Assembly: GCA_038852285.1 (NCBI GenBank)
Contig: JAWCKG010000018.1
Span: 1 to 39,389, forward strand
Length of the DNA: 39,389 bases
Source of the DNA: Candidatus Bathyarchaeia archaeon
GTDB lineage: Archaea > Thermoproteota > Bathyarchaeia > 40CM-2-53-6 > DTGE01
Direction: 5' to 3'
Shown: piece after piece, positions 1 through 39,389 of the stretch
Layout: each line of letters begins with the position of its first letter
How positions within the stretch are numbered: position 1 is the first letter of the stretch
Program-made: the position numbers and the translations under genes
The notes under the pieces: model-generated
What the model saw: the letters and a program-made list of their open reading frames with translations, nothing else
The model's database searches: none
What the model was told of the DNA's origin: nothing

Positions 1-136
1 TCCAGTCAAATTTGTATAAATTCAGCTTCTCCCAGAATTCCTGACATTTCTTCTCAACCGTTTTTGCTTCGTACCTTACGGGGAAGCTTCGGCTATTCCA
101 TTCGTATGAAAAACCATTTCTTAAGGTCTCTGTCAA
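1..136 (-). CDS. Valine--tRNA ligase, N-terminal start only (partial)
   Basis: A minus-strand reading frame opens at a TTG (134-136) and runs open off the left edge of the window, giving about 45 residues. It contains EAKTVEKKCQEFWEKLNLYK, which resembles the first helix of archaeal class Ia aminoacyl-tRNA synthetases of the ValRS/LeuRS/IleRS group, where a K(W)QxFWEExxxYKFD-like segment precedes the Rossmann fold. ValRS is the best guess from the YKFD ending. A purine-rich GGAGAG lies about 10 nt upstream of the TTG. The gene would be downstream of, and co-directional with, the CPBP protease gene. The HIGH and KMSKS motifs lie outside the window, so the identity is inferred from one short segment. 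LeuRS is the main alternative. Confidence 0.45.
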   Translation of the reverse strand, partial: MTETLRNGFSYEWNSRSFPVRYEAKTVEKKCQEFWEKLNLYKFDW

Positions 137-173
137 CTGGCTTTAACTCTCCTGGCCTCAGTTGAAGAATCGA

Positions 174-1232
174 TTAAGCGTGTTCTCTGAGGATCCTATT
201 AAAAGGAAAGGTGGGCGGCTTTAAAAGTTTAATTAGCGAACTAAACGTCTTAAACCCGATAACGCTCATCCCCAGTATTCCGGATAGAAGAATCACCCCG
301 TCAAGAAGTGATGAAACTGGTGAAAGCAGATTGGGCCAATGGGCCCCAGCGACGTCAAACACGTAGCCAAAGTAGTTGAAAAACCAGTGAAGAAGCACGC
401 ATGCGGGAATCCCCTTCCAGATATATACGATGGAGAGCACTACGCCCGCGAGCGTGGCTGAGGAAATTTTACCGACGTTCCAGCCGCTTCCTGAGAAATA
501 ATGGGCTAAACCGAACATCGCTGATGAGCCTGCAATAAGAATCCATTCATAGACCGTTAATCCACGTATCACGCCGTTTTTATCGACCGTCGGTAAGCCT
601 AAAGCGTCTTTCACACGGTCGGGGTGAATGTAGGAAACCGATGCATTCCATATTTTCTTTAGACGCCTTTCTTTAGTGGCTCGGTAAGTTATTATGCTGA
701 TGAGCGTACCGATCGGAGTGACTCTGAATCCGATCTCCTCGATGAGGGGGGAATAAGCTAAGCTAAACATGGCGTTAAAAGGATTGTTAAACCTTATACC
801 TCCCGTTGGTACTCCATGGGCTTCTTGGAAGCTCTGGAGGATGATGATTCCGATTAAAAGCGCTCCCGAAATATACGGCATTGATAGCAACCAATTGTTT
901 GAAGGTATTAACACGTTTCTGTCTTTTACGTGTTTGAATTGTCTATGAAATCCATCACCCGTCATATAGGTTAAAGCGAAAAAAATAGCGTATATTATAT
1001 TTAATAATGTGAAGACCTCGCCGACCGTGAGTTGAGCTGGAATCCTAAGTGGAATCATGTAGATGATAATGAATGGCGTGAATGCTTCTTTCATATATTC
1101 TGCGGCTTCCTGAATGCTGATAAGCATGTAAACGCCCAAAAATAGGGAGAATAAGTATAGGGTCAAATTAATCGATGCTAGGGCTACAATAAAGTAATTT
1201 AACGACTTAACGGTTCGTTCAATTATGTTCAA
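174..1232 (-). CDS. CPBP-family intramembrane metalloprotease (CAAX protease/Abi type)
   Basis: This 352-residue polytopic membrane protein carries the three signature motifs of the CPBP (Rce1/Abi) family: EEIGFR (EExxxR, residues 165-170), GLAHYF with His 244, and LHWFFNYFG with His 282 and Asn 286. In this family the glutamates and histidines form the membrane-embedded active site that cleaves prenylated or other membrane substrates. Hydrophobic segments occur around residues 10-35, 50-65, 75-92, 118-133, 228-243 and 262-290. A soluble insert around residues 183-225 lies between the first and second motifs. It is longer than many bacterial members because of the N-terminal membrane segments. 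It lies just upstream of the probable valS start and 39 nt downstream of mat. The substrate is unknown. Confidence 0.85.
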   Translation of the reverse strand: MNIIERTVKSLNYFIVALASINLTLYLFSLFLGVYMLISIQEAAEYMKEAFTPFIIIYMIPLRIPAQLTVGEVFTLLNIIYAIFFALTYMTGDGFHRQFKHVKDRNVLIPSNNWLLSMPYISGALLIGIIILQSFQEAHGVPTGGIRFNNPFNAMFSLAYSPLIEEIGFRVTPIGTLISIITYRATKERRLKKIWNASVSYIHPDRVKDALGLPTVDKNGVIRGLTVYEWILIAGSSAMFGLAHYFSGSGWNVGKISSATLAGVVLSIVYIWKGIPACVLLHWFFNYFGYVFDVAGAHWPNLLSPVSSLLDGVILLSGILGMSVIGFKTFSSLIKLLKPPTFPFNRILREHA

Positions 1233-1271
1233 AAATTCGGCCTCTGGTACGCTTAGACATAAATCGCCTCC

Positions 1272-2480
1272 TCAGCATACCTTGACCTTGCTTTCAATCA
1301 AGTCTTTGCAGAACATGTTTATGTTCGCGAGCTCTAAGTCTATGATCTCCTTTACTTCGTTTCTCACCTCCTTAAGTTTTGTGCGTTTCCCTAGAATTAA
1401 TTCAGCCGTGGCCATCATCGGTTGGTCTATCGATTGACCTATTTGACTGACTAGCCATATGTAGACCTCCTCTAGACCTGAAACCTTCTCATATATTTTT
1501 TCAGCAATTCTGTAGGAGAGTAGGTTGTAGATTTTGCCTACGTGGCTTACAGGGTTCTTTCCAGCCGCAGCCTCTGAGCTGGTTGGCCTGTTTAATGGGA
1601 TTATTCCATTAACTCTATTACCTCTCCCAACCTGGCCGCAGTCTCCGTCATCAGCTGAGGTCCCTAGAACCGTTAAGTACATGCCTCCCATACCTCTCCC
1701 CCTCCTGTCAAGCGTGTTGAGGTCTATGGTAATTTGCTCCATGTCTACGTTTGCGGTTACAAACTCCTGTATTTCCTCCAAGATTTCTCCTTTTCTTCGG
1801 AAGTATGTTTCCTCCGAATCGATGTACCTGTCGACGAAGGCCATTGCTACTGTTAAATGCAGGGATTTGTTATGTCTAACTCCCATTATTTTTATGTCCT
1901 CACCTGACTCTGGATGTTTCCTTTTAAATTCCGGAGAGTTTAAGAAATGCTCGGTTTCCAAAACAATTTTCTCGGTGTCCGTTAGGGGGGCAAAGCCCAC
2001 AGCCGCCGAGGTGTCGTTGGCCCCAAGGAATGCCCCGCCTCTTTTAAAGATGTCTACCAGCGGCTCTGAACCTCTCTTTAACTCCACTTGATATTTCACA
2101 TGGGTTTCCGGATCTACGAACCTTAGGTTTTCCTTAAACCATTTTTTAGCTGTCCGCACCGTGATCTCCTCCACTGGAACCACGTTTTCGTCAACCTTGA
2201 AAGTCGCTCGATCTCCGAAGATCAGCAACATGGGCTTTTTAACAACTCCTCCACCGAACCTTCTCTCCACTTCACCGGCGACCAGTAAACCTTTGTCGAT
2301 GTTATGGTGCATGATGACCCCAAAGTGTTTCAAGTATTCCTTGGAGAGCTCGTTTGAAACCTCGTTTAGCAACGCGTCGCAGATGGAGTCTGGATGACCT
2401 ACACCCTTTCTTTCGCATATCTCTATTGGCTGAGAGTTTAGAGGGGTCTGCTTTAACTCCTTTACGATAATGTTTCTCAA
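1272..2480 (-). CDS. mat: Archaeal-type S-adenosylmethionine synthetase (methionine adenosyltransferase)
   Basis: The product makes S-adenosylmethionine from methionine and ATP in the cytoplasm. At 402 residues it has the usual length of the archaeal MAT family, which is very divergent from bacterial MetK. Recognisable segments are ERKGVGHPDSICD (residues 23-35, an ATP/metal site), RRGRGMGGMYLTVLGTSADD (259-278) and GDCGQVGRGNRVNG (279-292), followed by a PTSSEAAAGKNP stretch. The start is a TTG preceded by GATGAGG. A TATA-like element lies about 35-45 nt upstream, which gives a short leader. It is divergent from the XRE-CBS regulator gene, with 133 nt between them, and it precedes the CPBP protease gene on the same strand. 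Confidence 0.95.
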   Translation of the reverse strand: MRNIIVKELKQTPLNSQPIEICERKGVGHPDSICDALLNEVSNELSKEYLKHFGVIMHHNIDKGLLVAGEVERRFGGGVVKKPMLLIFGDRATFKVDENVVPVEEITVRTAKKWFKENLRFVDPETHVKYQVELKRGSEPLVDIFKRGGAFLGANDTSAAVGFAPLTDTEKIVLETEHFLNSPEFKRKHPESGEDIKIMGVRHNKSLHLTVAMAFVDRYIDSEETYFRRKGEILEEIQEFVTANVDMEQITIDLNTLDRRGRGMGGMYLTVLGTSADDGDCGQVGRGNRVNGIIPLNRPTSSEAAAGKNPVSHVGKIYNLLSYRIAEKIYEKVSGLEEVYIWLVSQIGQSIDQPMMATAELILGKRTKLKEVRNEVKEIIDLELANINMFCKDLIESKVKVC

Positions 2481-2513
2481 GTCCTCATCGCCTTAACTTG
2501 GATTGTTGATTGT

Positions 2514-2527
2514 GGTTATATAGTTTT
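2514..2527 (-). promoter_or_regulatory. TATA box of mat
   Basis: On the minus strand the sequence reads AAAACTATATAACC, a good archaeal TATA box. It lies 34-47 nt upstream of the mat TTG, so transcription would begin about 10-20 nt before the start codon. The same octamer CTATATAA recurs ahead of the small reading frame at 30801-31007. Confidence 0.55.
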
Positions 2528-2572
2528 AATATGATGTGACTACATTCCATATATTAATTATATGTTGAATAG

Positions 2573-2602
2573 AATATTCTAGGCGGAATATTTGGGGCCT
2601 AG
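2573..2602. promoter_or_regulatory. Two interlocked inverted repeats upstream of the XRE-CBS gene (candidate operator)
   Basis: The first inverted repeat is AATATTC (2573-2579) with GAATATT (2586-2592), separated by 6 nt. The second is CTAGGC (2579-2584) with GCCTAG (2597-2602). The two share base 2579 and overlap. They lie 11-41 nt ahead of the ATG of a helix-turn-helix protein, which is the usual place for an autoregulatory operator. Function is inferred from position and symmetry only. Confidence 0.45.
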
Positions 2603-2613
2603 GAGAAGTTACA

Positions 2614-3174
2614 ATGCTGCCTGAACTGAGGGATATTGAGAAGAGAAGACGAGCCCTAGGATTAACTCAAAAAGACTTAGCGAGATACGCTGGGGTTAGC
2701 CAATCGTTTATAGCCAAAATCGAATCCGGTAGAATTAGCCCCTCATATGAAAAAACGAAGGCCATATTCGACGTGTTAACGAGCCTGGAGAGGAAAAGGG
2801 AGATAAAAGCCTCAGAAATCATGAACGACCGCATAGTAGGAGTCTCTAAGGATAGACCTGTTTCAGAGGCGGCGAAGTTGATGTCTGAAACAGGATACTC
2901 TCAGCTACCAGTATTCGACGACGGGAACGTTGTTGGAAGCATTACTGAGAAGACGATCATCAACGGAATGATGAGGGTTAAGGATCCAGCGGAGCTTTCT
3001 CAGATAAGGGTTGAAAAAATCATGGATGACGCATTCCCTAGGATAGACGAGTCCACGCCTATGGACGCTATCTCCTACCTACTTCAATACAGTCCAGCTG
3101 TGCTGGTCACCAAGAAGGGAAAAGTAGTTGGAATAATTACGAAAGCAGATCTTTTAAAGATCTTTACTGGTTAG
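2614..3174 (+). CDS. XRE-family helix-turn-helix regulator with a CBS-domain pair
   Basis: This 186-residue protein has an N-terminal XRE/Cro-type helix-turn-helix (about residues 9-60, with GLTQKDLARYAGVSQSFIAK) joined to two CBS domains (about 64-115 and 128-185). CBS pairs usually bind adenosyl nucleotides such as AMP, ATP or S-adenosylmethionine, so this looks like a ligand-sensing DNA-binding protein. The architecture is common in archaea. An AGGAG site lies 8 nt before the ATG. The gene is divergent from mat, so S-adenosylmethionine sensing and control of mat are plausible but unproven. The nested palindromes just upstream suggest autoregulation. It ends 3 nt from the convergent GTPase gene. 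Confidence 0.9.
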   Translation: MLPELRDIEKRRRALGLTQKDLARYAGVSQSFIAKIESGRISPSYEKTKAIFDVLTSLERKREIKASEIMNDRIVGVSKDRPVSEAAKLMSETGYSQLPVFDDGNVVGSITEKTIINGMMRVKDPAELSQIRVEKIMDDAFPRIDESTPMDAISYLLQYSPAVLVTKKGKVVGIITKADLLKIFTG

Positions 3175-3177
3175 AAC

Positions 3178-4389
3178 TCACTTTCTCGCGGCGGAAACGA
3201 TGTTTATCACGTCTCTATCCCTTAGAACGTAATCCACCGGAAGCCTGAGACCTGTTCGAGCGTCAACCGCGTAGATCATCTTCTTAGCGAGCTCCGAATG
3301 GATCTGCGCAGCCAAGTCCTTTGCCGTAGAGTTAGGGGAGACGAGGAAGACGTCAGGTAGCACATTCCCCCTTTTATCGGAGAGCTTAGCCGGATCCTCT
3401 ACGGGATACACCGTGTTCATTCTTAGAAGTTTGAAGACCGCCATATTCAACGCGAACTGCACACCGGTTCTAAGCCATTTAGATAGAACTCGCCTTTGAA
3501 CATAGTTAAGCGCCCATTTCTGCTCCGTGGTTAGCCCATCTTCCCGGAGCACCTTAAAGTCCTCCTCCCCTGGGACATATTTTATGAAACCTTTCTCCTC
3601 AGCTCTCCTTAAGGCCAGCTCGGCTTCACTACAAACCGGGATCACCATCATATGCTTAAACTCGTCCCTCAATCTATCGTAGTTGCTTTCAGCCGGAGCC
3701 AAATCCATCTTGTTCGCTATGAGTATGGTTGGTTTCGAATATTCCCTCAGCTTTCTCGAGAAATCCATGCAGTCCTTCTGGTTCCAGTTTACTAGAGCCT
3801 TATCTTCTAGCCCAAGGTCGCTGAGGGCCTTCTCTATGTGATCCGCCCTAACCTTTATTCCAGCCAGCACCTGCTCTAAGGCCTGAGATGTCGGGTATCC
3901 GAATTCGCTCATAAGCTTCTCGACTTTTTTTCTTCCCTTTTCAACGTTCTTCGAAAACCATAGTACAAGCTCTTCCTCTATGTCGTATACGTCGGACACG
4001 GGGTTTCCCAACCCTGGCCGAGTGAGGTTTCCATCCTCATCCACGCTACCGGAGGCGTCCACGATGTGCAGAAGCACGTCAGCTTGGGCGGCTACGCTAA
4101 GGAATTGAGTGCCGAGGCCTCTTCCCTTCCATGCTCCTCTAATCAAGCCGGGTAAATCTATGAGCTCGATGGGGATGAACCGCCATCCTTCAACGCACAT
4201 CGAATTTTTAGGGTTGTCCTTTACGTTCAACTCTCCGCATACACAGAGAGTGCTAACATAGGCGATTCCCATGTTAGGCTTCTTGGTGGTAAATGGATAG
4301 GTGGAGATCTCCGCGGTTGAGGAGGTAGCCGAGTTGAAGAATGTGGTTTTACCCGTGTTCGTTTTCCCTATTATGCCTATCCTAATCAT
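3178..4389 (-). CDS. YchF/Obg-like GTP-binding protein with C-terminal TGS domain
   Basis: This 403-residue P-loop GTPase has G1 GKTNTGKT (residues 8-15), an effector-region threonine near residue 34 (YPFTTKKP), G3 DLPG (78-81) and G4 NKMD (226-229). A TGS-like ubiquitin-fold domain occupies roughly residues 325-400. The order matches the archaeal YchF-like/DRG-Obg group, which is associated with ribosome or translation factor function. NKMD is the guanine-specifying form, whereas bacterial YchF carries an altered G4 and prefers ATP. The region around residues 48-66 contains three Cys (CVCGELNV... and NSMC), a feature of archaeal members. It is preceded on the same strand by the UPF0147 gene. 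The molecular role is known only by family. Confidence 0.88.
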   Translation of the reverse strand: MIRIGIIGKTNTGKTTFFNSATSSTAEISTYPFTTKKPNMGIAYVSTLCVCGELNVKDNPKNSMCVEGWRFIPIELIDLPGLIRGAWKGRGLGTQFLSVAAQADVLLHIVDASGSVDEDGNLTRPGLGNPVSDVYDIEEELVLWFSKNVEKGRKKVEKLMSEFGYPTSQALEQVLAGIKVRADHIEKALSDLGLEDKALVNWNQKDCMDFSRKLREYSKPTILIANKMDLAPAESNYDRLRDEFKHMMVIPVCSEAELALRRAEEKGFIKYVPGEEDFKVLREDGLTTEQKWALNYVQRRVLSKWLRTGVQFALNMAVFKLLRMNTVYPVEDPAKLSDKRGNVLPDVFLVSPNSTAKDLAAQIHSELAKKMIYAVDARTGLRLPVDYVLRDRDVINIVSAARK

Positions 4390-4457
4390 CGCTACTTCTA
4401 TCTTCTAGCTTTCCATCCGAGTTAATAAAGTTGTGATTCAAACATATGTGTAGCCGC

Positions 4458-4742
4458 CTAATCTTTTATCGCCTCCAGAAAGCTCATCACGTTCCATAAT
4501 TTCACCCTAGTATATGGCGGCATGTTCGGGTCCTGGGATATGTCGTCTAGGATCGCGATGGCGTTTGACGCCCTAACGCCCAGCGAGTACTCAGTTGTTT
4601 GAAGAGCGTCGATGGCGTTTTTAGCCGCTCTCCTAATGTTTCTAGGCGTAGTGGTGTCTTGGGAGACCTCGTTCAACACCTCTAACGCTTGTTTAACCCT
4701 AGCCTCGTAATCTGCCTTCTTAGATTTGCCACGGCTACTCAT
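4458..4742 (-). CDS. UPF0147 family protein
   Basis: This 94-residue, largely helical protein contains VLNEVSQDTTTPRNIRRAAK and DISQDPNMPPYTRVKLWN. These are two imperfect copies of the same SQDxxxPxxxRxxxxN unit and are typical of the archaeal UPF0147 family. The function of the family is not established. The start ATG sits near the divergent zinc-ribbon gene, with 86 nt between them, and the gene is co-directional with the downstream GTPase. Confidence 0.85.
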   Translation of the reverse strand: MSSRGKSKKADYEARVKQALEVLNEVSQDTTTPRNIRRAAKNAIDALQTTEYSLGVRASNAIAILDDISQDPNMPPYTRVKLWNVMSFLEAIKD

Positions 4743-4828
4743 CTTCCCATCGCCCTTGAGGTAGCAAGTTTAAGAGGAGAAATCTATTATATATGTGTCC
4801 CGATAAACCTTTCTGATTTCGAGACGCG

Positions 4829-5182
4829 ATGTTCATGAGTGAGCATGTAAGAAGGATGGCGGACCTGCTGAAGGCTGGGGCGTCGATGCTATCGGAGCCC
4901 TGTCCAGCTTGCGGCTCCCCACTTTTTGAGGTTAAAGGCAAAGTCTACTGCGTTAAATGTAATAAGCCTGTGGTGATCGTTAGAAGCGTTGAAGAGGAGG
5001 AAAGGGTGAAGTCAGAGTTTGTGCTGTCTAGGCTGGAGAGCACAGTTTTGGCGAGGCTAAGCGAGGCCGCTGAGGCTCTGGACTCTGAGGCTGAGGTCAA
5101 AGAGGTAAAGAAGGTGGGGGAATCGATCCTCGTCTGGTTAGAAGTGCTGGATAAAATAAGGAAGCTTAAAGCTGGCTTATGA
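4829..5182 (+). CDS. Sjogren's/scleroderma autoantigen p27-type zinc-ribbon protein
   Basis: This 117-residue protein begins MSEHVRRMADLLKAGASML (second ATG at 4835) and carries one zinc ribbon formed by Cys 25, 28, 41 and 44 (CPACGSPLFE and YCVKCNKP). A Glu-rich helical tail follows. The layout matches the archaeal relatives of human autoantigen p27/ZNRD2, whose role is unclear. The first ATG (4829) and the one at 4835 are both possible starts, and homologues usually begin at MS. The 3' end overlaps the end of the convergent hef gene by 6 nt. Confidence 0.82.
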   Translation: MFMSEHVRRMADLLKAGASMLSEPCPACGSPLFEVKGKVYCVKCNKPVVIVRSVEEEERVKSEFVLSRLESTVLARLSEAAEALDSEAEVKEVKKVGESILVWLEVLDKIRKLKAGL

Positions 5183-7420
5183 ACCTTCTTGGGCATAGTT
5201 CGCCGTCAACACTTCCCTTATCTTTTTCGACTTTTTCTCACCGATTCCTTCAACCTCCATTAGCTCCTTCGCGGACGCTGTGAAGACGCCTTCAACTGAC
5301 TTGAACCTCTTCAAGAGCCTACGCGCAAGTTTGACGTCGACGTTTGGTAGGCCGGCTACAACATATTCCTGAAACTCCCTAAGGGTTGGGGGTCGTTTAC
5401 CTCCACGTATCCTAGGCTCCTTGCCCTCTCTTCTCTGCTCCCTTTTAGCCATGAAGTATAGGAGCAAAGCGGTTTCCTTCGAGTTCGCCGACCTGACTAC
5501 GGGAATCTGATAGTCGACTAGAAGACTTGAAACAGCGCCGACGATGGATTCAGGCTTAACACCCCTAAGGCTTGTAAGGCTCTCTCCCTCCACAATAATT
5601 ATCGGCTTTCTATACGTTTCTTTAAGCCTAGACGCTTGGTCGAAGAGCCTTCCATCGACGATTGAGGTGGCGAGGTCCTCAGAAGTTTTTCTCTCCGCCG
5701 CCACCTCGTCGCTCAGAATGTAATCCGCACAGGATAAGGTCTCCAGCTTGGTTTCTACGTTTAATCTGCACAGCTCGTTTATAACCTGTGAGGATGATTC
5801 CCTTGAGTCGACGATGATCTTAATTTTATCTTGACTCGTCTGTTTTTGATTCTGTTCCATGAAAAAATTTTCTAGCGGTCGTTGGCCGCGTTCCTTCGTT
5901 TCTAAGCTGGATATAGCTTTGATCATGGTTTCCTCTTTTTTCCTCACCGCCCAGTAGTATGCTTCATCCCTCGACCCCTCAGTCATCATGATTATAACCT
6001 TCCCTGGGTCGCTTCTCCCAGTTCTACCTCTTCTTTGAATGTATCGAATGGCGCTGGGCACGGTGTCGTAGAAGATGACGACGTCGCATTCAGCTATGTC
6101 TAATCCTTCCTCCCCTATCTGGGTGGCTATTAGAACGTTGAAGAAGCCTGACTTGAAGTCCTCGATGATGAACGTTTGCTCTTTCTGTGATAAACCCCTA
6201 TCAGTATACTTTGTCGACTGGCCTATAAGCCTTACCGCTGAGGCCATCCCCTTCAGCGACTGATTTACTTCCGTAACGATTTTAGATGCCGTCGACCTGT
6301 AGTTTGTGAATACCATCACCCTGCGGGCTTCCTTTAATACATCTCTAAGTATTGAAAGTAACTTAGGAATCTTAGGGTGTTGAACCTTTTCCTTCACAGC
6401 CTCCTTTACAAGACTTAAAGACTCCGCAACCTCATCGGACTCTAAGAAGAGTTTGGCTGACGCTGACCTTTTAACCTCTAACCGCCGACGTAAATTTTCA
6501 ACGTACTCTAAGGCGGATTCGGGGCTTTGGGTTTCAATTAGCTCGATTACCTTTAAGGCGTGAACCGTGGAGTAAACTTCGGCTAGCCGCGAACCTTTAC
6601 CGCCTTCCGAAGAGCTTTTTAGCTCACTTACCAGGGCTAGGATGTCCTTCAATCTTACCCGCTTGCTTTGCGCGGGAGATAACAACCCAAGGTATGGCTT
6701 CAATTTGCTCTTCACATAAGACTCCATGCGCTTTATGGCTTCGCGATATTTTTGAGGTAGTTGAACTTTCACCCACTCAACCTTCAATGTTGAAACGTAA
6801 GGTTTAACATCTGAGCTGGCTAAAGTTCTAGCCTCAATTTTCTCCATATACAAATTCCTTTTTATCACGTTGATCTCGTCCGCGTCGACTCCTGGCGAGG
6901 CCGTTAAACCTAGCAGTAACACGCCCCTTTCTCCGCTCGCCCTCTCCGCGATGAAGGTGTAAGCGTAATCGCCGACCGCCCGATGTGCTTCATCGAATAT
7001 GATCATGGAGACCTGGCTTAGATCAGCTTTACCGTTGAGTAAATCGTTCATGAGCACTTGAGGAGTTGAGAAGACCACTTTCTTATTCCAGAGGTTAACG
7101 CGCTGATTGGGAGCTATGTAGCCTGTGACCGCCTCCATTTCCCGCGGGTTTAAAGCCAGGATTTTCCTGAAGGTGTTGAGATGCTGTAAAACTAGAGGGC
7201 GCGTTGGGGAAAGGAATATTACCTTGCTTTGCGGCTTTAGCTTCAGCATCTCAGCTGTGGCAAGCAAGGCTATGAGGGTTTTTCCAAGGCCGGTTGGAAG
7301 GCATACAAGCGTGTTTCTTTTCAGGCAGCTTTTAGCGATCTTAACCTGATACTCCCTAACCTCTAACGTGTTAGGCTTTATCATAGGGTGCTTAACCCAT
7401 TCCTTGTAGGCCACTTCCAT
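5177..7420 (-). CDS. hef: Hef: XPF/FANCM-family helicase-nuclease for stalled forks
   Basis: This 747-residue protein combines an SF2 helicase with an XPF-type nuclease. The helicase part has Walker A PTGLGKT (residues 42-48), DEAH (143-146), TASP (173-176) and motif VI QRRGRTGR (462-469). The nuclease part has VDSRES (near 537-542) and the catalytic ERKTSED (576-582; ERKxxxD). Tandem helix-hairpin-helix motifs occupy roughly residues 690-740, with VEGVFTASAKELMEVEGIGE. Euryarchaeal Hef processes branched DNA and restarts stalled forks, and the intact catalytic residues predict both activities here. QRPLENFF (513-520) in the linker fits the PCNA-binding consensus QxxLxxFF. It is divergent from the rhomboid gene. 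Many crenarchaea carry only the short nuclease form, so the full-length form is informative. Confidence 0.95.
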   Translation of the reverse strand: MEVAYKEWVKHPMIKPNTLEVREYQVKIAKSCLKRNTLVCLPTGLGKTLIALLATAEMLKLKPQSKVIFLSPTRPLVLQHLNTFRKILALNPREMEAVTGYIAPNQRVNLWNKKVVFSTPQVLMNDLLNGKADLSQVSMIIFDEAHRAVGDYAYTFIAERASGERGVLLLGLTASPGVDADEINVIKRNLYMEKIEARTLASSDVKPYVSTLKVEWVKVQLPQKYREAIKRMESYVKSKLKPYLGLLSPAQSKRVRLKDILALVSELKSSSEGGKGSRLAEVYSTVHALKVIELIETQSPESALEYVENLRRRLEVKRSASAKLFLESDEVAESLSLVKEAVKEKVQHPKIPKLLSILRDVLKEARRVMVFTNYRSTASKIVTEVNQSLKGMASAVRLIGQSTKYTDRGLSQKEQTFIIEDFKSGFFNVLIATQIGEEGLDIAECDVVIFYDTVPSAIRYIQRRGRTGRSDPGKVIIMMTEGSRDEAYYWAVRKKEETMIKAISSLETKERGQRPLENFFMEQNQKQTSQDKIKIIVDSRESSSQVINELCRLNVETKLETLSCADYILSDEVAAERKTSEDLATSIVDGRLFDQASRLKETYRKPIIIVEGESLTSLRGVKPESIVGAVSSLLVDYQIPVVRSANSKETALLLYFMAKREQRREGKEPRIRGGKRPPTLREFQEYVVAGLPNVDVKLARRLLKRFKSVEGVFTASAKELMEVEGIGEKKSKKIREVLTANYAQEGS

Positions 7421-7497
7421 TCCCCAGAGAGGCGGTAAATCCTTTAAAGTTAAGTGAGAGAAGTTCTGTGATATGAGGGTTTAGCTGGGCTTGCGCG

Positions 7498-8130
7498 ATG
7501 AAGATAACTGTGACTTTAATCCTAGTTTCCTGTTTGTTTTCGCTTGCCGCGTGGTCCCTGGATCCAGTTTTCATCCAAGAATGTTTGATTTACAGCTTGA
7601 AAAACATTTTAGAGGGCAAGGCCTGGACGGTGTTTACCGCGGTATTCGTTCATTCGAACCCTATTCACCTTTTGGGCAACATGCTTTTTTTGTTCGTGTT
7701 CGGGGAAACGTTAGAGAAGGAGCTTGGAGGAAGGAGGATGGCTGGTTCATTTCTACTAGGTGGGGCATTAGCCTTTCTCGCAAGCACACCATTCTATGGA
7801 CAGGAGGTGGGGATGTTAGGGGCCTCAGCCGGCATTTTCACCTTAGCGGCCGTCGCGATGCTGGTTAAACCTCTGAGGTTTTCATGGCTGTTCCTCTCCC
7901 CCGTTGGAGTAGTGGCTTTTCTATACTTCCTATATAACGTCATGCTCGTTTACCGTGGAGTACACGACTCCGTCTCCTACATTGGGCATGTACTGGGGTT
8001 TACAGTCGGAGTACCCTTGGGAATAGCTTGGAGTAGGAGATGGGGGTTCAATCTGTTGGTGACAGTTTTTCTTTTAGCGTTGTACTTCATGATTCTCAAA
8101 ATCTTTTTGGGGGTTGAGCTCTTTGGATGA
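7498..8130 (+). CDS. Rhomboid-family intramembrane serine protease
   Basis: This 210-residue protein has six predicted membrane segments. It carries the rhomboid hallmarks: HSNPIHLLGN with His 52 and Asn 61 in helix 2, the nucleophile motif GASAG (Ser 110) in helix 4, and the partner His 164 in YIGHVLGF. It should cleave membrane-anchored substrates within the bilayer. The start is an ATG preceded by weak pairing to 16S rRNA. It begins a plus-strand block that continues with the cyclo-ligase, cysK and cysE. Nothing in the sequence points to a specific substrate. Confidence 0.9.
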   Translation: MKITVTLILVSCLFSLAAWSLDPVFIQECLIYSLKNILEGKAWTVFTAVFVHSNPIHLLGNMLFLFVFGETLEKELGGRRMAGSFLLGGALAFLASTPFYGQEVGMLGASAGIFTLAAVAMLVKPLRFSWLFLSPVGVVAFLYFLYNVMLVYRGVHDSVSYIGHVLGFTVGVPLGIAWSRRWGFNLLVTVFLLALYFMILKIFLGVELFG

Positions 8131-8137
8131 CCGTTTG

Positions 8138-8752
8138 ATGAGTTCGAATCTATTCGTGAAAGAGGAGAAGGAACGTTTGAGGCTGAGGGTTTGGCGAACT
8201 ATGTTTGAGAGCGGGGTATCGAGGCCTCCATATCCATGCTACGGCCGAATACCTAATTTTTCAGGAGCCAAAGAGGCGGCGGAAAGGGTTAGAAGTGTAC
8301 CTGAATACGTGAAGGCCAACGTTATTTTAGTAAGCCCTGACTCCCCCCAAAGACCCGTCAGGGAGGCTGTGCTCAAAGACGAGAAAACGTTGGTGATGGC
8401 TACTCCTCGGCTTCGAAACGGATACCTTGTCATCGAACCCTTGACGGTTACTGATGTGAAGAGGGCCTCATCCATCTGGGGAGCTTATAAGATAGGCCGC
8501 TTGATTAAGGATTTATGCGCCGTGGATTTCGTCGTTGAAGGATGCGTGGCGGTAGATTTGAAGGGAAACAGGCTTGGGAAGGGAGGGGGTTTTGGAGACA
8601 GGGAAATCGCGGCCGCTAGGAGGCTTAATGAGGAGGTTAAGGTCGCAGTTACCTGCCATTCCATCCAAGTTTTAAGCCATGTTCCACGGTCAAGTTGGGA
8701 TCAACCCGTGCAGTACATTGCCACCGAGGCTGCTTTGCATGTTTGCGGTTAA
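8138..8752 (+). CDS. 5-formyltetrahydrofolate cyclo-ligase family protein
   Basis: This is a member of the MTHFS/5-formyl-THF cyclo-ligase family of about 204 residues. The most telling segment is the glycine-rich LGKGGGFGDREIAAARRL, which matches the family nucleotide-binding signature GxGxGYYD. The family converts 5-formyl-THF to 5,10-methenyl-THF using ATP. Archaeal members may act on tetrahydromethanopterin-type C1 carriers instead. I chose the ATG at 8138, 7 nt after the rhomboid stop. An upstream in-frame TTG at 8114 would overlap the rhomboid gene and adds eight unconserved-looking residues. The Tyr-Tyr of the signature is replaced by Gly-Phe-Gly, so the biochemical activity is uncertain. 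Confidence 0.78.
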   Translation: MSSNLFVKEEKERLRLRVWRTMFESGVSRPPYPCYGRIPNFSGAKEAAERVRSVPEYVKANVILVSPDSPQRPVREAVLKDEKTLVMATPRLRNGYLVIEPLTVTDVKRASSIWGAYKIGRLIKDLCAVDFVVEGCVAVDLKGNRLGKGGGFGDREIAAARRLNEEVKVAVTCHSIQVLSHVPRSSWDQPVQYIATEAALHVCG

Positions 8753-8779
8753 CGAAAGACGCTCGGTCGGTCGGGCTAA

Positions 8780-9706
8780 ATGAAAGGGAAAATATACGAC
8801 AACGTAATCGAGTTGATTGGGAACACTCCCCTAGTCAGGTTAAACAGGATTGGGGAAGGCCTAAAGGCGGAGCTGATAGCGAAGCTTGAGTCGCGTAACC
8901 CAGGGGGAAGCGTGAAGGACAGAACATGCCTCAGCATGATCGCGGAGGCTGAGAAAGCTGGGCTCATAAACAAAAACACCGTTATCGTCGAACCGACCAG
9001 TGGAAACACTGGAATCGGCCTAGCCATGATCGCGGCCATAAAGGGATATAAAGTCATTCTCACGATGCCGGACACCATGAGCCTTGAAAGGAGGCGGCTA
9101 CTGAAGGCTTATGGAGCTGAGCTTGTACTTACCCCAGGATTGAAGGGGATGAGCGGCGCGGTCGAGGAGGCTGAGAAAATAGCTGCTGCAACACCGAACT
9201 CTTTTATGCCCTATCAATTCAAAAACCCGGCTAACCCTAAAGTTCACAGAGAAACTACAGGCCCGGAGATATGGGAGGCCACAGAGGGAAGAATTGACAT
9301 ATTCGTCGCTGGAGTTGGCACAGGAGGCACGATCACCGGCGTAGCAGAGTACATCAAGCCTAGGAAGCCTGAATTCAAAGCCGTAGCTGTGGAACCGTTC
9401 AATTCACCTGTCCTCTCAGGCGGTAAACCCGGGCCTCACAGGATTCAGGGAATCGGCGCCGGATTCAAACCCGAGGTTTTAAGGCTCGACCTCCTCGACG
9501 AAATAATTAAAGTTAAAGACGAGGAGGCGGTGAATGCTACTAGGAGGCTGGCTAGGGAGGAGGGGATCCTCGCGGGGATCTCTTCGGGAGCCGCGGCCCA
9601 CGCAGCGATAACCATCGCTCAAAGACGGGAAAACGTTGGAAAACAGATCGTTGTAATTTTCCCCGATGTCGGGGAAAGATATCTAAGCACGGACCTATTC
9701 GAGTAA
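8780..9706 (+). CDS. cysK: Cysteine synthase (O-acetylserine sulfhydrylase)
   Basis: This 308-residue fold-type II PLP enzyme has the Schiff-base lysine at 46 in GGSVKDRT, the substrate loop TSGNTG (73-78), and the phosphate-binding GTGGT (180-184). It joins O-acetylserine and sulfide to give cysteine. The closing [10 protein letters not shown] segment matches CysK better than cystathionine beta-synthase, and no heme or CBS region is present. O-phosphoserine sulfhydrylase is an alternative in archaea. The adjacent serine acetyltransferase argues for O-acetylserine as substrate. The gene starts with ATG 27 nt after the cyclo-ligase gene. Confidence 0.93.
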
Positions 9707-9779
9707 GCTCCCCTTCAGACAAAAAGAAAACGTTTTTTATTTAAAATCAGCCAGCTAAGAGGGTTATGAGGAGTGGAAG

Positions 9780-10442
9780 ATGACCAGAGGATTCATGGAT
9801 TACTTAGACTCCATAATGAGAAGGGATCCTGCCGCTAGTAGCAGACTGGAGGTGCTGTTATGTTATCCTGGACTACACGCCGTTCTCGCTCACAAGGTCG
9901 CCCACAAGCTATGGGTCAAGGGGTTTAAACTACTGGCGAGGCTGATTTCCCACCTGAACAGATTTTTTACAGGAATAGAGATTCACCCCGGCGCGGAAAT
10001 CGGCTCCAACTTCTTCATTGACCATGGAATGGGAGTGGTGATAGGTGAAACCGCCGTAATCGGGAACAATGTGACCATGTATCAGGGCGTAACCTTGGGA
10101 GGGACCAGTATGGAGAAGAGAAAGAGGCATCCCACCGTCGAGGACGATGTGGTGATTGGAGCTGGAGCCAAGGTTTTAGGCAACATCGTGATTGGGGCTG
10201 GATCAAAAATCGGCGGTGGATCCGTTGTGGTGGAGTCATGTCCACCTAACTCAATAGTGGTAGGGGTCCCCGGTAGACCTGTTCCCAGAGGGAAGCCTAG
10301 GCCCATAATAGATTTAGAGCACGGCGAATTGCCAGACCCAGTTGTAGAAGCGTTGAACAGGCTTAATGAACGCATAATATGCTTGGAGGAGAAGGTTAAA
10401 ACCTTGGAGAAGGGGTTAAAGCTAGGAGTCCCCAAGGCTTAG
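9780..10442 (+). CDS. cysE: Serine O-acetyltransferase
   Basis: This 220-residue left-handed beta-helix acetyltransferase transfers acetyl from acetyl-CoA to serine, making the substrate of CysK. Hexapeptide repeats cover about residues 70-150, and the family signature is [20 protein letters not shown] with the catalytic His in FIDHGMG. The start ATG has the strong site GAGGAG 8 nt upstream. A C-terminal helical tail (about 180-215) has the heptad-like pattern [20 protein letters not shown] and may trimerise or dock to CysK. It is separated from cysK by 73 nt, which include an AT-rich stretch that could be a promoter. The last 4 nt overlap the convergent dapL. Confidence 0.93.
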
Positions 10443-11629
10443 GAATTTTTAACGCCTGGCCCATCATGACGAATCGCCTCTTGAATTCTGGATAAAGCCT
10501 CATCCATTCGATTCAATGGAATGGTTAACGCAAACCTCAGGTATCCTTCACCATGTTTTCCAAACCCTACGCCAGGGGTGGCTACAACTCCTGCCTCTAA
10601 GAGCCTTCCAGCGAACTCCATTGAGGAGCCCCCGCATTCAACCCAGAGGTAGAAGGTGGCCTTCGGCTTAAAGCATTCAAAACCCATTTTAGATAAGCCT
10701 TCGGCAAGCCGATCCCTCCTCCTCTGATACTCTGAAACGTTTTTCCTCAACTCTCCAAGTATCTCCTGGCTACCATAGTTTCTTAGGGCCCAAGCCGCCG
10801 CCTTCTGCAAATATACAGGGGGTCCTGAGTCTATTTGAGACTTAACCTCAACTAACCCCTTTATAAGCCGCTCACTCCCTACTGCGAATCCGATTCGATC
10901 CCCAGTCACGCTAAACGTCTTTGAGCACGAATGAAATTCCACAGCGATCTCCCTAGCACCCTCCACTTGCATTATGCTGGGCGCGACATATCCGTCGAAG
11001 GCGATTTCAGAGTACGCGTTGTCGTAACACACGATCAGATTCTTCTCCCTCGCCATTTCGACCAACTCTTTTAAGAATCCAAGGTCCACGACGGCTCCGG
11101 TCGGATTGTTCGGATAGTTCAAGTACAGCATCTTAGCTTTTTTCCCGCTTATCACGTTAAGGTCTGGTTTAAAGCCCAGTTCCTTCAACAGCGGAATGTC
11201 GATCGGCTGCCCGTCGCTGAGCAGGGTTGCGCCGTTCCTGTATACTGGATAAGCGGGGTCTGGAACCAACACCCTGTCCCCATCGTCGATAAAGGCCCTC
11301 GCGATGTTGGCGAGGCCCTCTTTAGACCCTATCAGAGCCACAACCTCGGTTTCAGGGTCCAAGTCAACTCCAAACCTTAACTTATACCATTCCGACACAG
11401 CGATCCTGAAATCCTCCTCCCCCCTGCTAAAGGAATAGTTATGGTTCTTCGGGTTCGCAGCCTCCTCTGAAAGCTTATCCAAATAGGCCCGCGGTGGAGG
11501 AAGATCAGGGTCTCCTACGCCGAAGGAGATTAAATCCACCCCTTTAGCCTTCAACTGGTTTATCGTGTTTTCCAAGTCGGCGAAGAGGTAAGGAGGTAAA
11601 AGCTTTACCCTTTTCGACAGCTCGATCAT
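10439..11629 (-). CDS. dapL: LL-diaminopimelate aminotransferase
   Basis: This 396-residue fold-type I aminotransferase has the PLP lysine at 237 ([14 protein letters not shown]), NYPNNPTG (171-178) and an N-terminal [13 protein letters not shown]. It converts tetrahydrodipicolinate directly to LL-diaminopimelate using glutamate, bypassing acyl intermediates. It overlaps dapF by 4 nt at the end of a complete lysine operon, and no dapD, dapC or dapE is nearby. The context makes DapL far more likely than a general aspartate or alanine aminotransferase. Its 3' end overlaps cysE on the opposite strand. Confidence 0.9.
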
Positions 11630-12477
11630 CTAAGCCTTACCTCGGAGCTAATTTTGCCTTCATATACTTTTACAACCGGACCCTCCAAGCGTATCCTACC
11701 GTTTAATTTAACTTTAAGGTCACCGCCCCTTAAACGCACAACCACTTCATCCTCAACTTTGCCAAGTCTATGGGCGACCGTGGCGGCCGCGCAGGCGCCG
11801 GTTCCACAAGCCATCGTTTCCCCACATCCCCTTTCCCATACCCTTACGCTCAGAGCTTTTCGGTCCATAACCTTAACGAACTCCACATTTACCCTTTTAG
11901 GGAAATATGGATGGGTTTCGATCGCGGGGCCCAGCTCCTCCACGGGAGCTTTTTCAACATCCTCGACGAATACGACGCAGTGGGGATTGCCAATTGAAAG
12001 GCAAGAGGCTTGAATGAGTTTTCCATTCACAGTCAATGTTTGGCCTATGAATTCTCCTTCACCCTCCATCGGAATCGCCTTTCGGTTAAACACCGGTTCA
12101 CCCATGTCTACTGAAACTGATTCCACGAATCCTCTGTTAACTTTCAACCTCACCTTTCTAAGTCCCGCCAAGGTTTCAACGTCTATATCGCGTTTATTTA
12201 CGATCGAGTTTTCATAGGCGTATTTGGCTAGGCATCGGATGCCGTTACCGCACATCTCGGCTTCACTCCCATCTGCATTGAAAATTCTCATTTTCACGTC
12301 GGCTTGAATTTTTGATGGTTTGCAGAGAACGATCATTCCGTCGGCTCCAACTGAAACCCTTCGTTTGCATAAAACCTTTGACAGAGCGCTGTAGTCTCCC
12401 AGCCTTTGGCGCCAATCTTTCAACACTATGTAATCATTACCCAACGCTTGCATTTTCCAGAAGTTTATTTTAGCCAA
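11626..12477 (-). CDS. dapF: Diaminopimelate epimerase
   Basis: This 283-residue enzyme interconverts LL- and meso-diaminopimelate with two cysteine acid/base catalysts. Both are visible: Cys 76 in NADGSEAEMCGNGIRC and Cys 224 in ETMACGTGACAA. The two-lobed pseudosymmetric DapF fold fits the length. Translation starts at a TTG at 12475-12477, inside the end of lysA, with 13 nt of overlap. The reading frame MAKINFWKMQALGNDY matches the usual family N-terminus (FxKMxGxGNDF). It is the fourth gene of the lysine operon. Confidence 0.95.
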   Translation of the reverse strand: MAKINFWKMQALGNDYIVLKDWRQRLGDYSALSKVLCKRRVSVGADGMIVLCKPSKIQADVKMRIFNADGSEAEMCGNGIRCLAKYAYENSIVNKRDIDVETLAGLRKVRLKVNRGFVESVSVDMGEPVFNRKAIPMEGEGEFIGQTLTVNGKLIQASCLSIGNPHCVVFVEDVEKAPVEELGPAIETHPYFPKRVNVEFVKVMDRKALSVRVWERGCGETMACGTGACAAATVAHRLGKVEDEVVVRLRGGDLKVKLNGRIRLEGPVVKVYEGKISSEVRLR

Positions 12478-13751
12478 TTCGCCACCCTCTGCCCTTTCAA
12501 CAAGTCGTCGAACACTTCCCTCTCCCTTATCACTTCATGGTTTCCATTTTTTACTAGAACCTCGGCTGACCGTGGCCGAGCATTGTACTGAGAGCTCATG
12601 GAGAACCCGTAGGCCCCCGCGTTCAATATGGCCAGTAAATCTCCTTCAGACAGCTGAGGCATTCTATAGCGTCCAAAAACATCTCCCGATTCACAGAGGG
12701 GACCGACGATGCAGCATTCATGGGTCGCTGATTCATTCAACTTAGACGCTGGCAATATTTCATGGTAGGAGCCATACATGGCGGGCCTTATGAGGGTGTT
12801 GAACCCAGCATCCACGCCTATGAACATCCCATCCTCTGACATCTTTACATCGTTAATTTTCGTTAAGAGCACTGTTGAATCGCAAACGATAAACCTTCCA
12901 GGCTCAACGCATAGCACCGGACCTCCGAGATCGTGCTGAGCGTCGTATTTTTTAATGAGACTCGAGACTTCGAATGCAAACTCGTTTAAAGGAAATTCTG
13001 GATCTTCAGGCCTATAGGGGACGCCGAGACCGCCGCCTATATCGATGAACTCAGGTTTCACGCCGATTGTGTTTTTCGCCTCCACCACTAGATCCAAGAG
13101 GTTTTTTAACGCTGTGAGGTATGGTTCCGCCGCGAGGATTCCTGAGCCGATGTGCATGTGAAAGCCGAATTTAGCGACTCCCCTCGCCTTCGCCATTCTG
13201 TAAACATCCAAGGCCTCGCGGTGGGGCAGCCCGAACTTTGATCCAACTCCTCCTGTTATCACGTGTCTATGGTGCCCTGAGCCAATGCCTGGATTCAGCC
13301 TTACGGATATCAACTCTGGCACCTTGATTTTCATCAGCCTTTCAAACTGTGACCTAGAATCCACGTTGATGGTTACGTTCATTTCAACTGCGAACTTCAG
13401 GTCTTCGTTGCTTACGCTGGTGCCTGTGTAGAGGATGCGGTGTGGAGGAAAGCCGGCTTTTAAGCCAAGGAATATTTCACCCGTGGAGGTAGAGTCTAAA
13501 AATGATCCTTCATCCAGCAGGATTCTGAGTATTGAGATGTTCGAATTCGCTTTCATCGAGTAATAGATTCTTACCTCTCCATAGGTTTGTTCGAAGGCTT
13601 CCTTAAGGAGCCTGAAGTTGCTTCTTACGGTGGACTCATCCGTGACGTATAAAGGTGTACCGTAATTTTCGACGAGCTCAGTAGCAGCTACTCCGCCTAT
13701 GGTCAGTATTCCATCCTGATTTCCCAGTGGACCTCGAAACCTTCGATCCAT
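12465..13751 (-). CDS. lysA: Diaminopimelate decarboxylase
   Basis: This 428-residue fold-type III PLP enzyme makes L-lysine from meso-diaminopimelate. The PLP lysine is Lys 67 in YYSMKANSN. HMHIGSG (near 205) and CVEPGR mark the barrel phosphate site. CESGDVFG supplies the cysteine that comes from the partner subunit, and the AYGFSMSSQYNARPRSAE segment near the C-terminus matches LysA. The ATG start is 47 nt downstream of dapB. It overlaps dapF, consistent with one transcript. The length is normal. Confidence 0.95.
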   Translation of the reverse strand: MDRRFRGPLGNQDGILTIGGVAATELVENYGTPLYVTDESTVRSNFRLLKEAFEQTYGEVRIYYSMKANSNISILRILLDEGSFLDSTSTGEIFLGLKAGFPPHRILYTGTSVSNEDLKFAVEMNVTINVDSRSQFERLMKIKVPELISVRLNPGIGSGHHRHVITGGVGSKFGLPHREALDVYRMAKARGVAKFGFHMHIGSGILAAEPYLTALKNLLDLVVEAKNTIGVKPEFIDIGGGLGVPYRPEDPEFPLNEFAFEVSSLIKKYDAQHDLGGPVLCVEPGRFIVCDSTVLLTKINDVKMSEDGMFIGVDAGFNTLIRPAMYGSYHEILPASKLNESATHECCIVGPLCESGDVFGRYRMPQLSEGDLLAILNAGAYGFSMSSQYNARPRSAEVLVKNGNHEVIREREVFDDLLKGQRVANWLK

Positions 13752-13798
13752 GCCTCGAAGTTAAGCTTGGATTTAGATAAGGTTTGTTTTACTTTACC

Positions 13799-14608
13799 TT
13801 AGGTCCATACTTTGGAAAGCACATCACTCATACTGTAAACCCCTGGTTTGCTTAACTTGCTGATCCATTCAATCGCAAGCAATGCTCCGTCGGCGAAGAC
13901 TTTACGGGAGAAAGCCGTGTGCTCTATTTTGATCATCTCGTTTTCGCCGGCCACGATTACCTCGTGAATGCCCGGTATTCCACCAATCCTTGCAGACAAG
14001 ACCTCAAGCTCCCCGTTCATGCGTTTAGATATACCTGTTCTTCCATAGACTATTTTTCCGTATCCACGTATACGTTGGAGGAGGGACGCGATTGTAATGG
14101 CGGTCCCACTTGGCGCGTCAACCTTGCCTTTATGATGAGCTTCGATGACAGTAAAATCATACTGTTTTGGCAGGGTTTTCATCAACTCTAACATCCTGTA
14201 TAACAGGTTTATTCCAATTGAAAAATTGGTTGAAACCACAGCAGGCACTTTATCCGCCATTAAATTTGTTAAATATTTTAACTCTTCTTGGGTGAAACCG
14301 GTTGTTCCCAGAACCACCTTCTTTTTCAACCCTACGACTATGGGTATGTTCGAGAGCTCGGCCTTAGGGGTGGTAAATGTGACGTAAACGTCCGCTGGCT
14401 TCACGGCCTCTGGGAGTTGGCTACTCCCGAAGATGTAGACTTCCTCTGGTTTGAGCCCTAAGTCACCTAGCTTTTTTCCCCGGTTAGGGCTGTCCTCCGA
14501 GGTTACGGCCCCAACCACTTCAACAGTATCCTTTCTAGCCGCTTCCTGGACGAGGACGCTTCCCATGCGTCCATCCGCGCCGGCTACGCAGATCTTAATA
14601 CTCCTCAT
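13799..14608 (-). CDS. dapB: 4-hydroxy-tetrahydrodipicolinate reductase
   Basis: This roughly 269-residue NAD(P)H enzyme reduces the DapA product to tetrahydrodipicolinate. The Rossmann motif is VAGADGRMGS, and the catalytic region EAHHKGKVDAPSGTA holds the His-His and Lys plus the substrate-binding SGTA. A longer reading frame exists up to 14638, but its extra ten residues lie in the end of dapA. Starting at the ATG at 14606-14608 places MRSIKICVAGADGRMG directly at the family's N-terminus. The resulting overlap with dapA is 14 nt. Confidence 0.93.
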   Translation of the reverse strand: MRSIKICVAGADGRMGSVLVQEAARKDTVEVVGAVTSEDSPNRGKKLGDLGLKPEEVYIFGSSQLPEAVKPADVYVTFTTPKAELSNIPIVVGLKKKVVLGTTGFTQEELKYLTNLMADKVPAVVSTNFSIGINLLYRMLELMKTLPKQYDFTVIEAHHKGKVDAPSGTAITIASLLQRIRGYGKIVYGRTGISKRMNGELEVLSARIGGIPGIHEVIVAGENEMIKIEHTAFSRKVFADGALLAIEWISKLSKPGVYSMSDVLSKVWT

Positions 14609-15650
14609 ACGCCAGTCCGCGCCAGTATTTTTCCTCATATAGACGTTTGCTCAAGTCCACGTCGAAGAACTTTTCCACGGGTTCAAGGATTTCCGGTGAG
14701 GTTTCATACACGGCTCGCGCCTTAGTTAAAACCACTTGAACGCCCTTGCGCGTCATTTTGCCCAAGGGGGGTCGACATGGACCGGATGGTATGCCTAAAA
14801 TGTTCATTAAAGTCTTGTAGGGTAATGGGTTACGCGCCTTACATTCAACTTGACCGTAAGGAGTGTCTTCCGACGTTTTAACTGTGACAAGTTCGAACAG
14901 AGGCTTCAATTTTTCGCATAGCTCCAGTCCCTTATCTCTCTGCCCGTTAAGCAGCAGTTCCACCATCATCTTCACATGTTTCGGCGCGACGTTTGAGGCT
15001 ACTGAAATGACGCCATTGCCCTTTACCTTCTCCGAGGTGATCAACTCATACGTTTTATCGTCGTCACCAGAGAGGATGCTGAAGCCTTCGCCGCAAAGCC
15101 TGCGAATGGAAGCGGCGTTCTCAACGTTTCCTGTGGCTTCCTTAACGGCGTTTACGTTGTTGAACCTTTCATGCAGTAAGGCTAAATCCTGAGGATGCAG
15201 CTGGGTTCCGGTCCTACCAGGAATGATGTAGGGGATTATCTGAATCTCGGGGAATCGCTTCGCGATGGGCTCTACGTATTCTCTCCTAATCTCAAGGGAG
15301 CTGGGTCCATTGTAGTACGGATCAACTAACAGGATGGATTTTACGCCCAACTCATGGCATTTAACAGTAGCTTCTAAAGCCTCCGCGGTGTTGTTGCTAC
15401 CTGTTCCAGCTATGAATTCACAGCTTCCATTACAAGCGCTCCATACGCGCTCTATAACCTCTATATGCTCCCTCCATGTTAATGTTGGGGACTCACCTGT
15501 TGTTCCCGTGGCCAGAATTCCTCTTACCTCGTTCTCTACTTGGAACTCAGTCAGTTTTTTTAAACCTTCAAAGTCTATTTTGTAGCTTTCTTTGAATGGC
15601 GTCACAGTGGCCGTGTAGCAACCCTTAAACAAGTTTTCTCCATCTCTCAA
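14595..15650 (-). CDS. dapA: 4-hydroxy-tetrahydrodipicolinate synthase family protein
   Basis: This is the first gene of the lysine operon. The 351-residue TIM-barrel aldolase keeps the Schiff-base Lys 170 (NAVKEATGN), the proton-relay Tyr 141 (IPYIIPGRTG) and TGTTGES (48-54). It would condense pyruvate with aspartate semialdehyde. Bacterial DapA has about 290 residues. The extra length here is a C-terminal extension (about residues 300-351, ending LYEEKYWRGLAYEEY) beyond the helical domain. IPYIIPGRT also differs from the usual YNVPxRT. The operon context supports DapA, although related aldolases (KDG aldolase, N-acetylneuraminate lyase) share the motifs. Confidence 0.88.
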   Translation of the reverse strand: MRDGENLFKGCYTATVTPFKESYKIDFEGLKKLTEFQVENEVRGILATGTTGESPTLTWREHIEVIERVWSACNGSCEFIAGTGSNNTAEALEATVKCHELGVKSILLVDPYYNGPSSLEIRREYVEPIAKRFPEIQIIPYIIPGRTGTQLHPQDLALLHERFNNVNAVKEATGNVENAASIRRLCGEGFSILSGDDDKTYELITSEKVKGNGVISVASNVAPKHVKMMVELLLNGQRDKGLELCEKLKPLFELVTVKTSEDTPYGQVECKARNPLPYKTLMNILGIPSGPCRPPLGKMTRKGVQVVLTKARAVYETSPEILEPVEKFFDVDLSKRLYEEKYWRGLAYEEY

Positions 15651-15682
15651 ATCCGGGTTTATCCTACATGTCCTCTTCAGCT

Positions 15683-15694
15683 TAAAATATTTAT
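15683..15694 (-). promoter_or_regulatory. TATA box of the lysine operon
   Basis: The minus strand reads CTATACATAAATATTTTAAG across 15681-15700. The core ATAAATATTTTA is 33-44 nt ahead of the dapA ATG, the expected distance for a short-leader archaeal promoter. It is the only convincing promoter-like element before dapA, and the five genes that follow overlap or are closely spaced. Confidence 0.5.
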
Positions 15695-15745
15695 GTATAG
15701 AGGTTTAGGCTTCGTTGAGAAGGCCCTTATTATTCGAGGACCTAT

Positions 15746-16000
15746 TTAATATTCTAACTTTACGCCGCTATCCCGGAGCGCGTTAACAATCGCCACTTTG
15801 TCAAACCCAATGATCATCTTATCGTTGATCTTGATGACGGGGACGGCCATTTGCCCCGCTTTCATAATCAACTCTATCGCAGCCTTAGGGTTCGTGGAAA
15901 CGTCGATATCCTTAAACGACACATTATTTTTTCTCAAAAAGTTTTTCGCCAACACACAGTTGGGGCAGTCCGGAGTGCTGTAAACGGCCACCTCCAGCAA
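15746..16000 (-). CDS. Glutaredoxin-like protein (CPNC)
   Basis: This 84-residue thioredoxin-fold protein has the redox pair Cys 12 and Cys 15 in STPDCPNCVLAK. AVPVIKINDKMIIGFD supplies the cis-proline and the glutathione-site-like glycine region. It resembles NrdH/glutaredoxin-type reductants, which reduce disulfides using thioredoxin reductase or low-molecular-weight thiols. CPNC rather than CPYC is less common. It is divergent from the M24 peptidase gene with an AT-rich gap of about 100 nt. Confidence 0.85.
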   Translation of the reverse strand: MLEVAVYSTPDCPNCVLAKNFLRKNNVSFKDIDVSTNPKAAIELIMKAGQMAVPVIKINDKMIIGFDKVAIVNALRDSGVKLEY

Positions 16001-16103
16001 GCCTTTCCCCCCTTAACGTTGAATAGGTTCCCTAAACTAATAAAAGCCTTTGTTTTAAAGAATATGTCAATGAAAGTGGAGACGTTAAACTAACCATTGG
16101 TCA

Positions 16104-17303
16104 GTGAAACATATGTTGGAAGACTTAGATGGACTTATGGGCAAATATGGATTAGAGGCCATCGTGGTTCATGGTGAAAGTACTTTTCACAACCCAGAGC
16201 TTTACTTTGTCACCAGGACGCATTTAGCCAGAGGAGGAATCTACCTTAAAAAGGTTGATGAAAGCCCGATTTTGATCGTAAACGGAGTGGACTTAGGAAG
16301 CGCCAGACGAGGTGTCGTAAACAAAGTTCACACCTACGTTGAAAAAGGTTTCAATAAAATCATACACTCGCATGAAGGCGAGGGGCTTCCAATCGTTTTC
16401 AGCAAACTGCTTCGCGAGGAGGGAGTGTCAGGAAGAATAGGTTTCTACGGCACGGTGGAAGCTAACTTAAACATTTTCATTGTGGACAAGCTGAGGAAAA
16501 TGGGATACGACGTTAACTCAACGCGTTCACAGGTGTTAAAGGAGGCTATGGCGACCAAGTCGGAGAAAGAAATTAAGGATTTAACGTTCGTTGGAAGGCT
16601 GTGCGAGGGAGCAATAGAACACGTCTTCAGCCTACTACAGCAATGCACCTTAACTATGGGAAAAGTAATGTTTCAGGGGAAGGCGGTTACTATCGGATCG
16701 CTGAAGTCCGAGTTGAATCATTATTTCGCCGAGAAGGGACTGGTTCCAGATGAGGGATACATATTATCAGCTGGCGTTAAGTCCTCTGACCCCCACTATA
16801 CAGGCGAGGCAAGAGACTTTGTTAAGAGTGGAAGACCCATTTTACTGGACATTTATCCTCGAGGTCCCGGGAACCTCTACTTTGATGTTACGAGAACGTT
16901 CGTGATGGGAAGGGCTTCTAAAAGGGTTAAAGACATGTACTACGCCGTCGTAGAGGCCCATGAGGCTTCAATGGATGTTCTTCGTGAGGGAGTAGGGGCT
17001 GCCGAAGCCATGAACGTCGCCTGTGAGGTACTTGAAAGGAGAGGTTACAGAACATTGCGAAGCCACCGCAACCCGAAAAACGGATTCACCCATTCCCTTG
17101 GGCATGGAGTTGGATGGAGCCTAAACGATAAGCCCACTTTATCATTATTCAGCAGGGATACGCTGAAGGCAGGTAACGTGGTAACCGTTGAACCAGGACT
17201 ATACGACAAGAAAGTGGGCGGTGTAAGGTTGGAGGATGTCGTCGCCGTACATAAAAAGGGCATCCTTAAATTATCCAGGTTAGAAGTACCTTTTGAAGTC
17301 TAG
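16104..17303 (+). CDS. M24-family metallopeptidase (Xaa-Pro aminopeptidase/prolidase-like)
   Basis: This 399-residue pita-bread-fold enzyme has an N-terminal creatinase-like domain (about 1-150) and a C-terminal M24 domain. The five metal ligands are all visible: Asp 249 (LLDIYPRG), Asp 261 (DVTRTFVMG), His 334 (HSLGHGVGW), Glu 363 (TVEPGLY) and Glu 377 (RLEDVV). It should remove N-terminal residues before proline or cleave Xaa-Pro dipeptides with two metal ions. The start is a GTG at 16104, and an in-frame ATG at 16113 is equally possible. The Nudix gene follows 1 nt after the stop, so the two are probably co-transcribed. Confidence 0.9.
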   Translation: MKHMLEDLDGLMGKYGLEAIVVHGESTFHNPELYFVTRTHLARGGIYLKKVDESPILIVNGVDLGSARRGVVNKVHTYVEKGFNKIIHSHEGEGLPIVFSKLLREEGVSGRIGFYGTVEANLNIFIVDKLRKMGYDVNSTRSQVLKEAMATKSEKEIKDLTFVGRLCEGAIEHVFSLLQQCTLTMGKVMFQGKAVTIGSLKSELNHYFAEKGLVPDEGYILSAGVKSSDPHYTGEARDFVKSGRPILLDIYPRGPGNLYFDVTRTFVMGRASKRVKDMYYAVVEAHEASMDVLREGVGAAEAMNVACEVLERRGYRTLRSHRNPKNGFTHSLGHGVGWSLNDKPTLSLFSRDTLKAGNVVTVEPGLYDKKVGGVRLEDVVAVHKKGILKLSRLEVPFEV

Positions 17304-17304
17304 G

Positions 17305-17751
17305 ATGATGATGCAGTTGGTGAAAAAACGTCTGATCTCGGCGGGTGGATTAGTGTTCAGGATCGAAGAAGGAAGACCAATATTCTTGTTATTAGGATTT
17401 AGGAAAAGAAACACATGGTGCCTTCCCAAGGGTTTGATAGAGGAGGGCGAGACTGAGGTTGAAGCCGCGATGAGAGAGGTCATGGAGGAAACCGGGCTAA
17501 AGAATTTAAGTTTAATCGATAAAATCGGGGACATACACTACAGTTTTTGGTCAAAAGGCAGAAATTTCGATAAAACCGTTCACTTTTACCTCTTTGAAAC
17601 GAGTCAAAGGGAAACAACCGTAGGGGAGGAGCATGATATGTACGCTTGGTTTAGCTACGAGAGGGCGATGGAGGCTTTATCCTACCGGAACGAGAGAGAA
17701 ATCCTGAAAAGAGGATTTGAAATCGCGGCTAAACGAATCAAAGAAACATAA
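17305..17751 (+). CDS. Nudix hydrolase
   Basis: This is a protein of about 148 residues with a complete Nudix box, GLIEEGETEVEAAM then REVMEETGL, fitting Gx5Ex7REUxEExGU exactly. Nudix enzymes cleave nucleoside diphosphate-X compounds. The basic lead-in FRKRNTWCLPKG and the HFYLFETSQ strand resemble Ap4A/diadenosine-polyphosphate hydrolases, but the substrate is not decided by sequence. I chose the ATG at 17305, next to the stop of the peptidase gene. A TTG at 17293 would add four residues inside it. Confidence 0.88.
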   Translation: MMMQLVKKRLISAGGLVFRIEEGRPIFLLLGFRKRNTWCLPKGLIEEGETEVEAAMREVMEETGLKNLSLIDKIGDIHYSFWSKGRNFDKTVHFYLFETSQRETTVGEEHDMYAWFSYERAMEALSYRNEREILKRGFEIAAKRIKET

Positions 17752-17850
17752 TCCAGACAGACGTTGGACCACTGATACTTCACCTCGTGAAATGGTTACA
17801 TGCAATATAAAAGAATAAAATAAAAAGACTGATATATTACCCATTAATCA

Positions 17851-17999
17851 TTACGAAACAGCCTTCACGTAGCCCCCGTAATCTCTGAAGTCATCGGTGG
17901 AGTATTTCTCATGAATAAACTCTCAATCACCACAACATAGACCGTTCCTGCCTCATTTGCGGCTAAGCTCCAACCCAGCTTCTTTAGAATGTATACGAT
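17851..17999 (-). pseudogene. C-terminal remnant of an unrecognised protein, with a frameshift
   Basis: Read on the minus strand, one frame gives ILKKLGWSLAANEAGTVYVV and continues as VIESL. After a frame change near 17915 a second frame continues HEKYSTDDFRDYGGYVKAVS and ends at TAA (17851-17853). The two pieces read as one protein tail split by an indel. No start codon or upstream continuation survives. I do not recognise the family. The flanking gene order suggests decay of a larger locus that also included the membrane-protein remnant just upstream. Confidence 0.4.
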
Positions 18000-18083
18000 G
18001 TTGAGTTACAAAGACACGCCTCTGAATTACCATGTGTGGCCCATTACGAGTTTAGGAAAAAGAAATTTCTAGACTTGTCTGCA

Positions 18084-18470
18084 TTATTCCATGAATCCGT
18101 ATCTGGCCAGCGCCTTTCTCGCGGCTACGTAGAGGATTGGCGAGAGGATCATGTTGGCGATCACTGTGGGGATGCATATCAGCATCACCGCTGTAGAGAT
18201 ATAATCCAAGAACGTGGCTTGGCTTGAATTATCCGCTCAACTAAGGGCATAGATCTGTATGCAAGGGTATTTAGGCTCAAGATCCCATAATATGCTGGGG
18301 CGACAAACAAGAGAAAACTCAGAGTAGTCGTGATGCTTATGATGATGGAACTCTGCGTCGGACCTAATTCGTTGCGTATTGACGATGCTGATCGCCATAA
18401 GGATCAGAAGATAGGTGGATGGAGGCCCCCGGTTCTGGCCGACTCCCAAACCCGTCATTATCCTCCCCGA
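18084..18470 (-). pseudogene. Decayed polytopic membrane protein gene (at least two frameshifts)
   Basis: On the minus strand three consecutive frames join into one hydrophobic protein. The first is a start region with STYLLILMAISIV. A second frame holds SFLLFVAPAYYGILSLNTLA. A third holds LDYISTAVMLICIPTVIANM followed by ILYVAARKALARYGFME and a stop. Frame changes lie near 18365 and near 18210. Several membrane spans and the basic tail suggest a small permease or energy-coupling-type membrane component, but I cannot name it. It lies directly downstream of the intact 85-residue membrane protein gene, so both may have formed one operon. Confidence 0.5.
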
Positions 18471-18486
18471 GTGGATCGCTCTACGC

Positions 18487-18744
18487 TTATCTTCTCGCTC
18501 TTGACACAGCGAACACGATTAAGCCGACTATTATCGCCCACACAACGATATCAGCGATCAAATTTGTCGGGTTAACCCTCCACGGGAAGTATTGAGGAGC
18601 CACAACCATCCGGATGAGCCACGCGAACGGGTACCCGAAATGGGTCGCGCCCAACAGCCTCGCCGGCGTGTTTGGGATGAACCCCGTCAGCAAAGCGACC
18701 ATCACCCCGCCGATGATCGCGGAGACCAGAATCTTTCCATTCAA
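18487..18744 (-). CDS. Small two-span membrane protein, unknown function
   Basis: This 85-residue protein starts at ATG. It has a first membrane span (about residues 4-23, LVSAIIGGVMVALLTGFIPN), an exposed middle rich in aromatic residues (FGYPFAWLIRMVVAPQYFPW) and a second span (about 61-80) ending in a basic SRARR. The positive C-terminus suggests that end is cytoplasmic. I do not recognise a named family. The conserved-looking NTPARLLGATHFGYP core argues for a real gene. Its downstream neighbour on the same strand is a decayed membrane protein gene. Confidence 0.6.
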   Translation of the reverse strand: MNGKILVSAIIGGVMVALLTGFIPNTPARLLGATHFGYPFAWLIRMVVAPQYFPWRVNPTNLIADIVVWAIIVGLIVFAVSRARR

Positions 18745-18874
18745 CCTATTTCACCAATACTCTATAGCTAAGATGCTGTTGCAGATAAAAGACTTGCAAA
18801 ACACATGTTTATCCCAAAACATCTAGCAGCAAACAGCTGTACTTAGCTCTCTAGAAGAGTTCTCGACAGAGTAT

Positions 18875-18899
18875 GAAAAGGGAGGACTTGAACCCGAAT
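18875..18899 (-). other. Isolated tRNA T-arm-like fragment next to tRNA-Val
   Basis: Four to five nucleotides beyond the CCA of tRNA-Val the minus strand reads TATTCGGGTTCAAGTCCTCC. It repeats the T-arm core GGTTCAAGTCC of the adjacent tRNA, but the outer stem bases do not pair and no acceptor partner exists. It looks like the stump of a duplicated or former tRNA 3' end, as can be left by integration at a tRNA gene. Confidence 0.35.
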
Positions 18900-18901
18900 A
18901 G

Positions 18902-19000
18902 TGGTGGGCCGGCCCGGACTTGAACCGGGGACCTTCTGCGTGTCAGGCAGATATCCTAATTGTTCCACATGTTGAGGTGTCCAAACTAGACGACCGGCCC
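18902..19000 (-). tRNA. tRNA-Val(GAC) with one 21-nt BHB intron in the D-loop
   Basis: On the minus strand the 5' acceptor GGGCCGG (19000-18994) pairs fully with CCGGCCC, followed by discriminator A and an encoded CCA (18904-18902). The anticodon arm is TCTGC / CTGACAC / GCAGA, with anticodon GAC at 18944-18942. The T-arm is CCCGG / TTCAAGT / CCGGG. Removing 18960-18980 restores the D-arm GTCT-AGTTTGGTTA-GGAT and gives 75 nt before CCA. With the insert kept, the D-loop would be 31 nt. An AT-rich TATA-like stretch (TTTTATGTTTAAAG on the minus strand) lies just upstream, about 19006-19019. Confidence 0.93.
18960..18980 (-). other. Noncanonical 21-nt tRNA intron (D-loop, after G19)
   Basis: A complete bulge-helix-bulge can be drawn. 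The outer helix is CTA/TAG and the central 4-bp helix is GTTT/GAAC (one G-U). The 5' bulge is GGA and the 3' bulge AAT, and the inner helix CAC/GTG is closed by an 8-nt loop. Cutting GG^A and AA^T removes exactly the 21 nt that do not fit a tRNA D-loop, so comparative and structural evidence agree. Confidence 0.88.
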
Positions 19001-19124
19001 CCATCTTTAAACATAAAATTCTCAGGTGGACATAATAAATCTTCCTAGTGAACGAGTGAAAAACGCTACCTCTCACCTTTCTTAATTTACAGCCTCACAG
19101 CGGGAAAATCTAAGTTTAATTATG

Positions 19125-19230
19125 GGGTAGCGTTAATCTAGTCGGTTAACCTATTCTTTATGGTAGTACCCGTTGGGTTTTGTTCATTCAAGGTTGCCCC
19201 AAAAAGTTTATAGGGTTACGTTAATCTCGA
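19125..19230 (+). promoter_or_regulatory. grpE-dnaK-dnaJ promoter region with a repeated CGTTAATCT motif
   Basis: Two direct copies of an 18-bp element lie here: GGGTAGCGTTAATCTAGT (19125-19142) and GGGTTACGTTAATCTCGA (19213-19230). They share GGGT and CGTTAATCT. The TATA-like AAAAAGTTTATAGG (19201-19214) abuts the second copy, which would therefore cover the transcription start about 35 nt before the grpE ATG. This is the layout expected for a repressor site at a heat-shock promoter, but no regulator is identified. Confidence 0.45.
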
Positions 19231-19263
19231 CCCTCCTGTTTAGAGAGAGGAAGGTGAATCCTC

Positions 19264-19887
19264 ATGGCGGATGAGGCCGCGCACCATGAGGAGGTTGGTG
19301 AGTCCTGCGGGGAAAAGGCTGCGGAGCCTGAGGGGTCTAGACCCTCCAGGAGAAGGCTTTTAGCCGAGCTTAAAGATCTTCGGGACTCGTTGGAGAAGGA
19401 GCGTAAAAGATCAGAGGAATATCTGATCCAAATAAAATATCTTCAAGCAGACTTCGATAATTACTCGAAGCGGCTTAAGAAGGATTTGGAGGAGCAGGTT
19501 AAAAGGGGGAGTGAGCGTTTAATCGTCAAGCTTCTCCCCATCTTAGACGACCTTGAAAGAGCGGTGGAGACAAGTGGGGGCGAGGATAACCCCCTTCGAG
19601 ATGGTGTAAAAATGATCTTAAAACGGTTGAAGGACACATTAAGCGAGGAAGGTTTATCTGAAATAGACGCGTTGGGTAAGCAGTTCGACCCTCTTAAACA
19701 TGAGGCGGTGGGAGAAATTATAACCTCAGAGCACCCTGAAGGGGTTATCCTTAAAGTGTTAAGGAGAGGGTACATATTTGATGGAAGAGTGTTGAGGCCA
19801 AGCCTCGTTGAGGTATCTAAATCCGGTCAACAAACGCTTCATGATCACAAAAAACTTGGTGAAAACGATGGAGGTGAAGCGAGTTGA
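19264..19887 (+). CDS. grpE: GrpE nucleotide exchange factor
   Basis: This 207-residue co-chaperone releases ADP from DnaK. It has an acidic N-terminus, a long coiled coil (about residues 28-90, including [20 protein letters not shown]) and the C-terminal beta-wing with [20 protein letters not shown] and [17 protein letters not shown], which match the GrpE signature. The ATG has GGAAGGTG 7 nt upstream. It is the first gene of the grpE-dnaK-dnaJ operon and overlaps dnaK by 4 nt (TTGA). Confidence 0.95.
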
Positions 19888-21770
19888 GCGAGAATAAAGG
19901 TGCTGGAAGAGAGAAAATAATCGGCATAGACTTGGGGACGAGCAACTCAGCGGCCGCTGTGGTCATCGGGGGGAAACCGGTCATCATACCGAGCGCTGAG
20001 GGAACCACCATCGGGGGAAAAGCGTTCCCGTCTATCGTCGCCTTCACAAAAGATGGACAACTTCTAGTAGGCGAACCTGCCAGGAGGCAAGCCATAACCA
20101 ACCCCGAGGGAACGGTCTTCGCCATAAAAAGGAAGATGGGAACGGATTACAAGGTTAAAGTTTTCGACAAAGAGTATACTCCGCAGCAAATCTCAGCCTT
20201 CATCCTCCAGAAGATAAAACGGGACTCCGAAGCCTTTCTAGGCGAGCCCGTTAAAAAGGCAGTCATCACGGTACCAGCCTACTTTAACGACAACCAGAGA
20301 CAAGCCACGAAGGACGCGGGAACTATCGCAGGGCTTGAGGTTGTGAGAATCATTAACGAGCCAACAGCCGCATCCTTAGCATATGGAATAGATAAATCTC
20401 AAACAGAGCAGAAAATCATGGTGTTCGACCTGGGAGGAGGTACATTAGACGTCACCATCCTAGAGTTCGGAGGGGGAGTCTTCGAGGTTAAATCGACTAG
20501 CGGAGACACGCAACTCGGAGGAACCGATATGGACAACGCCCTCACAAACTACTTGATAGATCGGTTCAAGGAGAAAACGGGCATAGACTTAAGCGGCGAC
20601 AAGATGGCGGTGCAGAGAATTAGAGAGGCGGCTGAAAAAGCCAAAATAGAGCTTTCCACCCTTCTCACCACCGAGGTTAACTTACCTTTCATCGCAGCCG
20701 ACTCGACTGGACCTAAACATCTGAACGAAACCATTACTAGGGCTAAGCTAGAGGAGCTTGTGAAACCCATCATCGAGAGATGTAGAGGACCAATGATGCA
20801 AGCCTTGAAAGACGCGAAAATGGAGCCTAAGGATGTAGACAAAATCATTTTGGTGGGTGGGCCTACCAGAATGCCCATAGTCAGGGATTTCGTGGAATCG
20901 GTCATGGGAAAGTCGGCTGAGAGAGGGGTAGACCCCATGGAATGCGTAGCCATGGGAGCCGCTATCCAAGGAGCGGTGATCGCGGGCGAGATAAAAGACA
21001 TCGTCCTGCTTGACGTGACCCCTTTATCGCTGGGTGTTGAAACGCTTGGAGGTGTTTTCACCAAGATAATAGAGCGTAACACCACGATTCCTACAAGGCG
21101 AAGCCAAATATTCACTACGGCGGCAGACTTTCAAACCAGCGTGACAATCCACGTCCTGCAAGGGGAGAGGCCCATGGCGGCGGATAATGTTTCCCTGGGC
21201 ATGTTCAACCTTGTGGGCATTCCACCGGCTCCTAGAGGTGTTCCCCAAATAGAGGTTACCTTCGACATAGATGTTAACGGCATTCTCCACGTCACAGCGA
21301 AGGACTTGGGAACCGGGAAGGAGCAGAAAATCACCATCACGGCGTCTAAAAGGCTTTCAAAGGATGAAATAGACCGGATGGTCAAGGAAGCTGAGCAGTA
21401 CGCTGAGCAGGATAAGCTTAAAAAAGAAGAAGCTGAAACTAGAAACCAAGCGGACTCCCTCATATACACGGCTGAGAAGACGAAGACGGAGCTGAAAGAT
21501 AAGGTTTCACCTGATCAAGTTAACCGCATCGATGAAGCTGTTAAGGAGCTTAAAGAGGCTCTCTCGGGTAAAAACATCGCTGAGATAAAGGAGAAAAATG
21601 AGAATTTGGCGAAGGTTCTACAAGAAGTAGGCGCGGCGGTCTACCAGAAGGCCGCTCAGGAATACGCGGGTAAAACAGAGTCGGGCGGACCCCAAACCAC
21701 CTCTGAGGCTCAAAAGGAAGGTAAGGTTGTAGACGCTCAATACGAGGTGGATGAAGAGAAGAAACAGTAG
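19884..21770 (+). CDS. dnaK: Molecular chaperone DnaK (Hsp70)
   Basis: This 628-residue Hsp70 has the ATPase phosphate-1 motif [10 protein letters not shown], the second signature [13 protein letters not shown] and the third [16 protein letters not shown]. The interdomain linker is [12 protein letters not shown]-like ([18 protein letters not shown]), followed by the beta-sandwich peptide-binding domain and a helical lid. DnaK binds unfolded peptides in an ATP-driven cycle with GrpE and DnaJ. Translation starts at a TTG overlapping the grpE stop. Many archaea lack Hsp70, and those with it are thought to have gained it from bacteria. The C-terminal tail is short and charged (VDEEKKQ). Confidence 0.97.
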
Positions 21771-21793
21771 CCTGGGGTAAAAGATGGTTCAAA

Positions 21794-22873
21794 ATGCCCA
21801 AACGCGACTATTACGAGATCCTGGGGGTAAGCAGAAACGCGTCTAGAGAGGAGATAAAAAACGCTTACAGAAAACTGGCATTAAAGTATCATCCAGATAG
21901 GAACAAGTCCCCTGAAGCTGAGGAGCGGTTTAAAGAGATTTCAGAAGCTTACGCAGTACTCTCCGATGAGGAAAAACGGAGGCAATATGACGCCTTCGGC
22001 CACGAAGGCATTGGGGCACGATACACCTACGACGACTTATTCAGGGGGGTAGATTTCGAGGATATATTCAGGGACATGGGTTTCGGAGGCTTCGAAAGGA
22101 TTTTCAACATGTTTTTCGGCGGAAGAACGGTCCAGGAAACTGTTCAAAGAAGGGGCTCAGACATACAATATGACCTAACGCTTACTTTGGAGGAAGTAAG
22201 CCGGGGCGGGGAAGTGAAGCTTGAAGTCCCGAGAATGGAGCGTTGCAGCGCTTGTAGCGGATCCGGAGCTAAGTCAGGCACCCATCCACGCGTCTGTCCA
22301 ACTTGCAAAGGTAGCGGCCAAGTTGAGTACAGTAAGGTCACGGGGTTCGCTAGGTTTGTTCAAATAACCACATGCGACCGATGTTATGGTAAAGGCTCCA
22401 TAATAGAGCATCCCTGTCCCGAATGTAAGGGAACCGGGCTAGCTCAGAGGCATAGGCGCATAAAAGTGAGCATCCCAGCGGGTGTCGAGGATGGCTCATC
22501 CCTTAGGATCAGGGGTGAGGGCAATCAAAGCCTAGAAGGCGGACCCCCTGGAGACCTATACATATTAATTCACGTCAAACCCCATAAAATCTTCAGAAGG
22601 CAAGGAAACAACATAATCTGTGAAGTCCCAATAAACATCGCTCAAGCAGCCTTAGGAGATGTGATACAAGTTCCCACTTTGGAAGGAAAAACTGAGCTTA
22701 AAATCCCGCCGGGAACTCAAAGCGGATCCTTCTTCCGGTTGAGGGGGAAAGGGCTTCCCTCTCTCGAAGGAGGGAGAGGAGACGAGCTGGTTAAAATAAA
22801 GGTTCTAACGCCGACAAACTTAACGAACAGTCAACGGAAGCTTTTGGAGGAGTTAGCGAAGGAGTTAGCTTAA
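21794..22873 (+). CDS. dnaJ: Chaperone DnaJ (type A Hsp40)
   Basis: This 359-residue protein has the J-domain with HPD at residues 33-35 (KYHPDRN) and a short Gly/Phe region with [15 protein letters not shown]. Four zinc-binding repeats follow: [24 protein letters not shown] and CPECKGTG (about 150-218). The two C-terminal beta domains then follow. It delivers clients to DnaK and stimulates its ATPase. It starts 24 nt after dnaK and completes the operon. Confidence 0.97.
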
Positions 22874-22884
22874 AGACACCGTAC

Positions 22885-22909
22885 CTTACATATAGGGTAG
22901 CCATGTAAG
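22885..22909. terminator. Hairpin downstream of dnaJ
   Basis: CTTACAT (22885-22891) and ATGTAAG (22903-22909) form a perfect 7-bp stem with an 11-nt loop, starting 12 nt after the dnaJ stop. No long T-run follows directly, so it may be an RNA 3'-end stabiliser rather than a terminator. The remaining gap to the superoxide dismutase gene holds nothing else I can identify. Confidence 0.35.
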
Positions 22910-23047
22910 CACGCCATCAACCTCAGGTCGTCCTAACGCCGCTTAAACAAAACTTAACGAAACGCCATCTCAAACCATGAAAGGTTCGAAGATTGTACCA
23001 GGTCTTCCGAGAATAACGTTAAAATCTTAGAACCCTTTTGATGAGGA

Positions 23048-23659
23048 TCACGTTAATGCCTCAAGTCTCTTGTTTACTTCATCCCAGTTAACGATGCTCC
23101 AGAACGCTTCGACAAACTTGGCTCTATCATTTTTGTAGTCGATGTAATATGCGTGTTCGAAGACGTCTAAAACCAAGAGGATTCCGAACATTGGATAAAC
23201 GTTAGTATTATGCTTTTCAACCTGCATAATTATGGGTCTACTTGTCTGCCTACAATATGATAAAGCAGCCCAACCTGAGCCTTCAACGCTGAGGGCGGCC
23301 TGTGTAAACTCCTTCTTGAATCTTTCAAAGCTTCCAAACTCTCTTTTTAAATAATCATCTAACGTTCCGACCGGTTTTCCACTACCTCCAGCCGGCGGCT
23401 TCAAGTTTTCCCAAAACAACGAGTGTAGAAGATGTCCTCCTATATTCCATGAAAGTTCCTTTAATGTTGATTTAACATCTATGTCTACGTTCTCTGCGCG
23501 TGCCTTATCTAATCTTTGAAGTAACGCATTTGCTCCATTAACGTAGGCTTGATGATGCTTACCGTGATGTATTTTTAATTGCTCCTCGGACATGTATGGT
23601 TCCAAGTCCCTGTAGTCGTAGGGTAACTCCGGTAGCGCGTAAAATTTTATCCCTTCCAT
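23048..23659 (-). CDS. Iron/manganese superoxide dismutase
   Basis: This 203-residue enzyme converts superoxide to peroxide and oxygen. The metal ligands are His 31 ([11 protein letters not shown]), His 79 (LLHSLFW), Asp 165 and His 169 ([12 protein letters not shown]). The metal specificity cannot be read with certainty. The gap of 218 nt upstream separates it from the ABC operon, and a TATA-like element lies about 38-45 nt ahead of the ATG. The presence of this enzyme suggests at least occasional exposure to oxygen. Confidence 0.95.
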
Positions 23660-23696
23660 TCAAACCACCTTAGTTCACTTTAATTTACGCATTTAA

Positions 23697-23704
23697 CTTT
23701 TTAT
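23697..23704 (-). promoter_or_regulatory. TATA-like element of the superoxide dismutase gene
   Basis: The minus strand reads GACATAAAAAGTTAAAT here. ATAAAAAG lies 38-45 nt ahead of the start codon, which would give a leader of roughly 10-15 nt. Confidence 0.45.
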
Positions 23705-23877
23705 GTCTTTAGATACTTCCCAAAGTATCCTTAAGAAAAGTACTTTGTAACTCTTTTCTAACATTCTCTTACATAAAATCGATTGGGATCGAACTCGTAT
23801 TATGGGTCTTCTTCATTCATGAATTCTATGAGTGGAGTTAGATACTTGCGGGATTTGCTTTCGACGACCCCAAACTT

Positions 23878-24813
23878 CTACTTTGTTAGGTATCGCCATG
23901 ACAGCACCACGCCTAATACGGAAAGCAAGGCGGCGAACGCGCCTAAATACGCGAAGTCCGCTATTAGCGTTGATGTATTTAATCGTAGAACCGTCAACTG
24001 TCTTAAGGCATCTGTTAAATAGCTTACCGGGTTGAGGCGGGCTATGGGTTGCATCCACGTCGGCATCATGTTTATTGGAATGAAGATGTTGCTGGCAAAC
24101 ATTAGTGGCATGTTGATCAAGTTCACAACGGCCATCTGCGTCTCGTGCTTTTTCGACCGCAGTGCGAGCGCTAGGAAAAGCGATGAAAGACCCATGGAAA
24201 GAAGAAAAACGGCTGCGTAAACGCCTAACAAGTTTAGTGGTGTGAACGTTTCGCTGACCTTTAAGCCGAATAGTACCGCGATCGCCAGAATTATTGTGGC
24301 TTGGAACATAGCCCTCAAGGCTGCGTTAAGCATCTTCGATAATATTATCGCCGCCCGTGAAACTGGGGTGCTTAACACCTTGCTGAGGAAGCCTAAGCGC
24401 CTATCCCAGACTATGGACATGCCGCTGAACATTGTTGTGAACATCACGATCATGGAGATCATGCCGACAGACATGTAGCTGAAGTAGTCTTCTATGCCGA
24501 AAACGTTCCGCATAGCGTTTGCGCCAATGTCAGAAAACATTTGCTGGATTAACTGAATCAGCACATCTCTCGGAATCGTAGCGCCTCCAACCAGAATATT
24601 CTCCGGTATTTTGGAGAGGTCTAATTGGAGGTTGTTTGATGTGAACATGGCGTTTAAGTTCATGGCCTTCCCGAAAAACCCCATCCAGATCACTGGTTGC
24701 AGTATGGCCATAAGAAGTATTATGGGTTCTTTAAGCCATTTTTTGAGTTCTCTACCTGTTAAAGCCCATAAGCCGCGAACCATTCTTGGACGATATTCGC
24801 TTGTCATGCCCAT
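23878..24813 (-). CDS. ABC-2 type transporter permease
   Basis: This 311-residue membrane protein of the DrrB/ABC-2 type has an amphipathic N-terminus (RGLWALTGRELKKWLKEP) and six hydrophobic segments. A large extracellular loop lies between spans 1 and 2 (about residues 50-110). The family motif appears late, as PTWMQPIARLNPVSYLTDAL. It forms the membrane channel for the ATPase encoded immediately upstream, whose stop codon touches its start. The substrate is probably a lipophilic drug, lipid or polysaccharide and cannot be told from sequence. Confidence 0.92.
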   Translation of the reverse strand: MGMTSEYRPRMVRGLWALTGRELKKWLKEPIILLMAILQPVIWMGFFGKAMNLNAMFTSNNLQLDLSKIPENILVGGATIPRDVLIQLIQQMFSDIGANAMRNVFGIEDYFSYMSVGMISMIVMFTTMFSGMSIVWDRRLGFLSKVLSTPVSRAAIILSKMLNAALRAMFQATIILAIAVLFGLKVSETFTPLNLLGVYAAVFLLSMGLSSLFLALALRSKKHETQMAVVNLINMPLMFASNIFIPINMMPTWMQPIARLNPVSYLTDALRQLTVLRLNTSTLIADFAYLGAFAALLSVLGVVLSWRYLTK

Positions 24814-25814
24814 TATCCCCTAGCCCTCCTCAGCGTTATTCTCTGGGATATGAAGGATTCTTTAGACTCTTCTGCGTCGCGGATGGCTCTGCCCGTATAC
24901 TCGAGATAAACTTCGTTTAAGGTTGGTTTTGTAAGCGAAAGCCTAGTTACCGTGTAGCCTTTCCTCCGTAATGCCTCGATGATTAGCGGTGCTGCGATCT
25001 CTCCGGATTCAACCTTAATTCGATACGCTCCGTTCTCGTTTCTGACCTCCTTAACGTGTTCGACACCGCTGATGATGTCGCTTACATTCATGTTTTCCTT
25101 TATGCTCATGGTTATTATGTCCCCGCCTATGCTGTCTTTAAGCTCGCTCGGAGATCCTGACACAATTATTTTGCCATGGTCGATTATGGCTATGCGGTCG
25201 CAAAGTGCGTCAGCCTCCTCCAAATAATGAGTAGTCATGAAGAGCGTCATTCCATACTCCTCCTTCAAACGCCTAATATAACCCCATGTCGCGGCTCTTG
25301 TCTGCACATCTAAGCCCAAAGTCGGCTCATCTAGAAAGAGGACCCTTGGCCTGTTGATCAGCCCGCACGCGAGCTCAAGCCTCCTACGCATACCTCCTGA
25401 GTAGGTTTCAACCCTCTTATCTTTGAAGCCCGTTAGCTCCACAAGATCCAGCAGTTCCGAAACGCGCTTTTTAGCGACTTCACGAGGAATCCCATACAAG
25501 TCCGCGCACAGCATTATGTTTTCATACCCTGTTAAATCTTCGTCCGCCGTATACTCTTGCGGCACAACGCCGATCACCTTTCTAACCTCATTCGCTTGTT
25601 TAACAATGTCGTAGTTGAGCACGGAAGCTTTTCCTTCCGTTGGTTTCAAGACAGTTATCAACATGTTTATCGTGGTCGTTTTTCCCGCGCCATTCGGCCC
25701 TAGAAATCCAAAAATCTCGCCGTCATGCACGCTGAATTTTATGTGGTCAACTGCCACTAAGCTCTTATTGAAGATCTTTGTTAAACCTTCAGCCTTAATA
25801 ACATCTTCAGTCAT
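24813..25814 (-). CDS. ABC transporter ATP-binding protein (DrrA-like)
   Basis: This 333-residue ATPase has Walker A GPNGAGKTTT (about residues 39-48), signature YSGGMRRRLELA, Walker B VLFLDEPTLGLD and the H-loop MTTHYLEEAD. A C-terminal extension of about 110 residues follows, as in daunorubicin-resistance-type DrrA proteins. It powers efflux through the downstream ABC-2 permease. It overlaps the padR gene by 4 nt, so regulator, ATPase and permease form one transcript. Confidence 0.95.
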   Translation of the reverse strand: MTEDVIKAEGLTKIFNKSLVAVDHIKFSVHDGEIFGFLGPNGAGKTTTINMLITVLKPTEGKASVLNYDIVKQANEVRKVIGVVPQEYTADEDLTGYENIMLCADLYGIPREVAKKRVSELLDLVELTGFKDKRVETYSGGMRRRLELACGLINRPRVLFLDEPTLGLDVQTRAATWGYIRRLKEEYGMTLFMTTHYLEEADALCDRIAIIDHGKIIVSGSPSELKDSIGGDIITMSIKENMNVSDIISGVEHVKEVRNENGAYRIKVESGEIAAPLIIEALRRKGYTVTRLSLTKPTLNEVYLEYTGRAIRDAEESKESFISQRITLRRARG

Positions 25815-26380
25815 GCGCCCTCACTCCGCAGGTTTCTGCTTATTTCCTCAAGCGTTTGAGCGGTTTCGTTCAACATCCTCAAGGCCTCCTTCACAGCTCG
25901 CTCTGAGAACTTCTCTTCCAAGCTCGCCCCTAATTTGAAGAAAGCTTGGAGCAGCCGTCTAAAGGCTGTTCGAAGCTCCTCAGACTCTTTTGAGGATAAA
26001 CGTAGCCAAATGGGGTCGAGTAGTGGTGGAGCAAAAAGCTTCTGATCCATGCGGAAACGGGCACGCGCCTTCCTCTGCTCTTCCAGAAGCTGCCTTCCCT
26101 TATCTGTGAGGGTGTATCGCTTTATCCCGCTTTCCTCAGACGGTACCTCCCTTATGCAACCGTTGTCTTGAAGCCAAGCCAAAAGCGGGTAAACAGAACC
26201 TGGGCTGGGCTTCCAACACCCACTGGTCCACTCCTCGACTTCGTTGATTATTTCCGAACCAGAAAGAGGCTTCTTGTTCAATAGCTCAAGTACCTGATAA
26301 CGGAGAAATCCCTTAGGCACGGCCGCCATGTGCCTTAACCAATGCCGAATAGGCGGAAGTGGGTGAGGATGGCCAAACAT
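25811..26380 (-). CDS. PadR-family transcriptional regulator
   Basis: This 189-residue regulator has a winged helix at about residues 22-90 with GFLRYQVLELLNKKPLSGSE and GCWKPSPGSVYPLLAWLQDN, the PadR signature. A helical C-terminal dimerisation region follows. The short His/Pro-rich N-terminus (FGHPHPLPPIRHWLRH) is typical of archaeal relatives. It is the first gene of the efflux operon. Perfect palindromes immediately before its ATG suggest autorepression relieved by a transported compound, the usual PadR logic. Confidence 0.92.
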   Translation of the reverse strand: MFGHPHPLPPIRHWLRHMAAVPKGFLRYQVLELLNKKPLSGSEIINEVEEWTSGCWKPSPGSVYPLLAWLQDNGCIREVPSEESGIKRYTLTDKGRQLLEEQRKARARFRMDQKLFAPPLLDPIWLRLSSKESEELRTAFRRLLQAFFKLGASLEEKFSERAVKEALRMLNETAQTLEEISRNLRSEGA

Positions 26381-26384
26381 TTTA

Positions 26385-26410
26385 ATATCATCATTGATAT
26401 CAAATTTGAT
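26385..26410. promoter_or_regulatory. Palindromic operator candidate of the PadR-ABC operon
   Basis: ATATCA (26385-26390) and TGATAT (26395-26400) form an inverted repeat with a 4-nt spacer. Overlapping it, ATCAAATTTGAT (26399-26410) is a perfect 12-bp palindrome. They begin 4 nt before the padR ATG, so a dimeric regulator bound here would block the transcription start. Confidence 0.5.
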
Positions 26411-26516
26411 AAACTAGCATGAAGACCCCCTATAAACTTTGCGCAAAATCTGCTAATACTGGCAAGGTAAGGTTTTGTTGGCCTCTTAAACCTCTTTAAA
26501 GGCTTGGTGATTTAGC

Positions 26517-26970
26517 ATGTATGCCTTTAGGAGGTTTTTTGAGGCAGGGGTTGATGGGCTTTTCAAGCGTAATGAGGTTTCGCTTGAGGAGAAGGTGTTG
26601 ACGATACTCCTCTACTTGGCTGGTTTAAGCTTGAGGGGCATAAACGAGCGCTATGGCCTAATTAAGGCTAGTAAGGAAGCGGTTAGGCTTTGGGTTCATA
26701 AGATTGAATCCTTAGCCTATTATGGCTTACCAAAGCCTAGAAGGCTTATAGCCATAGACGAAACCGAGGCTAAGCTTAACGGCGAATGGCTTTAAGGCTT
26801 TTACAATAATGTCAACGCTAGAAGCCTATTAGCCGTAAATGCGATGGCTCAAATACTGGCCTATGGCTACAACCACTTAAGAGTCCATCAAAGCTTAGGC
26901 ACCACACCGTTAGATGGTAAACTTATCTTGCCAATATCAATCTGCTTTATTGAACGAACCTCTTCATGCC
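26517..26970 (+). pseudogene. IS6-like DDE transposase remnant with internal deletion
   Basis: The first fragment (26517-26795) gives 92 residues containing FLKRNEVSLEEK-like sequence (LFKRNEVSLEEKVLTILLYL), a helix-turn-helix region and RRLIAIDETEAKLNGEW, where the first catalytic Asp of an IS6/IS240-type DDE transposase is expected. It ends at a stop. Further on, AQILAYGYNHLRVHQSLGTT matches the YNxxRxHxSLG tail of such transposases. The middle, with the remaining catalytic Asp and Glu, is missing. It is an internally deleted, inactive copy. Possible degenerate ends are a TTGTTGG-containing stretch near 26472 and its rough inverse near 27105. Confidence 0.7.
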
Positions 26971-27146
26971 GAAGTTTTGAATATGATCGGACGAGGGTTG
27001 TTTGGGCGATGAACCGGACCGAAAGGGATGATAGCCGGCATCCTTTTTACAGAGTGTTGAAAAGCGAAGACCTGGCGGAGAATTCAACGCGAAGGTTAAA
27101 GAAGAGGTGAGTCAACAAGGACTCAATTGTTTAATTGCATACACCC

Positions 27147-27209
27147 GGTCTACAATTTTTAGACCCGAGAATGTTTAAACATATTCGTATAAGCAAAAAT
27201 GCTTATACG
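27147..27209. repeat. Cluster of three palindromes between the IS remnant and the 203-residue gene
   Basis: From left to right there are three elements. GGTCTA/TAGACC (27147-27152 and 27160-27165) is a 6-bp stem. ATGTTTAAACAT (27171-27182) is a perfect 12-bp palindrome. CGTATAAGCA/TGCTTATACG (27186-27195 and 27200-27209) is a perfect 10-bp stem with an AAAA loop. The gene to the right ends at 27311 on the minus strand, with AT-rich runs at 27235-27275 that could terminate it. No coding frame fits this stretch. The whole of 26971-27310 otherwise holds only AT-rich sequence. Confidence 0.6.
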
Positions 27210-27310
27210 CTCTATTTTGATATATCGCATTTACAAAAAATTTTATGACATTATCTGAAAATTTTTTCGTTTCGCTGATTTTCATTTATCCTTTTTCTCT
27301 TCTGATCGAT

Positions 27311-27922
27311 TCACCATGTTGCATGTCTTTTCTCCGTGACGGGAACCCATTCCCATCCGCTTTCCTCAACGAGGGCAATTATGGAGCCCCTTATCTCGTT
27401 GATGTCGAACTTGTACTCATAGACTTTACCCCCCTTTGGGGGCTTGAGTTGCTTTAACCCGTATCCTTTAGCCCATTCTTTCTTGTATAGGATTCTTCCA
27501 CTGAAGAAGCTTCTCTGATAAGTTACGTGAGGCGTGACGCCATCTAGTCCCGCTGTCCATGTGATGTAGCCAAGTTGTTCGTAGCATCGTACTGAACGCC
27601 GTCTCTCATCGAGCAGGAGGCTGGCTCTATACGCGTATTTTAATCCGCTCTTGTTGAAGATGCCCCACCATTCAGAGTCGGCGATCTTCCATTCAGCCAC
27701 TAGATCTGTGTCGCTGGCTTTTATGATTCGATAGGGTTTTAATGGGTCGTTCAGGGATAGAAGTCTATCCTCCAACTCTTGTTTGCTTACGGGTGGAATC
27801 GGTGAGGACTTTTTTCCACCCAAATATTGGAAGAATCCTAAAGTGTAAAACACTATGTAGAGGCTCACTCCGGCGGCAACCAAACCCATTAGGCCAGCGA
27901 TCAATCCGATATCCAAAATCAT
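27311..27922 (-). CDS. Membrane-anchored protein of unknown function (203 aa)
   Basis: One N-terminal membrane span (about residues 5-32, GLIAGLMGLVAAGVSLYIVF) is followed by a soluble domain of about 165 residues rich in aromatic residues and beta-prone segments, for example LVAEWKIADSEWWGIFNKSG and LKYAYRASLLLDERRRSVRC. The domain has no motif I recognise. It overlaps the upstream 142-residue membrane protein gene by 4 nt and is probably translated with it. It is the last gene of a three-gene minus-strand cluster headed by the 770-residue surface protein. Confidence 0.7.
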   Translation of the reverse strand: MILDIGLIAGLMGLVAAGVSLYIVFYTLGFFQYLGGKKSSPIPPVSKQELEDRLLSLNDPLKPYRIIKASDTDLVAEWKIADSEWWGIFNKSGLKYAYRASLLLDERRRSVRCYEQLGYITWTAGLDGVTPHVTYQRSFFSGRILYKKEWAKGYGLKQLKPPKGGKVYEYKFDINEIRGSIIALVEESGWEWVPVTEKRHATW

Positions 27923-28347
27923 CCCCGAGATGTCTTTACCCGGTAAGAGGTTAACAGAGGCATAATATTTAATGCGATGAATACGTAGGAGGCGAGGTTC
28001 ATTATTAGTGAAGTCTTCAGTATTCTCTTCATGCCCTTATTTCTGTAAAAGAGTCTTAGGATGGCTGCTTCAACGAGGATGTTGATCATTAACGGTATGA
28101 TGAATGCTAGGATTAATTTCGAATATAGCGGGTAAGAGACGTCTATGGAGAAGATGAGATATATGGCGCTTAATATCCCTGTTATAAAATTCGCAGTGAA
28201 TGAGGAGAGGAATGCCTTAGTTAACGCTTTCTCCAAAAGGAAGTATATGAATACGGCTTCAATGATGATCACTATTAACTCAAGAAATATTGTGTACCAC
28301 GTAGTTGTTGGAACGATGAGATCTAGGAACACCTTCTCATTGAACAT
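27919..28347 (-). CDS. Four-span membrane protein of unknown function (142 aa)
   Basis: This protein has four hydrophobic segments (about residues 16-38, 45-65, 72-93 and 111-132) with short loops, and the basic RNKGMKRILK loop is predicted to be cytoplasmic. No family motif is recognisable. It lies 44 nt downstream of the 770-residue gene and overlaps the 203-residue gene by 4 nt. The cluster context suggests a role with the large surface protein. Confidence 0.7.
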   Translation of the reverse strand: MFNEKVFLDLIVPTTTWYTIFLELIVIIIEAVFIYFLLEKALTKAFLSSFTANFITGILSAIYLIFSIDVSYPLYSKLILAFIIPLMINILVEAAILRLFYRNKGMKRILKTSLIMNLASYVFIALNIMPLLTSYRVKTSRG

Positions 28348-28391
28348 GAGTCCTCTCCCGTAAAAAGGCTTGTATTATATATTGTGACATC

Positions 28392-30704
28392 TTATTTGAC
28401 TCCTTGTTTATCTCCGCAATAGGGGCAGAAAGTTGAGTTTGCTGGAATTCTTTTCCCACATTCCTCACAGAAAGTAGCCCCTTCAGATGTTTTTTCCCGA
28501 CTCTGATACATTGCTTGTCGAGGTTGAGTTAATACGGCTTTCGGTTTCTGCTTCAAATGGGATCTTTTAACTAAAAAGGATACGACTATGATGAGGAGGA
28601 CGGCGATTATTAACGCGCCCAATTTTATGCTGAAAGTTTTTGGTTCGGGTTCCTTGAAGGATCCGGGATTTACTGTTTTTCCATTGGGCAGCGAAAGCGG
28701 CGGCGACTTGTCACTTGCCCCAATAGTGACCTTTGCAGTGCCTCCTTCAAGGATCTCCTGCTCCCCATATTTGAGGATTTGATTCCCCACAGCCTCTCCA
28801 CCGATGAGTAGTTTGAATGTTCCAGCTGATCTTCCAATTATCTCTATGGTATAGGTTCCTTTAGGGAGCTCAAAGTACCATGACGTGATCTCTTCGTTTT
28901 CGACGCCTTGATAAATGTAGGCGGGGAATTCCTGCATAAGGATACCGTCAGGCAACATACCCGCCCTCTTCCCTTCAGAATCTGTGATCAGGATGTCTAC
29001 TGGGCAGTCAACCAACACCGCGTTGGAGGCTTCCTCCCGAGGAGGAGTGGAACGTTTCCCGACGACTTCGTAGTTCACGTATATAGCGCCCCCAGTTAGT
29101 GGGTATCCGCTGAATAGGTTGTTGGAATCGTACATGCTTTGGTAAAGTTCGCTCACTCTGGAGAGTCCATAAGGTCTCTCGAACTGTTCAACGTAGTAAA
29201 CCTCGGGCTTCTGGGTGGGCCATGGGTCGAATACCTTAGCAAATTGCCCTGCGTATTCTGGAGGCCATCTCCAGTCGGTGCTGATGGGGTAGAGGACTAC
29301 GGCGTGATGGGACCCGATTATCAACGGAGAAGGGAATCCACGGCTGATGGGCCCATAGTCCAATCCCTTCATCAGTCTCCGCACTTCAGGGTCTTTGTGG
29401 AATCTTATGTGATCCATGAACTTTAAGGTTTGAGCTTGACAGCCTCCGCACGTGTAGGGTCCGAGGAGCTCTTTAATCTTCGGGTCGCGCGTTGTAAGGT
29501 GGAGAAGGTTTGTGTAGCTTCCGTAACTCGATTCTGGAATTAACCCCCATTCAACGATCTTCGGAGGTTTATACAACTCATCTTTTCTTATGATCGCCCT
29601 ACGCAGGGGGCCTTCAGGTACGCCGAGGTCTGGGTCTTGGTATAGCTCAGTTATTTTTCTTACTTGATCTCGCATATCTTTCACCAGCGTGGCTTTCTCT
29701 ACGTAAAAACTCCAAGGCTCACTCTCAGCGGTGATCTTCTCTTTCTCTGCATCGAGACTGCATTTCGCCCGTATTACATATTCCCCAATTTCCCATCCTG
29801 CGAAAGGCATTACCGAGTAGTGGCCCGACTCATCCGTATGCCAATCGAACATGTTATATGGCTGCGTATACTTCCGGTTGGGGACTTGAAGTACTTCGAT
29901 TATGACTTTTCTGTCTTTTGGGGGGGTTAGCTTGTTGTTGTAGCGGACCTGGCCTGAAACCGTCACCGCCTCTCCCTGTTCATATATTCTCCGGTCAGTC
30001 TGAATGGTGATCGTAAGCTGCTCCTTCGGAACAGGCTCTGTCGAATATACTGAAACCTTTATCTTATCGGAGGCGGAGGCGTACCCTTCTTTCGACGCTG
30101 AAACGATTATCTCCCAATTTCCCACATGTTCTTGAGTCCACTGCCAACGCAAGGAAACCTCCCCATTTATGTCGGTTACAGCTGACTCGTCACCAAATAT
30201 TCTCCCGTTGAACACGTAGGTTATCCCCACCTGCGCCCCTTCAACAGAATTAGCGTACTCATCTGTTACCCATATTTCGCCGTTGAGATGGTCGCCTACG
30301 ATGTACTCCGATTTGTCGGTTATCAAGTGAACGATTAATTCCTCTGGAACCGCCACTGTTGAAGCGGGGGGAGGTGCTGTCTCCGTCAGTTCTCCGGGAA
30401 CCCACGTTTCATACCATTTTGTCTCAGTCCAGCAGTAAGTGGAGGTGATTGTTGTGCAAACGTGGAAGGTGCCGTAATAGCCGCGTGACTCCTCTTTATG
30501 GACTACGGTTGTACTACACGTGTAGACTTCCTTCTGGGTTGTGTGGATGACTTTGGTGTAGGTAAGCGTGTAGCGGAGACGAACAGGCTCGATAATCATG
30601 GAAGCCATCGCGTAAAATATGAGCGCAAAGGTGAGGGCGGTCATAACTTTGCGAACCAGTCTTCTTCGGCTTAATTTCAATCTAGAAGTTTTCTCCTCGC
30701 ACAT
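28392..30704 (-). CDS. Large two-anchor surface protein: Ig-like repeats, Cys-His-Asp domain, zinc ribbon
   Basis: This is a 770-residue protein. An N-terminal span (about 18-37) is followed by a Thr-rich region (45-100). Two Ig-like/macroglobulin-type beta domains come next (about 121-220 and 230-336), with YIVGDHLNGEIWVTDEYANS and YEQGEAVTVSGQVRYNNK. A middle domain has YTCGGCQAQTLKFMDHI (Cys 419/422), GSHHAVVLYP (His 466/467) and VFDPWPTQKPEVYYV (Asp 493). The order Cys-His-Asp with these flanks resembles papain-like or transglutaminase-like enzymes. A second span lies near 690-710, and the tail ends with the zinc ribbon CEECG...CPYCG (746-764). Both ends would be cytoplasmic with the rest outside. 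The domain calls beyond the Ig-like repeats and zinc ribbon are my inference. Confidence 0.75.
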   Translation of the reverse strand: MCEEKTSRLKLSRRRLVRKVMTALTFALIFYAMASMIIEPVRLRYTLTYTKVIHTTQKEVYTCSTTVVHKEESRGYYGTFHVCTTITSTYCWTETKWYETWVPGELTETAPPPASTVAVPEELIVHLITDKSEYIVGDHLNGEIWVTDEYANSVEGAQVGITYVFNGRIFGDESAVTDINGEVSLRWQWTQEHVGNWEIIVSASKEGYASASDKIKVSVYSTEPVPKEQLTITIQTDRRIYEQGEAVTVSGQVRYNNKLTPPKDRKVIIEVLQVPNRKYTQPYNMFDWHTDESGHYSVMPFAGWEIGEYVIRAKCSLDAEKEKITAESEPWSFYVEKATLVKDMRDQVRKITELYQDPDLGVPEGPLRRAIIRKDELYKPPKIVEWGLIPESSYGSYTNLLHLTTRDPKIKELLGPYTCGGCQAQTLKFMDHIRFHKDPEVRRLMKGLDYGPISRGFPSPLIIGSHHAVVLYPISTDWRWPPEYAGQFAKVFDPWPTQKPEVYYVEQFERPYGLSRVSELYQSMYDSNNLFSGYPLTGGAIYVNYEVVGKRSTPPREEASNAVLVDCPVDILITDSEGKRAGMLPDGILMQEFPAYIYQGVENEEITSWYFELPKGTYTIEIIGRSAGTFKLLIGGEAVGNQILKYGEQEILEGGTAKVTIGASDKSPPLSLPNGKTVNPGSFKEPEPKTFSIKLGALIIAVLLIIVVSFLVKRSHLKQKPKAVLTQPRQAMYQSREKTSEGATFCEECGKRIPANSTFCPYCGDKQGVK

Positions 30705-30800
30705 ATTTCTTTCCTCTCTTCAATTACATAAGTTACCCTCATAATCGAACCCTATACAAGGACCCCATCGGTTACCAACAACGTGCATACGAGAAGCTAC

Positions 30801-31007
30801 CTACGATGTAGTGTGACTTGCCAACTGCCAAAATCCATCCAGGATGTACGTTGAGGTGAAGATCGTTCCAAAGGGTTCTTGACCGATTGAGGCTATTTCT
30901 TTGGAGACGATTACCTTTGTCACCGAATCAATATACCTTGTCCTAGTAATGACGTGATTTGGATCGTAAGGAAACAAATTAAAGCTCGTATATGTCCACT
31001 CTTCCAA
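30801..31007 (-). CDS. Small reading frame resembling the N-terminal region of the 770-residue protein
   Basis: This 68-residue frame starts at a TTG and is preceded by a good TATA box (AAAACTATATAAGCC on the minus strand, 31046-31060) about 40 nt upstream. Its sequence (TRYIDSVTKVIVSKEIASIG, then GTIFTSTYILDGFW) loosely parallels the Thr-rich stretch of the neighbouring large protein (STTVVHKEESRG, then GTFHVCTTITSTY and W). It could be a truncated paralogue, a decayed N-terminus or a short real gene. No signal peptide is present. The gap to the large gene (30705-30800) holds no other frame. Confidence 0.3.
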   Translation of the reverse strand: MEEWTYTSFNLFPYDPNHVITRTRYIDSVTKVIVSKEIASIGQEPFGTIFTSTYILDGFWQLASHTTS

Positions 31008-31079
31008 TAATTCGTTTCGGATAACAACATTGTTTTATACTCTACGGCTTATATAGTTTTTTCTATTTATCGTTTCTAG

Positions 31080-31440
31080 TTTACGGATTGGAGGGATACC
31101 GATGAGGGACTTAGGACTATAAGCTTCTGCTGAGTCTAGACCCTCCCGGCGGCTATGATGCTAAGTTTCGTGCTTTGCACAGTGGGAACAACAAACTAAA
31201 CTGCCAAAAATTCTTAGAGACTAGGCATCAATACTACATTCCCAATCTTATCCCGTCACTCCCAGCGACGTTTCAGAGTTTACCGCGTTGAATTCGGATC
31301 TTAGAAGAAGCAAGTGGCTATCACCCTGTGAAGCGTCGCGGGTAGCTTTATGACGGCCATTTTCACAACGCGGTCAAGCCCCAACCCTGCATTGAAAGAT
31401 ACTGACAAGATAAGCCCTCCACCATAGAAGCTTTTAAATT
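31080..31440. other. Gene-poor spacer
   Basis: No reading frame with a plausible start and known motif is present. A plus-strand open stretch around 31145-31290 (containing YDAKFRALHSGNNKLNCQKF) has no start codon or recognisable relative and may be an old gene fragment. I see no tRNA, repeat array or terminator here. Confidence 0.3.
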
Positions 31441-31563
31441 AGATGTACAAACCATGCCAGACACAAAATCATTTTTTGCCAGTATCCATTGAAAAGCCCA
31501 TAAGCTTAAACCTAAGGCACCTCCCCATAGTTCTTCCCTTAAGGCTAAGTTTGATGGAAGCGG

Positions 31564-32481
31564 TTGGGAAGAGGCTCTTTGAAGAATACGCGTCTCATAG
31601 GTTTCTTCGCGATCGTTGGGGCGGCCCTGATATGGGGTTCTAATGGCGTCATCATTAACGTTGTTCCATTCCCTTCTTACGTAATCGCCTTTTTCCGCGT
31701 TTTCATAGCGGCCTTAGCCATCGCGCTTGGAATTCTCATCGCTGGAAAGTGGAGACTCCTTAGACCCTCCTATCCTTTAAAGGGGCTATTCATCCTCGGC
31801 CTCATATTATGCCTTGGATGGGGACTTCTTTTCGAAGCGATGAAACGCCTTCCCATAGCGGAGGCCGTCCTCTTAAACTACACAGCACCCATCTTCGTCG
31901 CCCTTCTATCCCCTGGACTATTGAAAGAGAAGACTTCTAAGCGAACAGCAGTCGCCCTTGGCCTATCTTTCACCGGCATCATCCTCATTCTCCTCTCCCC
32001 TGTAAAACTCCAACTCAATAGCAGCCATCTATTGGGAATCGTCATCGGTATCTCCGCAGGCCTCTCCTACGCCCTCTTTATCGTATACTCTAAGAAAACG
32101 GTCGCGCACATTAACCACTACACGTTGGCCCTATACGCGAACATCTTCGCCTCCCTCATCCTAGCACCTGGGTTAATCACCTTCACTTATGCCAGCTTCC
32201 CTCAAACTCAGATATGGCTCCTATTACTCACTTTAGGGGTTGTGAACACGGCTTTCGCCCTCACCCTATACTATAGTGGACTTAGGAAGGTTAGGGCTCA
32301 GGAAGCCGCGGTCCTCACGTATCTGGAACCGGTAAGCGCGGCCTTCTACGGATATCTTTTCTTGGGCCAACTCCTTACCACGCTAGCCATTATCGGAGGA
32401 GCCTTAGTCATCATAGGAGGTTATCTTGCCACACTCCAACAGGATGTTGAAAACAACACTAACGAGAAGCCTCACCATTAA
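31564..32481 (+). CDS. EamA/DMT-superfamily transporter
   Basis: This 305-residue protein has ten hydrophobic segments arranged as two repeats of five, the EamA (drug/metabolite transporter) architecture. Typical segments are GAALIWGSNGVIINVVPFPS in the first repeat and AALTYLEPV-like AVLTYLEPVSAAFYGYLFLG in the second. Such proteins export amino acids, nucleotides or other metabolites. The start is a TTG at 31564 in a purine-rich context, and a second TTG at 31579 is also possible. It is preceded by a long gene-poor spacer and followed by the YjbQ gene. The substrate is unknown. Confidence 0.9.
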   Translation: MGRGSLKNTRLIGFFAIVGAALIWGSNGVIINVVPFPSYVIAFFRVFIAALAIALGILIAGKWRLLRPSYPLKGLFILGLILCLGWGLLFEAMKRLPIAEAVLLNYTAPIFVALLSPGLLKEKTSKRTAVALGLSFTGIILILLSPVKLQLNSSHLLGIVIGISAGLSYALFIVYSKKTVAHINHYTLALYANIFASLILAPGLITFTYASFPQTQIWLLLLTLGVVNTAFALTLYYSGLRKVRAQEAAVLTYLEPVSAAFYGYLFLGQLLTTLAIIGGALVIIGGYLATLQQDVENNTNEKPHH

Positions 32482-32625
32482 ACTAACCCAAAACTTACTC
32501 ACACATATACGATAACCTTTAGGTTGACAAGGGTGTGGAATAATGGAGGTTCAAGCCTTAAGGATAGGGGATTTAACGAAACCGTCTAATAAGAGTGGGA
32601 GCTAAAATGTGAGCGTGGTTCGTAG

Positions 32626-33021
32626 ATGTTTAGGCTAGATGTGAAAACGAAACGTAAGGTTGAGTTCATCGACATCACCGACAGTGTGCGACAGGTTGTT
32701 TCAAGGGAGGGGGTGGAAGAAGGGGTTTGCTACCTGTTTGTCCCTCATACCACGGCTGGAATAACGATAAATGAGAATGCTGACCCCTCAGTTGTACAGG
32801 ACATCACGACGGCCCTAAGCAAGTTGGTAGATTTCATGCCCTTTCAACACCTTGAAGGAAACTCGCCAGCTCATGTGAAATCTAGCTTGATGGGATGCTC
32901 GTTAAGCATTCCTGTCGAGAACGGGAAACTTGCGTTAGGGACTTGGCAAGGGATATATTTCTGCGAGTTCGACGGGCCTAGAAGTCGAAAACTATACGTG
33001 AATATTATGAAGTTGAAATGA
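32626..33021 (+). CDS. YjbQ/UPF0047 family protein
   Basis: This 131-residue protein has the family signatures PHTTAGITINENADP (about residues 44-58), HLEGNSPAHVKSSLMG and GTWQGIYFCEFDGPR. Conserved histidines in these segments are thought to bind a metal. Some members show weak thiamine-phosphate synthase activity, but the physiological role is unsettled. The ATG is 145 nt after the EamA gene. The CBS-domain gene follows 96 nt downstream on the same strand. Confidence 0.9.
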   Translation: MFRLDVKTKRKVEFIDITDSVRQVVSREGVEEGVCYLFVPHTTAGITINENADPSVVQDITTALSKLVDFMPFQHLEGNSPAHVKSSLMGCSLSIPVENGKLALGTWQGIYFCEFDGPRSRKLYVNIMKLK

Positions 33022-33117
33022 AAATGAGCATAACCCCTCCGAGATTAACAATCTCAGAGGATACGATTAACCTTTAAATCATCAGTATACCGATTCAATG
33101 TTGATAGGGAAGGAAAA

Positions 33118-33525
33118 TTGTCAAGCGAGGATATGGTATATAGAATTATGAGTAAACCGGTTTTAAAGGCTGAAGCTTCGGACAAGGTGGTACATGTTCT
33201 TGAGTTGATGGCTGAGAAGGGTGTAGGTAGCGTTGTAATCGTTAAGGATGGTAGTCCTGTCGGCATATTGACTGAAAGGGACATCGTGAAAAAGATCGTT
33301 AAGGATAGAAGTACGTTGGATAGAAAGGTGGAGGCGGTTATGAGTAGACCGCTCATCACGGTTACCCCGGAAACAGGGGTCTTCGAAGCCCTAAACCTGA
33401 TGAGGAAAAATAAGATCAGGAGGCTGCCGGTTGTCAGTGACGGAAAGCTTGAAGGCATAGTAACGGACAAGGATCTCTTATACTGGGTGCTGAGAATGGC
33501 CTATACGCCTTACCCTGCCCCGTAA
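33118..33525 (+). CDS. Stand-alone CBS-domain pair protein
   Basis: The 135 residues are almost entirely two CBS domains (about 8-62 and 72-128), with GVGSVVIVKDGSPVGILTER and IRRLPVVSDGKLEGIVTDKD. Such proteins bind adenine nucleotides or S-adenosylmethionine and may regulate a partner. The TTG start at 33118 is preceded by GGGAAGGA. It is probably co-transcribed with the YjbQ gene. The partner cannot be told from the sequence. Confidence 0.88.
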   Translation: MSSEDMVYRIMSKPVLKAEASDKVVHVLELMAEKGVGSVVIVKDGSPVGILTERDIVKKIVKDRSTLDRKVEAVMSRPLITVTPETGVFEALNLMRKNKIRRLPVVSDGKLEGIVTDKDLLYWVLRMAYTPYPAP

Positions 33526-33666
33526 AACCAAGCTTTCAAGGTCCAATTACCTACACTATACCGCTGACTTGATAGCCGAAATGTCGCCCATACGTTTATT
33601 CATTTAAACCTCCACTCAAGTGGTTGCTATGTACACGATATGTTGGTAGCCCGGGGGAGATTCGAA

Positions 33667-33679
33667 TTCGGGTTTATGT
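33667..33679 (-). other. tRNA-Gln intron 4 (13 nt, T-arm, between positions 53 and 54)
   Basis: The outer helix is CGA/TCG, the central helix CGGG/CCCG, the 5' bulge AGA and the 3' bulge AAT. There is no inner helix: the 5' bulge runs straight into a short CATAAA loop, a relaxed bulge-helix-loop form. Cutting AG^A and AA^T joins GGGAG to TTCGAAT and restores a perfect T-arm. At 13 nt it is close to the lower limit for such introns. Confidence 0.85.
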
Positions 33680-33694
33680 CTCCCGTCGGCGGGT

Positions 33695-33717
33695 TTCTTC
33701 TCTTTACGCATGGCGAT
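33695..33717 (-). other. tRNA-Gln intron 3 (23 nt, canonical position 37/38)
   Basis: The outer helix is the anticodon stem GCGGG/CCCGC. The central helix CTTT/GAAG has one U-G pair, the 5' bulge is GGA and the 3' bulge AAA. Inside is a small CGC-CAT-GCG hairpin. Cutting GG^A and AA^A gives the 7-nt loop CTTTGGA. The site directly 3' of G37 is the classical archaeal intron position. Confidence 0.88.
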
Positions 33718-33730
33718 CCAAAGCCCGCAA

Positions 33731-33756
33731 TTCAAGAAGCCCTTTTTTCGGGCTTT
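33731..33756 (-). other. tRNA-Gln intron 2 (26 nt, D-stem 3' strand, between positions 24 and 25)
   Basis: The central helix is CAAG/CTTG, the 5' bulge is CAA and the 3' bulge AAT. The inner helix AAGCCC/GGGCTT (6 bp) has a GAAAAAA loop. Cutting CA^A and AA^T joins AAGCA to TTGCGGG. The inner stem repeats the AGCCC of the acceptor and could compete with it before splicing. Confidence 0.88.
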
Positions 33757-33771
33757 TGCTTGTCCACTACA

Positions 33772-33792
33772 TTCGGCGGAGGCCTCGCTCCT
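33772..33792 (-). other. tRNA-Gln intron 1 (21 nt, D-stem, between positions 10 and 11)
   Basis: The central 4-bp helix is CGGT/GCCG, the 5' bulge is GGA and the 3' bulge AAT. The inner helix GGAG/CTCC has a CGAGGC loop. Cutting GG^A and AA^T removes 21 nt and joins GGTGG to TGTAG, restoring the D-stem. The outer helix is weak, so this is a bulge-helix-bulge with a reduced exon helix. Confidence 0.88.
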
Positions 33793-33849
33793 CCACCGGG
33801 CTTTAACATCCCCGGGCTGTTCGGAATAGACGTTATTCGGATTTAATAA

Positions 33850-34087
33850 ATCTTGATCCCTTATATTTGTTATATTTAGTTTGGTGGGGGTTTAATGTTC
33901 TTTAAACCAACAGTTTGTTTTTTTGAGGTAGGTGTTGAGTTGGGGTTTTTGGCCGTGGTTTTGTCTGGTTCAGATAGGGGTTTGTTGGATTTGTGGTTGG
34001 GGCGTTTTTCTCTGAGTTGTAGGAGGGTTTGAGGTCGATTGTTTTGGGTTTTCTCAGGTGGGTTCAGGCTCGGGGGAGTTTAGTTCA
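33850..34087 (+). other. G/T-rich spacer between tRNA-Gln and the integrase remnant
   Basis: The plus strand is strikingly rich in G and T and poor in C (for example GTTGAGTTGGGGTTTTTGGC). One frame is open for about 120 nt (GVELGFLAVVLSGSDRGLLD) but ends without a recognisable motif. It may be the worn 5' part of the integrated element whose integrase remnant follows. I see no RNA gene or repeat array in it. Confidence 0.35.
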
Positions 34088-34480
34088 TTTGGGGAGATGT
34101 TGGAGTTTCAGAAGAGGGCGGCAGGTGATGACCGGCACCGGATTGTGGATTTACTGATCAGCCACGTGCAGGAGAAGGGTAGCACGTAGAAGGATATGAT
34201 GAATCGGTATGAGATGGTTCGAAGCTTTTTTCTTGCATCACCGGGCGGAGTTGCCTAGGATTCCGGTTCGGTTTAGGCCGACGAGGGGTTAGGCGGTCGA
34301 CCGCTTCGACCTGGGGGTTATGAGGTAGTTTCGCGGCGTGCAGCGTTTTGCGGGGTAGGCATGTTGAGTCGCGTTTCAGGTTTTTAAGTCTGCTGGAAAG
34401 GTTGAGGAGAAGGTTGACGGCGTCTTGGAAGGGATATTATCCTGCATAACGCGGCGCCGGGGAGGTGGATGTGGAAATTG
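34088..34480 (+). pseudogene. Decayed tyrosine-recombinase (archaeal integrase) gene
   Basis: One frame reads FGEMLEFQKRAAGDDRHRIV then, past an in-frame stop, NRYEMVRSFFL. A second frame continues HHRAELPRIPVRFRPTRG. Together these match the pattern S-T-I-R-S-F-F-x-H-N-R-A-x-L-P-x-D seen in the core-binding domain of archaeal site-specific recombinases. At least one stop and one frameshift break it, and the downstream part (about 34300-34480) is more degraded, with no clear catalytic Arg/His/Tyr. A 29-codon open stretch at 34483-34572 follows and is not recognisable. It lies about 290 nt from the intron-rich tRNA-Gln, and integrases of this class target tRNA genes. Confidence 0.6.
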
Positions 34481-34590
34481 GTATGAAGTTAAAGCCTATC
34501 TCTGATAAGCTTAGAGTAATTGAAGGTAAACCTGTTTTTGGATTCGGGCTCGAACCACTGAAAACAGCTTAAGATCTCTAAAACGAATTT

Positions 34591-35823
34591 TCACAAGTGA
34601 TAAACAGTTTTGGATTCAGTCTCCACGATTAGCTTTCCATCGCTTATAACATAGGCTGGAACATCTTGATACATCAATGCTTCATAAGGGCTTTTGACAT
34701 TCAACACGACTAGATTAGCTTTGTTTCCTACTTTCAACCCATAGCCATTTAACCCGATTGCCTTTGCTGCATTTTTTGTTATCATATCGTATAGTTGTTC
34801 CATCTCTCCTATTGTAGTAGCCCAAAGCAGATGCGAGGCAAGGAACGCTACCTCAAGCATATTGTTACGCCCGTATGGATAATAGGCATCTGCTATATCA
34901 TCTTGTCCTAAGGCTACATTCACACCTTCTTTTAGTAGCTCTTTTACTTTAGCATGTAAAGGACCAGTATGGGGATCAGAAACAATACTTATATCGGCTT
35001 GTTTAAGCAATGCAACAAGCTTTCTAAAATAGGGTTCTGGATATGTTTCCATCGCTCTAGCATGACATGCTGTAACTCTTCCCATCCATCTTTCCTTAAT
35101 TGCTTTTACAGCAAGTATCTCAGTAGTTCTTAAGCTTGGATCTCCTGCATCATCTGTAAGCATCGCTACATCTTTACCGTACTCTTTAGCGATTTTAAAC
35201 ATTCTTTCAATATGCTCGTATGCATCTTTATCTGTGTACTCGATCCAAGGAATCCCTCCGACTACATCTGCACCCATTTCAACCGCTTTCCTCACTAGCT
35301 CCTCACTTCCTGGATCTCGTACGATTCCATCTTGAGGAAAAGCTACTACCTGAAGCTCAGCGACCCCCTTGAACTCTTCTTTAAGCTTGAGTGAAGCTTT
35401 TATTCCTTCAAGCTTAGCCTTAGTATCTGTATCGACGAATGCTCGAAAGTGCGATACACCATGCTTTAAGCCTAGCATAATTGCTTTCTTAGCGTTTTCA
35501 TATATCCAGCTTTCATGATATTTCTCTTTAACTATAGAAGCATGCTCGATCGCATCTATCGCAGTGCCCATTTTAGGTGTTTGGTAAAGTTTTAGGGCTT
35601 CTTCACCTATCATCTGAAATGTATATACTTTACACATATGTAAATGAGGATTAATGAACGACTCAGTGACAAGATTGCCTTTTGCATCAAGCTCGATTAT
35701 GCCTTTATCATCTTTATCCGAAATCTCGTCTATGATTCCGTTTTTTATTCCTATATTTACTAACTTTTCTGGATAAATACGGGTCCTAGCGTTTTTAATG
35801 ACCATATCAAATTCTTTAGTCAT
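34591..35823 (-). CDS. Cytosine-deaminase-like amidohydrolase
   Basis: This 410-residue amidohydrolase-superfamily TIM barrel has the metal motif HxH in NPHLHMCK, the strand-6 His in GRVTACHARAM and the catalytic Asp in ALGQDDIAD. A C-terminal beta-sandwich completes it (NKANLVVLNVKSPYEALM). The layout is that of CodA-type deaminases. At the usual H-C-D-E strand-5 position the sequence is MLTDDAGDPSLRT, so the expected His and Glu appear as Leu and Asp. The substrate could therefore differ from cytosine or isoguanine. The gene is more AT-rich than the flanking lysine and chaperone operons and sits beside an integrase remnant, consistent with acquisition. It stands alone, with no neighbouring permease. 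Confidence 0.78.
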   Translation of the reverse strand: MTKEFDMVIKNARTRIYPEKLVNIGIKNGIIDEISDKDDKGIIELDAKGNLVTESFINPHLHMCKVYTFQMIGEEALKLYQTPKMGTAIDAIEHASIVKEKYHESWIYENAKKAIMLGLKHGVSHFRAFVDTDTKAKLEGIKASLKLKEEFKGVAELQVVAFPQDGIVRDPGSEELVRKAVEMGADVVGGIPWIEYTDKDAYEHIERMFKIAKEYGKDVAMLTDDAGDPSLRTTEILAVKAIKERWMGRVTACHARAMETYPEPYFRKLVALLKQADISIVSDPHTGPLHAKVKELLKEGVNVALGQDDIADAYYPYGRNNMLEVAFLASHLLWATTIGEMEQLYDMITKNAAKAIGLNGYGLKVGNKANLVVLNVKSPYEALMYQDVPAYVISDGKLIVETESKTVYHL

Positions 35824-36096
35824 TCGAAAAATACCTCAAAAATATTTGATCAACCATCCAGACAACCACACTTCTCCTTTTTCCTATTCCAACCTTCCCT
35901 AAACCCATTTTTATTTAAATGTTCATTTTCAAGCTGGATGGCTTACTCTCAAGGTTTTTCGCATACTCTTCCTGCGGGTTCAAGGATTACAATCATTAAG
36001 GTGAAGCTTACATCATAGACGACGTCAGAACAAGGCTTAGAGAAGAAGATACCTGACCTTAAAAGGACAGGCCCGACCAGCCGCTGCGACCCACCA
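35824..36096. other. Spacer between the amidohydrolase and glycosidase-like genes
   Basis: The left half is AT-rich, with TTTTTATTTAAATGTTCATTTTC-like sequence around 35908-35930 that could serve as a promoter for the minus-strand amidohydrolase gene or as a terminator. A plus-strand open stretch near 35955-36090 with one internal stop (LPAGSRITIIKVKLTS, then TTSEQGLEKKIPDLKR) has no recognisable relative. Nothing else is evident. Confidence 0.3.
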
Positions 36097-37449
36097 TCAA
36101 CGCTTAACCACATAACTCTTATACATGTAGAAGCTTTTCTTCCTCTTATTTACACCCCCTAGTGATGATGTTACAATGCCAGCGCATTTAGGTTCAACTT
36201 CTCTATATATCCACAAGAAACATCCGTCAACTTTTCCATTAAATATCTTTAGGTATTTTTCTATGCAATTTACCTGTTCATCTTCATCGTAAGGATGTTT
36301 CGTATCGTGGAACCATCCTGCGCCGCCCCATTTACACGCTCCTTCATATGTAAATGAACCGAATTCAGTTATGTAAACAGGTTTATTAAACCTCTTCAAC
36401 CTATTGATTTTATCTTTGATACTCTCCCTATTTGGCCAAAAATATTCGTTTGAGCCTATTATGTCGAAATCAAGTCGTCTCCATTCTACAGGCTCCCAAA
36501 AACCCGCTGCATATGTTATTTTTCCATTAAAATTAGCCCTAGAAACAGTAATTAATCTATTTAGAAAATTATTTAATATTGTCTTAACATTTGGCGGGTC
36601 ATTTGTTGTTGATCTTTCACCATAAGTTGCACCTTTACGAATTCCCAACGCATCTATAGTGAGTTCATTACCTACCCATAGCTCAATAGAGTCGGATAGC
36701 TTCCTTAGCCTTTCCGCTTTTACAGCAAATTTGGATACCCTTTCGATGGTTTCATCAATAGGATTGTCTATATACCTTGGGGCTAGAGCTATACAATCAA
36801 AAGGTTTTTTCAACGCAATCTCACCACATTTAATCAATAAATCATCATAGTCGCCGAATATTCTAACAGCGTTACACCCTAGTTCACTTGATATTATATC
36901 TAATTCTTCATCCATTTGATCCTCGGGTAGAGGTGGATAAGCGTGACCTCTAAATCCAGGAGAATAACATATGCCCTTTGATTTAACATTTAATTCTTTT
37001 ATCGGATAGATCTGGCCAGGCTCAACCGTCAAAACTTTCTCGGAATACACGTCGTCCTTGCCGTCGGACACGCACAGACCTATCTTATGCTCGCCCTCAG
37101 CCAGTCTGGTGGAGTACCTCTCCCCGCGGCCCACCTCCCTCCCGTTAACATACCAAACAAACGATAGAGGATCGCCGTCAGGATCTACAACCCTCGGAGC
37201 AAACTCAACCACGTATTCAGGGGTTGGGAGAATATACTTCGGTTTAACATCTATAGATGGGTATTGAAACCTCGGCGGATGGTTAACTCCAACCGGAAAC
37301 GTAGCCGTTTCTCGAATGGTTGGGCCCTCCGTCCACATAGGTGTGGGCCTTGATGTTTCGTACATACGGTATCCGGCGACCCCGGCCGCCACCATGACGA
37401 CCCCAGCGGCCGCGTATTTGACGTAGCCTCGCCTGCTGATGGCTGGCAT
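36097..37449 (-). CDS. Exported glycosidase-like protein: Tat-like signal, Ig-like domain, TIM-barrel domain
   Basis: The protein has about 450 residues counted from the ATG at 37447-37449. SRRGYVKYAAAGVVMVAAGV at the N-terminus is a twin-arginine-type signal or anchor. A PKD/cadherin-like domain follows (about 55-145; VVDPDGDPLSFVWYVNGRE). A TIM-barrel domain comes next, with NAVRIFGDYD, ELWVGNELT (Glu 262 as acid/base candidate) and PVYITEFGS (Glu 362 as nucleophile candidate), the NE...E spacing of clan GH-A glycosidases. A longer frame to 37554 adds an Arg-rich segment before the signal and is unlikely to be used. The barrel half is markedly AT-rich and the signal plus Ig-like half is GC-rich. 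The sugar substrate cannot be assigned. Confidence 0.75.
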   Translation of the reverse strand: MPAISRRGYVKYAAAGVVMVAAGVAGYRMYETSRPTPMWTEGPTIRETATFPVGVNHPPRFQYPSIDVKPKYILPTPEYVVEFAPRVVDPDGDPLSFVWYVNGREVGRGERYSTRLAEGEHKIGLCVSDGKDDVYSEKVLTVEPGQIYPIKELNVKSKGICYSPGFRGHAYPPLPEDQMDEELDIISSELGCNAVRIFGDYDDLLIKCGEIALKKPFDCIALAPRYIDNPIDETIERVSKFAVKAERLRKLSDSIELWVGNELTIDALGIRKGATYGERSTTNDPPNVKTILNNFLNRLITVSRANFNGKITYAAGFWEPVEWRRLDFDIIGSNEYFWPNRESIKDKINRLKRFNKPVYITEFGSFTYEGACKWGGAGWFHDTKHPYDEDEQVNCIEKYLKIFNGKVDGCFLWIYREVEPKCAGIVTSSLGGVNKRKKSFYMYKSYVVKR

Positions 37450-37621
37450 CGGCCCAGCGTTCGAGCCGCGTATAGGTGGCCTCGACTCGTTTTCCAGCCC
37501 TCTCCGACCCGGAGCCAAGCCTCGAAAAACATGCCTACGGCTTGTGGGCTTCAAACCTTAACCCGTTTAAAGTCTCTCGGTTAAGGGCATTTAAAATTTA
37601 AGGCGTATTCGACGACGCTAA

Positions 37622-37867
37622 TCAGTACCTTTCGATCCTATGCCTGAAATCGCTGACCGCCCCCCTCAACAACAGGTCGATAAGGTAGTTTACCTCCCTC
37701 AAAACACACCGCGCACTCCCGTCCCCGCCAAACTCCTCAATAAACCTACGAACATAGCTCAAAGCCTCCAACGCCCCCTCACAACGATCATTCAAAAACC
37801 CCCCACCAACCAAACCACACCCACAACCAACACACAAACAAACATAAAAAACCAAGAGATGCAACAA
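37622..37867 (-). CDS. Small hypothetical protein (81 aa)
   Basis: A Cys/Gly-rich hydrophobic N-terminus (LLVFYVCLCVGCGCGLVGGG) is followed by an amphipathic helical part (EGALEALSYVRRFIEEFGGD and VLREVNYLIDLLLRGAVSDF). The helical half looks like a real protein. The N-terminal part lies in sequence whose plus strand is almost free of G, so it may be translated low-complexity DNA, and the true start could be internal. A 90-residue Pro/Thr/Gln-rich frame on the opposite strand is its shadow. No family is recognised. The rest of 37555-37930 holds nothing I can identify. Confidence 0.4.
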   Translation of the reverse strand: MLHLLVFYVCLCVGCGCGLVGGGFLNDRCEGALEALSYVRRFIEEFGGDGSARCVLREVNYLIDLLLRGAVSDFRHRIERY

Positions 37868-37930
37868 CCTTCAACAAACAACCCTAAGAGTGCACAGCCA
37901 TCAACCCCATAAAAAATAAAGTAATAAACC

Positions 37931-38206
37931 TTAATCGCTTTTAAGGCTGTAGGGTTTTCCTTTCTCTAATATGTGCTTAGGGGTTTTATTCCTCCATTTT
38001 TCCAGAAACGTTATGTCTTCTTTCCCGTCCCTCATCTCGTCTGGAAGCATGTGCGGGATTTCGTCGATGATGGGGTACCATCTTTTGCAACCTGCGCATT
38101 CAAGGATGCCTGAGACTATTTCCTCTTTCTCCTCGAATACGTGAAGCCTTAATGGATAGTTTTTGCACATGGGACAGGCCAGTATCTCCAATAGGCTTCG
38201 CTTCAA
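37931..38206 (-). CDS. Trm112-like zinc-binding protein
   Basis: This 91-residue protein starts KRSLLEILACPMCKNYPLRL and has four Cys (11, 14, 37 and 40: CPMC and CAGC). WYPIIDEIPHMLPDEMRD follows, the hallmark of the Trm112/UPF0434 family. In eukaryotes and archaea Trm112 binds and activates methyltransferases that modify tRNA, rRNA and release factors. The usual zinc-ribbon fold and C-terminal PIxxxIPxML segment are intact. It stands alone, 169 nt from the oxidoreductase gene. Confidence 0.87.
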   Translation of the reverse strand: MKRSLLEILACPMCKNYPLRLHVFEEKEEIVSGILECAGCKRWYPIIDEIPHMLPDEMRDGKEDITFLEKWRNKTPKHILEKGKPYSLKSD

Positions 38207-38375
38207 CGCGACTCAACCAACGATTATATCTCTTTAACCCCGTAAAGAAGGTTTCGGAAATTTTTAATGCTCCATTTTGATGCGTGTATAGTCGCTGTTC
38301 AATAGGATGACGCATCTTTTTAGATGAGTTGGTGAAGGAGATGTTTTAAGTCGATTTGAGGCTTTTCTTCGCGTT

Positions 38376-39338
38376 TTACGGCTTTAACTCCGAGATTTTC
38401 ACAACCCTGTTTTCCCTACTTGATTTAAGGGCCGCCTCGCAGACCTCTAGGGCCTTAAGCCCATCCACGCCGTTTGGGTAGGGCTTTTTCCCCACCTCAA
38501 GGCTGGATATGAAGTGTTGAAGCTCCAGTTTTAGGGGTTCGCTCCACTCCACTTTTGGTCTAATTGATTTCTCCGAGTCTTCTATTGTGACTTCTTGAGT
38601 TATGTAGTCAAGCATGGCTGTGGCTTCGATTCCCGTCGTGATTAGATGTCTCGTCTTCCTCGGGGTAAGCCAGTTAGCGTCGATAAACCCTACTACTCCG
38701 TTTTCGAACCGCATCATAATCTCCATGAAATCTTCGAAGCGATGTTGCAGGGAACCAGCCCTAGCGTACACCTCTTCAACTTCGCTTTCCATCAAGTACC
38801 TCATTACGTCTATATCGTGGATCGCGGAGTCCTTGGTTACGCCTACGTCTCCCACCCTTTCCGGCCACCGAGTAACTCTCCTCGCCGTAAGTAATATGAT
38901 TCGACCTAGGGCTCCTTCCTTTATCAAGTTTTTCAACGTGTGAACGGCTGGGTTAAACCTCTCGATGAACCCGACGGATAGATGTGCGCCCATCTTCTCA
39001 GATAGCTTGATGATTTCCCAAGCCTCTTGTAACGTGCTTGTCATGGGCTTTTCGACTAAGACGTGTTTGCGAGCCTCCAGGGCCCTTCGCGCTATGGCGT
39101 AGTGCGTGGTTGTCGGGGTGCATACTGTGATGGCTTCCACATCGTCCATGGATAGAACGTATTCTAGTTCGCTGTACACTGGTATCTGGTATTTGGCCTC
39201 AACTTCCCGGGCGGTTTTTTCATCGGTTTCGCAGACACCTACCACTCGTGCCCCTTTAACTTCCCTTAACACCCTTAAATGGTTTTTACCCCAGAATCCT
39301 GCGCCTACCACGGCTACTCCGACGGTCACCTTGTCCAA
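38376..39338 (-). CDS. Gfo/Idh/MocA-family oxidoreductase
   Basis: This 320-residue NAD(P)-dependent enzyme has the Rossmann motif VGAGFWGKNHLRVL (residues 11-24), the EKP catalytic-lysine motif (96-98; LVEKPMT) and the second-domain SAIHDIDVMRYLM with the conserved Asp-x-x-His-like pair. The family oxidises or reduces sugars and related compounds; members near UDP-sugar genes often act on UDP-GlcNAc derivatives. The TTG start overlaps the stop region of a partial upstream frame, suggesting an operon that extends past the right edge. The substrate is not defined. Confidence 0.9.
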   Translation of the reverse strand: MDKVTVGVAVVGAGFWGKNHLRVLREVKGARVVGVCETDEKTAREVEAKYQIPVYSELEYVLSMDDVEAITVCTPTTTHYAIARRALEARKHVLVEKPMTSTLQEAWEIIKLSEKMGAHLSVGFIERFNPAVHTLKNLIKEGALGRIILLTARRVTRWPERVGDVGVTKDSAIHDIDVMRYLMESEVEEVYARAGSLQHRFEDFMEIMMRFENGVVGFIDANWLTPRKTRHLITTGIEATAMLDYITQEVTIEDSEKSIRPKVEWSEPLKLELQHFISSLEVGKKPYPNGVDGLKALEVCEAALKSSRENRVVKISELKP

Positions 39339-39389
39339 ACCCCTCTTCCCACACCTCTGTACACCAGTCCAGCCTTCTCCAAGGTCGCC
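39326..39389 (-). CDS. C-terminal end of an upstream gene (partial)
   Basis: A minus-strand frame enters from the right edge and ends at TGA (39326-39328) after ATLEKAGLVYRGVGRGVWTR. It overlaps the start of the oxidoreductase gene by 13 nt, typical of operon neighbours. Only about 20 residues are visible and I cannot assign a family. Confidence 0.35.
   Translation of the reverse strand, partial: ATLEKAGLVYRGVGRGVWTR

Follow-up and report, generated by a model that had tools for sequence, protein, structure and literature searches.

A tRNA-Gln(UUG) gene with four introns

A pre-tRNA-Gln(UUG) gene of 159 nt with an encoded CCA was found at positions 33644-33802 on the minus strand of the window, the window being the whole 39,389 nt stretch of archaeal DNA that was analysed. 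The gene was delimited by ARAGORN on its spliced form, by an orthologue and by an intron-aware parser written for the analysis, in which tRNA scoring is combined with the central helix of the bulge-helix-bulge (BHB) splice motif. All features of the locus lie on the minus strand, and the exon boundaries are those of the parser. Exon 1 (AGCCCGGTGG, 33793-33802) covers tRNA positions 1-10 and agrees with the corresponding gene of a related genome, G009. It is followed by intron 1 (21 nt, 33772-33792) at 10/11, exon 2 (TGTAGTGGACAAGCA, 33757-33771), intron 2 (26 nt, 33731-33756) at 24/25, exon 3 (TTGCGGGCTTTGG, 33718-33730), which carries the anticodon TTG, intron 3 (23 nt, 33695-33717) at the canonical 37/38 site, exon 4 (ACCCGCCGACGGGAG, 33680-33694), intron 4 (13 nt, 33667-33679) at 53/54, and exon 5 (TTCGAATCTCCCCCGGGCTACCA, 33644-33666) with the T loop, the 3' acceptor strand and the CCA. 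Each of the four intron segments occurs only once. The exons lie on a single strand, in order and within 159 nt, and the gene is thus neither a split nor a permuted tRNA gene. The spliced product is AGCCCGGTGGTGTAGTGGACAAGCATTGCGGGCTTTGGACCCGCCGACGGGAGTTCGAATCTCCCCCGGGCTACCA, 73 nt plus the encoded CCA, giving 76 nt.

The top parser solution for the locus had these same four junctions and a score of 67.0, compared to 33.9 for the best of 120 dinucleotide shuffles and 35.9 for the best of 593 window tiles, leaving aside a real tRNA-Val gene. G009, which belongs to the same order, has an uninterrupted tRNA-Gln(UUG) gene with 100% identity to the spliced product over 76 nt. Because this intact gene equals the predicted product, the junctions are supported independently of folding. 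The original prediction of four introns, two in the D-stem, one in the anticodon loop and one in the T-arm, was borne out to the base by the parser and the intact orthologue; its 73 nt product with CCA was also right, 73 nt being the length without the CCA. The other four-intron tRNA genes of this genome and the repeat of the acceptor strand in the leader, both described below, had escaped that prediction. On the comparison of sequences, the probability that the locus is a four-intron archaeal tRNA-Gln(UUG) gene was estimated at about 0.93.

ARAGORN named a tRNA-Gln(ttg) for the spliced sequence only. Neither ARAGORN nor Rfam reported the gene in the raw window, and the locus was absent from the matches when the genome was searched with a tRNA covariance model at E<=10, so the expectation that an ordinary covariance-model scan would miss it held even at this threshold. 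Another interrupted tRNA gene, a tRNA-Val(GAC) with a single 21 nt D-loop intron, lies at 18902-19000 on the minus strand of the window; it too went undetected by ARAGORN and, at its gathering threshold, by Rfam. Low-scoring parses (L004, L018, L024, L114, L115 and L122) were left out of the evidence, and the 9 nt introns that the parser placed at around 48-51 in Leu and Ser genes were discounted, these segments being the variable arms of type II tRNAs. Elsewhere in the window, at 26517-27110 on the plus strand, two neighbouring short ORFs have translations that are transposase-like in pieces.

Splice motifs and splicing endonuclease

At each of the four introns, a two-base bulge is preceded by four exon bases, and these pair with the four intron bases that stand just ahead of the terminal AA. 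The central helices are CGGU/GCCG, CAAG/CUUG, CUUU/GAAG and CGGG/CCCG for introns 1 to 4, respectively, and every intron begins with A and ends with AA. A BHB motif with a 4 bp central helix, 3 nt bulges and a predicted cut after the second bulge base was found at all four introns; for intron 1 the bulges are GG^A and AA^U. An outer helix is present for intron 3, where it is the anticodon stem, and for intron 4 (CGA/UCG). Introns 1 and 2 have no outer helix and are of the relaxed form, with an inner 6 bp helix (AAGCCC/GGGCUU) in intron 2 and a competing register for intron 1 in the best fold. The central-helix pairing agrees with the claim of a BHB or relaxed BHB at every junction. Two junctions, CA^A..GAA^T and GG^A..GAA^A, can be slid by one base with the same product; the cuts given here are the ones selected by the BHB rule.

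Two separate PF01974 genes were identified in the genome, one for a catalytic-type and one for a structural-type subunit. The alpha subunit has the Tyr/His/Lys catalytic motif, and its top PDB match was 3P1Z/3AJV, the enzyme of the Aeropyrum pernix type. The second gene encodes a beta-like paralogue in which the catalytic His is missing. Judged from sequence, the two genes fit an endonuclease of the (alpha-beta)2 type, the type with which noncanonical tRNA introns are associated (PMC4090602, PMC4033280). Each of the four introns would be cut at both ends by this two-subunit tRNA-splicing endonuclease, and the five exons would be joined by a tRNA ligase.

Gene copies, other four-intron genes and relatives

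The genome is a draft of 1.72 Mb in 42 contigs and is 98.99% complete. A search of it with the mature sequence gave two loci only, the tRNA-Gln(UUG) gene described here and one tRNA-Gln(CUG) gene. Of the tRNA genes detected in this 98.99% complete, 42-contig draft, all but a few could be decoded with confidence, and no second UUG was present among their anticodons. An intact tRNA-Gln(UUG) gene elsewhere, proposed as a check on the original prediction, was accordingly not found in the draft. A gene called Gln(ttg) by ARAGORN (L020) was rejected, as it is really a tRNA-Arg(CCU) with three introns. The tRNA-Gln(UUG) gene is probably functional and essential for the cell, and it would be the sole source of a tRNA for the glutamine codon CAA.

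At least three four-intron tRNA genes are present in the genome: Gln(UUG), Gln(CUG) with introns of 20, 17, 22 and 13 nt, and a tRNA-Lys(UUU) gene of 162 nt (L025, G000:C14:27057-27218) with introns of 20, 23, 16 and 29 nt. A relative of the Lys gene in G001 (L149) also seems to have four introns, some at different sites. The T-arm introns of Gln(UUG) (33667-33679) and Gln(CUG) (L033) share 12 of their 13 bases (ACATAAACCCGAA and ACGTAAACCCGAA). This near-identity suggests recent copying of an intron between the genes, or gene conversion; intron transposition on a large scale has been proposed for the Thermoproteales (PMC4033280).

The search of related genomes for tRNA-Gln with an intron-aware method, also suggested with the original prediction, was carried out with the parser and gave orthologues with zero, two, three or four introns. 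In G046 and G123, which belong to another family, introns of different sequence lie at the same four sites, with lengths of 28/23/16/14 nt and 28/23/15/12 nt, in that order. Three introns (at 10/11, 24/25 and in the anticodon loop) were found in G041, G054 and G015, two in G001 and none in G009 and G002. The intron state of tRNA-Gln(UUG) thus differs inside one order. As judged by these comparisons, the four-intron state is maintained in three genera and is a kept architecture and no accident. In four Gln genes of G005 and G028 (L108, L109, L135 and L136), a T-arm intron lies past mature base 58 or so, which is an unusual position.

A leader copy of the acceptor strand

In the leader of the tRNA-Gln(UUG) gene, the 5' acceptor strand is repeated perfectly, as AGCCCGG, at -16 to -10 (33812-33818). 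An archaeal TATA-like box, TTTATTAAAT, was found at 33841-33850, a position that would put the leader copy inside the transcript. The occurrence of such copies, taken as an exact complement of at least 6 nt to the gene's own 3' acceptor strand within a 40 nt leader, was surveyed in 71 tRNA genes from five genomes, with an early intron defined as one at positions 6-10. A copy was found in 15 of 17 early-intron genes and in 1 of the 54 others, in a comparison among orthologues from related genomes, which are not independent, so that p-values overstate the association. When the leaders were swapped among the 71 genes, a mean of 1.9 matches was expected, against 16 observed. Two further genomes that had not been used in forming the idea were then surveyed, with an intron at 11 also counted as early. 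The copy was present in 7/9 early-intron genes and 0/32 others, or in 9/9 and 5/32 if G-U pairs were allowed. The six early-intron Gln genes examined in further genomes of the class all had the copy, and the leader of the intact Gln(UUG) orthologue of G009 had none. The median distance to the TATA-like box was 50.5 nt for early-intron genes and 39.5 nt for the others (p=0.002); boxes about 10 nt further upstream are expected if the leader copy is transcribed.

In two Thr genes, the true 5' strand (GCCTCGG) complements the 3' strand less well than the leader sequence GCCCCGG, which indicates pairing rather than duplication as such. Exceptions to the association were also observed. The tRNA-Phe gene of G001 (L095) has a perfect leader copy and no early intron, while the tRNA-Phe gene of G046 (L182) has an early intron; the copy in L095 may have been left by an early intron that was since lost. 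An early-intron Lys gene (L181) has a leader match of only 4 nt, a Gln gene of G082 (L196) has a 6 nt copy without an early intron, and the Gln(CUG) genes of G009 and G002 have a near-copy without an early intron. The Gln(CUG) genes L122 (G046) and L121 (G123) have an upstream copy, AGCCCGG/GGCCCGG. Their putative 5' strand, AACCCGG, has a mismatch at 2-71, and an upstream GGGTT, or GGATT in the case of L121, could be its pairing partner.

Predicted role of the leader copy

The central helix of the intron 1 motif uses exon bases 5-8, and the motif therefore competes with the acceptor stem. When the tRNA-Gln(UUG) precursor was folded with its leader, the probability was 0.92 for the intron 1 helix and 0.97 for pairing between the copy and the 3' acceptor strand. 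The helix probability fell to 0.16 when the copy was shuffled and to 0.00 when the leader was left out. Over 15 genes, the mean probability of the intron 1 helix was 0.35 with the copy and 0.085 for comparison (p=9e-5), with predicted values from 0.00 to 1.00 among the genes, several of them low despite the copy. The unconstrained fold from -20 placed the leader copy on the 3' strand and formed the intron 4 motif. For intron 1, the central helix in this fold ran through the 5' bulge in the competing register, giving no clean 3 nt bulge.

The following order of events is proposed. The locus would be transcribed with the leader copy inside the transcript. According to the folding, the 3' acceptor strand would be paired with the leader copy during splicing, and this would leave the true 5' strand free for the splice motif of intron 1. 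Once intron 1 is gone, the copy would be displaced by the true 5' strand, and the leader would then be removed by RNase P. It is likely that, class-wide, introns at positions 6-11 come with such a 5' strand in the leader, and that exchange on the 3' strand enables the splice motif. The gene, its junctions, the BHB pairing, the endonuclease genes, the leader copy and the association of the copy with early introns rest on sequence comparison.

A different and rather unlikely explanation is that intron gain, or the integration of an element, left the copy behind as a scar, a duplicated tRNA end with no role in splicing. Upstream tRNA fragments arising from insertions are known, as for the tRNA-Thr of C. 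subterraneum (PMC3293823), and the Phe gene L095 retains its copy without an early intron. Against a scar, the copies stay at 6-7 nt although their spacing and flanks diverge, they track the 3' strand in sequence, with changes in Lys genes that are compatible with G-U pairs, and they raise the intron 1 motif probability in folding. Far less probable is a reading with five introns, in which the leader copy would serve as the true 5' exon and everything from there to the second copy would be an additional intron. The copy would yield identical first seven bases, and the second parse of the parser did take it, with a score of 63.7. This parse was rejected, because T8 is lost and the score is below the 67.0 of the four-intron solution; moreover, the two copies are not spanned by any consistent BHB, and the Thr genes of G046 and G032 have a copy unlike the true 5' strand. 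Finally, the locus could be the decaying remnant of an old tRNA-Gln, filled with inserted junk, with another gene supplying the tRNA. Such a pseudogene would fit the low scores of the locus in standard scans but is highly improbable given mutation-free exons with 100% identity to an intact orthologue, insertions that all obey the BHB rule, a search of the draft genome with no other Gln(UUG) and a four-site architecture kept in three genera. A functional four-intron gene with a probably exchangeable acceptor strand in its leader is the preferred reading.

If this reading is true, a built-in strand exchange would open intron positions that are otherwise unspliceable. The leader copy offers a testable answer for an intron that adjoins the acceptor stem when motif and stem share bases, and it may help to explain which tRNA intron positions become colonised.

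Comparison with known systems

In the accessible parts of the published sources, the maximum is three introns per tRNA gene (PMC8450103, PMC4390854, PMC4033280, PMC3218864, PMC3293823); the maximum of three given in the original prediction agrees with PMC8450103, PMC4033280, PMC3218864 and PMC3293823. The tRNA-Gln(UUG) gene lies outside this range. Literature searches, which covered mainly papers outside subscription journals, gave no relevant report of four-intron tRNA genes, and an earlier report may exist. Relative to the literature covered, four introns in one tRNA gene is a new record, and the known number per gene is raised from three to four. Annotation pipelines built for two or three introns will overlook genes of this kind and report tRNAs as absent in error. 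The leader copy of the acceptor strand looks new as well: it is unmentioned in the accessible parts of the literature on multi-intron genes of the Thermoproteales, although an earlier report of it may likewise exist.

The closest likeness is to the multi-intron tRNA genes of the Thermoproteales, e.g. Pyrobaculum calidifontis tRNA-Glu(UUC) and P. islandicum tRNA-Pro(UGG). In both systems, short introns of the BHB or relaxed-BHB kind lie at canonical as well as noncanonical sites of a single tRNA gene, the endonuclease is of the (alpha-beta)2 type, and many tRNA genes are interrupted. The Thermoproteales genes have up to three introns, whereas Gln(UUG) has four. Introns in the D, anticodon and T arms are also found in the tRNA-Ile(UAU) of Cyanidioschyzon merolae, which differs in being a eukaryotic gene with three introns (PMC9602550). 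In the split tRNAs of Nanoarchaeum equitans, Caldivirga and others, pairing outside the tRNA likewise shapes the BHB for the same enzyme, and a structural role of leaders would be common to both. The halves of split tRNAs are separate transcripts that pair beside the splice site, whereas in tRNA-Gln(UUG) there is one transcript, and the predicted partner of the leader is the 3' acceptor strand, distant from the splice sites.
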